Of a DNA stretch of 64,000 bases, positions 1-64,000 are shown piece by piece (the stretch's first letter is position 1; each line of letters begins with the position of its first letter). The notes under the pieces were generated by a model that had not been told where the DNA came from, did not search any database, and saw only the letters and a list, made by a program, of their open reading frames with translations. The stretch is taken from assembly GCA_946499505.1 (NCBI GenBank), contig CAMMSL010000008.1:34453-98452 (forward strand), read 5' to 3'. The position numbers and the translations under genes were made by a program. This DNA comes from an uncultured Lachnoclostridium sp. GTDB lineage: Bacteria; Bacillota; Clostridia; Lachnospirales; Lachnospiraceae.

Positions 1-2
1 TT

Positions 3-575
3 CTGTGGCTGATCTGCTGTATTCCGATCATAACGATCGGGGCATCTACGACAGCACTGTACACGATCATGCTGAAAATGGTAAAAAATGAAGAGGGATA
101 CATTTTCAGAGGCTTTTTTAAGGCATTCAAGTCCAATTTTAAGCAGAGTACGATCATATGGATCATTTTACTTCTGCTGGGGATCGTCTGCTGGTTCGAT
201 TACAGAGTGGCGGGAGTACTGCCTGGTGCGGCAGGATTTGTTTTGAGGACTATATTCCTTCTGCTGGGATTCCTCCTGTTGTCAGTTATGATCTATGCAT
301 TCCCGTTGACGGCACGCTATGAAAATACTACACGTGCTACGCTCCGCAATGCGCTGATCCTTACGGTGGGAAGGCTTCCGTATACAGTCCTGATGGTCGT
401 AGTGACAGTAGGGGCGGTGATCGTATCTTTGTGGAATACGGCGACTCTGATGTTTGCGATCCCGCTTTGGTTTCTGATCGGAGGATCGCTGATCACATGG
501 ATTAATTCCTACATATTGAGGAGGGTATTCCTTATATTTGAAGATAATGAAAACAGTACAGAGGAAAAGGAGTAA
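3..575 (+). CDS. YesL-family (DUF624) membrane protein, 5' end missing
   Basis: The reading frame is open from base 3, so the true start lies left of the window; the first internal ATG (69) is not the likely start because the in-frame residues before it already form a hydrophobic helix with the P-x-x-T-x-G-A-x-T-T-A-L-Y pattern that I associate with YesL proteins. About five membrane helices follow (visible around 110-180, 235-300, 350-430 and 450-510) and a short acidic tail. YesL genes often sit near carbohydrate uptake loci, but here the neighbour is xpt, three bases downstream, so the two are probably co-transcribed. Exact role unknown. Confidence 0.75.
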   Translation: MWLICCIPIITIGASTTALYTIMLKMVKNEEGYIFRGFFKAFKSNFKQSTIIWIILLLLGIVCWFDYRVAGVLPGAAGFVLRTIFLLLGFLLLSVMIYAFPLTARYENTTRATLRNALILTVGRLPYTVLMVVVTVGAVIVSLWNTATLMFAIPLWFLIGGSLITWINSYILRRVFLIFEDNENSTEEKE

Positions 576-578
576 GAG

Positions 579-1193
579 ATGAACTTTCTGGAGGAACGAA
601 TTGTAAAAGACGGTGTAGTAAAAGAGGGAAACGTACTAAAGGTGGACAGCTTTCTGAACCATCAGATGGATATCAAACTGCTGGATCAGATGGGAGCTGA
701 ATTTAAGCGCAGATTTGCAGATAAGCCGATCAACAAGATACTGACGATCGAAGCTTCGGGGATTGGGATCGCCTGTATCGCTGCCCAGCATTTTAATGTG
801 CCTGTTGTATTTGCAAAAAAATCACAGAGCATTAATCTGGATGGTGACATGTATGTTGCGGAGGTTGAATCTTTTACACATAAATGTATCAATCACGTGA
901 TCGTGGCGCAGAAATTTCTGTCGCCCGCAGATCATGTACTGATCATCGATGATTTCCTGGCAAACGGATGTGCTCTTCAGGGACTGATTCAGATTGTTCA
1001 GTCTTCCGGAGCAACAGTGGAAGGAATCGGAATTGCGATTGAAAAAGGCTTCCAGTCCGGCGGCCGGATCATCCGGAACCTCGGTTTCCAGCTTGAGTCT
1101 CTGGCGATTGTGGACGGAATGAACGCCGAGACCGGGGAAATCCAGTTCCGGGATCAGTCAAAACAGGAAAAGAATACTTTTCAAAGCAAGTAA
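579..1193 (+). CDS. xpt: Xanthine phosphoribosyltransferase
   Basis: A purine salvage enzyme that joins xanthine to PRPP to make XMP in the cytoplasm. The 204-residue length is usual for Xpt, the N-terminus ([12 protein letters not shown]) is typical, and the PRPP-binding motif [11 protein letters not shown] lies near residue 120. The gene starts three bases after a YesL-family gene behind a GGAGTAAGAG-like site, so it lacks the purine riboswitch that precedes xpt in Bacillus; regulation must come from further upstream, outside the window. A terminator hairpin follows at 1224-1288. Confidence 0.93.
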
Positions 1194-1223
1194 TTTCTGC
1201 TAATATAGTGATGCAGATCATAA

Positions 1224-1288
1224 GAGCGGGCTCCTGAGTCCTGTACTGCCGCAATGGGGCGGCATGCCGGAACCATCCCGCTTTTTTG
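1224..1288 (+). terminator. Branched intrinsic terminator after xpt
   Basis: AGCGGG (1225-1230) pairs with CCCGCT (1277-1282), followed by a run of T. A second hairpin, TGCCGC/GCGGCA, is nested inside. It closes the YesL-xpt transcript. Confidence 0.7.
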
Positions 1289-1315
1289 TGATATAAAATG
1301 GAAAGGAAGAGAACG

Positions 1316-2518
1316 ATGCCAAAATTAAATGAGAATTATCTGAACGTACAGGACAGCTATCTTTTCGCGGAGATTGCACGCAGAGTAAAGGTATATGAGG
1401 AAAATCATCCTGACAAGGCGGGAAATATCATCCGGCTCGGGATTGGAGACGTGACACGTCCGCTTACAAAGAGTGCCATTGAGGCTCTTCACAAAGCAGT
1501 AGATGAGCAGGCTGTGTCCGAGACGTTTAAAGGATACGGACCGGAGCAGGGGTATGAATTCGTACGCAAGGCCGTTGCGGATTATTATGCGAGAAACGGT
1601 GTGGATGTTGACGCGGATGATGTGTTTATCTCTGACGGAGCAAAGAGTGATACAGGAAATATTACAGAGCTTTTCGCAAAGGACAATGTGATACTTGTGC
1701 CGGATCCGGTATATCCGGTCTATGTGGACACAAACACAATGGACGGAAAGCAGATTGTTTATATGAACGGAACGGAGGAGAATAATTTCCTGCCGATGCC
1801 GGATGATAACGTAAAGGCTGATATTATCTATCTGTGCTCCCCGAACAATCCGACCGGAGCATGCTATAACAAAGAGCAGTTAAAAGCGTGGGTAGATTAT
1901 GCACTTGCAAATGAGGCAGTGATCCTTTTTGACTCTGCCTATGAAGCGTTTGTATCCGAACCGGAACTGCCGCGCAGCATCTATGCAGTAGAGGGCGCGA
2001 AGAAGTGTGCTATCGAGTTCTGCTCATTGTCAAAGACAGCCGGATTTACAGGAACCCGTTTCTCCTATACAGTTGTGCCGAAAGAGCTGGTATTTGGTAC
2101 TTCTGACGGAAAAGAACTGAGTCTGCATGACATGTGGAACAGAAGACAGTCTACAAAGTTCAACGGAACACCGTACATCATTCAGTATGCGGCTGCGCAG
2201 GTGTTCACAGAGCAGGGCATGAACGAGTGCATGGAAAATATTTCCTATTATATGGAAAATGCCCGTGTGATCGCGGAGACTCTCCGCAAGAAGAATATTC
2301 CGTTCACAGGCGGGGTAAACTCTCCTTATATCTGGTTCAAGTGCCCGAACGGAATGGAGTCATGGGAACTCTTCGATTATCTGCTTGAAAATATTCAGGT
2401 AGTCGGAACACCGGGAGCAGGTTTTGGTGTGAACGGAAAGAACCATTTCCGTCTGACATCATTCGGAACCCATGAGAAGACGAAAGAAGCAATGGAAAGA
2501 TTTGATAAGCTGTTCTAA
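1316..2518 (+). CDS. dapL: LL-diaminopimelate aminotransferase
   Basis: A PLP enzyme that converts tetrahydrodipicolinate directly to LL-diaminopimelate for lysine and peptidoglycan synthesis. I place the start at the second ATG (MPKLNENYL), which has GGAAAGGAAG at the right distance; an ATG at 1298 is upstream of that site. The 400-residue product has the fold-type I aminotransferase landmarks: the LGIGDVTRPL N-terminal segment typical of DapL, SPNNPTGA, and the PLP lysine in SLSKTAGFTGTRFS near residue 240. It appears to be a single-gene unit between two terminators. Confidence 0.93.
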   Translation: MPKLNENYLNVQDSYLFAEIARRVKVYEENHPDKAGNIIRLGIGDVTRPLTKSAIEALHKAVDEQAVSETFKGYGPEQGYEFVRKAVADYYARNGVDVDADDVFISDGAKSDTGNITELFAKDNVILVPDPVYPVYVDTNTMDGKQIVYMNGTEENNFLPMPDDNVKADIIYLCSPNNPTGACYNKEQLKAWVDYALANEAVILFDSAYEAFVSEPELPRSIYAVEGAKKCAIEFCSLSKTAGFTGTRFSYTVVPKELVFGTSDGKELSLHDMWNRRQSTKFNGTPYIIQYAAAQVFTEQGMNECMENISYYMENARVIAETLRKKNIPFTGGVNSPYIWFKCPNGMESWELFDYLLENIQVVGTPGAGFGVNGKNHFRLTSFGTHEKTKEAMERFDKLF

Positions 2519-2535
2519 ATAGAATCCGACATAAG

Positions 2536-2600
2536 AATATGACGGGTGTTCGTGAGCATATAGATTGAGCGTATGCGGGACGGACATCCGTCATATTTTT
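2536..2600 (+). terminator. Terminator after dapL
   Basis: A long hairpin whose outer arms AATATGACGG and CCGTCATATT pair perfectly and are followed by a T-run of about eight. Confidence 0.85.
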
Positions 2601-2653
2601 TTTTCTTGAGAAAATCTTTAGAATTTATTCCATATAACTTAAGTAATATTATA

Positions 2654-2682
2654 TTGACAACTAATATTATACAAAATATAAT
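2654..2682 (+). promoter_or_regulatory. Consensus promoter of the padR cassette with overlapping inverted repeat
   Basis: TTGACA (2654-2659), a 17-base spacer and TATAAT (2677-2682) match the housekeeping sigma consensus exactly. An inverted repeat ATATTATA-CAAAA-TATAATAT overlaps the -10 element, which would suit a repressor such as the PadR protein encoded just downstream. The operator role is inferred. Confidence 0.8.
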
Positions 2683-2766
2683 ATAGAAAACGACACAGTA
2701 TTATGAGTTGGAGAAAAATCAGAGGCGTGATGGAGAGATCAGCTCCGGATGAGAAAGGGTGGTTGC

Positions 2767-3090
2767 ATGGTATTTAATACAGGTGCAGCGCTTCTGGACG
2801 CGATCGTACTGGCCGTTGTCTCCCGGGAGGACGAGGGAACATATGGCTATAAGATCACTCAGGATGTACGCAGAGTCATAGATGTGTCAGAATCGACATT
2901 GTATCCGGTTCTGCGGCGCCTGCAGAAAGATGAGTGTCTGGAAGTGTATGACAGGCAATTTGACGGCAGAAACAGAAGATATTACAAAGTGACGTCCAGA
3001 GGGATGGCACAGCTGGGTCTGTATAAGTCAGAGTGGAAGACTTATATAAAGAAGATCAATGAGATATTTGAGGGAGGTGTGACTGCATGA
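2767..3090 (+). CDS. PadR-family transcriptional regulator
   Basis: A 107-residue winged-helix regulator. Start chosen at MVFNTGAALLDAIVL, which follows AAAGGGTGG; an upstream ATG at 2749 would add six residues without a good ribosome site. The segment YGYKITQDVRRVIDVSESTLYPVLRRLQ is the classic PadR helix-turn-helix and wing. It overlaps the next gene by four bases (ATGA), and heads a four-gene cassette of PadR, DUF1700, DUF4097 and PspC proteins. Such PadR proteins usually repress their own operon and respond to envelope stress; that is inference here. Confidence 0.9.
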   Translation: MVFNTGAALLDAIVLAVVSREDEGTYGYKITQDVRRVIDVSESTLYPVLRRLQKDECLEVYDRQFDGRNRRYYKVTSRGMAQLGLYKSEWKTYIKKINEIFEGGVTA

Positions 3091-3815
3091 ACCGTATGGA
3101 ATTTATGGCTGAACTTGAACGGCTGCTCGCCGATATGCCGGAAGAGGAACGGCAGGCGGCGGTTCAGTATTATGCAGATTATTTTGCGGATGCCGGCGAA
3201 GCAAATGAGGCAGATGTGATCCGGGAACTGGGCAGCCCGGAAAAAGTGGCCGAGTCGATCAAGGCAGATTATTACGGTACAGAATTTAATGAATCCGATT
3301 ATGAACATAAAGATTATATGGAGAAATACGGCCAGCGTTCTTCTGATGGAAGTGCCGGTGGACAGGCGGATTCTAAGGCAGGCGCCGGGCAGAATAGATC
3401 AGAAAATGGAACCGGGAGTGCGGCGGGCGGTACAGAAACCAGCAGACCATGGACCAGTAACCTGTTGAAGATTATCCTTATCCTTGCTATTGCTATCGTG
3501 CTGTGGCCGGTGACTCTGGGGATTGCTCTTACAGTTTTCGGTATCGTTGTGGCTGTGGTATGCTTCTTTGCAGTCCTTGTGATTGCAGCTGTATCAATTT
3601 TGATCGCGGGCGGCGTTACAGTTATCGTCGGGGGTGTCGCTGCAATCGCGCTTCCTCCGGTGGCGCTTGTGACAGTCGGAATCGGAATCCTTATGTTCGT
3701 GCTCGGGCTGATCGCTACAGTAGGAGCGGTGAAGCTCTGTATCATAGTGTATCCGGCGATGCTCAGGGGATTTGTAAATCTGTGCAGAAGACCGTTTTAT
3801 GGAAAGGCGGTGTAA
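3087..3815 (+). CDS. DUF1700 (HAAS) membrane protein
   Basis: The N-terminal 80 residues (MNRMEFMAELERLLADMPEEERQ..., with the YYADYFADAG segment) are the HAAS/DUF1700 signalling domain often found immediately after PadR. A low-complexity Gly/Ser/Ala linker follows, and then a strongly hydrophobic C-terminal half with three to four membrane helices rich in Val, Ile and Gly. Its start codon overlaps the padR stop. The likely role is a membrane-bound partner of PadR or of the DUF4097 protein; no enzymatic motif is visible. Confidence 0.85.
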   Translation: MNRMEFMAELERLLADMPEEERQAAVQYYADYFADAGEANEADVIRELGSPEKVAESIKADYYGTEFNESDYEHKDYMEKYGQRSSDGSAGGQADSKAGAGQNRSENGTGSAAGGTETSRPWTSNLLKIILILAIAIVLWPVTLGIALTVFGIVVAVVCFFAVLVIAAVSILIAGGVTVIVGGVAAIALPPVALVTVGIGILMFVLGLIATVGAVKLCIIVYPAMLRGFVNLCRRPFYGKAV

Positions 3816-3818
3816 GGG

Positions 3819-4721
3819 ATGAAAAAAGGATGGAAAGTGTTCTGGATCGTATGTGCGGTCATGGCAGCGGTCGGTATTGTAATGACAGTGGCAGGTATCG
3901 CGCTGGGCGGACTTGCAATGATAAGCAACACGGATGAATCAGGGCCGGTGCATGAGTGGCTGCAGCGGCTCGGCAGGAGAGTGGTGACTGAAAATACTGT
4001 TCCGGATGATTTATCCGATATTACAATGGATAGTGGAGATCATGACGGCGGATATGTGACAGGAGAGCCGGATGGGGATATGATCACAGCATATGAAGGG
4101 ATTGACGAGATATCGCTGGATCTTTCCAATCTGGGAGTGGTCGTAGCACCTTCCGAAACGAATGAGGTCATTGTGGATACATCGCAGCTTAGTTCTGGCA
4201 TCCGGGATGATATTATTATCTCTCAGGACGGGGGAGCGTTGGAAATGGAGACGGATGGTCATCGTGGATTTCACTGGAATGTAGACGATCCGGGTATGCT
4301 TTATATCAGGATTCCGAGGGGAGCATATTATAATTCATTTTCCGCTGATATAGGAGCGGGTCTCCTTGAGATGAAAGGAATTTCGGCAGGAGAGATTTCC
4401 CTTGAGGCGGGGGCCGGACAGATTATTGCGGAGGGCTTCTACGCAGATGTGCTGGAGGCGGACTGTGGAGCCGGACAGATTATACTTCAGGGTGAGGTAG
4501 TGCAAAACGCAGATCTTAACTGCGATGTCGGGGAGGTGATCTTTACGCTGCCGGGCGAGATGGAGACTTATAATTATGAGATTTCCTGTTCCGCAGGAGA
4601 ACTTATTGTGGGAGATGAAGCATACAGCGGTATCAGCAATCAGATGAAGATAGATAACGGCAGCAGATGCCGTATAGAAGCGGAATGCAGGATAGGCAGG
4701 ATGGAAATTATGTTTGAATAA
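3819..4721 (+). CDS. DUF4097-type beta-helix surface protein
   Basis: A signal-anchor helix (residues about 5-30) precedes an extracytoplasmic region of about 270 residues. The C-terminal half contains the repetitive Gly/Ala/Asp strands typical of DUF4097/DUF2807 putative adhesin or autotransporter-like folds (ISAGEISLEAGAGQIIAEGF, then a near-repeat EADCGAGQIILQGE). It starts four bases after the DUF1700 gene behind AAGGGATG. In related cassettes this protein is thought to act at the cell surface; the true function is unknown. Confidence 0.8.
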   Translation: MKKGWKVFWIVCAVMAAVGIVMTVAGIALGGLAMISNTDESGPVHEWLQRLGRRVVTENTVPDDLSDITMDSGDHDGGYVTGEPDGDMITAYEGIDEISLDLSNLGVVVAPSETNEVIVDTSQLSSGIRDDIIISQDGGALEMETDGHRGFHWNVDDPGMLYIRIPRGAYYNSFSADIGAGLLEMKGISAGEISLEAGAGQIIAEGFYADVLEADCGAGQIILQGEVVQNADLNCDVGEVIFTLPGEMETYNYEISCSAGELIVGDEAYSGISNQMKIDNGSRCRIEAECRIGRMEIMFE

Positions 4722-4779
4722 AGATTGCTATGAAAATATAATAAATGTAATTAAATCAAAGAAAGTGAGGATCCAGATC

Positions 4780-4971
4780 ATGCAGGGGAAAAGATTGTAT
4801 CGTTCGAGAGAAAACAGGATGTTGTGTGGAGTATGCGGAGGAATTGCTGAGTATTTTAATATTGATCCTACGCTGATCCGGCTGTTGTTTGTACTGTTTG
4901 GGTTGTCGGGCAGCGGGATACTGGGGTATATCATAGCTGCGATCATCATACCGGACAGTCCGATGATGTAA
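4780..4971 (+). CDS. PspC-domain membrane protein
   Basis: A 63-residue protein starting MQGKRLYRSRENRMLCGVCGGIAEYF, which is the PspC (phage shock protein C) core, followed by one membrane helix near the C-terminus. I prefer the start at 4780 because AGTGAGG sits nine bases upstream and the PspC homology begins here; a start at 4714 would add unrelated residues. It ends the PadR cassette and is followed by a terminator. A role in envelope-stress sensing fits the neighbours. Confidence 0.88.
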   Translation: MQGKRLYRSRENRMLCGVCGGIAEYFNIDPTLIRLLFVLFGLSGSGILGYIIAAIIIPDSPMM

Positions 4972-4996
4972 ATTGAACAGAGAATATCAGCATCAG

Positions 4997-5030
4997 GTAC
5001 CGGCACCTTTTAGAGGTGACCGGTACTTTT
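4997..5030 (+). terminator. Terminator of the PadR-PspC cassette
   Basis: GTACCGG and CCGGTAC pair, with CACCT/AGGTG nested, then TTTT. Confidence 0.8.
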
Positions 5031-5090
5031 GACATGAATATTCCAATTTAATTTCGGCAATACTCCTGAAAAACGGAAAGAAGGGGTATT

Positions 5091-5279
5091 GTGTCAAAGA
5101 AGAAAGACAAAAAGATCGACCTTAACAATCTGGAACCTGAGGAGAAAATGAAGTATGAAGTAGCGGAAGAACTGGGCCTTCTTGACAGAGTATTATCGGA
5201 TGGCTGGAAGTCTCTTACATCAAAAGAAACCGGGCGGATCGGAGGAATGGTGACAAAAAAGAAGAGGGAGAAACAATAA
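5091..5279 (+). CDS. Alpha/beta-type small acid-soluble spore protein
   Basis: A 62-residue lysine-rich protein with a GTG start preceded by AGAAGGGG. The segments KMKYEVAEELGL and SKETGRIGGMVTKKK match the two conserved blocks of alpha/beta-type SASPs, which coat and protect DNA in dormant spores. The N-terminal KKKDKK stretch and the insertion between the blocks put it in the divergent clostridial branch. It stands alone between two terminator/promoter regions, as expected for a sporulation-specific gene; a weak forespore-sigma-like pair (GAATA, then CAATACT after 17 bases) lies upstream near 5036-5064. Confidence 0.85.
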   Translation: MSKKKDKKIDLNNLEPEEKMKYEVAEELGLLDRVLSDGWKSLTSKETGRIGGMVTKKKREKQ

Positions 5280-5307
5280 AAAAACAATAAAACAAAATCG
5301 GTAAAAC

Positions 5308-5336
5308 TTTACAAAAAAGTGTAGATTTGATAAAAT
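5308..5336 (+). promoter_or_regulatory. Promoter of the WecG-like gene
   Basis: TTTACA (5308-5313), 17 bases, TAAAAT (5331-5336), 34 bases before the start codon. Confidence 0.6.
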
Positions 5337-5369
5337 TGTACAGCTGGGGAGACGATAGGTGATACAGCT

Positions 5370-6044
5370 ATGGAAGAAAAGATAGAAGTCCTGGGAATTC
5401 AGATGGACTGTCTGACAGCGAAAGAGACGATGCTTCAGGCTATGCAGTTCATGGAAAATGACCCGGTTGATACAATAGAAATAATGACCATGGATTCTCT
5501 GATGAACAATCAGGAGGACGAAACGTGGATATCCCAGGCGAAAGAGTTTAAACTGGTGCTTCCCGGAGAGGTCGAGATACTTGAGGCAGCAGAAATCCAT
5601 GACAGAGTAAAACTGAAAGAAACTGAAAACAGAATATTTCTGAAAATGTTTATGAAATACCTTCAGAAGAATCAGAAGAGAATTTATCTTCTGGCGGACA
5701 CAGAAGAGGAGATCAGGCAGGCAGAAAGTGCGATCCGGCACTATAATAGGGGAATACGCATAAGCGGTCATGCCTGTCTGAATCCGGCTGATAACAGGGA
5801 GGAAGAAGTGGTAAACGATATTAATGGAACAGAGACTGACTGTGTCCTGTCGGTTCTGTCCTCGCCTTATCAGGAAAGTTTTATCAGCAGGAATAAGACT
5901 CTGCTCAATACAAAACTCTGGTTCGGATGCGGACCTATGCTTTCAAGAAGCTACGATGACAGAAAAGTTTTGCAGCAGATCAGGCATTTCTTTCGGAAAA
6001 CAATGTTCCGCAGGCAGGTAGAAAAACAGCAAAAAGAAAAATAA
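5370..6044 (+). CDS. Divergent WecG/TagA/CpsF-like protein
   Basis: The 224-residue protein follows the WecG/TagA plan: an N-terminal LGIQMDCLTAKETM segment, a middle RIYLLADTEEEIRQAE block equivalent to the family's LLG...A..A strand and helix, and SPYQE where active members have PKQE. WecG/TagA enzymes transfer N-acetylmannosamine to lipid-linked sugars for teichoic acid or antigen synthesis. The usual catalytic Asp in the LPDG motif is not present: here it reads LVLPGEVEI. It may therefore be a non-catalytic paralogue or have changed specificity. It has its own promoter and terminator and no cell-wall neighbours. Confidence 0.7.
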   Translation: MEEKIEVLGIQMDCLTAKETMLQAMQFMENDPVDTIEIMTMDSLMNNQEDETWISQAKEFKLVLPGEVEILEAAEIHDRVKLKETENRIFLKMFMKYLQKNQKRIYLLADTEEEIRQAESAIRHYNRGIRISGHACLNPADNREEEVVNDINGTETDCVLSVLSSPYQESFISRNKTLLNTKLWFGCGPMLSRSYDDRKVLQQIRHFFRKTMFRRQVEKQQKEK

Positions 6045-6067
6045 TATGAATTTTTTGTAAAACATTT

Positions 6068-6109
6068 GAGGAAATGCATAAAAAAGATGGATTTCCTCTT
6101 TATTTTTTT
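6068..6109 (+). terminator. Terminator after the WecG-like gene
   Basis: GAGGAAAT (6068-6075) pairs with ATTTCCTC (6091-6098), followed by TTTATTTTTTT. Confidence 0.85.
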
Positions 6110-6214
6110 GATGTTTTGCATTAATATAATACGTGAATATGTGAATTTGAATATTTTTTTTGCTCAAATTTTGTGAAAAGTGTACATGTTATCTGGAGGA
6201 GTGGAGGAAGAGCT

Positions 6215-7306
6215 ATGATTTCAAATCAGATACTACAAAATACGATCGATGGCCTGAAAGGAATTGCAAGAGTGGATTTCTGTGTCCTTGACACAGAGGG
6301 AAAAGAGCTTGCGGCTACATTTGACAGTCCGCAGGATCGCAGTGAAGCGGTGCTTTCATTTGTGGAATCCCCTGCAGACAGCCAGGTGATCCAGGGCTGT
6401 CAGTTTTTCAAGATCTTCGATGAACAGAGACTTGAGTATGTGCTTCTCGCAGATGGAGACACTGAGGATGTGTATATGCTGGGCAAGATTGCGGCATTTC
6501 AGATTCAGAGCCTGCTGGTAGCGTATAAAGAGCGGTTTGACAAGGATAATTTCATTAAAAACCTGCTCCTTGACAACCTGCTTTTAGTAGATATTTATAA
6601 CCGTGCGAAAAAATTACATATTGACACAGAAGTAAAACGTGTTATCTTTATTATTGAGACATCGCACGAAAGAGATAATGCTGCGCTCGAAAATGTAAGA
6701 AGCCTGCTTGGCGGAAAGTCCAAAGACTTTATCACTGCAGTTGACGAGAAGAATATCATCGTGGTAAAGGAACTCAGTGAGAAGGACGGTAATAAAGAAC
6801 TTGAGAAAATGGCACAGGAGATGCTGGATACGCTCCGCAACGAGGGAGGGGAGGAGCAGATCCGCATTGCGTACGGAACGATCGTCAATGACATCAAGGA
6901 AGTTTCCAAGTCCTACAAAGAAGCCAAGCTCGCTCTTGACGTTGGAAAGATCTTTTTCGATGAGAAGGATATCGTGGCATTTACAACTCTGGGTATCGGA
7001 CGTCTGATCTATCAGCTGCCGATCCCGTTGTGCAAGATGTTCATCAAAGAGATTTTCGAGGGGAAATCTCCGGACGATTTTGATGAGGAGACATTGACGA
7101 CGATCAATAAATTCTTTGAAAACAGTCTTAATGTATCAGAAACGTCCAGGCAGCTTTATATTCACAGAAATACTCTTGTATACAGACTGGATAAGCTCCA
7201 AAAGAGCACCGGTCTGGATCTTCGCGTTTTCGAGGATGCCATCACATTCAAGATCGCGCTGATGGTCGTAAAATATATGAATTATATGGAGTCTTTGGAA
7301 TATTGA
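6215..7306 (+). CDS. PucR/CdaR-type transcriptional regulator
   Basis: A 363-residue regulator. The start at MISNQILQNTIDGL follows GGAGGAAGAG; an in-frame ATG 42 bases upstream lacks a site. An N-terminal putative sensor region (to about residue 120) leads into a middle GGDEF-like CdaR region and a C-terminal PucR helix-turn-helix, clearly seen in NVSETSRQLYIHRNTLVYRL. Such proteins control sugar-acid or purine catabolism, but no target operon lies beside this one. The downstream gene is ftsE, separated by a structured 225-base gap, so a joint transcript is possible but not evident. Confidence 0.88.
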   Translation: MISNQILQNTIDGLKGIARVDFCVLDTEGKELAATFDSPQDRSEAVLSFVESPADSQVIQGCQFFKIFDEQRLEYVLLADGDTEDVYMLGKIAAFQIQSLLVAYKERFDKDNFIKNLLLDNLLLVDIYNRAKKLHIDTEVKRVIFIIETSHERDNAALENVRSLLGGKSKDFITAVDEKNIIVVKELSEKDGNKELEKMAQEMLDTLRNEGGEEQIRIAYGTIVNDIKEVSKSYKEAKLALDVGKIFFDEKDIVAFTTLGIGRLIYQLPIPLCKMFIKEIFEGKSPDDFDEETLTTINKFFENSLNVSETSRQLYIHRNTLVYRLDKLQKSTGLDLRVFEDAITFKIALMVVKYMNYMESLEY

Positions 7307-7531
7307 CACCTGTCAAGCCATGCGCAGATCACAGAGCAGGGCCGTGCGGACATAGTCCGGCACGGAACTGGGAGGTGAGATGCATAGGGCACTCAGCCCA
7401 AGTGAGATAGAGGGCGGAGCCCGGAATCGAACTTGCATGGCGAAAGGATGAGAGCAGATCACAGAACAGGGGAATGCAAACCAGAATCCATACAATATAC
7501 GAGCAGGGGTATGAATAATTAGGAGGAACAT
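7307..7531 (+). other. Gene-free block with a multi-hairpin fold
   Basis: No plausible gene here. GCCATGC (7317-7323) pairs with GCATGGC (7435-7441), enclosing three perfect or near-perfect hairpins: CCGTGCGGAC/GTCC-GGCACGG (7342-7365), GGGC-ACTCA-GCCC (7387-7399) and GGGC-GGA-GCCC (7412-7422). The phrase GCAGATCACAGA occurs twice, at the left edge (7324) and after the closing stem (7453). It could be a small RNA, a leader of ftsE or a dispersed repeat. Confidence 0.45.
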
Positions 7532-8218
7532 ATGATTGAATTAAGAAAGGTGACAAAGGAGTATTCCAAAGGTAATGCAGCCCTGAACGGAATTTCCGTA
7601 AAGATTGAACGGGGTGAGTTTGTCTTTATCGTAGGCGACAGCGGATCCGGAAAGTCTACTCTGATCAAACTGATCATGAAGGAGTTGAATCCGACCGAAG
7701 GAACTATCATCGTGAACGGACAGAACCTGAACAGGATGAAACACCGTAATATCGCGAAGTACAGAAGAGGACTCGGAGTTGTCTTCCAGGACTTCCGTCT
7801 GCTGAAAGACAGAAATATCTATGAAAATATCGCTTTTGCTCTGCGTGTGACAGAAACGCCGACCCGAATTATCAAAAAGAAAGTACCGGCGGCGCTTTCT
7901 CTGGTCGGACTGGCACAGAAATACAAATCCTTCCCGAGAGAGCTTTCAGGCGGCGAGCAGCAGCGTGTTGCCATTGCGAGAGCCCTTGTAAATGAACCTG
8001 CCATACTGTTGGCAGATGAGCCTACCGGAAACCTGGACCCGACGAACTCATGGGAAATCATGAGTATCCTGAAGGAGGCAAATGAACGCGGAACGACAGT
8101 ACTTGTTGTTACGCATAACCAGGAGATCGTAAACGAAATGAACGAACGAGTGATCACAATGAAACAGGGTGTGATCGTCAGCGATGAACAAAAAGGTGGG
8201 TATATAAATGAGGATTAG
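7532..8218 (+). CDS. ftsE: Cell-division ABC transporter ATPase FtsE
   Basis: The ATPase of the FtsEX complex, which controls peptidoglycan hydrolases at the septum or, in many Firmicutes, during elongation and sporulation. Walker A is GDSGSGKST near residue 36, the signature LSGGEQQRVAIARAL follows in the second half, and Walker B is AILLADEPTGNLDP. The 228-residue length is standard. An AGGAGG site precedes the ATG, and the end overlaps ftsX by 11 bases, which fits translational coupling. Confidence 0.95.
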   Translation: MIELRKVTKEYSKGNAALNGISVKIERGEFVFIVGDSGSGKSTLIKLIMKELNPTEGTIIVNGQNLNRMKHRNIAKYRRGLGVVFQDFRLLKDRNIYENIAFALRVTETPTRIIKKKVPAALSLVGLAQKYKSFPRELSGGEQQRVAIARALVNEPAILLADEPTGNLDPTNSWEIMSILKEANERGTTVLVVTHNQEIVNEMNERVITMKQGVIVSDEQKGGYINED

Positions 8219-9161
8219 TACAATTGGATACGTAGGAAAACAGGGTATCAAGAATATCTGGAGGAACAAGATGTTTTCACTCGCATCCATTGCGACGATG
8301 TCAGCTTGTATCTTCCTGTTTGGATTATTTTTCTCGATTCTTGTAAATTTTCAGTACATCATAAGAACTGCCGAGGAGGGTGTTGCCATCACGGTATTTT
8401 TCGATGAGGATGCAACAGATGAACAGAAACAGGAAATCGGGAAGGAACTTAAGGAACACAAAGGCGTAGCAGATGTGAAGTATGTCTCCGCAGATGAGGC
8501 ATGGGAAGAGTTCCAGAAAGAATATTTCGGCGACAACCCGGAACTGGCGGAGGGATTCAAGGATGATAATCCGCTTGCAAGCTCCGATAACTATGAAGTA
8601 TATATGGAGACTATAGACAATGATGACCAGAGTCTGGTAGCGCGAAGCCGTTCCCTTTCTGAGACGCAGAACGAACTGGTACAGTTTGCACAGGGATTAG
8701 ACGGCGTTCGTGACGTCAATAAGTCAGATGTGGTTGCAAATACGCTCTCCAGTGTAAATACACTGGTGGCCATCGTATCTATTGCAATAATTATCATACT
8801 GCTTGGTGTGTCTATCTTCCTGATCAGTAATACAGTCACAATGGGTATTACTGTCCGTAAGGAGGAGATTGCGATCATGAAATATATTGGTGCCAAGGAC
8901 TTTGTTGTCCGATCGCCGTTTGTGATCGAAGGTCTGATCATCGGTGTGTTCGGCGCTGCAATTCCGCTGACACTGCTGTATTTCCTGTATGATAAAGCGG
9001 TAGAGTACATTATGATGAAATTCGCCATCCTGCAGAATATTATAGATTTTCTGCCGGTGGGAACCGTATATCAGATTCTGCTTCCGATCGGGCTTGCCAT
9101 GGGTATCGGAATCGGTTTCCTGGGAAGTTTCTTCACAGTACGCAAGCATCTGAAAGTATAA
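8208..9161 (+). CDS. ftsX: Cell-division membrane protein FtsX
   Basis: The permease-like partner of FtsE. A first helix at residues about 22-45 is followed by an extracellular domain of about 140 residues that in other Firmicutes contacts a hydrolase or its adaptor, then three C-terminal helices. The cytosolic EEIAIMKYIGAKDFVVRSPF segment is the usual coupling helix of the FtsX/MacB family. Length 317 is normal. Downstream is a strong terminator, and then a CtpA-type protease; this neighbourhood (ftsE-ftsX-ctpA) is common in Firmicutes. Confidence 0.95.
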   Translation: MRISTIGYVGKQGIKNIWRNKMFSLASIATMSACIFLFGLFFSILVNFQYIIRTAEEGVAITVFFDEDATDEQKQEIGKELKEHKGVADVKYVSADEAWEEFQKEYFGDNPELAEGFKDDNPLASSDNYEVYMETIDNDDQSLVARSRSLSETQNELVQFAQGLDGVRDVNKSDVVANTLSSVNTLVAIVSIAIIIILLGVSIFLISNTVTMGITVRKEEIAIMKYIGAKDFVVRSPFVIEGLIIGVFGAAIPLTLLYFLYDKAVEYIMMKFAILQNIIDFLPVGTVYQILLPIGLAMGIGIGFLGSFFTVRKHLKV

Positions 9162-9228
9162 AATCATGGGCAGACCAGATATTTGTGCTGGAAGTATACT
9201 GATATGATATACAGGTAAGAGTAAGGGA

Positions 9229-9265
9229 GGACAAAGCGGAAAAGAGTTCCGCTTTGTCCTTTTTT
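9229..9265 (+). terminator. Terminator after ftsEX
   Basis: A perfect 13-bp stem, GGACAAAGCGGAA with TTCCGCTTTGTCC, a five-base loop and six T. Confidence 0.95.
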
Positions 9266-9303
9266 GGTAAAAGCTTGAACAATATCGGAGGCGTGGAGAG
9301 AAG

Positions 9304-10533
9304 ATGGATTGGAACAAGGAGAAAGGAAACGAAAGAGGAAAGTTTGGCATAGGTGTTCTGACAGGTGCGCTGGTCACTGCGCTGGTTATCTGTGGCGCGG
9401 CAGGAATGTGGAAAGTGTTTTCCGCTATACGGCATGGAAATTATACATCGGCGGGCACCGTGTCTGAAGCGGACGTAAATGAAAAGCTGGATCGGATCAA
9501 CAGCCTGATCGAGGAGTATTATCTGTATGAGGATGATATTGACGAAGACACGTTGATCGACGGCATATATTCCGGGTATGCAGAGGCATTGGGAGATCCG
9601 TATACAGAATATTATGATGAGGAGGAGACAGAAGCCCTCTATGAATCCACAAGCGGAGAATTTTCGGGAATCGGTGCTACAATGTCCCAAAATCTTGACA
9701 GTGGAGAGATAACAGTGAGCAATGTGTATCAGGATTCACCGGCAGACAAGGCGGGAATGAAACAGGGAGATATCATTTATGAGGTTGACGGGCGCTCTGC
9801 ATCCGGGCAGGATCTTGAAACAGTAGTATCCTGGATCAAAGGAGAGCAGGGGACAGATGTGACTCTTTGTGTGCTGCGGAATGGAGAAGAAGTAGAATTG
9901 ACGGCTACGCGCGATATTATTGAAGTGCAGACAGTCAGCAGTGAAATGAAAGATGACCAGATAGGCTATATAGCAGTAAGCGAGTTTGACAGCGTGACAT
10001 ATGATCAGTTTGAGGCAGCGCTTAATGATCTTGAGTCAAAGGGCATGCAGGGCCTGGTTATCGATCTGAGGGGAAATCCGGGAGGCAGTCTGACAACGGT
10101 GACGGATATGCTGAAGCTGCTTCTGCCGGAGGGGACGATCGTATCTACAAAAGATAAGAACGGCAATACCGAAGAAATCACCTGTGACGGGAAACATGAA
10201 TTCACAAAGCCTCTGGCTGTTCTTGTGAACCAGTACAGTGCAAGCGCTTCGGAAATATTCAGCGGAGCGATACAGGATTACGGCACGGGAACGATCGTAG
10301 GTATGACTACGTATGGGAAAGGCGTGGTACAGCAGCTCATGGATCTGGGGGACGGAACATGTCTGAAAGTGACCATTGCAGAGTATTATACGCCCAGCGG
10401 CAGGAGCATCAACGGAACAGGTGTGGAGCCGGATGTGGAAGTGGAATACGAGTATGATGAAAATAATCCGGATGCCGATAACCAGCTTGATAAAGCGCTG
10501 GAGGTCGTGCAAGGGGAACTTGAGCAGGAGTAA
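9304..10533 (+). CDS. S41-family C-terminal processing protease (CtpA-like)
   Basis: An exported serine protease of 409 residues. A membrane anchor at about residues 15-38 is followed by an N-terminal helical part, a PDZ domain (VYQDSPADKAGMKQGDIIYEV, about residues 140-215) and the S41 catalytic core. The catalytic Ser is in NQYSASASEIF and the Lys in TTYGKGVVQ, both as expected. EYYTPSGRSINGTGVEPD is the typical end. It follows ftsEX after a terminator; clostridial Ctp proteases are linked to sporulation signalling or cell-wall hydrolase turnover. It starts behind a GGAGGCGTGGAG site. Confidence 0.92.
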   Translation: MDWNKEKGNERGKFGIGVLTGALVTALVICGAAGMWKVFSAIRHGNYTSAGTVSEADVNEKLDRINSLIEEYYLYEDDIDEDTLIDGIYSGYAEALGDPYTEYYDEEETEALYESTSGEFSGIGATMSQNLDSGEITVSNVYQDSPADKAGMKQGDIIYEVDGRSASGQDLETVVSWIKGEQGTDVTLCVLRNGEEVELTATRDIIEVQTVSSEMKDDQIGYIAVSEFDSVTYDQFEAALNDLESKGMQGLVIDLRGNPGGSLTTVTDMLKLLLPEGTIVSTKDKNGNTEEITCDGKHEFTKPLAVLVNQYSASASEIFSGAIQDYGTGTIVGMTTYGKGVVQQLMDLGDGTCLKVTIAEYYTPSGRSINGTGVEPDVEVEYEYDENNPDADNQLDKALEVVQGELEQE

Positions 10534-10571
10534 TGTTTCCGATTGATTTTATGAAAGAAATAAAAAAGGGC

Positions 10572-10600
10572 TTGCAATTTAAAATATGATGTGATATTAT
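10572..10600 (+). promoter_or_regulatory. Promoter of the aspS-gatCAB operon
   Basis: TTGCAA (10572-10577), 17 bases, TATTAT (10595-10600). Transcription would start near 10607, giving a leader of about 550 bases. Confidence 0.65.
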
Positions 10601-10606
10601 TGAAAA

Positions 10607-10916
10607 CATATTTTAACAGACTAAAGTGTTAAAATTGATAAAGGCAATGAACAAGACTCTGGTTTTCAGAAACTGACAGGAAGCAGGCGTCACCGACTGA
10701 GAGCGCCGGACAGCGGAGAAGATCAAGGGAACACTTGGGAGCTGACCGTTCGAACAACTGTGAGTATATCATAAAAGTAGGGCGGTACGTGGAGCATACG
10801 TTACATGCAAAGAGTGGAACCCTGATCACCTGGTGAGGGTTCAATGCGGGTGGTACCGCGGATTTTATCTTGATAATTTCCGTCCCGGGATACTTAAGTA
10901 TCCCGGGGCTTTTTTA
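10607..10916 (+). promoter_or_regulatory. T-box riboswitch, probable Asn (AAC) specifier
   Basis: The T-box core GGTGGTACCGCG (10849-10860) and the upstream AGAGTGGAACCC segment are unmistakable. A terminator formed by a perfect 24-base palindrome (10884-10907) plus T-run follows and competes with the antiterminator. The base of stem I can be closed by ACTC (10656-10659) with GAGT (10762-10765); in the 3' side of the loop the candidate specifier codons are AAC at 10753 (followed by A) or AAC at 10756, both Asn; no GAC is present in this loop, the nearest lying outside it (10744). It therefore most likely senses uncharged tRNA-Asn. Confidence 0.93.
10884..10916 (+). terminator. T-box terminator hairpin
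   Basis: Perfect 12-bp self-complementary stem (10884-10907) followed by GGCTTTTTT. It is the off-state structure of the riboswitch. Confidence 0.9.
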
Positions 10917-11035
10917 TTTCTCCGGGATACAGCATCTGAAAGTACCAGTTCAGCCATCTGCTGACAGAAGACGGATTTATGCTTGCATAAGAATCCGGCG
11001 ACTGACAGCCAGATGTGTTGAGCGCCTGTACATGA

Positions 11036-11107
11036 ACAAAGCAGCGACGCAGTCGCAGTAAGCACGCTAGTGCGGCTTTGTGAATGGCGCGGGCTGAACG
11101 GGTACTG
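11036..11107 (+). repeat. Dispersed structured repeat, copy 1
   Basis: Lies in the 240-base stretch between the T-box terminator and aspS. Outer stem ACAAAGC (11036-11042) with GCTTTGT (11075-11081) encloses two hairpins, GCGAC-GCA-GTCGC and GCAC-GCTA-GTGC, followed by GAATGGCGCG-G-GCTGAAC. A second copy at 30311-30382 keeps the structure with compensatory changes in the stems. Confidence 0.75.
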
Positions 11108-11158
11108 TGATATTATGTCGTAAGAAACACGGCATAACAGGGGAAAGGAGAAAGAAAA

Positions 11159-12490
11159 ATGGAACTGGTAAAAGGAGTAAAGACAACAGAAACTTTGGAA
11201 CTTGCAGATCTGCTTAAGGAAGATGTGAAAGGGCAGACAGTTAAGGTAAACGGAGCTGTCCACACAATCCGTGACATGGGTACGGTGGCTTTTGTGATCC
11301 TCAGAAAACGCGGCGGCCTTGTACAGTGCGTGTATGAGAAAGGTGTGTCAGGTTTTGATATCAAGGATGTAAAAGAAGCTGCCACAGTAGAAGTTACAGG
11401 TGTTGTGGCGGAATCAGAGAAAGCTCCTCACGGCATTGAGGTCCGTCTGAGAGGAATCCGCATCTTAAGCGAACCGGCGGCGCCCATGCCTCTGCCGATC
11501 GCAAAATGGAAGCTGAATACTTCACTTGAGGCAAAGCTGAACTATCGTCCGATCTCTCTGAGAAACTTAAGGGAGAGAGCAAGATTCCGGATTCAGGAAG
11601 GACTTGTAAGAGGATTCCGCGATTTCCTTTACGGCGAGGGATTTACAGAGATCCATACGCCGAAGATCGGTGCTAAGAGCGCAGAGGGCGGCGCAAACCT
11701 CTTCCGTCTGGAGTATTTCCACCGGCCGGCGATCCTGCAGCAGAGTCCCCAGTTCTACAAACAGATGATGGTCGGGGTATTTGACAGAGTATTTGAGACA
11801 GCCCCGGTATTCCGTGCGGAGAAACATAATACAAAGCGCCATCTGAACGAATATACCAGCCTTGACTTTGAGATGGGTTATATTGACGGGTTTGAGGATG
11901 TGATGGCGATGGAGACCGGATATCTCCAGTATACGATGAAACTTCTTGAGAAAGAGTATGCGGACGAGATCAGGATACTCGGGATTGAAATCCCAAAGAC
12001 AGAAGATATCCCTGCAGTGCGTTTCGATGAGATCAAGAAACTCGTATCAGAGGAGTACGGACGGAAGATCAGAAGTCCGTATGATCTGGAACCGGAAGAG
12101 GAAGTGCTGATCAGCAGATACGCAAAGGAAAAATGGGATGCGGATTTCGTGTTCGTTACACATTATCCGTCAAGAAAGCGTCCGTTCTATGCGATGGACG
12201 ATCCGGAAGATCCGACATATACGCTGAGTTTTGACCTTCTGTTCAGAGGGATGGAGATTACGACAGGAGGACAGCGTATCCATGATTACGAGAGTCTGCT
12301 TGCCAAGATGGAGCAGCGCGGCATGACAGAAGAAGGCATGGAGCAGTATCTGAGCACATTCAAATACGGCATGCCGCCTCACGGCGGACTGGGAATCGGA
12401 CTGGAACGTCTGACAATGAAACTGACAGGGGATGACAATGTCCGTGAGACGACATTGTTCCCGAGAGATATGAGCAGACTGGAGCCATAA
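11159..12490 (+). CDS. aspS: Nondiscriminating aspartyl-tRNA synthetase (archaeal/short type)
   Basis: A class II tRNA synthetase of 443 residues, about 150 shorter than the usual bacterial AspRS because it lacks the large inserted GAD domain. The N-terminal OB anticodon domain (to about residue 110) leads into the catalytic core with FTEIHTPKI (motif 1), FRAEKHNTKRHLNEYTSLDFE (motif 2 region) and GLGIGLERLTMKL (motif 3). In organisms with GatCAB this type charges both tRNA-Asp and tRNA-Asn with aspartate. The operon structure with gatC-gatA-gatB directly downstream and a T-box upstream supports that role. Start follows AAAGGAGAAAG. Confidence 0.93.
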   Translation: MELVKGVKTTETLELADLLKEDVKGQTVKVNGAVHTIRDMGTVAFVILRKRGGLVQCVYEKGVSGFDIKDVKEAATVEVTGVVAESEKAPHGIEVRLRGIRILSEPAAPMPLPIAKWKLNTSLEAKLNYRPISLRNLRERARFRIQEGLVRGFRDFLYGEGFTEIHTPKIGAKSAEGGANLFRLEYFHRPAILQQSPQFYKQMMVGVFDRVFETAPVFRAEKHNTKRHLNEYTSLDFEMGYIDGFEDVMAMETGYLQYTMKLLEKEYADEIRILGIEIPKTEDIPAVRFDEIKKLVSEEYGRKIRSPYDLEPEEEVLISRYAKEKWDADFVFVTHYPSRKRPFYAMDDPEDPTYTLSFDLLFRGMEITTGGQRIHDYESLLAKMEQRGMTEEGMEQYLSTFKYGMPPHGGLGIGLERLTMKLTGDDNVRETTLFPRDMSRLEP

Positions 12491-12530
12491 GGCAGTAAGT
12501 ACACAGATATCGGAGAAAGGAGAGACGGTC

Positions 12531-12824
12531 ATGGCAAACAAGATATCAGACGAAACCATCGAGTATGTCGGAATTCTGGCGAAGCTCGAGTTATCAGATA
12601 CAGAAAAAGAAGATGCGAAAGCTGACATGGAGAAGATGCTGGACTATATTGATACCCTGAATGAACTGGACACATCGGGAATCGAGCCGATGTCCCATGT
12701 ATTTCCCGTAAATAATGTATTCCGTGAGGATGTAGTGACAAACGGTGACGGCAGGGAAGAGACTCTGGCGAACGCACCGCAGAGAAAAGAGGACACCTTT
12801 GAAGTGCCGAGAACAATCGGCTGA
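12531..12824 (+). CDS. gatC: Asp/Glu-tRNA amidotransferase subunit C
   Basis: A 97-residue protein with the GatC pattern ISDETIEYVGILAKLELSDTEK and EPMSHVFPVNNVFREDV. GatC wraps around GatA and stabilises the GatA-GatB interface of the transamidosome. It lies 40 bases after aspS with AGAAAGGAGAG before the start. Confidence 0.95.
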   Translation: MANKISDETIEYVGILAKLELSDTEKEDAKADMEKMLDYIDTLNELDTSGIEPMSHVFPVNNVFREDVVTNGDGREETLANAPQRKEDTFEVPRTIG

Positions 12825-12860
12825 GACAGAGCGGATCATGACAGAAAGGCGGCATAGATT

Positions 12861-14354
12861 ATGGAAATATTAGAACTTACAGCCCTGGAGCTGGGGAAAA
12901 AGATAAAAGCCGGCGAGATCACGGTGAGAGAAGCCGTTCAGGCAGCGCTTGACCGTGCAAAGGAAGCTGAGCCGGTGATCAACAGTTACGTGACACTGGA
13001 CGAGGCAGGAGCATTCGCGCAGGCGGAAGAAATCCAGAAAAAGATCGATGCAGGCGAACTGACCGGACCGCTGGCAGGCGTACCTGTTGCAATAAAGGAT
13101 AATATGTGTATCAAAGGACAGCTTACGACATGCAGCTCTAAGATACTTTCAAATTTCAAACCTACGTATACTGCTGAGGCGGTGGAAAATTTAAAGAAAG
13201 CCGGGGCAGTGATCATTGGAAAGACGAACATGGATGAATTTGCCATGGGAAGCACTACCGAGACGTCCTATTACGGACCGACCAGAAACCCGCACAATAC
13301 AGCGCATGTGCCCGGCGGTTCCTCCGGCGGCTCCTGCGCGGCGGTAGCGGCGGGGGAATGTTTCGGCGCACTCGGGTCGGATACGGGCGGGTCCATCAGA
13401 CAGCCCAGTTCCTTCTGCGGTGTGGTCGGTCTGAAGCCAACCTACGGAACGGTTTCCAGATACGGACTGGTCGCTTACGGATCGTCGCTGGATCAGATCG
13501 GGCCGATTGCGAAAGATGTGTCTGACTGCGCGGCATTTCTCGAGGCGATCGCATCCCATGATCCGAAAGACAGTACATCTATAGACAGGGATGACTATGA
13601 TTTTACAAGCGCTCTTGAGAATAATGTAAAAGGCCTGAAGATCGGTATACCGAAAGACTATATGGGAGACGGACTTGATCCGGAAGTAAGAAAGGCAGTC
13701 CTGCGGGCGGCAAAAGTACTGGAAGAAAATGGCGCGGTTGTTGAGACATTTAATCTGGGACTTGTGAAATATGCGATTCCGGCATATTATACGATCGCTT
13801 CCGCGGAGGCCAGCTCCAATCTGGAACGTTTTGACGGCGTGAAATACGGCTATCGGACAGAGGAATACGAGGGACTTCACAATATGTATAAGAAGACCCG
13901 TTCCGAGGGATTCGGCCCGGAAGTAAAACGCCGTATCATGCTTGGCTCATTTGTGCTCAGCTCCGGATATTATGATGCGTATTATCTGAAAGCTCTCCGC
14001 ACAAAAGCGCTGATCAAAAAGGAATTTGATAAAGCATTTGAGTATTATGATATTATTCTGGGACCGGCAGCGCCGACGACAGCTCCCGAGCTGGGAAAAA
14101 GTCTGAGCGATCCGCTGAAGATGTATCTTGGAGATATTTATACGATTTCGGTGAATCTTGCAGGTCTCCCGGGAATGACAGTACCGGTAGGAAAGGATGA
14201 AAACGGCCTTCCTATCGGAATGCAGCTGATCGGAAATGCATTTGAGGAGAAAACGTTGATCCGGGCGGCATACACTTATGAATGCGCGACAGGGAAACAG
14301 TATGAAACAATGGCGGATATCAGTAAAGCAGCTGCAGAAAAGGAGGTGCGCTAG
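12861..14354 (+). CDS. gatA: Asp/Glu-tRNA amidotransferase subunit A
   Basis: The glutaminase subunit, which releases ammonia from glutamine and passes it to GatB. It belongs to the amidase-signature family: the catalytic Lys is in GVPVAIKDN (near residue 78), and the Ser-rich signature GGSSGGSCAAVAAG with the downstream GSDTGGSIRQPSSFCG holds the cis-Ser and nucleophilic Ser. Length 497 is usual. The gene ends two bases before gatB with an overlapping ribosome site (AAAAGGAGGTG). Confidence 0.96.
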   Translation: MEILELTALELGKKIKAGEITVREAVQAALDRAKEAEPVINSYVTLDEAGAFAQAEEIQKKIDAGELTGPLAGVPVAIKDNMCIKGQLTTCSSKILSNFKPTYTAEAVENLKKAGAVIIGKTNMDEFAMGSTTETSYYGPTRNPHNTAHVPGGSSGGSCAAVAAGECFGALGSDTGGSIRQPSSFCGVVGLKPTYGTVSRYGLVAYGSSLDQIGPIAKDVSDCAAFLEAIASHDPKDSTSIDRDDYDFTSALENNVKGLKIGIPKDYMGDGLDPEVRKAVLRAAKVLEENGAVVETFNLGLVKYAIPAYYTIASAEASSNLERFDGVKYGYRTEEYEGLHNMYKKTRSEGFGPEVKRRIMLGSFVLSSGYYDAYYLKALRTKALIKKEFDKAFEYYDIILGPAAPTTAPELGKSLSDPLKMYLGDIYTISVNLAGLPGMTVPVGKDENGLPIGMQLIGNAFEEKTLIRAAYTYECATGKQYETMADISKAAAEKEVR

Positions 14355-14356
14355 TC

Positions 14357-15793
14357 ATGTCAAAACAGTATGAGACAGTCATCGGACTTGAAGTCCATAT
14401 CGAGCTGGCGACGAAGACAAAGATCTTCTGCGGATGCAGCACGGAGTTCGGAAGCGCGCCGAATACCCATACCTGTCCGGTGTGCACGGGTATGCCCGGA
14501 TCACTTCCGGTGCTTAATAAACAGGTGGTAGAGTATGCCATGGCGCTCGGACTTGCCACAAATTGTAAGATCACACAGGTGTGTAAATTCGACCGGAAGA
14601 ATTATTTCTATCCGGATAACCCGCAGAACTACCAGATCTCCCAGCTCTATCTTCCGATCGCGAGAGACGGATATGTGGAGATTGATACGCAGACAGGAAA
14701 GAAAAAAGTCCGCATTCATGAGATGCATATGGAAGAGGATGCGGGAAAACTGGTTCACGACGAGTGGGATGATACTTCCCTTGTAGATTACAACCGAAGC
14801 GGCGTGCCCCTTGTGGAAATCGTCTCTGAACCGGATATGCGCTCTGCTGACGAGGTAATCGCGTATCTGGAGAAGCTGCGTATGACCGCGCAGTATCTGG
14901 GTGTGTCAGACTGTAAGCTCCAGGAAGGCTCTATGAGGGCGGATGTGAACCTGTCTGTCCGTGAAGTCGGATCGGAGACTTTTGGTACGAGAACCGAGAT
15001 GAAAAACCTGAACTCATTCAAGGCTATCGCCCATGCCATTGAGGGTGAACGGCAGAGACAAATCGAACTTCTCGAAGAAGGAAAAGAAGTTATTCAGGAG
15101 ACAAGAAGATGGGATGACAATAAGGAGCATTCCTATGCGATGCGTTCCAAGGAGGACGCGCAGGATTATCGTTATTTCCCGGAGCCGGATCTTGTGCCGA
15201 TCGTGATAAGCGACGAGTGGATTGCAAAGATCAAAGCGCGCCAGCCGGAACTTCGTCCCGAGAAGCTGGAGCGGTACAAGAAGGAATTCGACATTCCGGA
15301 ATATGACGCTGAGCTTATCACAGAGTCAAAGAAAGTGGCGGATCTCTTCGAGGCAACGGTCGAACTGTGCGGGAAGCCGAAGAAAGCGGCAAACTGGATC
15401 ATGGGAGATATGTTCCGCCTGATGAAAGAAAAGGGCATGGAACCGGAAGACCTGAAATTTTCACCGGAGCATCTGGCGAAGCTCATTGATATGACTGATG
15501 AGGGAACCATCAGTGCCGCTGTCGCGAGAAAAGTTTTCGAACAGATCTTTACAGATGATGTGGATCCGGAGAAATATGTGGAAGAAAACGGGCTTAAGAC
15601 AGTGAACGATGAAGGAGCCATCAAAGAAGCGGTCGAGAAAGTTCTTGCGGACAATCCGCAGGCAGTTGCAGATTATAAAGGCGGCAAGCAGAAAGCTTTC
15701 GGAGCCCTCATGGGACAGAGCATGCGGGCGCTGAAAGGAAAAGCCGATCCGGCGGCTGTAACAAAGATGATAAAAGAGATGCTGGAACAGTAA
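14357..15793 (+). CDS. gatB: Asp/Glu-tRNA amidotransferase subunit B
   Basis: The tRNA-binding kinase/amidase subunit, which activates the Asp (or Glu) side chain on mischarged tRNA and adds ammonia. The zinc-binding segment FCGCSTEFG...CPVC is near residues 27-50, and the family motif FDRKNYFYPDNPQNYQISQ is intact. A C-terminal YqeY-like tRNA-binding tail completes the 478 residues. It is the last gene of the aspS-gatCAB operon, ended by a bidirectional terminator. Confidence 0.96.
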   Translation: MSKQYETVIGLEVHIELATKTKIFCGCSTEFGSAPNTHTCPVCTGMPGSLPVLNKQVVEYAMALGLATNCKITQVCKFDRKNYFYPDNPQNYQISQLYLPIARDGYVEIDTQTGKKKVRIHEMHMEEDAGKLVHDEWDDTSLVDYNRSGVPLVEIVSEPDMRSADEVIAYLEKLRMTAQYLGVSDCKLQEGSMRADVNLSVREVGSETFGTRTEMKNLNSFKAIAHAIEGERQRQIELLEEGKEVIQETRRWDDNKEHSYAMRSKEDAQDYRYFPEPDLVPIVISDEWIAKIKARQPELRPEKLERYKKEFDIPEYDAELITESKKVADLFEATVELCGKPKKAANWIMGDMFRLMKEKGMEPEDLKFSPEHLAKLIDMTDEGTISAAVARKVFEQIFTDDVDPEKYVEENGLKTVNDEGAIKEAVEKVLADNPQAVADYKGGKQKAFGALMGQSMRALKGKADPAAVTKMIKEMLEQ

Positions 15794-15814
15794 AGGTTTC
15801 AGTGAGATGAATAA

Positions 15815-15860
15815 AAGGTCTGCCATACCATTTAACGGTGCGGCAGACCTTAACTTTTTT
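15815..15860 (+). terminator. Bidirectional terminator between gatB and the Rpn-like gene
   Basis: AAGGTCTGCC (15815-15824) pairs with GGCAGACCTT (15842-15851); T-rich on the right and A-rich on the left, so it can stop both converging transcripts. Confidence 0.9.
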
Positions 15861-16746
15861 ATTCAAGGATTTCATTTACCTGTTCTAAAGAAATACCGCA
15901 TTTCTCTGCAATTGCAGTGGGCTGAAAGCCTTGAGCCGAGAGCTTAAATACCTGCTTGGCAAGGGTGATTCCCTCGGAACGGCCTTCGGAACGCCCCTCA
16001 GAACGACCTTCCGAGCGTCCGATTTGAATCCCCTCAGACTTTCCCTGGGCATTCGCTTCCTGTAATTCTTCTGATAATAATTCTTTTAAAGCATCGCACA
16101 TTTTTCGTTCAACCTCCATTTCTTTCCAGTTTGCGCGTGTGATCAAATCCATGACAGCTTCATAGTCTTTTGAGTGTTTATGCTTTTCGTATCTGGCGAC
16201 GAGACTGCGAATCTCTGTTCCCGCTTTTAGGTTAGTACGGAGATTGTGCAGCCAATAGTTTTCTTTTTCCGATAGTTTCGGTGTAAGCAAAAGCTGCATC
16301 GGGATGGGATCACCTTTCAGATAATAGATTCCGTTACCCTTATCTTCTATAATGATTCCCCGCACATTTATAAGATGCCGGAACATTTCTCTGGGATAAT
16401 GGCTGCATACAAATGTGATCGTGAGCGTTTCCGGATCGATTTCTTTTACTTTGTCTGTGTCAGACTGATACAGACAGGCATATGCGTAAACTTTGTAAAA
16501 ATCATTGATACTCAGATAATCATCTGGGGATTTGTATTCTATGATATTGTGTTCTCTGAATATCTGACCGATTGATTTTCGTATCGGAATGTTTTTTATC
16601 TTTTTGATCAAAAGGATATCCATCTGCAGCGGTTTTTTACCCAGAAGATATTCCTCGTGCATTTCCAGATATTTCATCTCATCCTGCAAGGTGATGCGCA
16701 GGGCGGCACTGAAGGCAGGATGCCATTGTAGTTTTGTTTTATCCAT
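15859..16746 (-). CDS. Rpn/PD-(D/E)XK nuclease-family protein
   Basis: A 295-residue protein of the transposase-like Rpn nuclease group. The PD-(D/E)XK-like elements are QMDILLIKK followed by NIIEYKSPDDYLSINDFYKVYAYACLYQ. The C-terminal part has four tandem GRSE tetrapeptides (encoded by 12-base repeats at about 15968-16020) and ends in a small helix-turn-helix-like motif, AIAEKCGISLEQVNEILE. Rpn proteins promote recombination or act in phage defence and occur in many copies in gut Clostridia. Start follows AAGGAGAACAT. The tandem repeat could vary in length between strains. Confidence 0.75.
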   Translation of the reverse strand: MDKTKLQWHPAFSAALRITLQDEMKYLEMHEEYLLGKKPLQMDILLIKKIKNIPIRKSIGQIFREHNIIEYKSPDDYLSINDFYKVYAYACLYQSDTDKVKEIDPETLTITFVCSHYPREMFRHLINVRGIIIEDKGNGIYYLKGDPIPMQLLLTPKLSEKENYWLHNLRTNLKAGTEIRSLVARYEKHKHSKDYEAVMDLITRANWKEMEVERKMCDALKELLSEELQEANAQGKSEGIQIGRSEGRSEGRSEGRSEGITLAKQVFKLSAQGFQPTAIAEKCGISLEQVNEILE

Positions 16747-16758
16747 ATGTTCTCCTTA

Positions 16759-16788
16759 AGTATAATACGATAAGTTTCTTTTGCGCAA
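16759..16788 (-). promoter_or_regulatory. Promoter of the Rpn-like gene
   Basis: On the minus strand TTGCGC (16788-16783), 18 bases, TATACT (16764-16759), very close to the ribosome site, so the leader is short. Confidence 0.5.
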
Positions 16789-17078
16789 TAATCCGATGAT
16801 TATTCTTCACATTATTTAGTATTCAATGGCATCACTCCGTTTCTTTGTTTGGATAAATTACTGCTGTGAGATACGCTCCGAAAGCGGAGCAAAGAATAAA
16901 GATACTTTAACTGAAAATCCTGAATGGAATTTCCCACATAAACCCTCACCCTGCTTTTGAGAAGCAGGTAAAGACAGAATAGCACAGACGGCATCCGGAC
17001 ACAAGGGGAAATTGTCTTATATCAGATGCCGTCTTAAACGATCCGTTTTATGAAAATATATTATAGTAAAAAAGCGGG
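16789..17078. other. Gene-free stretch with three hairpins
   Basis: No supported gene. Hairpins are seen at GCTCCG-AAAG-CGGAGC (16873-16888), CCTGCTT/AAGCAGG (about 16951-16969) and GACGGCATC/GATGCCGTC (about 16986-17034). The last could end the minus-strand aminotransferase transcript, although no clear T-run follows it on that strand. Confidence 0.4.
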
Positions 17079-18605
17079 TTACAATTGCTGTTTATAGTAA
17101 CTGAAGAAATCAGCAATCTTCCCTGTTGCCTCTTTCAGCACCTCGATCCGGGGCAGATAAACCACGCGGAAATGATCCGGCTGTTCCCAGTTGAAACCGC
17201 CGCCGTGGATCAGGAGAATCTTTTTATCCCGGAGAAGATCAAGGGCAAACTGTTCGTCGTTCGTAATATTGAACCTTTTTACATCGATCTTCGGGAAGAT
17301 GTAGAAAGCAGCTTTTGGTTTCACAGCGCTGATGCCGGGGATATCGGTCAGTGCTTTGTAAATATAATCCCTCTGTTCGCGGACGCGTCCGCCTGGTTCG
17401 ATATAGCCATGCACGCTCTGATGGCCGCCCAGTGCTGTCTGGACAATGGACTGCGCCGGGACGTTGGAGCAGAGCCGCATATTTGAGAGCATTTTAAGGC
17501 CTTCGATATAATCTTTCGCGACTTTCTTGTTCCCGCTTAAGATCATCCAGCCGATGCGGAATCCCGCGATCATATGTGACTTGGACAGACCGCTGAAGGT
17601 GATGCAGAAAAGATCCGGAGCAAGGGAAGCAATGGAAATGTGTTCTTCATCATCCATTACCAGCCTGTCATAAATCTCATCAGAAAAGATGATAAGCTGA
17701 TGTTCTCTTGCCACATCAACGATTTTCTGGAGCACTTCTTTCGGATACAGCGCTCCGGTCGGGTTGTTCGGGTTGATGATAACAATGGCTTTCGTCCGGT
17801 CGGTGATCTTTCTGCGGATGTCGTCAATATCCGGATACCATTCCGACTGTTCATCACAAATATAATGCACAGCCTTTCCGCCGGCAAGTGTCGCACAGGC
17901 GGTCCACAGCGGATAATCCGGAGAGGGGATCAGGATCTCATCCCCGTCATCCAGAAGTGCTGACATACAGATGTTGATCAGTTCACTGACCCCGTTTCCG
18001 GTGTAGATGTCCTCGATTGCGATGTTCGGGATGCCTTTCAGCTGTGCGTACTGCATGATTGCTTTTCTTGCGGAAAAAAGGCCCTGCGCATTGGAATAGC
18101 CCTCACATTCTGTCAATTGCTGCCGCATATCGTAGATAACTTCGTCCGGTGTCCGGAAACCGAACGGAGCAGGATTGCCGATGTTCAATTTCAGGATCTG
18201 CGTGCCGGATTCTTCCATCCGTGCAGCTTCATCGACAACCGGACCTCTTACATCGTATAAGACATTGTCGAGTTTTGAAGATTTTTTAAAAGTTCTCATT
18301 TTTCTGTCCCCCGTAACAGTATTATTTTTATGAATTGTGTGGATGCTGTTGCCTGAATCGCCGGCAGCGGCCTGTGCGCCTGCGGGTTCATCGCCCCGAA
18401 GCCAGTCTGCATCGACCTGAAGTGTATCTGCAAGAAAATGCAGGATATCGGGTCTTGGAAGAGTCTTGCCGCTTACATACTGGCTGATGTGGCTTTTACC
18501 CAGCTTGACGCCATGTTCAGAAGCTGCGCGAATCAGATCCACCTGCTTTTTCCCCTTCTGTGCCATAGAAGTTCTGAGGCGCTCTGCGAAAATTTCTTTA
18601 GACAT
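17079..18605 (-). CDS. XRE helix-turn-helix / AlaT-like aminotransferase fusion
   Basis: A 508-residue fusion. Residues 1-70 are an XRE-type DNA-binding domain (KKQVDLIRAASEHGVKLGKSHI followed by SQYVSGKTLPRPDIL), a Gly/Ala/Asn-rich linker follows, and from residue 103 (MRTFKKSSKLDNVLYDVRGP) there is a complete fold-type I aminotransferase with NPNNPTGALYP and the PLP lysine in FSGLSKSHMIAGFRIGW, matching the AlaT alanine/valine transaminase group. The start at MSKEIF follows AAGGAG with eight bases; upstream in-frame codons have none. The internal Met103 is preceded by GGGGG at eight bases (18308-18312), so a free aminotransferase may also be made. The promoter carries an array of TTGAACTT repeats, likely its own operator. 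MocR-type regulators fuse GntR, not XRE, to such enzymes, so this is a different arrangement. Confidence 0.85.
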   Translation of the reverse strand: MSKEIFAERLRTSMAQKGKKQVDLIRAASEHGVKLGKSHISQYVSGKTLPRPDILHFLADTLQVDADWLRGDEPAGAQAAAGDSGNSIHTIHKNNTVTGDRKMRTFKKSSKLDNVLYDVRGPVVDEAARMEESGTQILKLNIGNPAPFGFRTPDEVIYDMRQQLTECEGYSNAQGLFSARKAIMQYAQLKGIPNIAIEDIYTGNGVSELINICMSALLDDGDEILIPSPDYPLWTACATLAGGKAVHYICDEQSEWYPDIDDIRRKITDRTKAIVIINPNNPTGALYPKEVLQKIVDVAREHQLIIFSDEIYDRLVMDDEEHISIASLAPDLFCITFSGLSKSHMIAGFRIGWMILSGNKKVAKDYIEGLKMLSNMRLCSNVPAQSIVQTALGGHQSVHGYIEPGGRVREQRDYIYKALTDIPGISAVKPKAAFYIFPKIDVKRFNITNDEQFALDLLRDKKILLIHGGGFNWEQPDHFRVVYLPRIEVLKEATGKIADFFSYYKQQL

Positions 18606-18635
18606 TATCTTTATCTCCTTGAATTCAAAAATAAG

Positions 18636-18737
18636 AAGTTCAATTTGCACTGATGGTACTATAACATGAAGAATAAAAAAGTTCAATACAATCGGCAAAA
18701 GTTCAAAATATTTTTTGGGATATACTAAAAGTTCAAT
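18636..18737 (-). promoter_or_regulatory. Promoter and four-site AAGTTCAA(T/A) array of the XRE-aminotransferase gene
   Basis: Four direct copies of AAGTTCAAT or AAGTTCAAA on the plus strand begin at 18636, 18679, 18699 and 18729, spaced 43, 20 and 30 bases, near whole helical turns. On the minus strand the second copy supplies the -35 TTGAAC (18686-18681), with a 17-base spacer and -10 TATAGT (18663-18658). Two copies lie upstream of -35 and one lies just downstream of the start point. Confidence 0.75.
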
Positions 18738-18787
18738 TTTTAACGGCTTAAATGCCGGGCAAGAAACATTTATAAAGAAAAAATAAA

Positions 18788-18830
18788 TTAGCACTCGAAT
18801 CTTGACGTGGCTAACAACTTTTGCTATATT
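18788..18830 (+). promoter_or_regulatory. clpB promoter with half-CIRCE element
   Basis: TTGACG (18802-18807), 17 bases, TATATT (18825-18830). TTAGCACTC (18788-18796) is a perfect left half of the HrcA-binding CIRCE element; at nine bases distance the right half reads CGTGGCTAA and matches only five of nine positions. Heat-shock control by HrcA is plausible but may be weak. Confidence 0.65.
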
Positions 18831-18940
18831 ACTACTAGAACACGAAAACAAAGTAGTGTCTGCTGATCTGCCCGCCGCAATAGGACAGAGTTATGAATCC
18901 GGGCGATATCGGGCAGACTTCATTGAAGGAGGGAACAGCC

Positions 18941-21553
18941 ATGAATATTAATAAATTTACACAGAATTCATTACAGGCTGTACAGAACTGCGAGAAGATC
19001 GCCGCAGATAACGGCAATCAGGAACTGGCTCAGGAGCATCTGCTCTATGCGCTGCTGACGCAGGACGACAGTCTGATTTTAAAATTGCTTGAAAAAATGA
19101 GTATCCAGGGACAGCTCTTCATCAACAGTGTGGAGCAGATGATCGGTAAGCGGCCGAAAGTCCAGGGCGGTCAGGCTTACGTAGGTCAGGATCTCAACAA
19201 TGTCCTCATCCATGCAGAGGATGAGGCGAAACAGATGGGAGACGAGTATGTGTCTGTCGAGCACCTGTTTCTTGCCCTGTTAAAATATGCAAGTAAAGAT
19301 ATGAAACAGCTTTTCCGTGAGTATGGTATCAGCCGTGAGGGATTCCTGCACGCGCTTTCTACGGTGCGGGGAAACCAGCGGGTGACCAGTGATAATCCGG
19401 AGGCTACCTATGATACTTTAAATAAATACGGCCAGGATCTTGTAGAGCGTGCAAGAGAGCAGAAGCTTGATCCGGTCATCGGCCGTGATGAGGAGATCCG
19501 TAATGTGATCCGGATCCTTTCCCGTAAGACGAAGAACAACCCGGTGCTGATCGGTGAACCCGGCGTCGGTAAAACGGCAGTCGTAGAAGGACTGGCGCAG
19601 CGTATCGTCAGCGGAGATGTTCCGGAGGGGCTGAAAGAGAAGACAATCTTTTCCCTTGATATGGGAGCGCTTGTCGCCGGTGCGAAATACCGGGGCGAGT
19701 TTGAGGAACGTCTGAAAGCGGTACTTGAGGAAGTGAAGAACAGTGACGGAAAGATCATCCTGTTTATCGATGAGCTGCACACGATCGTCGGTGCGGGCAA
19801 GACAGACGGCGCCATGGATGCCGGCAATATGTTAAAGCCTATGCTGGCGAGAGGCGAGCTGCACTGTATCGGCGCTACAACGCTGGATGAATACCGTGAA
19901 TATATTGAGAAAGACGCGGCTCTGGAACGTCGTTTCCAGCCGGTCATGGTAGACGAGCCGACAGTGGAGGATGCGATTTCCATCCTGCGTGGGCTGAAAG
20001 AACGCTATGAAGTATTCCATGGAGTAAAGATCACGGACAGCGCGCTTGTTGCGGCAGCCACTCTTTCGAACCGTTATATCTCTGACCGTTTCCTGCCGGA
20101 TAAGGCTATCGACCTTGTAGATGAGGCATGTGCCCTGATCAAAACAGAGCTTGACTCCATGCCGACGGAACTGGATGAGCTGAGACGTAAGGTTATGCAG
20201 CTCGAGATTGAGGAGTCGGCGCTTAAGAAAGAGGAAGACCGTCTGAGCAAAGAGCGGCTTGAGCATCTGCAGGAAGAACTGGCTGACCTGAAGGAACAGT
20301 ACGCGGGTAAGAAAGTACAGTGGGAGAATGAAAAGAAATCTGTTGAGCGGGTTCAGAAGATCCGTGAGGAGATCGAGCAGGTCAACAAAGACATCCAGAA
20401 AGCCCAGAGAGAGTATGATCTGAACAAAGCTGCCGAATTACAGTACGGCAGACTGCCTCAGCTCCAGAAACAACTGGAAGAAGAGGAAGAGAAGGTAAAA
20501 GCAAAGGATCTTTCCCTTGTACATGAGGCTGTTACGGACGATGAGATCGCGCGTATCGTTTCACGCTGGACAGGAATACCGGTGGCGAAATTAAACGAGA
20601 GTGAGAGAAACAAGACCCTTCATCTTGCAGATGAGCTGCACAAACGTGTTATCGGACAGGATGAAGGTGTAGAACTTGTGACAGAAGCGATCATCCGTTC
20701 CAAAGCGGGAATCAAGGATCCGAGCAAACCGATCGGTTCGTTCCTGTTCTTAGGACCTACCGGAGTCGGTAAGACAGAGCTCGCTAAAGCACTGGCGCAG
20801 AGCCTGTTCGATGATGAGAACAATATGGTGCGTATCGATATGAGTGAGTACATGGAGAAATATTCCGTGTCCCGTCTGATCGGAGCGCCGCCGGGATATG
20901 TAGGATATGATGAAGGCGGACAGCTTACTGAGGCAGTCCGGAGGAAACCGTATTCTGTCGTTCTTTTCGATGAAGTTGAAAAAGCGCATCCGGACGTATT
21001 TAACGTACTGCTTCAGGTGCTTGACGACGGACGTATCACAGACTCTCAGGGAAGAACTGTGGACTTTAAGAATACGATCCTGATCATGACCTCGAATATC
21101 GGGGCAAGCTATCTGCTGGAAGGCATCCATGACGACGGCTCTATAGACGAACAGAGTCAGGAGATGGTCATGAACGACCTGAAAGCCCACTTCAGACCGG
21201 AATTCCTGAACCGTCTGGATGAAATAATTATGTTCAAGCCATTGACGAAACAGAATATCCGTGCCATTATTGACTTACTGATAGCAGATGTCAACAAACG
21301 GCTGGCGGAGAAAGAGCTGACGATCGAACTGACAGATGCAGCAAAAGACTTTGTAGTAGAAGGCGGCTACGACCCGATGTACGGTGCAAGACCGCTGAAG
21401 AGATATCTGCAGAAGAATGTTGAGACGCTGGCGGCAAGACTGATCCTTGCCGGAAATGTGGGCAGGGAAGATACGATCTTGATCGATGCGAAAGACGGAA
21501 AACTGACAGCAGAAGTGAAAGGTCAGGTCGTTGCAACGGAGACCGTTTCCTGA
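18941..21553 (+). CDS. clpB: ATP-dependent chaperone ClpB
   Basis: A disaggregase of 870 residues that works with DnaK to rescue aggregated protein. Start at [10 protein letters not shown] behind GAAGGAGGGAAC; codons further upstream lack a site. In order: Clp N-domain (to about 145), AAA-1 with GEPGVGKT (about residue 206), the coiled-coil middle domain rich in Glu/Lys (about 400-530) that marks ClpB, AAA-2 with [14 protein letters not shown], and the C-terminal domain. dinB follows after 32 bases and may be read through. Its promoter has a half-CIRCE site. Confidence 0.95.
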
Positions 21554-21585
21554 TGCCGAAGCCGGCGTGAAAGGACGATATTCGG

Positions 21586-22800
21586 ATGGCACCCATCATC
21601 TTTCATATAGATGTAAATTCAGCATATTTAAGCTGGACTGCAGTAGAACAACTGAAAAACGGAGCCGCAGTGGATTTGCGCGAGATACCGGCGATCATTG
21701 GCGGGGATCAGAAATCCCGTCATGGCGTGGTGCTCGCCAAATCCCCTGCGGCGAAACGATATGGCATCCGTACGGGGGAACCTGTTGCGAATGCCTTTCG
21801 TAAGTGCCCGAATCTTGTAATGTATCCCCCGAATCACAAAATGTACCGGGAGAAGAGCAGGAGACTGATGGAGTATCTTCGGACATTTACGAAAGAGATC
21901 GAACAGGTCAGTGTAGACGAGTGTTACATGGATTTCACAGGGATTGCAGGCCGGTGGAATTCTCCTGTGGACGGGGCTGTGGAGATAAAAGATGGAATAA
22001 AAGAACGCTTCGGATTTACCGTGAATATCGGAATCTCTACAAACAAACTACTGGCGAAGATGGCTTCAGATTTTGAAAAACCGGACCGGATACATACACT
22101 TTATCCGGAAGAGATAAAGGAAAAGATGTGGCCGCTGCCTATCGGTGAACTCTACATGGCGGGGAAATCCAGCGTGGAGGTACTGAAAAAATTAGAAATC
22201 AACACAATAGGTGATCTGGCACAGTCGGACTTAAAGCTGATCATGCTCCATCTGAAGAGCCACGGGAAGATGCTGTGGGAATTTGCCAACGGCATCGGAA
22301 CTTCGATAGTCCAGTCAGAGCCGGATGAGGCGAAAGGAATCGGAAATTCCACAACTCTCAGTGAAGACGCGGCGACAATGGAGGAAATCCGGCCGGTATT
22401 TGAGCGGCTTGCGCAGAGTGTAGGAGGACGGCTTAAGAAAGCGGGAAAGAAAGCCGGAATGGTCAGCATGGAGATTAAATATTATGATTTCCGGACGGTT
22501 TCTCATCAGATACAGCTGGATAAGCCATCCAATGATCCGGAAGTGCTCAAAGAGACTGCCTGCAGTCTGTTCCTTGAAGTGTGGAGCGGGGAGCCGGTGC
22601 GTCTGCTGGGAATACGGACTTCCAAGCTTACCGATGAAGCAGCGCCGGAACAGCTCTCAATCTTTGATATTGAGATACCCAAAGAGCCGGATGAGAAACA
22701 TAAACGGCTGAAGAAAGCCATGGACGAACTGAATGAGAGGTTTGGAGAAGGTGCAGTCATGAAAGCAAGCCTGATGCCGAAAAAGCCGCATAACAAGTGA
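21586..22800 (+). CDS. dinB: DNA polymerase IV (Y family)
   Basis: A translesion polymerase of 404 residues. The Y-family catalytic residues are visible as HIDVNSAYLSW near the N-terminus and SVDECYMDFTG near residue 105; the HhH thumb segment (NTIGDLAQSD) and a C-terminal little-finger domain follow. It lies directly after clpB and has no LexA-like box, unlike the second Y-family gene at 43562, so it is probably expressed constitutively or with clpB. Confidence 0.93.
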   Translation: MAPIIFHIDVNSAYLSWTAVEQLKNGAAVDLREIPAIIGGDQKSRHGVVLAKSPAAKRYGIRTGEPVANAFRKCPNLVMYPPNHKMYREKSRRLMEYLRTFTKEIEQVSVDECYMDFTGIAGRWNSPVDGAVEIKDGIKERFGFTVNIGISTNKLLAKMASDFEKPDRIHTLYPEEIKEKMWPLPIGELYMAGKSSVEVLKKLEINTIGDLAQSDLKLIMLHLKSHGKMLWEFANGIGTSIVQSEPDEAKGIGNSTTLSEDAATMEEIRPVFERLAQSVGGRLKKAGKKAGMVSMEIKYYDFRTVSHQIQLDKPSNDPEVLKETACSLFLEVWSGEPVRLLGIRTSKLTDEAAPEQLSIFDIEIPKEPDEKHKRLKKAMDELNERFGEGAVMKASLMPKKPHNK

Positions 22801-22814
22801 GGGGAACTGTTATT

Positions 22815-23828
22815 ATGAAAGAAAAGAACTATAATCTGGAACTGGTCAGAATGATCTCGTTCATTCTGGTTATCGCGATCCATGTTAGCAATTATTTCTG
22901 CCGTGCCTACGGTAAGATCCCGCAGGGGGAATATCTCTTTTCTCTTGTGATCGACACAGCGGCAAGGCTCAGCGTACCCTGTTTTTTCATGATATCTGGA
23001 GCTCTGCTGCTGGGGAGAGACGAGCCGATTAAAAAGCATATACACCGGATCGTGCGTTTTGTCATTGCGCTGGTTGTATGGAGCGCAGTTTACTATTTCT
23101 GGAATATCTATTACATGGGATCGTCATTTGACTTAAAGGAGATACTTTATGTTCCGGCGGAGGCGCATCTGTGGTATCTGTACGCTATGATTCCCATTTA
23201 CCTTGTGCTTCCGTTCTTTCAGGTGATGTGCAGAAATATGAGCCTGAAACTGGAAAAGGTATTTCTTATCGTAACGACGGGCGCGGTACTGTTTAACTAT
23301 ATCCTCTGGCTTATGGGAGGCGAAGCGTATTATGACCTGCCCCTGATCGGCGACAGGATCTACGCATGGTACGTATTTGTGGGATTTTATCTATATAAAT
23401 ACAGGCGTCATATACGGATCAGCCAGAGAGCACTGGCTGTAATCTGCGTGCTCAGCATGGCTGCAACATTCGGGATCACATGGGGCGTTACGGCGGTGAC
23501 AGGCGACCATTATGAGGATGCGCTGACTTATATCAGTCCCTTTGTTGCCATTGCGGCAGTGTGCTTTTTCCTGTTTATGCTGCGGCTTGGAAACGCCCAT
23601 GTCAGACCGGGGGTGCGGGCGAGAAAAGTAATCGACCTGTTCTGCGGATGTTCGTTCGGCATTTATCTGATCCATATCCTGTTCCTCGATAATTATAAGA
23701 AATACATGAAGCCGTGGGATCTGACGGCGTGGATCGCGGTGCCGGGACTTATCGTGGTGATCGCACTGGCGTCATTTGCGTGCGTGTGGGTGATACGGAA
23801 AATACCGGGAGGACGGAAGATAACATAA
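22815..23828 (+). CDS. Acyltransferase-3 family membrane protein
   Basis: A 337-residue membrane protein of the acyltransferase-3 (OafA/WecH-like) family, beginning KNYNLELVRMISFILVIAIHVSNYF, with the family's conserved R and H in the first helix. About ten hydrophobic segments follow, including PCFFMISGALLLGR and the late CSFGIYLIHILFLDNY. These enzymes move acetyl or succinyl groups onto cell-surface sugars. Start at MKEKNY behind GAGGGG, 15 bases after dinB, so the gene may be the last of the clpB-dinB transcript. Confidence 0.88.
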   Translation: MKEKNYNLELVRMISFILVIAIHVSNYFCRAYGKIPQGEYLFSLVIDTAARLSVPCFFMISGALLLGRDEPIKKHIHRIVRFVIALVVWSAVYYFWNIYYMGSSFDLKEILYVPAEAHLWYLYAMIPIYLVLPFFQVMCRNMSLKLEKVFLIVTTGAVLFNYILWLMGGEAYYDLPLIGDRIYAWYVFVGFYLYKYRRHIRISQRALAVICVLSMAATFGITWGVTAVTGDHYEDALTYISPFVAIAAVCFFLFMLRLGNAHVRPGVRARKVIDLFCGCSFGIYLIHILFLDNYKKYMKPWDLTAWIAVPGLIVVIALASFACVWVIRKIPGGRKIT

Positions 23829-24075
23829 AGAAAATTTTGTTTTTTTGCACCGGCCAGGAAAGGAAAATCGTTTGAAAAGGGAGCAGATACGGAATGACTG
23901 ACTCACGAATCCGCAGGCAGAGGAATATTATTCAAGCGGACCAGAAATTAATGCGGTTCGAATTCGAACCGGAAGATCAACAAAGCCTATATCGACTGAA
24001 ATAATGGGATCATAGTCGATGAAGTCGCTTCTTCTACCCGTTTGCATGAGAATTTTCGGAATGGGAAAGAAAGCA
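23829..24075. other. Gene-free stretch with an 18-base perfect palindrome
   Basis: No supported gene. CGGTTCGAATTCGAACCG (23954-23971) is a perfect palindrome, and ATCGACT/AGTCGAT form a further inverted repeat at about 23986-24021. Together with the large inverted repeat that follows, this makes about 400 bases of non-coding, palindrome-rich DNA. Confidence 0.5.
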
Positions 24076-24206
24076 GCCGGGAGGCAGGTATTGCGTACGC
24101 ACCGTTGGAGCAGCGTCGGCACTTAGAGCGCGTCTTTTGCGCTCTTATGTACCGTTACGCTGCGACCGAATGAAAATGTGTGCGTTAGCAATACCTGCCT
24201 CCCGGC
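24076..24206. repeat. 131-base inverted-repeat element with nested hairpins
   Basis: Arms of 27 bases (24076-24102 and 24180-24206) match at 25 of 27 positions, with the outer 19 identical. Inside, GCAGCGT (24110-24116) pairs with ACGCTGC (24157-24163), and AGAGCGC (24125-24131) pairs with GCGCTCT (24139-24145). The result is one long rod-like structure. It may be a MITE-like or REP-like element, or a structured RNA; no transposase is nearby. Confidence 0.75.
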
Positions 24207-24237
24207 GGATACTTTATCAGTCCGAAAAATCGAAATA

Positions 24238-25566
24238 TTATGTACAATGTCGGAAAGCTTTATCCGTTATGATCCTGGCAGCGATCAGCCCAAGCGGCAG
24301 TGCCATGATGATCATCAGTGCGGATACAAGCCACGGAGCGGAGAGAGTCAGTGACATCTCCCCCATGTTGTAGACTGCCCGGTACAGGTACAGGCCGGGC
24401 ACCATGATGACGATGGATGGAACGGTCACGGAAATTCTCGGATATCCCAGCTTTTTCATCAGAAGGGAGGCGAGGAGACCTGCTGTCAGTGCCCCGATAA
24501 ATGCGGCAACTGCCGCTGGAAGTCCGACCAGATCTACAAGCTCCAGCCTTAGTGTATTTGCGATAGATCCGATGACCGCCGCAGAGGCTGCGATCCGTAC
24601 AGGGCTGTTGAACATGATCGAGAAACCGAAGACCCCCACAAAACTTGTAATCAGCCGAAGCATGAAAAGCAGTGCCGGTGACAGCCCCAGATCTGCAAAT
24701 GCTCCCGGAGACAGATTCAGGATCAGCGCCATAACCCATGCAGTGATCGTAGAGATAACAACGATGATCACTGAATAGGCAAGCCGTTCCAGACCGGAGC
24801 GCATATCCAGTTTCGCCAGGTCGATGCCGCTTGTGATAAACGGAAAGCCCGGGATGATAAAGAGCATTGCACATATATATCCGACCTCATGGCCGCCGGC
24901 TACCGGAAAGACCAGTTCGATCAGCCGCAGGGATACGACATAGGCAAGGCAGGCAAGTGCAACGGAGGATATGACACACAGATATAATGTAAAATGTTTT
25001 CCTATTAATTTGGAACGGAGAAAGTTACCGATCCCGGCGCCGATGAAGGCGCACAGCATTTCAACCGGTCCGCCGCCCAGGAGAAAAGTGAAGGCGGCGC
25101 AGGCGAAAGCGGCTGCAAGGCCGAGCTTTGCAGGCGTATAGAGCCCCCGGATCTTTTCAATCTCATCCAGCTCCTGATGGAGCTGTTCTCCGGATTTATG
25201 TACCCCCTCAGTCGGAAATTTCTTTACAAAGCGTTCCAGACGGTCAAGTTTGGACGTGTTCACGCCGGTGTTGTTCAGACACAGAGAGTTCGTAAAAGTC
25301 TTGTGCCCGTCAAAGCAGGTGTAGACAATGGTCATAAGTCCGATGCTGGAAGTGCATGTGACTCCGAGCTGTTCGGATATGGCGTTCATGGAGCTGCGGA
25401 CACGCCATGCTCCTGTCCCGCAGGATAACAGCATAAGCCCGACCCTGCCGATCAGAGCTGCCTTCACGGGGACGCTTGCTTCAGTAATGGGCTTGTCTTT
25501 TACATGACCGGTATAGTCATGCCAGTAGATGTCCATGTGATTGGGAATGATATTATCTTTTACCAT
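24238..25566 (-). CDS. ThrE-type threonine/serine exporter (fused domains)
   Basis: A 442-residue membrane protein joining both halves of the ThrE exporter family: an N-terminal DUF1212 half (RVGLMLLSCGTGAWRVRSSM, then five helices including GGGPVEMLCAFIGAGIGNFL) and a C-terminal DUF3815 half with four to five helices (FIGALTAGLLASLLMKKLGYPRISVTVPSI). In many Firmicutes the two halves are separate genes (YjjP and YjjB). ThrE proteins export threonine, serine or, for YjjPB, succinate. It has its own promoter divergent from dnaK. Confidence 0.85.
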   Translation of the reverse strand: MVKDNIIPNHMDIYWHDYTGHVKDKPITEASVPVKAALIGRVGLMLLSCGTGAWRVRSSMNAISEQLGVTCTSSIGLMTIVYTCFDGHKTFTNSLCLNNTGVNTSKLDRLERFVKKFPTEGVHKSGEQLHQELDEIEKIRGLYTPAKLGLAAAFACAAFTFLLGGGPVEMLCAFIGAGIGNFLRSKLIGKHFTLYLCVISSVALACLAYVVSLRLIELVFPVAGGHEVGYICAMLFIIPGFPFITSGIDLAKLDMRSGLERLAYSVIIVVISTITAWVMALILNLSPGAFADLGLSPALLFMLRLITSFVGVFGFSIMFNSPVRIAASAAVIGSIANTLRLELVDLVGLPAAVAAFIGALTAGLLASLLMKKLGYPRISVTVPSIVIMVPGLYLYRAVYNMGEMSLTLSAPWLVSALMIIMALPLGLIAARIITDKAFRHCT

Positions 25567-25619
25567 GAGAATTCCTTTCGATACTACTTGGTTACAGTTG
25601 CTTCTTGATCCACATATTC

Positions 25620-25647
25620 AGTATAGATGGATGTGGGGAAAAGTCAA
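25620..25647 (-). promoter_or_regulatory. Promoter of the ThrE-type exporter
   Basis: On the minus strand TTGACT (25647-25642), 16 bases, TATACT (25625-25620). Confidence 0.6.
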
Positions 25648-25711
25648 GGAAAATAAGTGATATATGACATTTGAAAAAAGTGTGTAAAGCATTAAAAAAC
25701 AATAAAATGTA

Positions 25712-25739
25712 TTGACCTTGGACAGCGGTGTGGTATGGT
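25712..25739 (+). promoter_or_regulatory. Promoter of the DnaK paralogue
   Basis: TTGACC (25712-25717), 16 bases, TATGGT (25734-25739). I see no CIRCE repeat here, unlike typical heat-shock dnaK operons. Confidence 0.5.
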
Positions 25740-25805
25740 TGTATATAGCGGGCTTTTGACAAAAAGCAGAGAGACGATAAGAAGAATGTTAAGGAGAAGA
25801 TGAAA

Positions 25806-27587
25806 ATGAGCAGAGTGATCGGAATCGATCTGGGAACTACCAACAGTTGTGTTTCCGTAGTTGAAAATGATACGCCGGTGATCATACCGAGTGCGACGGG
25901 GGCGACGACAACACCGAGTATTGTCGCGTTTACGAAGAACGGAGAACGGCTGGTCGGAGAGGCTGCGGCAAGACAGGCGGTGACGAATCCCGAACGGACG
26001 ATCACATCGGTAAAAAGGCATATGGGCAGCGACTGGTCGGCAAAAATCGACGGGAAAGAATATAAACCGCAGACGATCAGTGCCATGATCCTGATGCAGC
26101 TGAAGAAGGATGCAGAGAAATTTCTCGGGGAAGAGGTAACGGAAGCTGTTATTACGGTACCTGCATATTTTAACGATATCCAGAGGCAGGCGACAAAAGA
26201 CGCCGGCAGGATCGCGGGACTCAATGTCAAACGTATCATCAACGAGCCGACAAGCGCCGCGCTTTCCTACGGCCTGAACCATGGTGAGCCGCAGAAAGTC
26301 ATGGTCTATGATCTTGGCGGAGGCACGTTTGATGTATCGATCATCGAGATCGGCGAAGGGATTATAGAAGTGCTGGCTACGTCAGGCAATAACCATCTGG
26401 GCGGGGATGATTTCGACGAGCGGCTTGTTCAGGGAATCGTGCGGAAATTTAAGGAGAAGACCCGTGTGGATCTGTCAAAGGATTTCGCTGCTATGCAGAG
26501 GATTCGGGAGGCGGCGGAACGTGCGAAGAAGGAACTTTCCACCAGCGATACCACGCATATCATGCAGCCGTTTATCACGCAGGTCAAAGGAGAGGCGCTG
26601 CATCTGGATATGGTGATCACGCGGCAGGAATTTGAAGCTATGATCAGTGATCTGATCCAGAAGACGGAGGATCCAGTGAGAAATGCATTAAACGATGCAC
26701 ATATCAGTCCGTCACAGCTTGGAAGGGTCCTGCTTGTGGGCGGCTCTACGAGAGTTCCGGCAGTCCAGAGAAAAGTGCGGGAGATGACGGGCAAGGAGCC
26801 TTCAAGGAATATCAATCCGGATGAGTGTGTGGCGAAAGGCGCGGCAATCCTGGGCAGTACGCTTCAGGGCAGAGGACTTGTCGCCGCGGGAACGGGTCAG
26901 GATCTGCTCCTTCTTGACGTGACGCCGCTGAGCCTTTCCATAGAGACAGTCGGCGGAGTGGCAACCCGTATCGTGCAGAGGAATACGACACTTCCGGCAA
27001 GGTACTCCCAGATATTCTCTACGGCTGCGCCTTATCAGAGAAATGTGGACATTCATGTCCTTCAGGGAGAACGTCCGATGGCGAGGGATAACAAGACTAT
27101 AGGAAAATTCCGCCTGAAAGGGATCAAGCCGGCGCCGGCGGGCGTGCCGCAGATTGAAGTCACATTTGATATCGATGCAAACGGTATCCTGAAAGTATCC
27201 GCCAGGGATCTGGATACAGGAAGAGAACAGTCCATCACGATCACTGCTGACGACAGGATGTCGGATATAGAGATACAGCAGGCGATGCAGGATGCGCAGA
27301 ACTATGCGTCTCAGGATCAGGTGAGAAAGGATGCTATTGAACTATTGGGAGAGGCAAACAAGCTGCTTGTCCGGACAGAGCGCTGCGTGAAAAATGCGGG
27401 GAAACTGCTTGACAAAGCGGTGAAAAAACAGGTGAAGGGGGACACTGCAAAGCTTCAGAAGCTTGTGGCTAAATGCAGACTTGACCGTGTGGACGAGAAT
27501 CAGCTGGCGGAGATCAGAGCGGCAAAAGAACAGCTGGAACGCAGTGCCGGAGATATCCTGACGCAGTACGATGGAGGACAGCAGTAA
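25806..27587 (+). CDS. DnaK/Hsp70 paralogue
   Basis: A 593-residue Hsp70 with an intact ATPase domain ([50 protein letters not shown]) and a recognisable peptide-binding domain ([15 protein letters not shown]). The C-terminal lid is short and ends in GGQQ. I prefer the ATG at 25806 because AGGAG lies eight bases away; 25800 is the alternative. It stands alone, without hrcA, grpE or dnaJ and without CIRCE, so it is probably a second Hsp70 rather than the housekeeping DnaK; this cannot be proved from the window. Confidence 0.85.
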
Positions 27588-27617
27588 CAATTCGGCACAT
27601 ACCTTCTGCAAAACTGT

Positions 27618-27646
27618 TTGACAGACAGCCGGATGAGTTATATTGT
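27618..27646 (+). promoter_or_regulatory. Promoter of the KaiC-like/PEP-synthase-like gene
   Basis: TTGACA (27618-27623), 17 bases, TATTGT (27641-27646). Transcription would begin near 27653, upstream of a terminator-like hairpin in the leader. Confidence 0.75.
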
Positions 27647-27670
27647 AGAATATATAGTAAATGAACGAAA

Positions 27671-27716
27671 GCGAGGATGCTTTACCTTAGGGGAAAGTGT
27701 CCTTGCTTTTATTTTG
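27671..27716 (+). terminator. Terminator-like hairpin in the 5' leader (possible attenuator)
   Basis: GCGAGGATGCTTTACC pairs with GGGAAAGTGTCCTTGC (G-U pairs included), with a TTAG loop, followed by TTTTATTTTG. It sits between the promoter and the start codon. An alternative short hairpin AAAGC/GCTTT overlaps the left arm and could act as antiterminator. Confidence 0.65.
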
Positions 27717-27734
27717 CGGCAAAGGAGGTATAAG

Positions 27735-30314
27735 ATGGGAGCGTTTGACAAGATAAAGAGCGGGCTGCCGGGAATGGATGAACTGTTAAATTATATCCGG
27801 ATGGGGGACAACGTAGTCTGGAGTGTATCGGATCTGGAGGATTTTAAATTTTTTGCAGTACCGTTTGCGGAGCAGGCGATCAGGGACGGGAGAAATCTGA
27901 TCTATATGCGTTTCGCCGATCATGAACCACTTCTCACACCGAGGCCGGGAGTTAAGATCTGCGAGTTTGACCCCGATAAGGGGTTTGAGGCGTTTACTGT
28001 GGATATCCATGACAGGATCGCTGAGGAGGGCAAGGATGCGTTCTATGTGTTTGACAGTCTGTCGTCTCTTCAGTCCGTATGGTACACAGACCTGATGATG
28101 GGCAACTTTTTCCGCGTGACCTGTCCTTATCTGTTTCAGTTGGATACCGTGGCATATTTCCCGCTGCTGCGGGGCAGGCATTCCTTTGAAGCAGTCGCCC
28201 GCATCAGAGATACCACGCAGCTTCTTCTGGATGTATACCGGGGTGACAGGATATATCTCCATCCTCTCAAGGTCTGGAATCGTTATTCTACAAGGATGTT
28301 CCTTCCGCATTCATGCAGCCTCATGCAGAATGCCGAGTGCCGGTTCGAGACAGTGGACGGCGGCGTTGCGATGAGCAGGTATTATCAGCTTGTGGAGGAG
28401 GAAGAGGAGAAAAATCAGGATCAGGACTATGACAGCCATGACAGGTTTTTCTCGCTTGCGAAGCTGGATTACCAGCGGGGGATTTTCAGCGAGGAAACAG
28501 AGCGGCAGATTATAGAGAGCACGCTGACAAAAGACCGGAGACTTCAGGAAATGATCAGGAAATACTTCAGGCCGAGAGATTATTTTCAGCTTCGGGACCG
28601 CATGGTCGGCAGCGGTTCTCTGGGCGGAAAAGCATGCGGCATGCTACTTGCCCGGAAGATCATACATACAGAGCTTCCGGAGTACAGGAAATATTTTGAA
28701 CCCCATGATTCCTTTTATATCGGATCAGATGTCTTTTACACGTATATTGTGTCCAACAATTGCTGGGAGACACGGATCGAACAGCGCACGGAAGAGGGAT
28801 ATTTTACTAAGGCGGAGGCGCTGAAAGAAGCATTGATGTCCGGTACTTTTCCGCCTGATATCAGGGAGAAGTTCAAGACCTTGCTGGAATATTTCGGGCA
28901 GAGCCCGATCATTGTCCGTTCCTCCAGTTTTCTGGAAGATGGGTTCGGAAATGCATTTGCCGGAAAGTACGAATCGGTGTTCTGTGTGAATCAGGGATCT
29001 CCCGAGGAACGTCTGGAAGCCTTTGAATCGGCAGTGCGGACGGTCTATGCAAGTACTATGGACATCTCTGCACTTGAGTATCGGAAGCAGAGAGGGCTGC
29101 AGCACAGTGACGAACAGATGGCGGTTCTTGTCCAGAGAGTATCCGGTTCCTATCATGGAGATCTGTTCTTCCCTGCAGCGGCGGGAGTGGGATACAGTTA
29201 CAGCTCTTACCGGTGGAATAAATATATGGATCCGTCGGCAGGACTGCTGCGGATCGTAGCCGGACTAGGGACAAGGGCTGTGGACCGCCCGGATCACGAT
29301 TACCCGAGGCTGGCAAATCTTGACCGTCCGGCGGTTCCCATGCAGAACAGTGTGGCAGACCGGCACCGGTTTTCCCAGCGCATTATGGATGTGCTCGATA
29401 CAGGAAAGAATAAGTTGACAGAGATAGGGATCGATTCTCTGATTGAGGATCTTCCCCTGTGGTATAAGAAAGCGGTCATGGAGCGTGATTATGAGGCAGA
29501 AGCGGCTCTGAAGCGGATGAACCGTCCGCGGCAGGTATGGTTTACCACCTGTCAGGGGCTTCTGGAGAACAGGCAATTTACAGGACTGATGCAAAAGATG
29601 CTCAAGACTCTTGACCGGGTATACGGGAATCCTGTGGATATTGAATATACGGTAAATCTGGATGATCAGGGGGATTTTGTCGTCAATCTGCTACAGTGCA
29701 GGCCGCTCTATACCGGAGGAAGGGGAACGGTCACGGAGATTCCGGAATTACCGGAGAAAAACGTATTTTTCCGGCTGAAGGACTCGGCTATGGGAAGTTC
29801 GGTGAAAGAGAAGATCGATGTGGTCGTGCAGATTGATGCCAGAGCTTATTATGAGTATCCGTATGCGCTGAAACCGCAGGCGGCGGAAACAGTAGGAGCC
29901 ATTAATGCGTATTATAAAGGAAAGAAAAAACGTATCCTGCTCATGACTCCTGGCAGGGTGGGCACATCATCGCCGGAGCTCGGTGTGCCGGTGAGTTTTG
30001 CACAGATATCGGGATTTTGCGGGATCTGCGAGGTGTCAGATAACCGGGCAGGATATATGCCGGAATTGAGTTACGGAAGCCATATGTTCCAGGATTTGGT
30101 GGAAGCAGGAATATTCTACTGCGCACTGTGGGGAGATGAGAGGACGGTACAGTATAATGAAGCATTCTTCGGAAATCTTGAGAATCTGTTTCCTGCGATC
30201 TGTCCGGAGCGGAAAGAACTGGAGGGCATGTTCCGGGTAAGCGAGCCGGAAGATCTGTGGTATTGGAACAATGAACAGACCGGGGAGACTGTGTGCGGGA
30301 TATTGCATGAGTAA
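27735..30314 (+). CDS. Large protein with KaiC/RecA-like and PEP/pyruvate-binding (ATP-grasp) domains
   Basis: An 859-residue protein starting MGAFDKIKSGLPGMDELL behind AAAGGAGG. Residues about 1-200 resemble a KaiC/RAD55-type RecA fold (GLPGMDELL entry, FYVFDSLSSLQSVW as Walker-B-like), but the Walker A lysine motif is missing (GDNVVWSVSDLEDF). The middle (about 300-640) is a PPDK/PEP-synthase N-terminal domain: GSLGGKACGMLL, IIVRSSSFLEDGFGNAFAGK, DIEYTV. The C-terminal LLMTPGRVGTSSPELGVPVS segment resembles a conserved block I recall from similar proteins in Bacteroidetes. The swivelling His domain of true PEP synthase is not obvious. Substrate unknown; expression is probably controlled by the leader hairpin. 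Confidence 0.8.
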   Translation: MGAFDKIKSGLPGMDELLNYIRMGDNVVWSVSDLEDFKFFAVPFAEQAIRDGRNLIYMRFADHEPLLTPRPGVKICEFDPDKGFEAFTVDIHDRIAEEGKDAFYVFDSLSSLQSVWYTDLMMGNFFRVTCPYLFQLDTVAYFPLLRGRHSFEAVARIRDTTQLLLDVYRGDRIYLHPLKVWNRYSTRMFLPHSCSLMQNAECRFETVDGGVAMSRYYQLVEEEEEKNQDQDYDSHDRFFSLAKLDYQRGIFSEETERQIIESTLTKDRRLQEMIRKYFRPRDYFQLRDRMVGSGSLGGKACGMLLARKIIHTELPEYRKYFEPHDSFYIGSDVFYTYIVSNNCWETRIEQRTEEGYFTKAEALKEALMSGTFPPDIREKFKTLLEYFGQSPIIVRSSSFLEDGFGNAFAGKYESVFCVNQGSPEERLEAFESAVRTVYASTMDISALEYRKQRGLQHSDEQMAVLVQRVSGSYHGDLFFPAAAGVGYSYSSYRWNKYMDPSAGLLRIVAGLGTRAVDRPDHDYPRLANLDRPAVPMQNSVADRHRFSQRIMDVLDTGKNKLTEIGIDSLIEDLPLWYKKAVMERDYEAEAALKRMNRPRQVWFTTCQGLLENRQFTGLMQKMLKTLDRVYGNPVDIEYTVNLDDQGDFVVNLLQCRPLYTGGRGTVTEIPELPEKNVFFRLKDSAMGSSVKEKIDVVVQIDARAYYEYPYALKPQAAETVGAINAYYKGKKKRILLMTPGRVGTSSPELGVPVSFAQISGFCGICEVSDNRAGYMPELSYGSHMFQDLVEAGIFYCALWGDERTVQYNEAFFGNLENLFPAICPERKELEGMFRVSEPEDLWYWNNEQTGETVCGILHE

Positions 30315-30382
30315 AACAGCGGCGGCAGCCGCAATAAGCACGAAGTGCGGTTTTACGAATGGCGCGTGCTGAACTGTTACTC
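30311..30382 (+). repeat. Dispersed structured repeat, copy 2
   Basis: Outer stem GTAAAAC (30311-30317) with GTTTTAC (30350-30356), hairpins GCGGC-GGCA-GCCGC and GCAC-GAA-GTGC, then GAATGGCGCG-T-GCTGAAC. The first bases overlap the stop codon of the preceding gene. Compared with copy 1 (11036-11107) at least three outer-stem pairs and one hairpin pair change in a compensatory way. The rest of the gap to 30511 shows no gene. Confidence 0.75.
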
Positions 30383-30511
30383 CTGGATGGAAGAGGAACA
30401 TTTCCCCTCTGGAAATTTTTCTGAAAATGTGCTATATATTTATTTTGTATCATTTTTGGCATTAAAGAGAAACTGTATTTTGACATCAGTGTGAAATCTG
30501 GAGGGATTACA

Positions 30512-31852
30512 ATGTGGATCGCTGACAAATATATTGATCATGTAAAAGAAGAGACGACGGCACATCCCGGTAAGAGCTGGGACCAGATGCTGCTTGGCTT
30601 TAAACTGAACAAACTTCGCACAAAGCTGCTTCCGAAGAAAGGAATATCGAAGGGCTATCAGAAGCTGGAAACCATGATGATGACCTTTGTGGCGGACTCG
30701 CTGGCCCGCCCGGAAAGTTATGTGTGGGGCAATATTTTTTCACCTTGTGAGATCATGGAGTGCTTCGGACTGAACACCCTCTCGATCGAGTGTCTTTCCT
30801 GCTATTTCAGCGGGTATCATCTGGAAGATTTCTTTATCGACTACGCGCAGAATACGGGGATTGCTCCGACGTTATGTTCCTACCACAAGACATTTGTGGG
30901 AGCGATCGACAGCGGGTCGGTGCCGGTACCGCAGTATGCGGTGACGACCTCGCTGTCCTGCGACGGGAACCTGAATACATTCCGCTATCTGGAGAAGAAG
31001 AAGGGAGTGCCCTTTACTTTTCTGGACGTTCCTTACAGGGATGACGAGGCGTCTGTGGATTATCTGGCAGAACAGTTAAAAGAGTTCACGGCAGAACTTG
31101 AGAGACGTTTCGGAAAATCCTTTGACGAAGAAAAACTGAAAAATGTAATACGCATTGAGAATGAGACGAGAAAAGAACTGATGCACTTCTTTAAACTGCA
31201 GAGTGAACGGTATTATCCCGGCGAGCTGATCAGCCATCTCTATATGATGATGGGAATGCATCTGCTCATCGGCAAGCAGGAATTTCTGGATCTGATCCGG
31301 TTTATGATAAAGGATATCGAGAACTATCCGAAATTTGACGGTAAGAAGATCCTGTGGGTCCATCTGCTTCCGTTCTATCAGGAGACGCTGCAGAGCTATT
31401 TTAACTCCAACAGGAAATACCAGATTATCGCCAGCGATATCATCATCGATTCCATGGAAGAGATGGACGAGACAAAACCGTTCCATGCGCTGGCGAAGAA
31501 GATCATCCGCAATCTGTACAACGGCTCCTATTCCCACAGAGCGGATATGGTCGGAAAGCTGGCGGATACCCTCCATCCGGACGCTGTCATCCAGTTCTGC
31601 CACTGGGGATGCAAGCAGTCTTCGGGCGGCAGTCTTCTGCTCAAAGAGAAATTAAATGAGATGGATATTCCCATGCTGATCCTTGACGGAGACGGCATTG
31701 ACCGGAGGAACAGCCATGACGGCCAGATCAAGACGCGTCTGGAAGCATTCCTGGAGATGCTGGAAAACGGAAGCCCGGCAGAGACGGACGAAGACGCCGG
31801 TAAGAACAGCAGGGGGCAGATTACAGAGGAGGAGCAGGAGAGAGCATGTTAG
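30512..31852 (+). CDS. 2-hydroxyacyl-CoA dehydratase-family subunit (HgdA/B-like)
   Basis: A 446-residue protein of the HgdB/BcrB/FldB group, which binds an iron-sulfur cluster that receives a high-energy electron. Candidate cluster cysteines are in SPCEIMECF, ECLSCYFSG and CHWGCKQSSGG. The late SGGSLLLKEKLNEMDIPMLILDGDGIDRR segment is typical. Start at MWIADKYIDH behind GGAGGGATT. It overlaps the next gene by seven bases; together they encode two dehydratase subunits and the activator. The actual substrate is not evident: (R)-2-hydroxyacyl-CoA dehydration, aromatic ring reduction, or a double-cubane-cluster small-molecule reductase are all possible. Confidence 0.85.
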   Translation: MWIADKYIDHVKEETTAHPGKSWDQMLLGFKLNKLRTKLLPKKGISKGYQKLETMMMTFVADSLARPESYVWGNIFSPCEIMECFGLNTLSIECLSCYFSGYHLEDFFIDYAQNTGIAPTLCSYHKTFVGAIDSGSVPVPQYAVTTSLSCDGNLNTFRYLEKKKGVPFTFLDVPYRDDEASVDYLAEQLKEFTAELERRFGKSFDEEKLKNVIRIENETRKELMHFFKLQSERYYPGELISHLYMMMGMHLLIGKQEFLDLIRFMIKDIENYPKFDGKKILWVHLLPFYQETLQSYFNSNRKYQIIASDIIIDSMEEMDETKPFHALAKKIIRNLYNGSYSHRADMVGKLADTLHPDAVIQFCHWGCKQSSGGSLLLKEKLNEMDIPMLILDGDGIDRRNSHDGQIKTRLEAFLEMLENGSPAETDEDAGKNSRGQITEEEQERAC

Positions 31853-33513
31853 GTTATATATGTAAATACGCACCGGTAGAAGTGTTTGAATCCATGGGAG
31901 TTCAGATGGAGCGGATCGAGCCGGATGTGACGAATTTTAATCAGGCGGAGATCCGGATGCATCCAAATATCTGCAGCTTTGCGAAGGGCGTGCTGGAAGA
32001 GGTCATGAGCAGTGATTATGAAGGGGTGATCCTGACGACCTGCTGTGACAGTATCCGCAGGCTCTATGATGTGCTCAGAGAAGAATTTCCGGACAAGTTT
32101 ATCTATATGCTGGATACGCCCCGGATCACGAAAGATGCGGGGATCACTCTGTATGAGCAGCGTATCCGTACAATGATAGAAGAATTCGAGAAGTTCTCGG
32201 GAAAAACATTTGATGAGGAAAAATTCTGTGCATATTTAAAAGAAAAAGAGGAAGCACGGCAGTATGATGTAAAGGACAATGCCCTTAACATCGGTATTAT
32301 CGGAGCCCGTGCCAACGAGAGTATAAAAAAGATCCTTGCGGAGAACGGGGCAAATGTGGCATTTGACCTTACCTGTACGGGGCTTGGCAGGAAGATCCTT
32401 GTCGACGAAAAAGACGTATTGACCGGATATGCGAGAGGACTTTTGAGCCAGTTCCCATGCATGAGGATGGAGCAGGCGGCAGGCCGCGATGAGCTGATCC
32501 GCAGAAGCGCGGGAAGTGTAGACGGCATTATCTATCACACGGTGCAGTTCTGTGATAATTATGCCTATGAATACGCATGGCTCAAGGAATGGCTGGACCG
32601 TCCGCTTTTACTGCTGGAGACCGACTATACGAGACAGAGCGGAGGTCAGGTGCGTACGAGGATCGAGGCATTTCTCGAATCACTGACAGCGGAGAGAAAG
32701 AAACCGGAAAGAAAGAGAAAGGAAGACGGGACAATGTATGTAATGGGAATAGACAGCGGATCCACATCGACCAATGCGGTCATCATGGATCAGGACAGAA
32801 AGATCAAGGCATTTTCCGTGGTCCGTACCGGAGCCAAATCCGGTGTCAGCGCGGATAAGGTACTCCACGAAGTGCTTGAGAAAGCGGGACTGAAGCGGGA
32901 GGATATCTCATGGATCGTATCTACCGGATACGGCCGTGTGAGTATTGAGTTTGCCGATGAGAATGTGACGGAGATCAGCTGCCACGGCAAGGGCGCGCAT
33001 TATTTCAATCCGAAGATCCGCACGATCCTCGATATCGGCGGACAGGACAGCAAAGCAATCCGCTTAAGCGAGAGCGGAGAGGTAAAAGACTTCGTTATGA
33101 ATGATAAGTGCGCGGCGGGAACCGGCCGTTTCCTTGAGATGATCGCCCGGACGCTGGAAGTGTCTCTGGACGAGCTGGGAGCGATCGCACTGACGTCTAA
33201 GGAGAAGATTGAGATCACCAGTATGTGCTCGGTATTTGCGGAGTCCGAAGTGATCTCTCTGATCGCCAATAACAAGGAGAAAGCGGACATCGCGGACGGC
33301 GTCTGCCATGCCATCGCCAACAAGGCTTCCGGTCTGCTGCGGCGTGTGGGCATGGAGCCGGAATTCATGATGACCGGAGGCGTGGCGAAGAATCCGGGCG
33401 TGGTGCGCGCGGTGGAAGAGAAGATTGGTTCAAAGCTCTATATCTGCGAAGAGCCGGAGATCGTGGGTGCTGCGGGAGCGGCTATCTACGCGCTGGAAAA
33501 GATGGGTGCTTAA
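31846..33513 (+). CDS. Fusion of dehydratase subunit and ATP-dependent activator (BcrA/HgdC-like)
   Basis: A 555-residue fusion. Residues 1-285 are a second HgdB/FldC-like subunit (YICKYAPVEVFESMG, TTCCDSIRRLYDVL, VQFCDNYAYEYAWLKEW, TDYTRQSGGQVRTRIEAF). After a charged Lys/Arg/Glu linker, residues 297-555 are a complete activator ATPase of the ASKHA fold: GIDSGSTSTNAVIMD, IGGQDSKAIRL, and the cluster-binding CAAGTGRFLE and TSMCSVFAESE, with MTGGVAKNPGV. The activator normally is a separate homodimer that hands one electron to the dehydratase by ATP hydrolysis; here the fusion would tie it to the catalytic subunit. Confidence 0.88.
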   Translation: MLGYICKYAPVEVFESMGVQMERIEPDVTNFNQAEIRMHPNICSFAKGVLEEVMSSDYEGVILTTCCDSIRRLYDVLREEFPDKFIYMLDTPRITKDAGITLYEQRIRTMIEEFEKFSGKTFDEEKFCAYLKEKEEARQYDVKDNALNIGIIGARANESIKKILAENGANVAFDLTCTGLGRKILVDEKDVLTGYARGLLSQFPCMRMEQAAGRDELIRRSAGSVDGIIYHTVQFCDNYAYEYAWLKEWLDRPLLLLETDYTRQSGGQVRTRIEAFLESLTAERKKPERKRKEDGTMYVMGIDSGSTSTNAVIMDQDRKIKAFSVVRTGAKSGVSADKVLHEVLEKAGLKREDISWIVSTGYGRVSIEFADENVTEISCHGKGAHYFNPKIRTILDIGGQDSKAIRLSESGEVKDFVMNDKCAAGTGRFLEMIARTLEVSLDELGAIALTSKEKIEITSMCSVFAESEVISLIANNKEKADIADGVCHAIANKASGLLRRVGMEPEFMMTGGVAKNPGVVRAVEEKIGSKLYICEEPEIVGAAGAAIYALEKMGA

Positions 33514-33542
33514 ATTTCGCTGTTTCCGGACAGAGCAGGCGT

Positions 33543-33626
33543 GAGTTTTATTCGCTGTTCCTTGCCAATCCATGCCCCATGTCGGACGAAGAGTGTGCAG
33601 GGATCTTTGAGAAATCTTACAGATAA
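33543..33626 (+). pseudogene. C-terminal remnant of an iron-containing alcohol dehydrogenase
   Basis: In frame with the TAA at 33624-33626 the sequence reads SLFLANPCPMSDEECAGIFE then KSYR-stop. The intact paralogue at 37395-38564 ends GLFMSDPVQMTDEECAAIYE then KSYR-stop, the same pattern and the same end. Only about 25 codons remain and there is no start or upstream homology. The rest of the 33514-33840 gap contains a hairpin and the next promoter. Confidence 0.7.
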
Positions 33627-33659
33627 GAGCGATTAGGAAATAGAATAGAAGTACTGAAA

Positions 33660-33703
33660 ATACCTCTTCTGCTTTAGGGCAGAAACGGGGGATTTTTTGT
33701 TTC
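33660..33703 (+). terminator. Probable terminator downstream of the dehydratase genes
   Basis: TTCTGC-TTTAG-GGCAGAA hairpin within C/G-rich flanks, followed by ATTTTTTG. Confidence 0.55.
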
Positions 33704-33784
33704 CGGCAATGAAAAAGTATGGACCGGACAGATTTATAACATCAGCGGTTGAAACTAACTGCACCGCGAATTTTACAAAAATAG

Positions 33785-33840
33785 TTGCGTCCGCTACAAA
33801 AATGTGATATAGTTCCCATTCGGAACGGGAAATTCCCGTT
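33785..33840 (+). promoter_or_regulatory. marR-MFS promoter and operator
   Basis: TTGCGT (33785-33790), 17 bases, TATAGT (33808-33813). AACGGGAAATTCCCGTT (33824-33840) is a perfect inverted repeat just after the expected start point, the typical position of a MarR operator. Confidence 0.75.
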
Positions 33841-33882
33841 TAATCATAGTATCTGATGAATATGATAAGGAGGCGTTTCAGT

Positions 33883-34347
33883 ATGTGCGAGCATTGGTTC
33901 CCGGAAATGGGACGCTGGGTATCGATTTTTGACCGGCTCATGAAAATGTATTATGACCGGGGGCTTTCGGAATTTGAGATCGGCTGGGGCCAGCAGTTCT
34001 ATGTGGAGTATCTTTACACTCATCCGGGTGCGACTTCTCAGGAGATGGCGGAGCGGTTCCGCGTGGACCGTGCCACGCTGACAAAGACAATAAAGAAACT
34101 CGGCGAAGTAGGATATATACGCGTCGCAGGAGATGAGAAGGACCGGAGGGTGAAGCATCTGTATCTGACAGAGAAAGCCATTCCGGCAGCTGAGAGGATC
34201 AAGACAGTCCACGCAGACTTCTATGAGACGCTGAGCCGAGATATCCCCCGGGAGGAACTGGCGCTGACAGAACGTACCCTGCAGCGGATGGCAGACAATA
34301 TCAATCAGAAAGTATGGCACAGAATGGAGGAACATCATGGAAAATAA
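33883..34347 (+). CDS. MarR-family transcriptional regulator
   Basis: A 154-residue MarR protein starting MCEHWFPEMG behind AAGGAGG (nine bases). The winged helix-turn-helix is clear: GATSQEMAERFRVDRATLTK, then VAGDEKDRRVKHLYLTEK. It overlaps the exporter gene by 11 bases and most likely represses both genes by binding the AACGGGAAATTCCCGTT repeat in the promoter, releasing it when a toxic ligand appears. The ligand is unknown. Confidence 0.9.
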   Translation: MCEHWFPEMGRWVSIFDRLMKMYYDRGLSEFEIGWGQQFYVEYLYTHPGATSQEMAERFRVDRATLTKTIKKLGEVGYIRVAGDEKDRRVKHLYLTEKAIPAAERIKTVHADFYETLSRDIPREELALTERTLQRMADNINQKVWHRMEEHHGK

Positions 34348-35737
34348 AAAAGAAATACAGTTAAGCAGCGGCAGAAGGACAATGATTTTTCTCTGTCTGG
34401 TCGTATCAGGAATCGCGTCATCAATCTTATCCACAGCGATGACAACGGCCCTGCCCAATGTAGTGGAATATTTTGGGATCAGTACGTCGATCGGACAGTG
34501 GATCACCAGCGGGTACTCTCTGGCAATGGGAATGATCATGCCATTGACTGCATTTCTCATTACCAGGTTTCCTACGAAAAAGCTGTATCTGACAGGGATT
34601 GCCGCCTTTATCATCGGACTCCTGATCAGTATCTTTGCCGGAAATTTCGGGCTGATGATGGTCGGAAGAGTGATACAGGCGTGCGGCAACGGCATCCTGA
34701 TGACAGCGGCGCAGGTCATCATCCTGACGGTTTATCCTGTCGAGAAGAAAGGAACGATGATGGGAACCTACGGACTTGCCACAACGGCGGCTCCGGTAAT
34801 CGCCCCCACAATTGCCGGGCTGATGATCGATGCGTTCGGATGGAAATCAATCTTCTGGGTGGCGCTTGTTATCATGGCGGTATCCTTTGTTATATCGAGC
34901 ATCGTCTTTGACGACGTACTTGAACTTCAGGACAAGAAGTTCGACGTGATCTCCTTTGTGGAGAGTATCGTGGCTTTCGGAGGCATTACTCTCGGTATCG
35001 GAAATATCAGCAGTTTCGGCCTGATCAGTATCGAAGGCGGTCTTCCCCTTGTAGTCGGTGCGATTGTATGTGTATTCTTTATGGTCCGTCAGTGCACCCT
35101 TGAGAAACCGTTCCTCGATGTCAGGATTCTGGCCAACTGGAAATATGCGGTCAGCGTGATCGCCAGCATGGTGCTCTATCTGGTTATGATGGGCTCCTCT
35201 GTGATGATGCCGCTGTATGTTCAGAGTGTTATGGGATATTCGGCCGTTGTCTCAGGTCTTGTCACACTGCCGGGTTCTCTTGCGACTGCCATCGTCAGCC
35301 CGTTTGCGGGAAATCTGTATGACCGGATGGGAATCAAAAAGATTTTCGTGACAGGATCGGCAGCTCTGGTCATCAGTAATATCGGAATGTATTTTCTTAC
35401 CATGAGCACGCCGCTGTGGGTTGCGGCAGCCTTTAATGTAATCCGTAACATCGCCATCGGCAGCCTTATGATGCCGCTCCTGACATGGGGCACGAGCAAT
35501 GTACATCCGACGAAAGTTGCGGACGCTTCATCGCTCCTCACCTCGCTGCGTACTATTGCCGGTTCGATCGGTTCGGCTGTGTTTGTCGGTATCATGACAG
35601 TAGTGACCACGGCTTCGGCAGAAGTGTACGGCGACAATGCAATGATGCACGGCATGAACGTATCATTTCTCTGGATGACAGCAGGGGCAGTGGTACTGTT
35701 CCTGATATCCATATTTGCAGTCCAGGAGAAAAAATAA
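34337..35737 (+). CDS. MFS drug exporter, DHA2 (14-helix) type
   Basis: A 466-residue proton-driven exporter of the EmrB/QacA type. Fourteen hydrophobic segments can be counted; motif-C-like ATTAAPVIAPTIAGLMIDAFGW in helix 5 marks drug/proton antiporters, and TALPNVVEYFG in helix 1 is typical of DHA2. It is coupled to the MarR gene by an 11-base overlap and ended by a strong terminator. Substrate not predictable. Confidence 0.9.
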   Translation: MENKKEIQLSSGRRTMIFLCLVVSGIASSILSTAMTTALPNVVEYFGISTSIGQWITSGYSLAMGMIMPLTAFLITRFPTKKLYLTGIAAFIIGLLISIFAGNFGLMMVGRVIQACGNGILMTAAQVIILTVYPVEKKGTMMGTYGLATTAAPVIAPTIAGLMIDAFGWKSIFWVALVIMAVSFVISSIVFDDVLELQDKKFDVISFVESIVAFGGITLGIGNISSFGLISIEGGLPLVVGAIVCVFFMVRQCTLEKPFLDVRILANWKYAVSVIASMVLYLVMMGSSVMMPLYVQSVMGYSAVVSGLVTLPGSLATAIVSPFAGNLYDRMGIKKIFVTGSAALVISNIGMYFLTMSTPLWVAAAFNVIRNIAIGSLMMPLLTWGTSNVHPTKVADASSLLTSLRTIAGSIGSAVFVGIMTVVTTASAEVYGDNAMMHGMNVSFLWMTAGAVVLFLISIFAVQEKK

Positions 35738-35779
35738 GACGGAAACAGAAAAATACAGAAAAACAATAGAATAATTGAG

Positions 35780-35812
35780 AAAACACCGCGGCGGGAGCGT
35801 TGCGGTGTTTTT
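35780..35812 (+). terminator. Terminator after marR-MFS
   Basis: AAAACACCGC (35780-35789) pairs with GCGGTGTTTT (35802-35811). Confidence 0.9.
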
Positions 35813-35850
35813 CATGCTTTACAGGCATATAACGGCATGAAATCTAAGTA

Positions 35851-35880
35851 TTGGATATACAGGAACAGAAGAACTATACT
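35851..35880 (+). promoter_or_regulatory. Promoter of the first MATE gene
   Basis: TTGGAT (35851-35856), 18 bases, TATACT (35875-35880). Confidence 0.6.
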
Positions 35881-35916
35881 TGAACCGTAAGAAATGATAT
35901 GTGGCGGTGAAATTTC

Positions 35917-37359
35917 ATGAAACAACTGATCCGCCGGCTTGCGGAGCCGGCCGTATCCATACCGGATGAGAGAAAGCTCTTTTCTGATCATGCGCTGAAA
36001 CTTCTGATCCTGCCGCTCTTTCTGGAGCAGCTTCTGGAAGTACTGGTGGGTGTATCCGATACATTTATGGTCAGCTATGCGGGAGAAGCCGCGGTATCGG
36101 GTGTCTCTCTTGTCAATATGTTCAATACAGTATTTATCTTCCTGTTCGCGGCATTGGCCGCAGGGGGCGCCGTGGTGGTAAGCCAGTACATTGGCAGCAG
36201 GGACGAGAAGAACGGAAATCTGTCGGCAGGACAGCTTGTGATGATCGCCTCAGTTTTCTCCGTGACCGTGATGATCTTCTCTCTTGTACTGAACCGTCAG
36301 CTTTTAAGGCTTCTGTTCGGAGAGGTGGATCAGGATGTAATGGAAGCCTGCGTGACCTATCTGAGGATATCCGCGTACTCTTATCCGGCAATCGCTGTCT
36401 ATAATGCCGGCGCCGCCATATACCGGAGTATGGGAAAGACCAACGTGACCATGAATATTTCCCTTGCAGCGAACGGGATCAATATAGCGGGAAATGCGAT
36501 CGGCGTATTTGTTTTCCATGCGGGTGTGGCGGGAGTTGCTTATCCGTCGCTGATTGCCAGGACATTTTCCGCGGTGGTCATTCTGGTACTCTGCTTCCGA
36601 AAGGAGAAGCATGAGAATCAGAAATGCAGGAAACAGAGAGCGGAATCCCTTTCCGACTCTGTCCGTGTCCGTCTTAAATGGAAAAATATTTTCCACTGGG
36701 AAGGCAGCATGGTAAAGCGAATCCTTGGGATTGCAGTGCCAAATGGAATTGAGAACGGGCTGTTCCAGCTCACGAAAGTAGCACTCAGCAGTATCACTGC
36801 TCTTTTCGGAACCGTGCAGATCGCGGCCAACGGTGTGGCACAGAGTTTCTGGTCTGTGGCGGCTCTGATGGGAACCGCTCTGGGGCTTGCCTTTGTCACG
36901 GTGATCGGACAGTGCATGGGAGCGGGCGATACTGAAGCGGCAGAGTATTATATGCGCAAGCTCCTTCGGATCACATTTCTTGCATCCATTCTGTGGAACG
37001 GAGTGGTCCTGCTGGCGGCGCCTTTGGTTCTCCGGGGCTATGCGGTTTCCGATGAGGCGGCGCGGCTGGTCGTGATACTGGTCATCATACACAACATTTT
37101 TAATGCTTTGTTCTATCCGCTCTCGGGCGCCCTCTCAAACGGCCTGCGGGCGGCAGGGGATGTGAAATACACCATGTATGTAAGCATCTTTTCCACGATC
37201 GGGTGCAGAGTTGTATTTTCAATCCTGTTCGGCGTCTGTCTGGATCTGGGCGTGATCGGTATCGCGTTTGCCATGTGTCTGGACTGGATGATCCGGGCTG
37301 CATTTTTCTGGATCCGTTTCCGAAGAGGAAAATGGAAAGAGTTCCGGGTGATCGGATAA
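35917..37359 (+). CDS. MATE-family efflux transporter
   Basis: A 480-residue transporter with the twelve-helix MATE plan in two similar halves: LPLFLEQLLEVLVGVSDTFMVSY opens the N-half and VKRILGIAVPNGIENGLFQL the C-half, separated by a basic cytoplasmic loop (about residues 228-262). MATE proteins expel cationic drugs or metabolites against Na+ or H+. Its ribosome site (GGCGGTGAAA) is weak. The alcohol dehydrogenase gene starts 36 bases later and may share the transcript. Confidence 0.9.
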   Translation: MKQLIRRLAEPAVSIPDERKLFSDHALKLLILPLFLEQLLEVLVGVSDTFMVSYAGEAAVSGVSLVNMFNTVFIFLFAALAAGGAVVVSQYIGSRDEKNGNLSAGQLVMIASVFSVTVMIFSLVLNRQLLRLLFGEVDQDVMEACVTYLRISAYSYPAIAVYNAGAAIYRSMGKTNVTMNISLAANGINIAGNAIGVFVFHAGVAGVAYPSLIARTFSAVVILVLCFRKEKHENQKCRKQRAESLSDSVRVRLKWKNIFHWEGSMVKRILGIAVPNGIENGLFQLTKVALSSITALFGTVQIAANGVAQSFWSVAALMGTALGLAFVTVIGQCMGAGDTEAAEYYMRKLLRITFLASILWNGVVLLAAPLVLRGYAVSDEAARLVVILVIIHNIFNALFYPLSGALSNGLRAAGDVKYTMYVSIFSTIGCRVVFSILFGVCLDLGVIGIAFAMCLDWMIRAAFFWIRFRRGKWKEFRVIG

Positions 37360-37394
37360 AAAAGATAAAAATTTATTACAGGAGGCAGAAGACA

Positions 37395-38564
37395 ATGTAT
37401 AACTTTTTTAACCCTACGAGAGTACTTTTCGGCGCAGGACAGCTCAACCATCTTCATGAGCAGGCGATGCCGGGAAAGAAAGCAATGGTAGTTATTTCAA
37501 ATGGTAAATCAACAAGAGAAAACGGAGCTCTGGACCGCACCATGAACGAGCTGCATCAGGCAGGAGTGGAGACGGTATTGTTTGATAAAGTCGGAGCGAA
37601 TCCGCTGAAATCTGTAGTAGAGGAGGGCGGAAGATTCGCCCGTGACAACGGCTGAGACTTTGTTGTGGCGCTGGGCGGAGGCTCCGTCATGGACGCGGCG
37701 AAGATTATGGCAATGTATGCGCTCCAGCCGGGAGATCTGTGGGACTATGTGACGGGAGCAACAGGTAAGATGAAGCCCCTTGTAAACCCGACTCTTCCGA
37801 TCATTGCGATCACCACGACAGCCGGAACAGGTTCTGAGGTTGACCAGTGGGGGGTGGTGACGAATCCAGAGACAAATGAGAAGATCGGCTGCGGCGGTAT
37901 GGACAGTCTTTTCCCTGTGATCGCAGTGGTAGATCCGGAGCTGATGGCGACAGTTCCGCCGAAGTTTACGGCATATCAGGGGTTTGACGCTCTGTTCCAC
38001 TCCACAGAAGGATACATGTCCGGCGTGACAAGCCTGATGGGCGATATGGTACAGCTGGCGGCAATCGAGAATATCGGGAAATACCTTGCCCGTGCGGTAA
38101 AAGACGGCAGTGATATGGAAGCCCGGGAGCATGTTGCATTTGCGAACACGATGTCAGGGTATTCTATGGTAGTCGGATCCTGTACAAGCGAGCACGCGAT
38201 GGAACACGCCATGAGCGCATATCATCAGGAGCTGCCTCACGGCGCAGGACTTATCATGATCTCGAAAGAGTACTATACACATTTTGTAAACAAGCACTGC
38301 TGTGACGAGCGGTTTATCCGCATGGCGCAGGCTCTGGGCAAGACTGACGCAAAAGACCCGATGGACTTTGTGACAGCACTTGCAGAGCTTCAGGAAGCGT
38401 GCGGCGTGGCTGATCTGAAGATGTCCGATTACGGCATTCAGAAAGAGGAGTGTATGACGCTGGCGAAGAACGCACGCGCTACAATGGGAGGACTGTTCAT
38501 GTCGGATCCGGTACAGATGACAGACGAAGAATGTGCCGCAATCTATGAGAAGTCTTACCGCTGA
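37395..38564 (+). pseudogene. Iron-containing alcohol dehydrogenase interrupted by in-frame TGA
   Basis: The 390-codon frame (MYNFFNPTRVLFGAGQL to KSYR) has the full length and content of butanol/alcohol dehydrogenases: the NAD(P)-binding LGGGSVMDAAK, and metal ligands in QGFDALFHSTEG and SEHAMEHAMSAYHQELPHG. A single TGA at 37653-37655 stands between ARDNG and DFVVALGGGS, where relatives usually have Cys (NGCDF), one base from TGC or TGT. No ribosome site precedes the codons after it. Either the gene is freshly inactivated, the TGA is read through, or it is a sequencing error. The start follows AGGAGGCAG. Confidence 0.8.
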
Positions 38565-38613
38565 TAAAATTTGCAAATTTAATATACGGAATCAAATTTA
38601 GTTGATGTAACGT

Positions 38614-38662
38614 TTAAGCAGACAGGAGTCATTTCTTTCGAAGAGGAGGAAAGGCTCCTGTT
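38614..38662 (+). terminator. Probable terminator after the alcohol dehydrogenase
   Basis: ACAGGAG and CTCCTGT pair, with TTTC/GAAA nested, followed by TTTCC. Confidence 0.5.
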
Positions 38663-38668
38663 TCCGGT

Positions 38669-38696
38669 TTGCTTGTTATAAAATATGTAGTAAAAT
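38669..38696 (+). promoter_or_regulatory. Promoter of the LysR-type gene
   Basis: TTGCTT (38669-38674), 16 bases, TAAAAT (38691-38696). Confidence 0.45.
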
Positions 38697-38760
38697 AAAA
38701 GTGTTGTGTAATCAGGTGTAAGATCTGAAATCTGTCCGGCGTTAATGAGGAGGTCAAACG

Positions 38761-39651
38761 ATGGAGATAAGAGTACTGAGATATTTTCTGGCTGTGGCAA
38801 GAGAGGAGAGCATCACACGGGCGGCGGAAGTGCTGCATATCACGCAGCCCACACTGAGCCGGCAGCTATCCCAGCTGGAGGAACAGATGGGGGTGAAGCT
38901 GCTCGTACGCGGGACAAGAAAAGTAACGCTTACAAACGAAGGACTTCTGCTCCGGCGCAGGGCAGAAGAGATACTGGAACTGGTCGATAAGACAGAGAGG
39001 GAACTGACCGAGCAGGAGGAGCAGGTGGAAGGCGTTGTCGCCATCGGCTGCGGAGACCTGCGAGCTGTGCAGAGACTTCCGGAGCTGATCCGCTCATTCC
39101 ACGAAAAATATCCTCTTGTGACGTTTGATCTGTATACGGCAACGGCAGATCTGGTGACCGAACGGATGGATCGGGGGCTGACGGATATCGGACTTCTGCT
39201 GGAGCCGGTGGATCTGGAGAAATATGATTTTATCCGTCTGGCGGGACTGGAGCGATGTGTGGTCACCATGCATCCGGATGCTCCCCTTGCGGCAAAAGAG
39301 TATATCACGCCGGAAGATCTGGTCGGAGTACCTCTGATCATGCCGAGGAGGGCGAATATACAAAGCGAGATAGCCAATTGGTTCGGAGAGTATTATGACA
39401 AGATACAGGTGCTGTTTACAAGCAATCTGCCTTCCAGCAGCGCGGTCATGTCAAATCAGCAGCTGGCATATTCCATTAACACGTGCGGTTCCGTTGATTT
39501 CTGGGATCAGTCTAAGCTGACATACCGCCCGTTAAAACCCGAGCTTACAGGAACGTGCGCACTAGCGTGGAAACGGCAGCAGCCGTTTGGGATCGCGGCG
39601 GAGAAGTTTATCAAATATGCCAGAAAAGCGCTGGAGATGGATAAATATTAA
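38761..39651 (+). CDS. LysR-family transcriptional regulator
   Basis: A 296-residue LysR protein. The helix-turn-helix is MEIRVLRYFLAVAREESITR followed by AAEVLHITQPTLSRQLSQLE; the remainder is the periplasmic-binding-like effector domain (EGVVAIGCGDLRAVQRLPEL, DLVTERMDRGLTDIGLLLEP). Start follows GAGGAGG. LysR genes usually regulate a divergent neighbour, but both neighbours here are on the same strand; the alcohol dehydrogenase before it is the best guess for a target. Confidence 0.9.
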   Translation: MEIRVLRYFLAVAREESITRAAEVLHITQPTLSRQLSQLEEQMGVKLLVRGTRKVTLTNEGLLLRRRAEEILELVDKTERELTEQEEQVEGVVAIGCGDLRAVQRLPELIRSFHEKYPLVTFDLYTATADLVTERMDRGLTDIGLLLEPVDLEKYDFIRLAGLERCVVTMHPDAPLAAKEYITPEDLVGVPLIMPRRANIQSEIANWFGEYYDKIQVLFTSNLPSSSAVMSNQQLAYSINTCGSVDFWDQSKLTYRPLKPELTGTCALAWKRQQPFGIAAEKFIKYARKALEMDKY

Positions 39652-39693
39652 ACATAGTTAGGAAAAGTGTTTATTTAGTGTGGAGGTATAGTT

Positions 39694-39990
39694 ATGCCCT
39701 TTACAAAGGTTAATGTTGGTAAGACTATAGAGAAGAAAAAGCGAGAGAATCCGGAGTTTAAAAAAGTATGGGATGACAGCAGAGAGGAGTATCGTTTAAT
39801 AGAAGAGATGACAGTGCTGCGGAAAGCAGAGAGAATAACTCAGAGTGATCTGGCAGAAATGACAGGGAGTAGACAGCAGGTAATTTCGCGGATTGAGAAG
39901 AAAGAAAGCAGTCCGTCTTTGAGATGTTTTTGCAATATCTTAAATGCGCTGGGGTATGAATTGAAAATTGTAAAGCGAAAAAATATATGA
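39694..39990 (+). CDS. HigA-like XRE protein, apparently orphan
   Basis: A 98-residue protein with a C-terminal XRE helix-turn-helix (ITQSDLAEMTGSRQQVISRI, EKKESSPSLRCFCNILNALG). The N-terminal EFKKVWDDSREEYRLIEEM segment is the style of HigA/RelB-like antitoxins paired with RelE toxins. No toxin gene is adjacent: the upstream gene is LysR and the downstream one MATE. It may be a solitary regulator, perhaps of the MATE gene whose promoter lies 14 bases downstream. Good ribosome site (GGAGG). Confidence 0.8.
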   Translation: MPFTKVNVGKTIEKKKRENPEFKKVWDDSREEYRLIEEMTVLRKAERITQSDLAEMTGSRQQVISRIEKKESSPSLRCFCNILNALGYELKIVKRKNI

Positions 39991-40004
39991 ATGAAAGTCT
40001 GGAT

Positions 40005-40033
40005 TTGACACAGAGAAAATCCTATGTTAGACT
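40005..40033 (+). promoter_or_regulatory. Promoter of the second MATE gene
   Basis: TTGACA (40005-40010), 17 bases, TAGACT (40028-40033). The transcript would have a leader of about 140 bases. Confidence 0.65.
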
Positions 40034-40072
40034 ACACCTTGCTCGGAGGGAAATCATTCAGCGGAAATGATG

Positions 40073-40122
40073 AACCGGATAAGAGATAAGTTGAAACACT
40101 TATTCCTTATCCGGTTTTTTAA
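40073..40122 (+). terminator. Terminator hairpin in the MATE leader (possible attenuator)
   Basis: AACCGGATAAG (40073-40083) pairs with CTTATCCGGTT (40106-40116), followed by TTTTAA. It lies between the promoter at 40005 and the start codon at 40178, so the gene is expressed only if this hairpin is bypassed. A competing small hairpin ATCATT/AATGAT precedes it. Confidence 0.75.
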
Positions 40123-40177
40123 TAGGGAACTTCATTTCTTATTAAATAAAACAAAGATCATTACAGGAGGATGGAAA

Positions 40178-41521
40178 ATGGATTTTCTTAGCGGGAGGAT
40201 CAAAACAATCTATTTTAAATATCTGACGGCAGCATTCGGAAGTGCACTGATCACTTCCATCTATTCTATTGTGGATATGGCGATGGTGGGGCAGTATCAC
40301 GGGCCGGAGGGATCTGCGGCGCTGGCAGTTGTGGCTCCGGTATGGAACATTATCTATAGTTTAGGGCTCCTGATGGGGATCGGCGGGGCGGTTCTGTTCA
40401 GTACGATAAGAGGAAAGGGTGACGGGAATATTAAGAAGTCCAATGAATACTTTACGGTGTCTGTGATCGGCTCTGTCATTCTTGCCGCGATCATCTGGAT
40501 CATCATTATCTTATTTGACAGGAAACTGTTGACTATATTCGGCGCGCAGGGGAATACGCTCACTCTGGCAAGAGAGTATGTGCTTCCGATCAAATTTGCG
40601 ATCCCGTTTTTCCTGTTCAACCAGATGCTTGCGGCGTACTTAAGAAATGACAGGAATCCGGCGCTGGCGACAGGAGCAGTGCTTGCCGGCGGTATTTTTA
40701 ATATTTTCGGAGACTACTTCTTTGTGTTTACATGTGATATGGGCGCCTTTGGGGCAGGGCTTGCGACTGCAATCGGCTCCACGATCAGTTTCCTTGTCAT
40801 GCTGTTCCATTTTTTCACGAAGAAAAATACACTCCGTCTTGTAAAACCGGAAGGCATGCTGCAAAAATTAAGGAAGATTATGACGACGGGATTTTCTACG
40901 TTTTTTATTGATGTGGCGATGGGAATACTGACTATTTTATTCAACCGTCAGATTATGGTATATCTCGGCACGAATGCATTATCGGTCTATGGAGTCATTG
41001 TCAATATCAGCACTTTTGTACAGTGCTGCGCTTACAGTGCAGGGCAGGCATCCCAGCCGGTCATCTCCACAAACTTCGGCGCCGGGCAGGGGAAGCGGAT
41101 ACGTGAGACACTGAAATACGCACTGGGTACTGTGGCAGTATTCAGTATCTTCTGGACAGCGCTGAGCATACTTATTCCGAATGTATTTATCAGGCTGTTT
41201 ATGTCGCCTACAGCTGAAGTCCTTGAGATTGCGCCGGCAATCTTCCGGTGCTATGGACTCTCTTTCCTGCTCCTGCCGCTTAATATCTTCTCGACGTATT
41301 ATTTTCAGGCGCTGATAAAGCCGAAGACAGCATTTATCGCCTCGGTGGCGAGAGGGCTGGTGATCAGCGGTATTCTGATCTATCTGCTTCCGGCGGTATT
41401 CAGCGGAAATGCGGTCTGGTTTGCAATGCCGGTCACGGAGCTCCTTGTATCGGTCTATGTCGTCCATGAGATGATAAAATATACAAAACAACTCAGTACG
41501 GAAAGAATGATCAAAAAATAG
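40178..41521 (+). CDS. MATE-family efflux transporter with attenuator-like leader
   Basis: A 447-residue transporter starting MDFLSGRIKTIYFKYLTAAF behind AGGAGG; a longer in-frame extension to 40067 runs through the terminator hairpin and is not likely to be the main start, though it might be a leader peptide. Twelve hydrophobic segments in two halves, with SIYSIVDMAMVGQYHGPEGSAAL in the first, are typical of the MepA/NorM branch. A GNAT acetyltransferase gene begins 14 bases downstream. Confidence 0.9.
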   Translation: MDFLSGRIKTIYFKYLTAAFGSALITSIYSIVDMAMVGQYHGPEGSAALAVVAPVWNIIYSLGLLMGIGGAVLFSTIRGKGDGNIKKSNEYFTVSVIGSVILAAIIWIIIILFDRKLLTIFGAQGNTLTLAREYVLPIKFAIPFFLFNQMLAAYLRNDRNPALATGAVLAGGIFNIFGDYFFVFTCDMGAFGAGLATAIGSTISFLVMLFHFFTKKNTLRLVKPEGMLQKLRKIMTTGFSTFFIDVAMGILTILFNRQIMVYLGTNALSVYGVIVNISTFVQCCAYSAGQASQPVISTNFGAGQGKRIRETLKYALGTVAVFSIFWTALSILIPNVFIRLFMSPTAEVLEIAPAIFRCYGLSFLLLPLNIFSTYYFQALIKPKTAFIASVARGLVISGILIYLLPAVFSGNAVWFAMPVTELLVSVYVVHEMIKYTKQLSTERMIKK

Positions 41522-41535
41522 GAGGGAAGACTTAT

Positions 41536-42018
41536 ATGAGAATAAGGAATGCTTTATTGGAAGATCTTGATAATATTACTTTACTGGAAGCAGCCTGCTT
41601 TCCGGCGGCAGAGGCGGGCAGCCGGGAGGATTTTGAAAAACGCCTGAAGGTATTTCCCAAGCACTTCTGGGTAATAGAAGAGGACGGCAGGATCGCCAGC
41701 ATGGTAAATGGCATGACGATAAATGAAAGAGACTTGAAAGATATTATGTTTGAGGACGCTTCTCTTCACAATGAAGCGGGAGACTGGCAGATGATCTTCG
41801 GCGTTGCAACACATCCGGATTATCAGGGAAGAGGATATATGGATTGCCTGATGCGTAACGTGATCGAAGATACCCGGAAGCAGAACAGAAAGGGGCTTGT
41901 CCTGACATGCAAGGACAGGCTGATACCGTTTTATGAGCGGTTTGGATTTGTCAGTGAAGGGCGGTCTGAATCTACACATGGCGGGGCGGTGTGGTATCAG
42001 ATGAGGCTGGAATTCTGA
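41536..42018 (+). CDS. GNAT-family N-acetyltransferase
   Basis: A 160-residue acetyltransferase. The acetyl-CoA-binding motif reads VATHPDYQGRGYMDCLMRNV, and the C-terminal FYERFGFVSEGRS is the usual end of the fold. Substrate unknown; it is probably co-transcribed with the MATE exporter, which would suit detoxification of the same compound. It ends five bases from the convergent next gene. Confidence 0.88.
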   Translation: MRIRNALLEDLDNITLLEAACFPAAEAGSREDFEKRLKVFPKHFWVIEEDGRIASMVNGMTINERDLKDIMFEDASLHNEAGDWQMIFGVATHPDYQGRGYMDCLMRNVIEDTRKQNRKGLVLTCKDRLIPFYERFGFVSEGRSESTHGGAVWYQMRLEF

Positions 42019-42023
42019 ATGTA

Positions 42024-43373
42024 TTATGACGACTGCTTTCTGCTTTTCAACAGATAATATCCGATAAATGCAAGTGCAGTGATCACCCAGGTCACGGGAT
42101 AGCTGAAAATGATCGCGTGGATCGTCGGTGAGATCTTCAGCACGCCTGCCAGCCAGATGATGCGCAGAACACAGACGCCGAGAAGTGTGATGACTACGGG
42201 GACGATCACATTTCCGCGGCCCCTCAGAGAGCCGCCGAGTATTTCAATAAATACATAGACGATATACCATGGCGTGATAAAAAGAAGCATATCAGCGCCA
42301 ATCTGAACGACAGCGTCATCTGTAGTAAAGAGCCGGAACAGGATGGTCCTCGCACCGATCAGTACGGCAACCAGGACAAAGGATACGACCAGATCCATGC
42401 AGAGGCAGACACGGGTGCTCCTGCGCACGCGGTCCATTTTGCCTGCGCCGTAGTTCTGTCCCACAAATGTAGTGATGGAGATGCCGAACGCGGTGCTGAC
42501 CATCCAGAAAATGGCATCCAGCTTGCCGTATGCGGACCATGCGGCAGTGGTATCCGTGCCAAATGTATTGATAGCGGCCTGAATAGCGATATTTGTAATT
42601 GCAAACAGAATGGATTCAAAGCCGGTGGGCAGCCCCAGTTTCAGCTGCATTTTCAGGAGCGTGCCATGGAAACGGATCTTTCGCAGAGAAAGACGGAGCA
42701 GTCCTCCAGAGCGCATCAGCTTGAGCGTGACAAGAACAGCGCTGACTGCCTGGGCGATCAGAGTAGCAATGGCGGCTCCTGCGACTCCCATGTGGAAAAG
42801 GAGTACAAAAACTGTATCCAGAACTATATTGATCACACAGCAGATGATCAGGATATACAGAGGGCTTTTGGAATCTCCGGCTGCGCGAAGGATGGCGGAT
42901 CCCATGTTATAGACGAGTACAAAAAGTATGCCTGCGAAATAGATTCTCAGGTAAATCAGGGAACCATCCATGATCTGAGCCGGTGTATTCATGAGCCGGA
43001 GCATGAACGGTGCTGCCAGTATCCCGATAAATGTAAGTGCGATCCCGCCGGCTGCAGCGATAGCATATGCATTGTGGAGACCTGCGTTTGCGGTCTCTTC
43101 TTTTTTTGCGCCTGTGAACTGGGCGATAGTTACCGCCGCACCCGAAGAAAGACCGGTAAAGAAGCCGACCACAAGAGAGACGATCTGCGCGGAAGAACCG
43201 CCTACGCTGGCAAGTGCTTCTTTACCCACAAACTGTCCCACGATCACACTGTCTATCGTATTATAAAGCTGCTGGAAGAAAGTGCCCAGCAGGATAGGAA
43301 AGAAGAACAGCAGAAGCTGCTTCCAGATGACTCCTTCTGTAATTTCATTTCTTGTCTGACGTACTGTTTCCAT
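42024..43373 (-). CDS. MATE-family efflux transporter
   Basis: A 449-residue MATE protein, the third in this window, on the minus strand. It starts METVRQTRNEITEGVIWKQL, with FFPILLGTFFQQLYNTIDSVIVGQF as the first helix and CCVINIVLDTVFVLLFHMGV mid-protein. It belongs to a different branch from the one at 40178, so it is not a recent duplicate. Its start faces the SOS-controlled polymerase promoter across 188 bases. Confidence 0.9.
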   Translation of the reverse strand: METVRQTRNEITEGVIWKQLLLFFFPILLGTFFQQLYNTIDSVIVGQFVGKEALASVGGSSAQIVSLVVGFFTGLSSGAAVTIAQFTGAKKEETANAGLHNAYAIAAAGGIALTFIGILAAPFMLRLMNTPAQIMDGSLIYLRIYFAGILFVLVYNMGSAILRAAGDSKSPLYILIICCVINIVLDTVFVLLFHMGVAGAAIATLIAQAVSAVLVTLKLMRSGGLLRLSLRKIRFHGTLLKMQLKLGLPTGFESILFAITNIAIQAAINTFGTDTTAAWSAYGKLDAIFWMVSTAFGISITTFVGQNYGAGKMDRVRRSTRVCLCMDLVVSFVLVAVLIGARTILFRLFTTDDAVVQIGADMLLFITPWYIVYVFIEILGGSLRGRGNVIVPVVITLLGVCVLRIIWLAGVLKISPTIHAIIFSYPVTWVITALAFIGYYLLKSRKQSS

Positions 43374-43493
43374 AAAATACCTCTCTTTAAGTTACAATTC
43401 TGTGATTTTTTTCTGACAGAATTGATCAGCATATGTATTATAATCTCAGTCCACGGAAAGAGCAACATCATATAACATAAAAAGAACACTTGT

Positions 43494-43528
43494 TCGAAAC
43501 AAAAAATTGTGTTATTCTTTCTATAACG
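43494..43528 (+). promoter_or_regulatory. SOS (LexA) box and promoter of the umuC-like operon
   Basis: GAAC-ACTT-GTTC (43494-43505) matches the Gram-positive LexA/DinR consensus GAAC-N4-GTTC, here with G after it. It overlaps the -35 TTGTTC (43500-43505), which is 17 bases from a -10 TATTCT (43523-43528). LexA binding would block the promoter directly. Confidence 0.8.
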
Positions 43529-43561
43529 TAGAGATTTAAATCATATAGGGAGGCGGAATGA

Positions 43562-45085
43562 ATGGATGAAAGAACTTACATTGCGATTGACTTGAAATCA
43601 TTCTATGCTTCCGTGGAGTGTATGGAACGTGGACTTGATCCGATGACTACGAATCTGGTAGTGGCGGATAAGAGCCGGACGGAAAAGACGATCTGTCTTG
43701 CTGTTTCCCCGTCTCTTAAGGCATGCGGTATCGCGGGAAGACCGAGACTGTTTGAAGTGGTACAGAAGGTCGGAGAAGTCAATGCACGGCGGAGACAGAA
43801 CGCTCCGGGACATAAGTTTACGGGATCTTCCTGCCAGGCGCCTGAACTGGAGAAAGATCCTTCTCTTGCCTTGGATTACGTAGTCGCTCCGCCTCAGATG
43901 GCGCGGTATATGAAGATCAGCGGCGAGATTTATGAGGTTTATTTGAAGTACATTGCGCCGGAAGATATCCACGTCTATTCCATCGATGAGGTATTTATTG
44001 ACGCGTCATCCTATCTGAGGACATACCAGATGACTGCGCGGGAACTGGCCATGGAGATGATCCGTGATGTGCTCGATACGGTCGGCATCACTGCCACGGC
44101 AGGAATCGGGCCGAACCTGTATCTCAGTAAAGTCGCTATGGATATTGAGGCAAAGCATATTCCGCCGGATGAGAACGGCGTGCGTATCGCCGAATTAGAT
44201 GAGATGTCCTACCGGAGACTGCTGTGGTCTCACCGGCCGCTCACGGATTTCTGGAGAGTCGGGAGAGGCTATGCCAGGAAACTGGAAGAACGCGGACTTT
44301 TTACAATGGGGGATATCGCGCGCTGCTCACTGGGAAAACCGACGGATTATTATAATGAAGATCTTTTATACAATATGTTTGGCGTCAACGCAGAACTGCT
44401 GATCGATCATGCATGGGGCTGGGAGCCGTGTACGATCGCAGACATTAAGGCATATAAGCCGCAGAGCAGCAGTGTCGGTTCCGGTCAGGTGCTGCAGTGT
44501 CCGTATCCGTTTGAAAAAGCAAGGCTGGCAGCGCGTGAGATGGCGGATATGCTTGCGCTGGATCTTGTGGACAAAAGGCTGGTGACTGATCAGATTGTTC
44601 TGACAGTGGGATACGATATTAACAATCTGAAGAATCCTGACCTGCGGAAGAAATACAGCGGAGAAGTGAAGACAGACCGATACGGAAGAAAGATACCGAA
44701 GCATGCGCATGGTACGATCAATCTGAAACAGTATACTTCTTCGACACGGCAGGTTATACAGGCGGTCACAGAACTCTTTGATCGTATTGTAGATAAAAAG
44801 CTTCTGGTGCGGAGACTGAGTATGGCTGCAACACATGTCATTCCGGAAGGAGAGGCGCAGAATAAAATGAAGTTCGAACAGATGGATCTTTTTACAGATT
44901 ATGCTGCCCTTCAGAAAGAACAGGAGAAGCAGGAGGCGGAGCTGGCACGGGAGAAAAGGATGCAGAAAGCGGTGCTGGAGATCAAGAAAAAGTTCGGGAA
45001 GAATGCGATCTTAAAGGGGATGAATCTGGAAGAAGGGGCGACCGCCAGAGACAGGAACAGCCAGATCGGAGGACATAAAGCATAA
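43562..45085 (+). CDS. Y-family DNA polymerase, UmuC/UvrX-like
   Basis: A 507-residue error-prone polymerase. The catalytic residues are seen in YIAIDLKSFYASVECMERG and YSIDEVFIDASSYL; GITATAGIGPNLYLSKVAMD is the conserved fingers/palm segment. Unlike dinB at 21586, it carries a long C-terminal part (residues about 380-507) with a charged coiled coil. Start follows GGGAGGCGG. It is followed 25 bases later by a YolD-like gene, as in Bacillus uvrX-yolD pairs, and sits behind a LexA box, so it is an SOS mutagenesis unit. Confidence 0.92.
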   Translation: MDERTYIAIDLKSFYASVECMERGLDPMTTNLVVADKSRTEKTICLAVSPSLKACGIAGRPRLFEVVQKVGEVNARRRQNAPGHKFTGSSCQAPELEKDPSLALDYVVAPPQMARYMKISGEIYEVYLKYIAPEDIHVYSIDEVFIDASSYLRTYQMTARELAMEMIRDVLDTVGITATAGIGPNLYLSKVAMDIEAKHIPPDENGVRIAELDEMSYRRLLWSHRPLTDFWRVGRGYARKLEERGLFTMGDIARCSLGKPTDYYNEDLLYNMFGVNAELLIDHAWGWEPCTIADIKAYKPQSSSVGSGQVLQCPYPFEKARLAAREMADMLALDLVDKRLVTDQIVLTVGYDINNLKNPDLRKKYSGEVKTDRYGRKIPKHAHGTINLKQYTSSTRQVIQAVTELFDRIVDKKLLVRRLSMAATHVIPEGEAQNKMKFEQMDLFTDYAALQKEQEKQEAELAREKRMQKAVLEIKKKFGKNAILKGMNLEEGATARDRNSQIGGHKA

Positions 45086-45110
45086 AAATTCAGATCGGAG
45101 GTCATGGGGA

Positions 45111-45530
45111 ATGAAGGTTCAGGATAAAGAAAATAGTTATGAAGACATCATTCATCTTCCGCATCATGTATCTGCTGTCCATCCCCATATGCCGGTATCT
45201 GACAGGGCAGCGCAGTTTGCTCCTTTTGCCGCGCTGACCGGATACGGGGACGTGATAAAAGAGACAGCGAGACAGACTGATGCGAAACCGGAACTGTCGG
45301 AAGACGAAAAGGAGATTCTGGATTATAAAATTCAGCTCGCCTGCGGGCTTCCGGGCGAGAAGCCGGGAGTGGTGATCACTTACTTTGTCCCGGATGAGAA
45401 GAAATCCGGCGGGGCATATCATACTGCCGGGGGCAGGATCCGCCGGATTAATTCCGATGCAGGACAGCTTGTCCTGGAGGACGGGATGCAGATCCCGCTG
45501 GATTGTATAGTAGATATTTATTTAAAATAG
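45111..45530 (+). CDS. YolD-like protein
   Basis: A 139-residue protein with the YolD signature SDRAAQFAPFAALTGYGDVI, then ETARQTDAKPELSEDEKEIL. YolD proteins accompany Y-family polymerases in Firmicutes and phages and are thought to act in place of UmuD. The C-terminal half (GGRIRRINSDAGQLVLEDG) is a beta-rich segment resembling a small SH3-like fold. It is the second gene of the SOS operon. Confidence 0.87.
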   Translation: MKVQDKENSYEDIIHLPHHVSAVHPHMPVSDRAAQFAPFAALTGYGDVIKETARQTDAKPELSEDEKEILDYKIQLACGLPGEKPGVVITYFVPDEKKSGGAYHTAGGRIRRINSDAGQLVLEDGMQIPLDCIVDIYLK

Positions 45531-45543
45531 AATATCCGGGATA

Positions 45544-45571
45544 CCGCCTGCGATGAAAGCAGGATAGGCGG
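45544..45571. terminator. Weak hairpin between converging genes
   Basis: CCGCCTGC and GCAGG-AT-AGGCGG pair around GATGAAA; no T-run, so termination is uncertain. Confidence 0.35.
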
Positions 45572-45584
45572 ACGGACAGCACGA

Positions 45585-47177
45585 TCAGCCGCCGGAGCTC
45601 ATTACAAGCACATCGCCCTGCTGGATTATTGTATCACCTCTCGGAATCACGGTATTGCCGTCTTCCCGCCGGATCAGTACGATCAGGGAGTTGTCCCGGC
45701 CGCCCAGCTCTCTTATCCGTTTCCCTATCCGTTTATCGTTCGGCTCGATCTTTGTTTCATCCAGTACAGTATCTGCATCACCCTGATAACTTTCCCCGCT
45801 GAGGACCAGTACATCTCCTTCGCGTAAAAGCACGTCTCCGCGCGGAATGATCGTCTCATCTCCGCGCTCGATCAGAACGGCAAGCACATCTCCCAGATTC
45901 AGCTCACACAGTCTCTTTCCGATATACCGGTGGCCGGGTTTCAGGCGGATCTGAATGAGCTGTATATCCTGTTCATCCTGATAATCGCTGAAAGTTTTCA
46001 TGACATTCTGGCTGTCATCTATCATATCCAGCTTTTCTGCGATAAAAGGAAGAAGAAGCCCCTGAAATGCCACAGAGATAACGGCGACGCAGAAGACGAT
46101 ATTGTATACATCGTATCCGCTGTATCCCGGACTGACTACGGCGATAATGGCAAATACAGCGGATGCGGCGCCTCTGAGACCGGAAAATGCGGTCAGCGCC
46201 TGCTGGCGCCACGAGGCGCGGAACGGGGTCATCAGCAGGAATACTGCCACCGGTCTTGCGATAAAAGTAAGTCCCAGGAATATGAGAAAAGCAATTCCAA
46301 GGATCGGCAGCAGTGTGGAAGGAAAGACAAGAAGTCCCAGCAGGAAAAAGATAAGCATCTGAGCCAGACGGTCAATACTGTCAAAGAACTGGATCAGCGG
46401 GATCTTCGTCTTGTAGCGGGCATTCCCCACGATAAATCCGAAAAGATATACGCTCAGATAACCATTGCCCCCTGCAAGGACGGGAGCGGCATAAGAAAAC
46501 ATGACGAAAGCGATCATCAGGATCGTGCTGATTCCTCCTGTTTCCAGATCAGTTTTCTTCAGAATCTTTACGGCAGCCCAGCCAAGTACGCCGCCGAAAA
46601 TTAAGCCGAACCCGATCTCTTTTACAACGAGCAGCAGGATATTTTCACCGCTGCCTGCCATCCAGTCAAGAATAATGATCGTCAGCATGTAGGCAAAAGG
46701 ATCATTGCTTCCGCTTTCCACCTCCAACAGAGAAGCCGTTCCTTCCTTCAGGTTGAGCTTTTTAGAACGAAGGATTGAAAAGACGGAAGCAGCATCGGTG
46801 GAGCTTAAGACAGCGCCGACAAGGAGGCTTTCCTGAAGGTCCATTCCTACTATATAGTGACAAAACAGCCCGGTCACTCCGGCGGTGATGAGAACTCCGC
46901 CGGTGGCGAGAAGAACTGCTTGAGGGAGAATGGGGCGCGCTTCTTTAAAAGAGGTTCCGAATCCTCCGTAGAACATGATAAAAACTAAGGCAGTACAGCA
47001 TATAGTCTCGGCCATTTTGTAATTATCAAAGGGTATTTTTACGATTCCTTCACTCCCGAACAGCATTCCCAGAGCGATGAATATGAGAACTGCGGGGATA
47101 CCGAAACGTTTCAGAAAACGATTTGTAAGAATACACAAAACGATTACCGATGAACATAATAAAAGACCTAACGCCAT
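45585..47177 (-). CDS. K+/H+-type cation:proton antiporter with two TrkA-C domains
   Basis: A 530-residue CPA1-type antiporter of the NhaP2/CvrA class. Start at MALGLLLCSSVIVL behind GAGGAGG (eight bases); a further upstream ATG has no site. Twelve or so helices (to about residue 385) include the ion-site segments VGAVLSSTDAASVFSIL and ESGSNDPFAYML. Two tandem TrkA-C/RCK-C domains follow (GHRYIGKRLCELNLGDVLAV and DKRIGKRIRELGGRDNSLIV), which sense nucleotides such as c-di-AMP in related proteins. It likely exports K+ in osmoadaptation. Confidence 0.88.
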   Translation of the reverse strand: MALGLLLCSSVIVLCILTNRFLKRFGIPAVLIFIALGMLFGSEGIVKIPFDNYKMAETICCTALVFIMFYGGFGTSFKEARPILPQAVLLATGGVLITAGVTGLFCHYIVGMDLQESLLVGAVLSSTDAASVFSILRSKKLNLKEGTASLLEVESGSNDPFAYMLTIIILDWMAGSGENILLLVVKEIGFGLIFGGVLGWAAVKILKKTDLETGGISTILMIAFVMFSYAAPVLAGGNGYLSVYLFGFIVGNARYKTKIPLIQFFDSIDRLAQMLIFFLLGLLVFPSTLLPILGIAFLIFLGLTFIARPVAVFLLMTPFRASWRQQALTAFSGLRGAASAVFAIIAVVSPGYSGYDVYNIVFCVAVISVAFQGLLLPFIAEKLDMIDDSQNVMKTFSDYQDEQDIQLIQIRLKPGHRYIGKRLCELNLGDVLAVLIERGDETIIPRGDVLLREGDVLVLSGESYQGDADTVLDETKIEPNDKRIGKRIRELGGRDNSLIVLIRREDGNTVIPRGDTIIQQGDVLVMSSGG

Positions 47178-47200
47178 ACACACTGCCTCCTCTAAAATGA

Positions 47201-47240
47201 AAAAGGGAATGGACACACCGGTGGCGGGCCCATTCCCTCT
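47201..47240. terminator. Bidirectional hairpin between tetR and the antiporter
   Basis: AGGGAATGG and CCATTCCCT pair; T-rich on both sides. On the minus strand it lies after tetR and also between the antiporter promoter and its start, so it may end tetR and attenuate the antiporter. Confidence 0.65.
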
Positions 47241-47261
47241 GTTTTTTAATTACTGATTAAA

Positions 47262-47291
47262 AGTATAACATGTTAAGTGTGAAAATTTCAA
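47262..47291 (-). promoter_or_regulatory. Promoter of the antiporter
   Basis: On the minus strand TTGAAA (47291-47286), 18 bases, TATACT (47267-47262). The -35 overlaps the last codons of tetR. Confidence 0.55.
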
Positions 47292-47911
47292 GGACAGACT
47301 TCAGATCCGTCCGAACAGGCAGTTCCCTGAGTCTTCCTTTCAGTCAGTCCGGTACCGTCCAGCCCGTGCAGGATCAGACGGGTGGCAAGCGGGATCATCT
47401 CCTCTATGGGAATCCGCTGTCCGTCTACTTCCCACTGGCGATATACTACGCCGAGACAGACAGAAAAATATGTGATGATCAGATTACTTTCAAAGCGGTT
47501 ATATTCCGGAAAACTGTGATATTTTGCAAAAAAATGTTCACGGATCAGATCAGAAGGAGTTTTTGCGTCCGGAATTTTACTTTTGATCGAAAGAATCTTT
47601 TTGTCAACAGGGTCGAGGGCAGCCATAAACTGAAAGCTGTGCTGGATGATCTTCTCCGCGTCATCAGGAAAGACTGTCTCGGAAATCATCCGAAGAGTAG
47701 GTTCCATAAGTTTGAACTGACAGGCAGCGACCAGATGATCCAGAGAAGCATAATGCAGGTAAAATGTTTTCCGGTTGATCTGAGCTCTTTCCGTGAGCTC
47801 TTTGATCGAGATCCTGGAATATTCGTTTTCCGCTATCATCTCGCGAAATGTGTTCTCTATCAAATTTTCATTCTTTATAAATCGCAGATCCTGTTTTGAC
47901 GTACGGTCCAT
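47288..47911 (-). CDS. TetR-family regulator
   Basis: A 207-residue TetR-like protein starting MDRTSKQDLRFIKNENLIEN behind AGAGGAGAAAAAG. The helix-turn-helix is YSRISIKELTERAQINRKTFYLHY. The C-terminal domain is of the TetR_C/DhaS-like type. A 36-base palindrome lies between it and the divergent cytidylate-kinase-like gene (47947-47982), so it most likely represses both itself and that gene. Confidence 0.88.
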   Translation of the reverse strand: MDRTSKQDLRFIKNENLIENTFREMIAENEYSRISIKELTERAQINRKTFYLHYASLDHLVAACQFKLMEPTLRMISETVFPDDAEKIIQHSFQFMAALDPVDKKILSIKSKIPDAKTPSDLIREHFFAKYHSFPEYNRFESNLIITYFSVCLGVVYRQWEVDGQRIPIEEMIPLATRLILHGLDGTGLTERKTQGTACSDGSEVCP

Positions 47912-47946
47912 CTTTTTCTCCTCTTGTAAGTACTTTTTGAATATAA

Positions 47947-47982
47947 GCTTAATACACATATTTTATAAAATGTGTATTAAGC
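47947..47982. promoter_or_regulatory. 36-base TetR operator palindrome
   Basis: Arms GCTTAATACACAT (47947-47959) and ATGTGTATTAAGC (47970-47982) pair perfectly over 13 bases around a 10-base centre. A related sequence, TTAATACACTCGTGT, lies at about 48069-48083 before the divergent gene. Confidence 0.85.
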
Positions 47983-48115
47983 CACAGGCAAGGACAAGTG
48001 CCCATTGTAGCTAAAACGTATTTTTATTATTATAATACCATAGGAAAAAACAATCAACGGGTGGAGATTAATACACTCGTGTGAAATATTTAAAATGACT
48101 ACTGGAGGTATGAAG

Positions 48116-48718
48116 ATGAAATTTCGTTATATAACAATTGAAAGAGAATACGGAAGCGGAGGAACAAAGATTGCACGCAGATTGTCAGAGATCAGCGGTG
48201 TGCCGTGTTATGGACATGAGATTCTTGAAGCGGTAGCGAAGAAGCAGGGAATCCCGGTCGAGAGGATCAACCAGTACGAGGAAAAAGCGACTGGAAGTCT
48301 GATCTACTCTATGTTTGTTATGAGCCGGGTGCAGACAGGCGACCCGAACATGCTGACGGAAGAAGGAAAGGTTTTTCTTGATGAACAGCTTGAAATCCGG
48401 AGAATTGCCATGGAAGGGCCTGCGATCTTTCTGGGACATTGTGCCAGTGATGCGCTGAGAGAGCAGAAAGGGGTTGTAAAAGTATTTATCCATTCGGAGG
48501 ATGAGGAAGAGGTAAAGAACCGGATCGCGAAAGACTATGGGATTGCCCCGGAGGAAGTGGAGGCGACCCGCAGATTTTACAACAAGAAGAGAGCCGGATA
48601 TTTCCGTGCCAATACGGGACACGACTGGAAAGACCTGAAAAATTATGATGTGGTCCTCGACTCTGCCAAGTTGGGAGTAGAAGGCTGCGTGAACGTACTT
48701 AAAGGTATTTTTGAATAA
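48116..48718 (+). CDS. Cytidylate-kinase-like protein
   Basis: A 200-residue P-loop protein of the cytidylate kinase-like family: KFRYITIEREYGSGGTKIAR replaces the normal GPSGSGKST loop. The rest (VPCYGHEILEAVAKKQGIP, FLGHCASDALREQKGVVKVF, HDWKDLKNYDVVLDSAKLG) follows the family. It is not the housekeeping Cmk. The true substrate is unknown. Start at MKFRYI, seven bases after GGAGG. Control by the divergent TetR is likely from the operator between them. Confidence 0.85.
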   Translation: MKFRYITIEREYGSGGTKIARRLSEISGVPCYGHEILEAVAKKQGIPVERINQYEEKATGSLIYSMFVMSRVQTGDPNMLTEEGKVFLDEQLEIRRIAMEGPAIFLGHCASDALREQKGVVKVFIHSEDEEEVKNRIAKDYGIAPEEVEATRRFYNKKRAGYFRANTGHDWKDLKNYDVVLDSAKLGVEGCVNVLKGIFE

Positions 48719-48737
48719 TAAGATGATATACATAAAG

Positions 48738-48801
48738 ATCCGCAGGATCAGAGTATTATACTGTCATTCTTTCGACAGGCAGCCTGATCCTGCGGATTTT
48801 C
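48738..48801. terminator. Bidirectional terminator after the cytidylate-kinase-like gene
   Basis: ATCCGCAGGATCAG (48738-48751) pairs with CTGATCCTGCGGAT (48784-48797), with CTGTC/GACAG nested; T-run on the plus strand. Confidence 0.9.
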
Positions 48802-48813
48802 GCCGGGCATCGG

Positions 48814-49482
48814 TTACGCACATTTAAAGTGATCCGGTCCCGCGCCAATCTCGAAATGATATTTCACAATACCAAGATCGAGCTTTGTGTAGAAACCGAA
48901 GCCGGCTTTGGCGATGACTTTATTTCTCTTTAGTATAAAGCGGAATTTCTGTTGGTTCATTGCGGTAGGAGCCAGCAGCGCAGCTTCTGTTCCGGCTCTG
49001 AACCAGTCGGGCAGCGGCCGGTCCGCTTCGATGACCGCATCTATAGATTTTGAATGATGTGGTACTCCGCAGTTTTTGCCATATCCGATGGCGATAACAG
49101 CACATAACTTTTCTCCGCTGTTGACGGTGAACGCAGTTTTGATTTTACTGTAAGTTAAAGCAGCCCAGCATGTATTTAGACCAAGCTGCTGCGCTTTAAG
49201 GACAAGTCGTTCGCCGTAGTAACCGCATGTTTCTTCAAGATCAGAGCTCTTTTCCCCGATCAGGACAATATAGTTTGTGACACCGCGGAATTTTCCATAA
49301 TGTGCCATAAAGTTCTCAAAGGCTTTCGGCTCATTTCTGACCAGCTGGATGTGCAGCCCGCTCTCTCTATTGCAGGCTTTGATTTCGTTTTCCAGCTCAG
49401 TAACAGCACCGTCTTCAAGGGGGCTGCTTGTATATTGGCGAACACTGTGCCTTTCTTTCATTGCTTCTTTTAAATCCATCAT
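48814..49482 (-). CDS. Nitroreductase-family protein
   Basis: An FMN-dependent oxidoreductase-like protein of about 222 residues. I place the start at MMDLKEAMKERHSVRQY because GGAG lies eight bases before it; an upstream ATG at 49500 adds six residues. The RHSVRQY motif and the late LAPTAMNQQKFRF (the conserved APS/APT-x-x-N-x-Q-P region) mark the family; NTCWAAL is the mid-protein FMN segment. It is of the short TM1586-like type. Substrate unknown. It converges on the terminator at 48738. Confidence 0.85.
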   Translation of the reverse strand: MMDLKEAMKERHSVRQYTSSPLEDGAVTELENEIKACNRESGLHIQLVRNEPKAFENFMAHYGKFRGVTNYIVLIGEKSSDLEETCGYYGERLVLKAQQLGLNTCWAALTYSKIKTAFTVNSGEKLCAVIAIGYGKNCGVPHHSKSIDAVIEADRPLPDWFRAGTEAALLAPTAMNQQKFRFILKRNKVIAKAGFGFYTKLDLGIVKYHFEIGAGPDHFKCA

Positions 49483-49581
49483 ATTACTAACTCCATTCAT
49501 GTTGTTTTGTTCAATACAAAGTATTATATCATTGACAGATAATCTTACATATATAATAATTAAACAGAAGAATTTTATTTT

Positions 49582-50355
49582 TTGATGATGATAATTGTGA
49601 GCTTTTTTTTCGGAAATCCCTTTTCACATAGAGAAACTCTTTTGTTCTTTGAGGTGTGGGAGCCTGGCTGGATAAGCACGCGCTCTTATCTGCTCGTACT
49701 GTGCTGGGCTGCTACAATTTTTCTCACTCTGTTTATGGTCTGTTATAAAATCCTGAAAAGTTTCAAGGAATTTGACGATATTCTGCAGCAGCAATGTGAC
49801 CCGAAACAGTATCTTGAGGTCATAAGTTATGGGGTATCTTATGGAAAAGAGCTTCGGCTTAAAGGATATCAAAAGTCTGTATTCCAGTTAATGCAGCAGA
49901 GATATGCATTGGCATTGATGGTAAATGCACAATTAGAAGAAAGCAGAAGGTTCCTGAATGATGGATGGATTGGAAAGAAGAAAAACGGAATTTATAAAAA
50001 TACTGTATTCAATCTGGATCTTGTGGAAGCATACCAGCAGCAGGACGCAGAGAGATATAATAAACTATATGACCGGGCAGGAAGGTCATTCAAGAAGAAC
50101 AGACTTTTTGGTGTACAGAAGATGTTTCTTGATCATCAGTATAAGCAGGCCGTAGATGTTCTGGAGAGTTATAAGGTAAAGTCCGTTTATAATAATGTGA
50201 CCAGATTACAGCTCCTCGGTCTGTGCTATGATAATCTGGGAGACCGGAAAAGAGCAGAAGAATGTATGCGGTATGTACTGGAATACGGGAATACAATGCC
50301 TGCCAGAGCAAAGGCAGAGAAGTGGCTTACACACAACAGGGAACAGCTAGTCTGA
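49582..50355 (+). CDS. Uncharacterised protein with membrane anchor and TPR-like tail
   Basis: I do not recognise this family. A membrane helix at about residues 36-58 (RSYLLVLCWAATIFLTLFM) is followed by a helical region of some 200 residues; the end (LLGLCYDNLGDRKRAEECMR and YVLEYGNTMPARAKAEKWL) has the look of tetratricopeptide repeats. The start is uncertain: the ATGATGATG at 49582 has no evident ribosome site. It precedes an EamA exporter by 28 bases. Confidence 0.65.
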   Translation: MMMIIVSFFFGNPFSHRETLLFFEVWEPGWISTRSYLLVLCWAATIFLTLFMVCYKILKSFKEFDDILQQQCDPKQYLEVISYGVSYGKELRLKGYQKSVFQLMQQRYALALMVNAQLEESRRFLNDGWIGKKKNGIYKNTVFNLDLVEAYQQQDAERYNKLYDRAGRSFKKNRLFGVQKMFLDHQYKQAVDVLESYKVKSVYNNVTRLQLLGLCYDNLGDRKRAEECMRYVLEYGNTMPARAKAEKWLTHNREQLV

Positions 50356-50383
50356 GAATAAACGGGATGGGAGGAAATGGAAT

Positions 50384-51250
50384 ATGTGGCTTTTCTATGC
50401 TATAGGCTCTGCATTTTTTGCCGGAGTGACTTCGATTCTGGCAAAATGCGGGATAAGGAAAACGGACTCTACCGTGGCAACGGCAGTGCGCACGGTGGTA
50501 GTCCTTATCTTTTCGTGGATCATGGTGCTCATATCGGGCTCCTTTGATCAGATTACTTCAATCAGCGGATATACGTTTCTATTTCTGGTCCTGTCGGGAG
50601 CTGCCACGGGAGCATCCTGGCTGTGTTATTTCAAGGCGCTTCAGACGGGAGATGTCAATAAAGTCGTGCCCATCGATAAATCAAGCACGGTCCTTACGAT
50701 CATACTGGCGCTGATCTTTCTGCATGAGGGAATCTCTTTCCCGAAAGCAGTGGCTGTCATTGTTATTGCAGCAGGGATCATGCTGATGATCGAGAGAAAG
50801 GATGTGGAAGAGACGAAGACCACCGGAAAAGGCAGGTGGCTGCTCTATGCGGCGGGCTCGGCTTTCTTTGCCAGCCTGACAGCAATTTTGGGAAAAATTG
50901 GCATTTCCGGAGTGGAGTCCAATCTGGGAACAGCCATCCGCACGTGCGTTGTGCTCGTCATGGCGTGGGGGATGGTATTTGTCACCGGGAAACAGCGGGA
51001 AGTCACGCAGATCGGGAAAAAAGAGATGGGATTTATCTGTCTGTCCGGTGTCGCGACAGGGGCATCATGGCTGTGCTATTATCGTGCGCTTCAGGAGGGA
51101 CCTGCGAGCATTGTGGCGCCTGTCGACAAGCTGAGTGTATTGGTGACAGTCGTGTTCTCGTATTTTGTATTCGGAGAGAAACTGGGAAAGAAAGAGGCGC
51201 TGGGGCTTGCACTGCTCACCGGCGGTACAGTGGCAATGACGCTGTTATGA
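50384..51250 (+). CDS. EamA/DMT-family transporter
   Basis: A 288-residue ten-helix transporter with two EamA halves; each begins alike (LFYAIGSAFFAGVTSILAKCGI and LLYAAGSAFFASLTAILGKIGI) and each contains GAATGASWLCYFKAL or GVATGASWLCYYRAL, showing an internal duplication that is unusually well preserved. These proteins export amino acids or metabolites. A strong GGGAGGAAATGG site precedes the ATG. Confidence 0.9.
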   Translation: MWLFYAIGSAFFAGVTSILAKCGIRKTDSTVATAVRTVVVLIFSWIMVLISGSFDQITSISGYTFLFLVLSGAATGASWLCYFKALQTGDVNKVVPIDKSSTVLTIILALIFLHEGISFPKAVAVIVIAAGIMLMIERKDVEETKTTGKGRWLLYAAGSAFFASLTAILGKIGISGVESNLGTAIRTCVVLVMAWGMVFVTGKQREVTQIGKKEMGFICLSGVATGASWLCYYRALQEGPASIVAPVDKLSVLVTVVFSYFVFGEKLGKKEALGLALLTGGTVAMTLL

Positions 51251-51416
51251 GCAGACGGTCAGATTTTCAGATTCTAATTTTAACAATTCAGAAACAAAAG
51301 TCAAATAATATGGAAACATAATCCCCTTATAGTATGCTAAGACAAAATACAAAATCAAGAGGTCATTACCTGATCCGGGCCGCTGTCAGTCGTGCGGAGA
51401 AAGTGAGGAAGATAAG

Positions 51417-52088
51417 ATGATACACATTCTTGTAGTAGAAGATGATGACAAATTAAATAAAATTGTCTGCACGTATTTAAACGACAGTGGATTTGAGGCA
51501 AAAGGATGTTTAAATGCAAGGGATGCCTATGATGAGATGTACAGTCAGCTCTATGATCTGATCATATCTGACATCATGATGCCGGAGATCGACGGATTTG
51601 AGTTCGCCAGGACTGTGAGAAAAGTAAATGAGAGAATCCCAATCCTCTTTATGTCTGCAAAGGACGATCTCCCGTCCAAGCAGCGGGGATTCCGTCTGGG
51701 AATCGATGACTATATGGTAAAGCCGGTCGATCTGGACGAGCTGGTACTCCGTGTGCGCGCTCTTCTGCGCAGGGCAAATATCGAGACAGAGCGTAAGATC
51801 TCTGTCGGCAATCTGACACTGGATGCAGACGGCCTGAGCGCAGAGGTGGACGGAGAGGAGATCAGCCTGACGACACGGGAATTTAATATCATATATAAGC
51901 TGTTATCCTATCCGAAGAAAACATTTTCAAGGGCTCAGCTTATGGATGAATTCTGGGATGTGGACAGTGACGCCAGCCTGCGCGCGGTGGATGTGTACAT
52001 GACCAAACTTAGAAATAAACTGTCCGGCTGTAACGGATTTAAGATCGTGACAGTCCGGGGACTGGGATATAAGGCGGTGTTGCAATGA
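51417..52088 (+). CDS. OmpR-family response regulator
   Basis: A 223-residue regulator. The receiver domain has the acidic pocket in VVEDDDK and the phospho-acceptor Asp in LIISDIMMPEIDGFEF near residue 52, with the Lys in DDYMVKPVD. The winged-helix output domain follows (SLTTREFNIIYKLLSYPKKT, AVDVYMTKLRNKL). It overlaps the kinase gene by four bases (ATGA). No obvious target operon of ABC or antimicrobial-peptide type lies downstream. Confidence 0.94.
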   Translation: MIHILVVEDDDKLNKIVCTYLNDSGFEAKGCLNARDAYDEMYSQLYDLIISDIMMPEIDGFEFARTVRKVNERIPILFMSAKDDLPSKQRGFRLGIDDYMVKPVDLDELVLRVRALLRRANIETERKISVGNLTLDADGLSAEVDGEEISLTTREFNIIYKLLSYPKKTFSRAQLMDEFWDVDSDASLRAVDVYMTKLRNKLSGCNGFKIVTVRGLGYKAVLQ

Positions 52089-53176
52089 GCGGGAAAAACG
52101 GGCAGCGTATCATAAAAGACAGTCTCTTTCCAATCTCATTGTTTGCCATTTATTTAGGGGTTCTTTTACTTATGTCCGGAATTCATCAGGGGCTGGTCGT
52201 GCTCATGAACAAAATGGGATGGAACGGGTATGTGCAGACTATTGTTCCGATCATTTACTGGGGGTGTGTGGCGGCAGGGCTGACTCTATTTACAAGAAAG
52301 AAGATGAAAGACACTTACGAGAAACCTCTCCATATGCTGGCTGAAGCGACGGAACAGGTGGCAAATGGAGATTTTTCTGTGTATATTCCGACGATCCATA
52401 CATCCGACAGACTGGATTATCTGGATATCATGATACTGGATTTTAATAAGATGGTGGAGGAGCTTGGGAGTGTGGAGACGCTGAAAACAGATTTCGTCTC
52501 GAATGTCTCCCATGAGATGAAGACGCCGATCGCGATCATCAAGAATTATGCGGAACTGCTCCAGACCGGGAAAGGAACGGAAGAAGAACGGCTGGAGTAT
52601 GCGCAGAATATCGAAGAAGCGGCAGGTCGGTTGTCCGCGCTGATCAGCAATATCCTGCGTCTGAACAAACTGGAGCATCAGCAGATTGACCCGGAGATCG
52701 AGTCCTATGATCTGTACGGCCAGCTTGAAGAGTGTATTCTGAACTACGAAGAAATGTGGGATGAAAAAGACCTGGATCTGGAAGTAGATCTGGAGGAAAA
52801 GACAGTCGTAGATGCGGATAAGAGCCTGATGGAATTGGTGTGGAACAATCTTCTCTCCAATGCGATCAAGTTTACAGAGCCCGGCGGGAGAGTGGCGGTC
52901 CGGCAGACTTCTTCCGACGGATATGCAGTGGTGGAAGTGACAGATACGGGATGTGGTATGAGCAGGGAGAGTATCCGTCACATTTTTGATAAGTTCTATC
53001 AGGGGGATACTTCACATTCCAAAGAAGGCAACGGGCTCGGGCTTGCTCTTGTCAGACGGATTCTTATATTGATGAACGGAGAAATCAGCGTTGTCAGCGA
53101 AGCGGGCAGAGGGAGTACATTTACGGTAAAGATCCCGGCAGCAGGGGGAATACAGGAAATGGATCAAAGGAAGTGA
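52085..53176 (+). CDS. Sensor histidine kinase
   Basis: A 363-residue kinase with two membrane helices (about residues 12-35 and 50-68) and almost no extracellular loop, so it probably senses within the membrane. HAMP-like segment next, then the H-box FVSNVSHEMKTPIAIIKNYA (His near residue 142), N-box (LVWNNLLSNAIKFT), and G-boxes (VTDTGCGMS, GNGLGLALV). It pairs with the preceding response regulator. The following small membrane protein starts five bases after it and may be an accessory. Confidence 0.94.
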   Translation: MSGKNGQRIIKDSLFPISLFAIYLGVLLLMSGIHQGLVVLMNKMGWNGYVQTIVPIIYWGCVAAGLTLFTRKKMKDTYEKPLHMLAEATEQVANGDFSVYIPTIHTSDRLDYLDIMILDFNKMVEELGSVETLKTDFVSNVSHEMKTPIAIIKNYAELLQTGKGTEEERLEYAQNIEEAAGRLSALISNILRLNKLEHQQIDPEIESYDLYGQLEECILNYEEMWDEKDLDLEVDLEEKTVVDADKSLMELVWNNLLSNAIKFTEPGGRVAVRQTSSDGYAVVEVTDTGCGMSRESIRHIFDKFYQGDTSHSKEGNGLGLALVRRILILMNGEISVVSEAGRGSTFTVKIPAAGGIQEMDQRK

Positions 53177-53180
53177 TCAA

Positions 53181-53750
53181 ATGGAAAAGACAAAGAGAAG
53201 GAACGGAAGTTTTATCGCGTTTGAATATAAGGAAGTGGTCGCGGATATCGCGCAGGCGTCTTTTCTCATAGACGGATATGAAAAATTCGGCTGGGAGATC
53301 GATGAAAATGTAATGCCGGATACGACGGAAAGGTATTCTGTGAAGAAAGGGGAACACCAGCACAAAAAGGTCGTGATCCGGATGAAGCGCGACCGCAAGA
53401 TCCTCAATAAAATGGAGCTGACCAGGCTCCAGAGAAATTTTGAAGCATGCGTTGCGGAGATCGGGAATCTGGAGAAAGAAAAAACCTCCCGTCCGTTCGT
53501 ACTTGCGTTGACTATAGGAATCCTTGGGACAGCGTTTATGGCGGGAGCGACATTTGCAGTGACGGCACAGCCGCCCCAGATCCTGTTATGTATTATTCTG
53601 GCGATACCGGGATTCCTCGGCTGGATCCTTCCGTATTTCCTGTACAAAACAGGCGTCAGAAAGCAGACAGAGAAGATAACGCCATTGATCGAAGAAAAGT
53701 ACGATGAGATCTATGAAATCTGCGAGAAAGGGAATAAATTATTGAACTAG
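53181..53750 (+). CDS. Uncharacterised membrane protein linked to the two-component system
   Basis: A 189-residue protein that I do not recognise by name. Residues 1-110 are soluble and charged (FIAFEYKEVVADIAQASFLI, then EKFGWEIDEN), and two helices follow (PFVLALTIGILGTAFMAGAT and ILLCIILAIPGFLGWILPYF), with a short charged tail. It starts five bases after the kinase gene and is closed by a terminator, so it is the third gene of that operon and may modulate the kinase or be its effector. Confidence 0.7.
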   Translation: MEKTKRRNGSFIAFEYKEVVADIAQASFLIDGYEKFGWEIDENVMPDTTERYSVKKGEHQHKKVVIRMKRDRKILNKMELTRLQRNFEACVAEIGNLEKEKTSRPFVLALTIGILGTAFMAGATFAVTAQPPQILLCIILAIPGFLGWILPYFLYKTGVRKQTEKITPLIEEKYDEIYEICEKGNKLLN

Positions 53751-53795
53751 AAAGATGGGACCTGAAGCTTTACAGCTCCAGGTCCCATCTTTCTT
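53751..53795. terminator. Bidirectional terminator
   Basis: AAAGATGGGACCTG (53751-53764) pairs with CAGGTCCCATCTTT (53779-53792), with AGCT/AGCT nested. The stem includes the last codons of the minus-strand MarR-GNAT gene. Confidence 0.9.
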
Positions 53796-54681
53796 CTACA
53801 ACTCCTTCACCCCATTCGGATTTATTCCGGCTCCACACTTTATAAAACCCGTGTGTTTCATAGACATGTCTTGCCACTACCTGTGCTGTGATGGTCAGGA
53901 GAAATACTTTTTTATAGCCTTTTTCCCGGCAGAAATCGAGCGCCAGATCAATAAGCCGGTTTCCGTATCCACGTCTGCGCATCTCCGGCTCCAGCATGAA
54001 GAAACGGAGCTGTGCGGTATCGTCGCCCGCTTTCGCGACGGCGATGCTGCCTGCGGGAACGCCGTTGCACTCCAGGATGTTCAGACAGTCAGTCGCGGGA
54101 TTATATTTATCTGCGAATTCATATACGATCCGGTCCACATACGCGGAAAAAACGTCAGAGAGATGGCGCTCCGCATAATAAAGCGTCTTGTGGCGGGAGA
54201 TCACGTACTCGATATCGCTCTGTGTAAAGGGACGGATCGTGATCACGTCGTTGGCGTCAGAGAGCTTGTTGCGGATCATGATCATGGCATTCAGGACGGG
54301 CTGCTGATCCTCATCGTTGAGTTTCCCGAAGATATTGCGGATCTGAGCGCTCTGGATATCGCTGAGACGGTTGAATTCTTTTCGGCCTTCCTCTGTCAGC
54401 CGGATGTAGCGTACACGGCTGTCCGTCTTTGACAATGTCTTTTCAATCAGCCCTTTCTTTTCAAACTTTGCGATCATCCGGCTCATATAGCTGCGGTCGA
54501 TATGAAGCTGCTGTGTCAGGATATTTGCCGTGCATCGCTCTGCCTTACTGATCTCCAGCAGAACGTCCTTTTCCGTCAGGGAATAACCTGCGTCAAGGAT
54601 CGCGCTGTCGATCCGTTTGCACAGATACAGGTAGACTTTATTAAATCCCTGCACATCTGCAATCTGATCTGATGTAAACAT
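53770..54681 (-). CDS. MarR-GNAT fusion protein
   Basis: A 303-residue fusion. Residues 1-140 are a MarR winged helix-turn-helix (CTANILTQQLHIDRSYMSRM, KTDSRVRYIRLTEEGRKEF); residues 148-303 are a GNAT acetyltransferase (ITIRPFTQSDIEYVISRHK, acetyl-CoA motif PEMRRRGYGNRLIDLALDFC, then RHVYETHGFYKVWSRNKSEW). It lies 57 bases after the EamA gene and both are read from a promoter holding two TGGACTCTGTCCA-type operators. The protein likely both regulates the exporter and modifies its substrate. Confidence 0.9.
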   Translation of the reverse strand: MFTSDQIADVQGFNKVYLYLCKRIDSAILDAGYSLTEKDVLLEISKAERCTANILTQQLHIDRSYMSRMIAKFEKKGLIEKTLSKTDSRVRYIRLTEEGRKEFNRLSDIQSAQIRNIFGKLNDEDQQPVLNAMIMIRNKLSDANDVITIRPFTQSDIEYVISRHKTLYYAERHLSDVFSAYVDRIVYEFADKYNPATDCLNILECNGVPAGSIAVAKAGDDTAQLRFFMLEPEMRRRGYGNRLIDLALDFCREKGYKKVFLLTITAQVVARHVYETHGFYKVWSRNKSEWGEGVVEERWDLEL

Positions 54682-54738
54682 TTTGTTGCTTCATTCCTTT
54701 CCTGAAATCTCTTTTTTCTGTCCGCGTATCATGTCTGT

Positions 54739-55692
54739 CTATGCGTTCTTTTCGTTCCACAGAGTAAATCCGAGTATCAATATACCGCCGATCAGCTGCA
54801 TGATTGTCATGCTTTCTCCGAGAATGAGGACGGAGACGATAACGGCCACCAGAGGATCGATGTAACTTAGGATTGCGGCTTCCTGTCCGGGCAGATCCTT
54901 CAGCGCGGAGAAATACATACAGTAGGTAACGCCTGTGTGGATCAGTCCTACGATCAGCAGGCATACCCAGCCGACTGTGTTCAGCGTAGATAAGTTCACT
55001 CCGTCTGTGCATCCTACATACGGGACGAGGATGATGATGGCGGCAAAGAACTGAAGCAGTGTGCGGTGGATACCGGCTACATTTTTGATAAATTTATTGA
55101 GCAGGATGACCGTTGCATAGAAGACCGCGGCGCCAAGGCCGAACAGGATTCCGATCAGGTCGCTCCCGCCCCGGCTTAAGTTATTTACCCCGATGATCAT
55201 GACTAATCCCAGTGTGGACATGCAGAAGCAGATGATCTGCTTTGCCGTCAGCTTTTCCCGGAACAGAAACGGCGATACTATGGTTACGATCACCGGAGCG
55301 AAGTAGTAGCTCAGTGTAGCTGCCGAGATCGTCGTATACCGGTAGGCCTGAAAGAGCAGGATCCAGTTGATCCCCATAGCCACGCCGGACGCCAGCAGGA
55401 GAGGGATATCCCTGCGGATACTCTTCAGGTCGATCTTCTGCCTGGTGACGGCCAGATAGATGATGATAAGGCCCGCCGCCAGGATGGCGCGGTAGAGCGC
55501 CAGTTCCCCGGAACTTAAGGGGATATATCTGGTGAAGAGCCCCAGCGTTCCGAAGATCGCCATGGATACGCTGAGCATGAGCTTCGGGCGCATCTCGCCT
55601 TTTGCAGTTTCTTTTGATTTTCCTGCCGGCTTTCCGTCGGCAGAAGAATTTATCCTGACTGAATTTACGTTTTTATTCATACTTTCTTCCAT
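54739..55692 (-). CDS. EamA/DMT-family transporter
   Basis: A 317-residue ten-helix transporter with two EamA domains, preceded by a hydrophilic N-terminal extension of about 30 residues. PLSSGELALYRAILAAGLII and INWILLFQAYRYTTISAATL are typical of the YedA/RhaT-like group. Start follows AGGAGACAACAAG. It is the first gene of a two-gene operon with the MarR-GNAT fusion, which suggests export of an amine or amino-acid-like compound. Confidence 0.9.
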   Translation of the reverse strand: MEESMNKNVNSVRINSSADGKPAGKSKETAKGEMRPKLMLSVSMAIFGTLGLFTRYIPLSSGELALYRAILAAGLIIIYLAVTRQKIDLKSIRRDIPLLLASGVAMGINWILLFQAYRYTTISAATLSYYFAPVIVTIVSPFLFREKLTAKQIICFCMSTLGLVMIIGVNNLSRGGSDLIGILFGLGAAVFYATVILLNKFIKNVAGIHRTLLQFFAAIIILVPYVGCTDGVNLSTLNTVGWVCLLIVGLIHTGVTYCMYFSALKDLPGQEAAILSYIDPLVAVIVSVLILGESMTIMQLIGGILILGFTLWNEKNA

Positions 55693-55724
55693 CTTGTTGT
55701 CTCCTGTTTAGATGCGATAATTTG

Positions 55725-55773
55725 TGGACTCTGTCCATTTTTATAGGATAATGTATTTTGTGGACTCTGTCAA
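55725..55773 (-). promoter_or_regulatory. Promoter and paired MarR-type operators of the EamA/MarR-GNAT operon
   Basis: On the minus strand TTGACA (55773-55768), 17 bases, TATCCT (55750-55745). TGGACTCTGTCCA (55725-55737) is a perfect palindrome and TGGACTCTGTCAA (55761-55773) its near copy, 36 bases apart; one covers the -35 and the other sits just after the start point. Confidence 0.8.
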
Positions 55774-55838
55774 CAAAATATAGCAAATGCATGATTTAAA
55801 CCTGCATGATTTAAATATGGGAAAGAGTTATGTAACTA

Positions 55839-55898
55839 TTGACATTACAACATTAAGGTGATATTCTGACAATGCAAGATGTAATGGTTGATATTACA
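55839..55898 (+). promoter_or_regulatory. Promoter and operator-like repeat of the SirTM operon
   Basis: TTGACA (55839-55844), 17 bases, TATTCT (55862-55867). Just downstream TGTAAT (55880-55885) and ATTACA (55893-55898) form an inverted repeat, and another ATTACAA lies in the spacer. These are good candidates for binding the Rrf2 regulator encoded in the operon. Confidence 0.7.
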
Positions 55899-55938
55899 AT
55901 GATGCCGGCGGACAGCCGGAGATCAGGAGGCGGAGGAT

Positions 55939-56820
55939 ATGGCGATTTGGATGTCAAATAGAAAAGAATCAGACAAAAATACAGATCAGTCCCACAAGAA
56001 ACAGGAGGAGAGGCTTGACTATCTTCTCCATGAGTTCAAGGAGGATTCCGTTCAGTACAGAGATCTGGAAACCGGGGATGACTATGACGAGAAACGGAAA
56101 TATCTCCGGTCTTTTATGAATATCCGCATGCCGGGACCGATGGATGAAGATGTGGTGCGGGTTCAGGATGAATTCCTTGCCGAAGAGGCGAAAGAGAAAG
56201 GAATTGTAGAGCTTAAGGATATACCTGCAGCGGCAGAACAATACGGAAGCAGTCATCCATATGCAGATAAGATTTCCGTCTGGCAGGGAGATATCACCAG
56301 ACTGCATGTGGGCGCCGTCGTCAATGCGGCGAACTCCCAGATGCTGGGGTGCTTCGTGCCATGTCACGGATGCATTGACAATGCCATCCACAGCGCGGCG
56401 GGAATTGAACTTCGTGAAGCATGCAGTCATTATATGAACCGGAAGCGGATGCAGTATGGCCGCCGTTATGAGGAGCCCACAGGGCAGGCAGTCCTGACAG
56501 AAGGCTATAATCTTCCCGCAGAATATGTGATCCACACGGTCGGCCCGATCGTGGGAGGATATCTGGATCAGAAGTTGAGAAATGATTTAAAGAACTGCTA
56601 TCTGAATGTATTGAAATGCTGTGTGGAGCATAAGATCCGTTCCGTGGCATTCTGCTGCATCAGCACAGGAGAATTCCATTTTCCAAATGATGAGGCAGCG
56701 AAGATCGCGGTGGAGACTGTGACAGAATTCTTAAATGAGCACAGCGGGGAGTTTGACAGAGTTATTTTTAATGTATTCAAGGATATAGATAAAGAACTGT
56801 ATGAGAATGAACTGAGATAA
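55939..56820 (+). CDS. Zinc-macrodomain protein-ADP-ribose hydrolase
   Basis: A 293-residue protein. After an N-terminal helical region of about 110 residues, the macrodomain starts at KISVWQGDITRLHVGAVVNA and has AANSQMLGCFVPCHGCIDNA, then IHSAAG, TGQAVLTEGYNLPAEYVIHT and CCISTGEFHFPNDEAA. The Cys/His cluster in the second segment is the feature of the zinc-containing macrodomains that accompany SirTM sirtuins and remove ADP-ribose from protein. It is the first gene of an operon with an Rrf2 regulator, SirTM and a DUF5131 protein. Start follows GGAGGCGGAGG. Confidence 0.9.
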   Translation: MAIWMSNRKESDKNTDQSHKKQEERLDYLLHEFKEDSVQYRDLETGDDYDEKRKYLRSFMNIRMPGPMDEDVVRVQDEFLAEEAKEKGIVELKDIPAAAEQYGSSHPYADKISVWQGDITRLHVGAVVNAANSQMLGCFVPCHGCIDNAIHSAAGIELREACSHYMNRKRMQYGRRYEEPTGQAVLTEGYNLPAEYVIHTVGPIVGGYLDQKLRNDLKNCYLNVLKCCVEHKIRSVAFCCISTGEFHFPNDEAAKIAVETVTEFLNEHSGEFDRVIFNVFKDIDKELYENELR

Positions 56821-56865
56821 TACGGCATACAGCTGCCGATGATTATGGGAAGGAGATAGAGTTTT

Positions 56866-57309
56866 ATGCAGATATCGAGCAGATTTACCATTGCGATCCA
56901 TATGCTGACATGTATGGAGACATTTAAAGAGGAGTATAAGATAACCAGTGATTTTCTTGCTTCCAGTATCAATGTGAATCCGGTCATCATCCGCCGGATC
57001 CTGTCCCAGCTGAAAGACGCGGGACTGATCGAGGTAAAGAGAGGAACAGGCGGGGCTGCCATCATACAGCCGCCGGAGAAGATCACGTTTCTGGATGTCT
57101 ACCGGGCTGTGGAATGCATAGAGGAGAATACGCTGTTTCATTTCCATGAGAATCCGAATCCGGAATGTCCGGTAGGAAGAAATATCCACAATATACTGGA
57201 TGACAAGCTGATCCGGGTACAGGAAGCGATGGAGCGGGAATTAAAGGCTATCACGCTGGCGGATGTAATGGATGATCTGGAAAAAATCCTGAGAGGAGGA
57301 CAGCAATAA
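56866..57309 (+). CDS. Rrf2-family transcriptional regulator
   Basis: A 147-residue Rrf2 protein similar to the YwnA group: FTIAIHMLTCMETFKEEYKI at the N-terminus, winged helix NVNPVIIRRILSQLKDAGLI, then VKRGTGGAAI. Cysteines are in MLTC, VECIEE and PECPVGRN; this is fewer than the three-Cys cluster of IscR, so it may sense thiol or nitrosative stress by disulfide rather than by an iron-sulfur cluster. The stop overlaps the SirTM start by one base. Confidence 0.88.
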   Translation: MQISSRFTIAIHMLTCMETFKEEYKITSDFLASSINVNPVIIRRILSQLKDAGLIEVKRGTGGAAIIQPPEKITFLDVYRAVECIEENTLFHFHENPNPECPVGRNIHNILDDKLIRVQEAMERELKAITLADVMDDLEKILRGGQQ

Positions 57310-58178
57310 TGTTTTCCGGGCTGTTTACGCAGAAAAAAACAGAGACATATAACGATAAGATTGCCCGCCTGAAAGAGGCTCTTGAGGAAGCGGACGTTGT
57401 ACTCGTCGGCGCGGGAGCAGGCCTTTCCACGTCGGCAGGTTTTGTATATGACGGGGAACGTTTTCAGAAATATTTCGGGGACTTTAAAGAAAAATACGGC
57501 TTTCAGGATATGTATTCCGGCGGATTCTATCCTTATGATACACTGGAAGAACACTGGGCGTACTGGAGCCGCTATATCTGGATCAACCGTTATGCAGACG
57601 CCCCGAAACCGGTATATGACGAGCTGTTTGAACTTGTAAAGGATAAAGATTATTTTGTCCTGACGACCAATGTAGACCACTGTTTCCAGAAAGCAGGATT
57701 TGACAAGAAAAGGCTTTTCTATACGCAGGGAGATTACGGACTGTTCCAGTGCTCGGAACCGTGCTGCCAGAAGACATGGGATAACGAAGACGTGGTCAGG
57801 CAGATGGTGGAGCAGCAGAAGAATATGCGTATTCCGTCCGAACTGGTGCCGCATTGTCCGAACTGTGGGAAACCCATGTCCATGAACCTCCGGGCCGACG
57901 ATACATTTGTGCAGGATGAGGGCTGGTACGCTGCCTCAGAGCGGTATTCAGAATTCGTGAGACGGCATCAGGGTATGAAAACGCTTTATCTGGAGCTGGG
58001 TGTGGGGTATAATACACCCGGTATCATCAAGTATCCATTCTGGCAGGCAGCATACCGGAATCCGGAGGCAACATATGTGTGCATTAATTACGGTGATGCG
58101 GCAGCGCTGAAAGAGATTGCGGAGCGGTCGATCTGTATAGATGGGGATATAGGAGAAGTTCTGGAGAAAATCAGATAG
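57309..58178 (+). CDS. Class M sirtuin (SirTM), protein ADP-ribosyltransferase
   Basis: A 289-residue sirtuin. NAD-binding VVLVGAGAGLSTSAGFVYDG is followed by the SirTM-specific FYPYDTLEEHWAYWSRYIWI. TTNVDHCFQ and YTQGDYG show that the deacetylase His is replaced by Gln, as in SirTM enzymes that mono-ADP-ribosylate proteins instead of deacetylating. The zinc ligands are in QCSEPCC and HCPNCGKP. In staphylococci and streptococci the target is a lipoylated GcvH-like protein encoded beside it; no such gene or lipoate ligase is found in this window, so the substrate here is open. Confidence 0.9.
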   Translation: MFSGLFTQKKTETYNDKIARLKEALEEADVVLVGAGAGLSTSAGFVYDGERFQKYFGDFKEKYGFQDMYSGGFYPYDTLEEHWAYWSRYIWINRYADAPKPVYDELFELVKDKDYFVLTTNVDHCFQKAGFDKKRLFYTQGDYGLFQCSEPCCQKTWDNEDVVRQMVEQQKNMRIPSELVPHCPNCGKPMSMNLRADDTFVQDEGWYAASERYSEFVRRHQGMKTLYLELGVGYNTPGIIKYPFWQAAYRNPEATYVCINYGDAAALKEIAERSICIDGDIGEVLEKIR

Positions 58179-58193
58179 AAGGAGCGTGAATAT

Positions 58194-59069
58194 ATGCATG
58201 ACATCTGGAATCCGTGGCACGGCTGCAGGAAGTGCTCGGAGGGGTGTGAAAACTGTTATATGTATTTCCTTGACCGGATGCGGGAGCAGGATGGAAGCCG
58301 GATCTACCGGACGAAGAATGGCTTCCGCTATCCGCTGTCAAAGGACAGAAAGGGAAAGTACAAAGTAAAAAGCGGGGAGATGATCCGGGTCTGCATGACT
58401 TCGGATTTTTTTCTTGAAGAGGCGGATCCGTGGAGAAACGAGGCGTGGTCAGTTATGCGGGAGAGAAAAGATGTGAAGTTTTTTCTCCTGACGAAGCGCC
58501 CGGAACGTGTATCCTCCTGCCTGCCCTATGACTGGGGAGAAGGATGGGAGAACGTCTTCTTTAATGTGACCTGCGAGAATCAGCGGCGGGCGGATGAAAG
58601 AATCCCGATCCTGTTTGAGCTGCCTTTTAAGCATAAAGGAATCATGACCGCTCCGCTGATCGGTCCGATAGATATTGAAAAATATCTGGCAGCAGGGCAG
58701 ATTGAGCAGGTGATATGCGGCGGTGAGAACTATGACGGTTCCCGGCTGTGCCGGTATGAGTGGGTGAAACTCTTAAGTGACCAGTGCAGAAAGTATGGCA
58801 TTACGTTTAATTTTATCGAGACGGGAACCTGTTTTGCGGTCGGAGAAAAGGTATACCGTATTCCGGATAAGCGGACACAGTCCCGGCAGGCGTTCAGATC
58901 GGGGCTGAATTATAAAGGGAAAGAGATCCATTTCCACCTGACAGATGAATGGGGATATAACATTCCGGAGGAAGAACTCTACGTTCCCCATTATCATCCG
59001 GTCACATGTGCGGAATGTTCCAACCGTCTGACGTGCAATGGATGCTCAGACTGTGGGAAGTGCGGGTAA
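58194..59069 (+). CDS. DUF5131 (phage Gp37/Gp68-like) protein
   Basis: A 291-residue protein beginning MHDIWNPWHGCRKCSEGCENCYMY, the hallmark of DUF5131, a radical-SAM-like family with a C-x-x-C-type cluster site near the N-terminus. VKFFLLTKRPERVSSCLPYD and VICGGENYDGSRLCRYEWVK are further conserved blocks. The C-terminus is Cys-rich (CAECSNRLTCNGCSDCGKCG). It starts 15 bases after SirTM behind GGAGCG. Phage relatives are of unknown function; a role in modifying or repairing the ADP-ribosylated target is only a guess. Confidence 0.82.
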   Translation: MHDIWNPWHGCRKCSEGCENCYMYFLDRMREQDGSRIYRTKNGFRYPLSKDRKGKYKVKSGEMIRVCMTSDFFLEEADPWRNEAWSVMRERKDVKFFLLTKRPERVSSCLPYDWGEGWENVFFNVTCENQRRADERIPILFELPFKHKGIMTAPLIGPIDIEKYLAAGQIEQVICGGENYDGSRLCRYEWVKLLSDQCRKYGITFNFIETGTCFAVGEKVYRIPDKRTQSRQAFRSGLNYKGKEIHFHLTDEWGYNIPEEELYVPHYHPVTCAECSNRLTCNGCSDCGKCG

Positions 59070-59130
59070 GCAGATACCTCATCTCGCCGGGAAAGGGCGT
59101 CTGCTGAAAAAGAGATTAAAAAATCTCAGG

Positions 59131-59159
59131 TTGAATGTACGGGAATACAGTGATAATCT
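59131..59159 (+). promoter_or_regulatory. Promoter of azlCD
   Basis: TTGAAT (59131-59136), 17 bases, TAATCT (59154-59159). A short hairpin GAGAT-TAAAAA-ATCTC precedes it. Confidence 0.55.
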
Positions 59160-59190
59160 ATTAGAAGCGACGTTTTGGAGGGGTAAAAAT

Positions 59191-59991
59191 ATGCAGACAA
59201 GATCAAAGATGCTGAAAAAAGCTTTTACCACGGCATTCCCATATACGATACCGATCTTTGCAGGATTCTGGTTTCTTGGGATTACATACGGGATTTATAT
59301 GAATGTCTCGGGATTCAGTTTCTGGTATCCGATGCTGATGAGCATTACTATATTTGCAGGTTCTATAGAGTTTGTGACTGTCAATATGCTACTGGGGGCG
59401 TTTAATCCGCTGCAGGCTTTTGCCATGACTCTGATGATCAATGCGAGGCACTTATTCTACGGGATTTCCATGCTGGACAAGTTCCGCGGCGTGGGACGCA
59501 AGAAATTCTATCTGATCTTCGGAATGTGTGACGAGAGCTTTTCCATAAACTATACTGCGGATATTCCGGAAGATGTTGACCGGGGATGGTTTATGTTTTT
59601 TGTCACGCTTCTGAACCATTTTTACTGGTTCTCTGGCGCGACGCTTGGAGGAATCTTCGGTTCACTGATCCATTTCAACACGGAAGGACTGGAATTTGTT
59701 ATGACTGCTATGTTCGTGGTGATCTTTATGGAACAGTGGCTCAAAGAAAAGAATCATACGAGTTCGATTCTGGGGCTTATTATTTCACTTATCTGTCTTA
59801 TTGCTTTCGGAGCGGATAACTTTATCATACCGGCGATGCTGGCAATCCTTGCGGTGCTGTCACTGCTGAGAAGACCGCTTGAAGCCGGCGGGGCAGCAGA
59901 TGACGACAACGGGAACAGTGCTGATCCAGATGGTTCCGGGCAGCACAGAATGGAAATCGGTGAATCCGGGAGAGGAGGAGAGGCACAGTGA
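59191..59991 (+). CDS. azlC: AzlC-family branched-chain amino acid exporter subunit
   Basis: A 266-residue membrane protein, the large subunit of the AzlCD exporter. Start at [12 protein letters not shown] behind GGAGGGG; in-frame codons from 59038 overlap the DUF5131 gene and have no site. [40 protein letters not shown] and [14 protein letters not shown] are AzlC landmarks. The C-terminal 35 residues are hydrophilic and variable. The GTG of azlD overlaps its stop. Confidence 0.93.
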
Positions 59992-60314
59992 CTTTGGCAC
60001 AACAGATCATAACAGTTGCAATGGTAGTGCTCGGTACGGCGGTGACCCGCTTTCTGCCTTTTCTCATTTTCCCGGCTGGGAAACAGACGCCGAAGTATAT
60101 GCAGTATCTTGGGAAAGTGCTCCCGGCAGCAGTGTTCGGCCTGCTGGTCATTTACTGTCTGAAGGATGTGAGCGTTTTCACTGGAAGTCGCGGCATACCG
60201 GAGCTGATCTCGATCATACTTGTGATCCTGCTTCATGTGTGGAAACGGCAGATGCTCCTGTCTATTGCAGGCGGGACGGTGTGCTATATGCTGCTTGTGC
60301 AGCTGGTGTTTTGA
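59988..60314 (+). CDS. azlD: AzlD-family branched-chain amino acid exporter subunit
   Basis: A 108-residue four-helix protein with GTG start overlapping azlC (GTGA). [11 protein letters not shown] and [20 protein letters not shown] are typical of AzlD. With AzlC it exports leucine, isoleucine and valine. Confidence 0.93.
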
Positions 60315-60319
60315 TTAGC

Positions 60320-60835
60320 CTATTTTTTGTACAGATTATATAGAATCTCTACCATTTGTTCAGGTGATTCTTTGTAACCGCGCAGGATCCATGCATTTAC
60401 AATACCGTAAAGAGCATAGGCGGTCCCGTTTTGTTTATAGTAAGTAGTGATATCTTCTTCCTGTTTTCCGGAAACTAAGGTTTTCAGATAGACATCCAGC
60501 AGCACCTTTTGATGGCCGGTTCGATACAGGATGTCGTTGATATCCCGAATATAAAGGCAAAATTCGAAAAACGTATGCATAGTCTTGTTCAGATCTGCCT
60601 GATAATCCGTAATATGGCTCTTTTCTGAAAAGCGGTTCCATAAGCATAATATTTTGAATACCAGAACTTCGTCCTTTGTTTTGAAGTAACGGAAATAGGT
60701 GGAGCGGCCGACATCCGCTTTAGCCGTCATTTCTTCAATACTGATCTTTTCCATGGATTTTTCCTTCATCAATTCCAAAAGAGCTGTCCCCATACACTCC
60801 TTCAGATATTCTGTCGTGGCTGTTGATCTGCGCAT
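60320..60835 (-). CDS. TetR-family regulator
   Basis: A 171-residue TetR protein with DNA-binding helices in SMEKISIEEMTAKADVGRST and YFRYFKTKDEVL; start at MRRSTATTEY eight bases after AAAGGAG. The C-terminal domain is of the TetR_C type seen in DhaS-like proteins. Its likely target is the divergent plsY-glycosyltransferase operon: an ATGATAC-TTTA-GTATCAT palindrome lies in the gap at 60977-60994. Confidence 0.88.
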   Translation of the reverse strand: MRRSTATTEYLKECMGTALLELMKEKSMEKISIEEMTAKADVGRSTYFRYFKTKDEVLVFKILCLWNRFSEKSHITDYQADLNKTMHTFFEFCLYIRDINDILYRTGHQKVLLDVYLKTLVSGKQEEDITTYYKQNGTAYALYGIVNAWILRGYKESPEQMVEILYNLYKK

Positions 60836-60976
60836 AAAAAGCACTCCTTTAAGGAATTTTAAATATTATACAAATGAAACAAATTTTTAAAATAGTTTCT
60901 TTGGAACCAAAGCAGGCATATTGTTTCACTTTTTGATAACGCTTGATTTCTATTAAAGCTATGATATTATATCTTG

Positions 60977-60994
60977 ATGATACTTTAGTATCAT
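60977..60994. promoter_or_regulatory. Palindromic operator before the plsY operon
   Basis: ATGATAC-TTTA-GTATCAT is a perfect 18-base palindrome, just downstream of a weak promoter (TTGATT near 60940, TATTAT 16 bases on). A second inverted repeat, GCTGTCA/TGACAGC, lies at about 61018-61044 in the untranslated leader. Confidence 0.6.
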
Positions 60995-61088
60995 TCATAC
61001 TAACATTCCTTATTTGAGCTGTCAACATAATCGGTTATGACAGCCCATAATAAGAGGAAAGTTTGTGAAAAAGAGGAGGGAATACCAA

Positions 61089-61736
61089 ATGCTTCGAACA
61101 GTATTATTTATCTGTATGGGTTATTTGTCCGGAAGTGTGTTATATGCCTTGGTTTTCGCAAAAATATTCCACAAAGGGGATATCCTTGAACAAAGCAGCG
61201 ATCACAATCCCGGAACGGCAAACGCCTTTATGTACGGCGGATTCTGGTGCGGCTTATTTACACTGCTGTTTGATGTGCTCAAAGGATTTTTCCCGGTGTA
61301 TCTGTTTATGCGATATGGAAATGCAGTTGAAGCCGGTCCTTTTACAACGGCTCTTGCAATAGCGGCTCCGGTGATCGGACACACTTTTCCGGTATTTTAT
61401 GGATTCCGGGGAGGCAAGGGGATCGCTGTTACATTCGGATGCCTTGCAGGACTTGTCCCTGCACTGGAGGCATTTTGGATACTGGTGTTCTTCTTTATTG
61501 GCTTTTCGACTGTATTGCAGATTTCACCCCATTTCTACCGGACGATCTTTTCTTATGCGTTTTCTCTCGTGATCATGTTCAGAAAAATAAGCAATCCGGC
61601 TGTAGTCTGGGGATTTTTCCTTATCACTGCCGTTGTATTAATACGTATGTTTACCAGTAAAGAGGAACGAAAATGTCTGGAGGTGAAATTGCTTGGATGC
61701 TCTCATACTCTCATGTGGGACAGGAGGAGGACATAA
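61089..61736 (+). CDS. PlsY-like glycerol-3-phosphate acyltransferase
   Basis: A 215-residue membrane enzyme; start at MLRTVLFICMGYLSGS behind GAGGAGGG (eight bases). It keeps the PlsY motifs SGSVLYALVFAK, NPGTANAF and GHTFPVFYGFRGGKGIAVTF. PlsY makes lysophosphatidic acid from acyl-phosphate in phospholipid synthesis. The end is extended past the usual PlsY length and overlaps the next gene by 44 bases. Since a housekeeping plsY is likely elsewhere, this may be specialised for glycolipid production with the adjacent glycosyltransferase. Confidence 0.87.
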   Translation: MLRTVLFICMGYLSGSVLYALVFAKIFHKGDILEQSSDHNPGTANAFMYGGFWCGLFTLLFDVLKGFFPVYLFMRYGNAVEAGPFTTALAIAAPVIGHTFPVFYGFRGGKGIAVTFGCLAGLVPALEAFWILVFFFIGFSTVLQISPHFYRTIFSYAFSLVIMFRKISNPAVVWGFFLITAVVLIRMFTSKEERKCLEVKLLGCSHTLMWDRRRT

Positions 61737-62850
61737 CGCTGCGGCATCTGCGATCATGGAAGAACTCACAAGACGCGGTCACCGGGCGGTGATGCTCAAT
61801 CCCTACATGCTGCACAGCAGACGTCTGGCTGAAAAGATTGACAGTCTTTATATAAAAGCCGCTCAAAAAGCGCCGACTGCATTTGGAGCAGTTTACAGCG
61901 CCGGAGAGTTATACAGAAGGCTGCCTTTTCGATCTCCGGTATATTTTGCCAATTACAGTATGGTTCCTCTCATGGAGGAGTACCTGACCCGGAAATATTT
62001 TGATATCATAATTACAACTCATTTATTTCCGGCGGAAATATTAACCTGTATGAGGAAAAAAGGAATCCATATTCCAAAGACTATTTTTATTGCCACGGAC
62101 TATACCTGCATCCCGTTTACAGAGGAAACGGAGTGTGACGCTTACATTATCCCGTCCGATAAACTGAAAGCAGTGTTCACAGCCCGCGGTCTGCCCGGCG
62201 AAAAGCTCTATCCGCTGGGCATACCTGTAAGCGGAAGCTTTTCTCAAAAAAAGGACAGACAGGCTGCCTGTAAGCGGCTGGGACTTGACCCGGATAAAAG
62301 ATATGTTCTGGCGGCCGGCGGCAGTATGGGCGGCGGGAAAGTGAAAAAAATCATTCAGACTCTTGCCGATGAAATTGCCGGACGCAAGGACACGAAGTTG
62401 ATTGTTATATGCGGTTCCAACAAACGGATGTATGATGAACTGGTCCGAAAGGCTCTGCCCGGTGTTAAGGTGATAGGTTTTACATCAGATATGGCCGAGT
62501 ATATGAAAGCGGCGGATCTGTTTGTCACAAAACCCGGCGGTCTGTCGTCTACAGAAGCTGCCGTATGCGGGATCCCAATGATACATGTCGCGCCCATTCC
62601 GGGATGTGAAACATACAACGCCAGATTCTTCAGCGGCTGTGGGATGAGCAGGTTCTGTCACACATCAAAACGTGAACTGGCGGAAGCGTTAAAAATACTG
62701 GACAGCAAAACAGAGTGTGACACAATGGTCAGGAACCAGCGGAAGCTGATCCGACCGGACTCGGCAGGGAGGATCAGTGACTTTGCGGAAGAGATGACTG
62801 CGTCTGCCGCATCTGTTACAATAAATGTCCTCAGAAGTGTATCGATATGA
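61693..62850 (+). CDS. MGDG-synthase/UgtP-like glycosyltransferase
   Basis: A 385-residue GT28-type enzyme, starting with TTG eight bases after GGAGGT. DALILSCGTGGGHNAAASAI is the monogalactosyl-diacylglycerol-synthase-type nucleotide/lipid-binding loop, and KPGGLSSTEAAVCGIPMIHV is the donor-binding end. Such enzymes add glucose or galactose to diacylglycerol to form membrane glycolipids or lipoteichoic acid anchors. It overlaps plsY by 44 bases and the following micro-ferredoxin by four. Confidence 0.87.
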   Translation: MDALILSCGTGGGHNAAASAIMEELTRRGHRAVMLNPYMLHSRRLAEKIDSLYIKAAQKAPTAFGAVYSAGELYRRLPFRSPVYFANYSMVPLMEEYLTRKYFDIIITTHLFPAEILTCMRKKGIHIPKTIFIATDYTCIPFTEETECDAYIIPSDKLKAVFTARGLPGEKLYPLGIPVSGSFSQKKDRQAACKRLGLDPDKRYVLAAGGSMGGGKVKKIIQTLADEIAGRKDTKLIVICGSNKRMYDELVRKALPGVKVIGFTSDMAEYMKAADLFVTKPGGLSSTEAAVCGIPMIHVAPIPGCETYNARFFSGCGMSRFCHTSKRELAEALKILDSKTECDTMVRNQRKLIRPDSAGRISDFAEEMTASAASVTINVLRSVSI

Positions 62851-62942
62851 CCGAAAAACCGTTTGTCATTCAACAGGAGCACTGCCTGCACTGCGGGAAC
62901 TGTTTCACTGCCTGTCCGTTTGGAGCTGTGGTCAGGAGCTGA
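62847..62942 (+). CDS. 31-residue ferredoxin-like protein
   Basis: A very small gene whose ATG overlaps the stop of the glycosyltransferase (ATGA). The product contains EHCLHCGNCFTACPFGAV, an intact C-x2-C-x2-C-x3-CP motif for one [4Fe-4S] cluster, and ends four residues later. It is half the size of a clostridial ferredoxin. It may be a true micro-ferredoxin, or the front fragment of a longer ferredoxin cut by a stop. A long hairpin follows. Confidence 0.6.
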   Translation: MTEKPFVIQQEHCLHCGNCFTACPFGAVVRS

Positions 62943-62977
62943 GCTGGCATCCTCTCCGATATACCGAAAATATGAAC

Positions 62978-63019
62978 AAAGATACAGCCCCGCCGGGTCA
63001 ATGGCGGGGCTGTATCTTT
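62978..63019. terminator. Perfect 17-bp hairpin after the micro-ferredoxin gene
   Basis: AAAGATACAGCCCCGCC (62978-62994) pairs perfectly with 63003-63019 around an eight-base loop. Only TTT at the end on the plus strand, so it may be a bidirectional terminator. Confidence 0.75.
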
Positions 63020-63116
63020 GCCGGTCTCGGTTCAGTTGTTTTCACCGATTCCCATAGTTTTCACTGCAATGGTCAGTCGAGATAATTGCCGACCGGAGTG
63101 GAATTGTACTGCTTGA

Positions 63117-63695
63117 TTATTTTTCCTGTCCGAGCAGCTCCCTTATCTGATCCGCAGGGAAATTGCATCTGGCTGATATCTCATCTATAGTTTTGCCCTC
63201 GCGAAAGAGTCTGAAAATCGTCTCTGCAAGCTTTAATCCGGAAGCCTGACCTTCCTCCCAGGCTTCTTCCCGTTCCTGTCTGATATGTTTCTCCTGATCG
63301 TATTCAAAAATACTCATCGCTTTCGCCTCCTTAAGCCTGCTGTTATTTGATCCGGAAATATTGAGCATCACTGCTTCCAGCTGCAGTTTCGGATCCTCTA
63401 CCTTCAACCTGTACATATCTGACAGCCTCAGGGGCGTCTCCTCCGGCATATCTTTTTCCCCATTGTAGAAGATAACAAACTCCGGCGGCGGAATCTGCAC
63501 AACTTTAGTTCCATACAGATTCTCGTTCCTTGTCATCCCTGCATAAAGCTGGGAAATAATTTCCAATTGTTCCGGATCTGTGTAGTGCTTTCCCGTCATC
63601 GCATTGTACAGTTCCAGCAGGTTTTTCTTGTCTTCGAATACCATAATAAACACAGTGGACTTAAAAGTCCTGTTCACAGTTGTTTCATTTGCCAT
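63117..63695 (-). CDS. Shortened Rpn/PD-(D/E)XK-family protein
   Basis: A 192-residue protein starting MANETTVNRTFKSTVFIMVF behind AAGGAGGC. NLLELYNAMTGKHYTDPEQL, TKVVQIPPPEFVIFYNGEKD and QLEAVMLN identify a large family of Rpn-like nuclease/transposase proteins common in gut Clostridia. As I recall full-length members (near 300 residues), the part between PEQLEI and the LYAGMTRNENLYGT segment, holding much of the nuclease fold, and a second part before MSIFEYDQEKHIRQE are missing here, both without breaking the frame. It is probably inactive or regulatory. Confidence 0.7.
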   Translation of the reverse strand: MANETTVNRTFKSTVFIMVFEDKKNLLELYNAMTGKHYTDPEQLEIISQLYAGMTRNENLYGTKVVQIPPPEFVIFYNGEKDMPEETPLRLSDMYRLKVEDPKLQLEAVMLNISGSNNSRLKEAKAMSIFEYDQEKHIRQEREEAWEEGQASGLKLAETIFRLFREGKTIDEISARCNFPADQIRELLGQEK

Positions 63696-63953
63696 ATAGC
63701 TGCCTCCTTTTTCTGTTGTAGTGCAAAGAGGCTTTTTCTCTTTCTTCTGTTCTGGAAACCTCTCTGCTATATCAATTGGGAATAAAAGCATTGAGATTTT
63801 CCTGAATGTAATTAGAAATGATGAAATGGCGAAATGCCTTTCAGAAACAAAAACATGCTGGAATGTATTAATGCTTTGGGTATATCATAGCACAGGATTG
63901 GCCGGGATGCCATATGAAACTTTTTTGAATATCAGATATGATGAAACGGGTCT

Positions 63954-63980
63954 TTGACACTTTCTCATTAATAGTATAAT
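63954..63980 (+). promoter_or_regulatory. Possible promoter for a gene beyond the window
   Basis: TTGACA (63954-63959) and TATAAT (63975-63980), with a short 15-base spacer; an alternative TAATGA gives 17 bases. Nothing else is visible between 63792 and the right edge. Confidence 0.4.
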
Positions 63981-64000
63981 GATTAATCCCCATGGTTGAG

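Follow-up and report, generated by a model that had tools for sequence, protein, structure and literature searches.

We found in the window (the whole 64,000-nucleotide stretch analysed, from an uncultured Lachnoclostridium sp.) an operon that is likely a Zn-macrodomain/SirTM system of the type lacking GcvH-L, controlled by a thiol-switch Rrf2 repressor of its own and with a non-lipoylated redox protein as its target. The gene content, the intact motifs and the recurring operator-like repeats are observed directly, and no lipoyl carrier or ligase was found. Sequence comparison supports a predicted function in reversible ADP-ribosylation and a putative redox (thiol) control of the operon; the chemistry of SirTM and of the macrodomain would be that of their characterised homologues. 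The features are:

55831..55849, + strand: putative operator 1, TGTAACTATTGACATTACA, from a pattern search; overlaps the -35 box
55839..55867, + strand: promoter, with -35 TTGACA (55839-55844), 17 bp, -10 TATTCT (55862-55867), and TG before the -10
55880..55898, + strand: putative operator 2, TGTAATGGTTGATATTACA, from a pattern search; near the expected transcription start
55939..56820, + strand: Zn-macrodomain (protein-ADP-ribose hydrolase family), 293 aa, from ORF and family profiles
56866..57309, + strand: Rrf2 regulator, 147 aa, with Cys16, Cys84 and Cys101 (CPVG), from ORF and family profiles
57309..58178, + strand: SirTM, a class M sirtuin, predicted NAD-dependent ADP-ribosyltransferase, 289 aa, from ORF and 5a3a match
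58194..59069, + strand: DUF5131 protein, 291 aa, from ORF and PF07505

The four tightly packed genes claimed in an earlier note on this DNA are indeed four same-strand ORFs in one tight operon, the SirTM start overlapping the Rrf2 stop by one base. The Pfam SIR2 match of SirTM is sub-threshold (23.1, cut-off 24), but the protein clearly matches the solved SirTM structure 5a3a (E 1.3e-71). Both motifs attributed to it, TTNVDH and YTQGDYG, are present and intact (residues 119-124 and 138-144), and N121, D123 and Q140 are kept in 98 of 98 close relatives, some rows being the same gene twice. Its class M traits are QG for HG (Q140, the published SirTM hallmark; PMC4518038), the conserved Asn (N121), and a Zn-macrodomain in its own operon; the zinc cysteines C148/C152/C183/C186 are also there. 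The macrodomain matches Macro PF01661 at 126.7 bits and passes the NF003163 protein-ADP-ribose hydrolase model (302.1 bits, cut-off 272). It belongs with the Zn subfamily by its motif C138-x4-H143-x-C145, within GCFVPCHGC, as the alignment gives GC-x4-H-x-C in common to it, 8rsi and 5kiv; C138, H143 and C145 are presumably the zinc ligands, replacing the glycine-rich loop.

Neighborhoods were compared in the best 80 of at least 592 SirTM loci, of which 52 have 5 kb of upstream sequence, so that locus counts are lower bounds; genes in these loci are mechanical ORFs called by similarity to one representative each. A macrodomain gene is near SirTM in 60 of these 80. From the 72 genomes with a match, we also mapped neighborhoods in 24 that have class A/B SirTM and in 13 that have tandem SirTM. 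The choice was not random but followed score and the presence of DUF5131 or tandem genes, and three genomes belong neither to the wider class nor to random order. Conservation counts omit loci L089-L148 and still count the L001/L177 and L006/L180 genes twice.

GcvH-L and LplA2 had been reported absent, and profile searches confirm this for the operon and for the whole host genome (3.08 Mb, 99.9% complete), where no GcvH/LplA pair was found elsewhere. Genome-wide, GcvH (PF01597) gave no matches and lipoate ligase PF21948 none (control matches in 13 of 14 genomes), PF03099 found one protein only, BirA-like, and PF00364 found two, both with the biotin motif EAMKLM. Lipoyl-GcvH-L would therefore be unavailable as a target; we consider it most unlikely to be one, and rejected it for the missing GcvH, LplA and lipoyl carriers. 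Among the collected loci, a GcvH profile that reaches 5a35 (41.5 bits), which we take to be S. pyogenes GcvH-L, found no GcvH besides its own six seeds. A single 15.8-bit match of this profile in the loci is a biotin carrier. The classic mechanism, with SirTM modifying a lipoylated GcvH-L encoded at another locus of the genome, draws on GcvH-L being the sole SirTM substrate known to a 2024 paper (PMC11490716; also PMC4518038), but it is hardly credible in a genome with BirA and biotin carriers only; furthermore, Zn-macrodomains of a lone pair and of fusions failed to demodify GcvH-L in the published assay (PMC11490716). The statement that GcvH-L and LplA2 normally share the operon holds for Lactobacillales and Staphylococcaceae, but independent SirTM operons have been published as well (PMC4518038). 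SirTM operons without GcvH-L are thus already in print, and its absence here is not new. Lachnospiraceae are named among SirTM carriers, the available text leaving their operon form unspecified (PMC4518038).

Where the earlier note saw one TGTAAT/ATTACA repeat, there is a repeat but really there are two inverted repeats, TGTAAYN7RTTACA, 49 bp apart from start to start. Two matches in the window compare with 0.01 expected from dinucleotide shuffles, and they are the only exact matches in the 3.08-Mb genome; the letters of operator 1 are identical in three relatives (G003, G026, G054). The promoter scores 10 of 12 matches and is conserved in relatives with other gene orders; the scanned region has 9 promoter-like sites against 5.9 in shuffles, so that the promoter scan alone is weak. 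Across 135 loci totalling 1.69 Mb, some of which overlap, the operator pattern has 57 matches, while first-order Markov resamples gave 0, 0 and 1. It is present in 18 of 20 loci with a close Rrf2 sequence and in 9 of 115 without (related loci, not independent); L061 and L207 have the close Rrf2 sequence but no operator match. Close operator pairs are spaced exactly 49 bp in 15 of 19 cases. With one mismatch allowed, operator pairs occur at 28 sites in 23 of 146 genomes, the host's own included, and with the pattern reversed at none in the same 146 genomes. SirTM is no more than 3 kb from 20 of the 28 pairs, and SirTM, macrodomain or Rrf2 lies within 1.5 kb of 23; the other five precede different genes, so in relatives the sites are not confined to SirTM. 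In G019, no operator was seen upstream of the SirTM fragment. Other operator-linked genes point to flavin/Fe-S redox functions. The putative operator, conserved across relatives and gene orders, probably belongs to Rrf2.

The Rrf2 protein matches PF02082 at 118.9 bits. Its best NCBIfam model is HypR (NF041852), at 59.9 bits against an equivalog cut-off of 180. Its cysteines are solely at 16, 84 and 101, and in the window sequence plus 19 close ones these are conserved in 20, 19 and 20 of 20, a pattern that would fit thiol sensing, with Cys101 as the candidate sensing cysteine of a HypR-like thiol switch. One of the close sequences (L200) does not adjoin a macrodomain gene. Fe-S regulators of the IscR/NsrR type in the Rrf2 family have three clustered cysteine ligands; such a regulator was rejected, with no three clustered cysteines found here and an NsrR model score of 20.3 against 182 bits. 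S. aureus HypR senses through a Cys33-Cys99' disulfide (PMC10715087), and the window protein has none around position 33, so that Cys16 or Cys84 would have to serve in a disulfide of the HypR kind. Of the redox or nitrosative switch that had been proposed, the redox (thiol) half is favored by the sequence and the conserved cysteines, but the nitrosative half found no support in the operon and was set aside; its sole hint is at a second SirTM locus. That locus, in the same genome, has a tandem SirTM pair with its own Rrf2 and no macrodomain. Some 3 kb away from it are a gene of the Prismane (hydroxylamine-reductase) type and one for a Crp-type regulator.

In the mechanism that we propose, unstressed cells would have Rrf2 on the two operators bracketing the promoter, keeping the operon off, its own gene included; both the binding and the repressor direction are what we infer. 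Rrf2 would be released by oxidation or alkylation of its cysteines, Cys101 and perhaps Cys16 or Cys84 along with it. SirTM, with NAD+ as donor, would then place ADP-ribose on an acidic or cysteine residue of a non-lipoylated redox protein, and the Zn-macrodomain would take it off, making the mark transient. DUF5131, possibly an Fe-S radical-SAM-type enzyme and probably co-made, may act on the target or be the target. This type of control would hold for part of the family: Rrf2 is no farther than 5 kb from SirTM in 14 of the 24 mapped genomes and in 5 of the best 80 of at least 592 loci, so that most such SirTM loci must be controlled otherwise, and an HxlR-type gene lies within 6 kb in 44 of the same best 80 of at least 592.

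DUF5131 matches its family (PF07505) at 134.7 bits, cut-off 28.9. It has cysteines at 11, 14, 18 and 21, of which C14, C18 and C21 form CX3CX2C, and a C-terminal tail with six more at residues 272-290. The CX3CX2C motif, that of radical-SAM clusters, stands in the window protein and in 24 of 25 similar sequences (a gap in the remaining one), but is only partly conserved in the family: an alignment with four distant sequences has C14 replaced in three, with C11, C18 and C21 invariant, so the family motif may be C-x6-C-x2-C. The radical-SAM model rSAM_mob_pairA gave 29.3 against 355 bits, profile comparison (of shallow alignments) gave probabilities of 0.7 for DUF1848 and 3.8 for rSAM_ACGX, and the one match to solved structures, at E 1.9, was taken as chance.

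DUF5131 may be a mere neighbor, the unit being macrodomain-Rrf2-SirTM and DUF5131 a resident before AzlC or defence-type cargo; we hold this to be a serious possibility, though not the favored one. In the genus, DUF5131 then AzlC occurs in many genomes where the adjacent SirTM is shortened, fragmentary or absent, DUF5131 is 95-96% identical in G057, G019 and G046 where SirTM is far more divergent, and G008 has macrodomain-Rrf2-SirTM without any DUF5131 match. DUF5131 also scores 97.5 and 99.5 bits against two PADLOC candidate-defence models, and DUF4143 ATPase genes stand between SirTM and DUF5131 in relatives. Against this, DUF5131 starts 8-11 bases behind SirTM in other Clostridia (L002, L003, L026 and, with DUF5131 shortened, L080) and is present there, but broken, in L005; SirTM fragments (G025, G046, G057) or a shortened SirTM (G019) precede it; and the window's subclass has its own six-cysteine tail, missing from the four distant sequences aligned. 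DUF5131 is probably an old SirTM neighbor that outlives SirTM, and its persistence means that partnership does not follow from neighborhood; its role beside SirTM is given here as a conjecture. The idea that it takes the place of GcvH-L and LplA2 is right in that it sits in the operon, but it also occurs where no SirTM adjoins, and as a shown replacement it was rejected. Conservation beside SirTM, on which the earlier note had staked its reading, was found, for Rrf2 in the genomes counted above and for DUF5131 behind SirTM in the other Clostridia loci named. The PADLOC-candidate genes directly behind SirTM (DUF4143 ATPase, RhuM/Fic protein), several followed by a SirTM tail fragment, could also mark a defence hot spot, with SirTM and macrodomain as a defence or toxin-antitoxin-like module of an NAD-using enzyme and its reversal. 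We find this improbable, in that no PADLOC model matched macrodomain, Rrf2 or SirTM, the operator sites connect the operon with redox genes, and SirTM-like genes in 72 of 146 genomes read as stress-gene-like rather than as a sporadic defence gene.

Relatives suggest candidate targets. An rSAM_ACGX ("ACGX") radical-SAM/SPASM maturase, called at 300 bits or more to one representative, is found no farther than 8 kb from SirTM in 29 of the 80 top loci out of at least 592. All three of the peptides tested fit TIGR04341; two of these, L010 and L002, come from SirTM clusters. G057 has macrodomain, Rrf2, rSAM_ACGX, nitroreductase, flavo-ferredoxin, SirTM and DUF5131 in one cluster. In L010 and L012 two operators, 42 bp apart, precede the peptide; L030, L172, L186 and L206 have a single site there, and L002 and L003 have the peptide without an operator. 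In L021 the pair precedes an NAD(P)-binding gene instead. The wider family's target might then be the Cys/Asp/Glu-rich ACGX peptide or the adjacent flavin/2x[4Fe-4S] protein, the window having retained just writer, eraser and switch and moved to another target; we think this unlikely, as the maturase occurs in only 12 of 146 genomes, the window's genome has none over cut-off and no ACGX peptide was found in it, a macrodomain is missing from 9 of the 29 loci, and the link is one of gene neighborhood. Slightly more doubtful is the fuller picture, in which the SirTM/Zn-macrodomain pair of gut Clostridia would be part of an Rrf2-switched redox regulon whose radical-SAM-matured ACGX peptide and flavo-ferredoxin partner replace the lipoyl-GcvH-L of Bacilli as reversibly ADP-ribosylated redox carrier, with the window as a reduced branch keeping writer, eraser, switch and DUF5131. 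If true, it would mean ADP-ribosylation of a ribosomally made natural product.

The 2024 paper calls elusive the targets beyond the extended operon, those of other SirTM/Zn-macrodomain systems, and the physiological role of this signalling (PMC11490716). That question gains a handle from a regulator with a defined two-site putative operator, from candidate targets co-encoded in relatives (ACGX peptide, flavin/2x[4Fe-4S] protein, DUF5131), and from a host genome where the search for lipoyl carriers found none; SirTM and macrodomain beside an ACGX cluster in some relatives make it testable. Confirmation of the operator would tie sirtuin-type ADP-ribosylation in gut commensals to thiol or electrophile stress.

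The terms Rrf2 and DUF5131 are absent from the main text of PMC4518038 and PMC11490716, and the literature covered, with few subscription papers or preprints, had nothing on the operator pair, the DUF5131 neighborhood, the ACGX link or the tandem SirTM pair. The ACGX system (TIGR04340/TIGR04341) shares a locus, and sometimes operator sites, with SirTM in relatives, but was not found in the window's genome. S. aureus HypR (PMC10715087) has in common with the window regulator the Rrf2 family, a conserved Cys at about 99-101 and its own gene in the controlled operon; the window protein differs in falling below the model cut-off, in having no Cys near 33, and in standing beside ADP-ribosylation genes, not MerA. 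The extended operon of Staphylococcaceae and Lactobacillales (Rack et al., 2015; PMC4518038) shares adjacent SirTM and Zn-macrodomain genes, QG and a proposed redox-stress link; the window lacks its GcvH-L, LplA2, OYE and LLM, with Rrf2 and DUF5131 instead, and no lipoylation genes were found in the window's genome. The lone SirTM/Zn-macrodomain pairs (independent or minimal operons), as described in PMC4518038 and PMC11490716, are likewise writer and eraser without GcvH-L; to these the window adds a dedicated Rrf2, a putative two-site operator and a following DUF5131.

Four genes lie on one strand at 55939-59069, with intergenic gaps of 45, -1 and 15 bases:

55939-56820, same strand, macrodomain protein
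56866-57309, same strand, Rrf2 regulator
57309-58178, same strand, sirtuin-like (SirTM) protein
58194-59069, same strand, DUF5131 protein

The macrodomain protein scores 302.1 bits against the curated protein-ADP-ribose hydrolase model, above its cut-off of 272, and aligns across almost its entire length with 8rsi and 5kiv, GC-x4-H-x-C being common to all. SirTM falls slightly below the Pfam SIR2 cut-off, but its match to 5a3a, a SirTM of known structure, has an E value of 1.3e-71; Asn121, Asp123 and Gln140 of the window's protein are kept in 98/98 close relatives and its cysteines 148, 152, 183 and 186 in 97 or 98 of the 98, some genes being counted twice. The four-gene operon described in the earlier note is real.

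Its promoter carries two copies of the putative Rrf2 operator, TGTAAYN7RTTACA:

upstream of the operon, -35 TTGACA and -10 TATTCT, 17 bp spacing, bracketed by operator copies
55831-55849, operator 1, covering the -35 box
55880-55898, operator 2

Shuffled windows are expected to hold 0.01 such sites. Nowhere else in the genome does the pattern match exactly, and the one-mismatch matches are at about background (41, against 31 with the reversed pattern). Among relatives the promoter is almost letter-identical in genomes G003 and G026 and contains both operator sites in G054; it recurs ahead of SirTM-macrodomain-Rrf2 operons of different gene order in G006, G047, G048 and G022 and, with one mismatch, in G046, but did not turn up ahead of G019's SirTM fragment. 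Across 135 loci the operator matched 57 times, and resampled sequence gave 0, 0 and 1 matches; where a close Rrf2 gene is present 18 of 20 loci have the operator, and where it is missing 9 of 115 do, related loci being non-independent. Spacing in the 19 close pairs is exactly 49 bp in 15, 42 bp in three and 48 bp in one. The full two-site pattern, one mismatch allowed, was found at 28 sites in 23 of 146 genomes (the window's own included), and its reverse gave zero matches in the same genomes. SirTM lies within 3 kb of 20 of the 28 pairs, and 23 pairs have one of SirTM, macrodomain and Rrf2 no more than 1.5 kb away; the remaining five have a nearby gene somewhat similar to a flavin/2x[4Fe-4S] protein, in one case at just 33 bits. 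A SirTM-like gene is present in 22 of the 23 operator-pair genomes, against 72/146 overall. In relatives the operator also precedes, among others, genes for the ACGX peptide discussed below, for NAD(P)-binding proteins (PF13460 in locus L171, with similar proteins in L160, L178 and L021) and for a flavin reductase (PF01613, L159); the last is followed by an apparent aldo/keto reductase, an assignment made by eye. Two copies of TTTGTGGACTCTGTC (at 55721 and 55757, spaced 36 bp; span 55721-55771) lie between the operon and the EamA gene, which is divergent and has a MarR-GNAT fusion gene next to it; they are possibly the operator of the EamA-side operon.

The earlier note held GcvH-L and LplA2 to be absent, and the genome check bears this out. 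The 3.08 Mb genome (99.91% complete) has neither a GcvH nor an LplA-type ligase by searches whose positive control was detected in 13/14 genomes; its sole PF03099 protein is a BirA-like repressor-ligase, and the two biotin/lipoyl carriers it encodes bear EAMKLM, the biotin motif. No genome of the genus gave a GcvH match above 100 bits, and four gave matches of 20 to 23 bits. In the loci scanned with a profile built from six GcvH proteins of Clostridia, the only matches were the seeds themselves and a biotin carrier at 15.8 bits; as a positive control the profile reaches entry 5a35, which we take to be GcvH-L, at 41.5 bits. This entry was deposited alongside the 2015 SirTM paper (PMC4518038). 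SirTM operons that lack GcvH-L are not new: passages of that paper describe bacterial SirTMs in independent or extended operons and list Lachnospiraceae among the carriers; the note's view of GcvH-L and LplA2 as the normal operon partners must be corrected accordingly. According to passages of a 2024 paper, the Zn-macros of the minimal pair and of fusions are unable to demodify GcvH-L, and other targets are elusive (PMC11490716).

What SirTM modifies is the most interesting opening. The window itself is so far without a candidate; in relatives the lead candidate is the ACGX system, a peptide (TIGR04341) with a radical-SAM/SPASM maturase, rSAM_ACGX (TIGR04340). Neighbourhoods were counted in the best 80 of at least 592 SirTM loci. 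Among these 80, a close relative of the TIGR04340 maturase lies within 8 kb of SirTM in 29 (nine of which lack the macrodomain within the locus), and within 6 kb there is a nitroreductase-like gene in 20, a flavin/2x[4Fe-4S]-like gene in 39 and an HxlR-type regulator in 44. An ACGX-type ORF was present in 6 of 7 upstream regions inspected, and all three peptides run against NCBIfam matched TIGR04341; two belong to SirTM clusters, the third (L186) to G047, which has its SirTM on a different contig:

L010 4657-4893, ACGX-repeat peptide upstream of rSAM_ACGX
L002 1704-1889, ACGX-repeat peptide upstream of rSAM_ACGX
L186 12004-12246, ACGX-repeat peptide upstream of rSAM_ACGX

Genome G057 has macrodomain, Rrf2, maturase, nitroreductase, flavo-ferredoxin, SirTM and DUF5131 in a single cluster. 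Operator pairs stand ahead of ACGX repeats in L010 and L012 and single sites in L030, L172, L186 and L206, six loci chosen for operator matches; there is none ahead of the repeats in L002 and L003. The window's genome has no ACGX peptide and no maturase above cut-off. We found no paper joining macrodomain, sirtuin and radical SAM, and none on the DUF5131 or ACGX names, in a search outside which most subscription papers and preprints lie.

DUF5131 has cysteines at 11, 14, 18 and 21. Its tail, with six cysteines, is common to the 20 close sequences aligned and missing in four distant ones. Three of those four have another residue in place of Cys14, which a classical CX3CX2C requires, and Cys11, 18 and 21 are invariant, which leaves a radical-SAM nature likely, not settled, for the subclass of this DUF5131. 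DUF5131 lies directly behind SirTM in G003, G026 and G002, and 8-11 bases behind it in other Clostridia records (L002, L003, L026, and L080, shortened; L005 has a broken copy). In the genus AzlC is often the next gene after DUF5131, whether SirTM is adjacent or not. G057, G025 and G046 have SirTM fragments ahead of DUF5131, and G019 has a shortened SirTM there; in G057, G019, G054, G025, G046 and G048 DUF4143-type ATPase genes separate the two or stand immediately ahead of DUF5131. We read the adjacency as ancestral, DUF5131 being retained as SirTM decays. Of the 23 genomes that carry the close DUF5131 subclass, 22 also have some SirTM-like gene; SirTM is common in the genus regardless, and a partnership is possible. 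In G007 (L208 7805-8777) a DUF1848 protein takes the slot directly behind SirTM that DUF5131 has in the window; DUF1848 is near SirTM in seven of the best 80 of at least 592 loci (L029, L033, L050, L065, L069, L071, L075), and CX3CX2C is common to these seven aligned proteins. In the window, DUF5131 is followed by AzlC and AzlD (branched-chain amino acid transport, 59191-60311), and sequence like the AzlC start follows it in many genomes of the genus.

The 3' end of SirTM appears to be a hot spot for insertions. Behind SirTM stand unrelated genes (DUF4143 ATPases, Schlafen/AlbA_2, RhuM/Fic), some of which match PADLOC candidates:

L172 9423-11227
L173 11144-12663
L206 8675-10361
L054, L063 and L067

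A SirTM tail fragment follows a gene of this set in L172, L206, L063 (twice) and L067, and L054 has the fragment between an unidentified gene and the AlbA_2 gene. The two tails of L206 are 73% alike, which rules out a fresh duplication.

On another contig, the window's genome has a second locus (L181, contig C52, 7373-9971): a tandem of two SirTM-like genes, which share 37% and 35% identity with the window's SirTM, and a divergent Rrf2; there is no macrodomain within the stretch fetched. Such loci were mapped in 13 genomes (relatives L183 and L195-L205), with Rrf2 within 2.5 kb in 12 and a macrodomain in the fetched stretches of none. Their 28 SirTM proteins have Thr120-Asp123-Gln140 (15), Ser-Glu-Glu (12) or Thr-Asp-Leu (one), and both main types are represented in all 12 loci with at least two copies, so that the tandem looks like one canonical (QG) and one altered (EG) copy. 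The divergent Rrf2 has one conserved cysteine and adjoins the SirTM genes in most loci; a TGTWA-N9-TAACA repeat is present in 8 of 11 tandem loci (strand scanned). In this genome a Prismane gene and a Crp-type regulator are found some 3 kb away from the tandem.

In the window's Rrf2, Cys16 and Cys101 are conserved in 20/20 sequences and Cys84 in 19/20. The regulatory half of the finding is stronger than was visible to the reader of the earlier note. At the level of sequence a dedicated, autoregulated redox switch is well supported, with Rrf2 as the putative binder of the operator sites. Staphylococcus aureus HypR is described, in passages of PMC10715087, as sensing through a Cys33-Cys99' disulfide; the window's Rrf2 differs in having no cysteine near 33 and scores far under the HypR cut-off, yet HypR is its nearest NCBIfam model.
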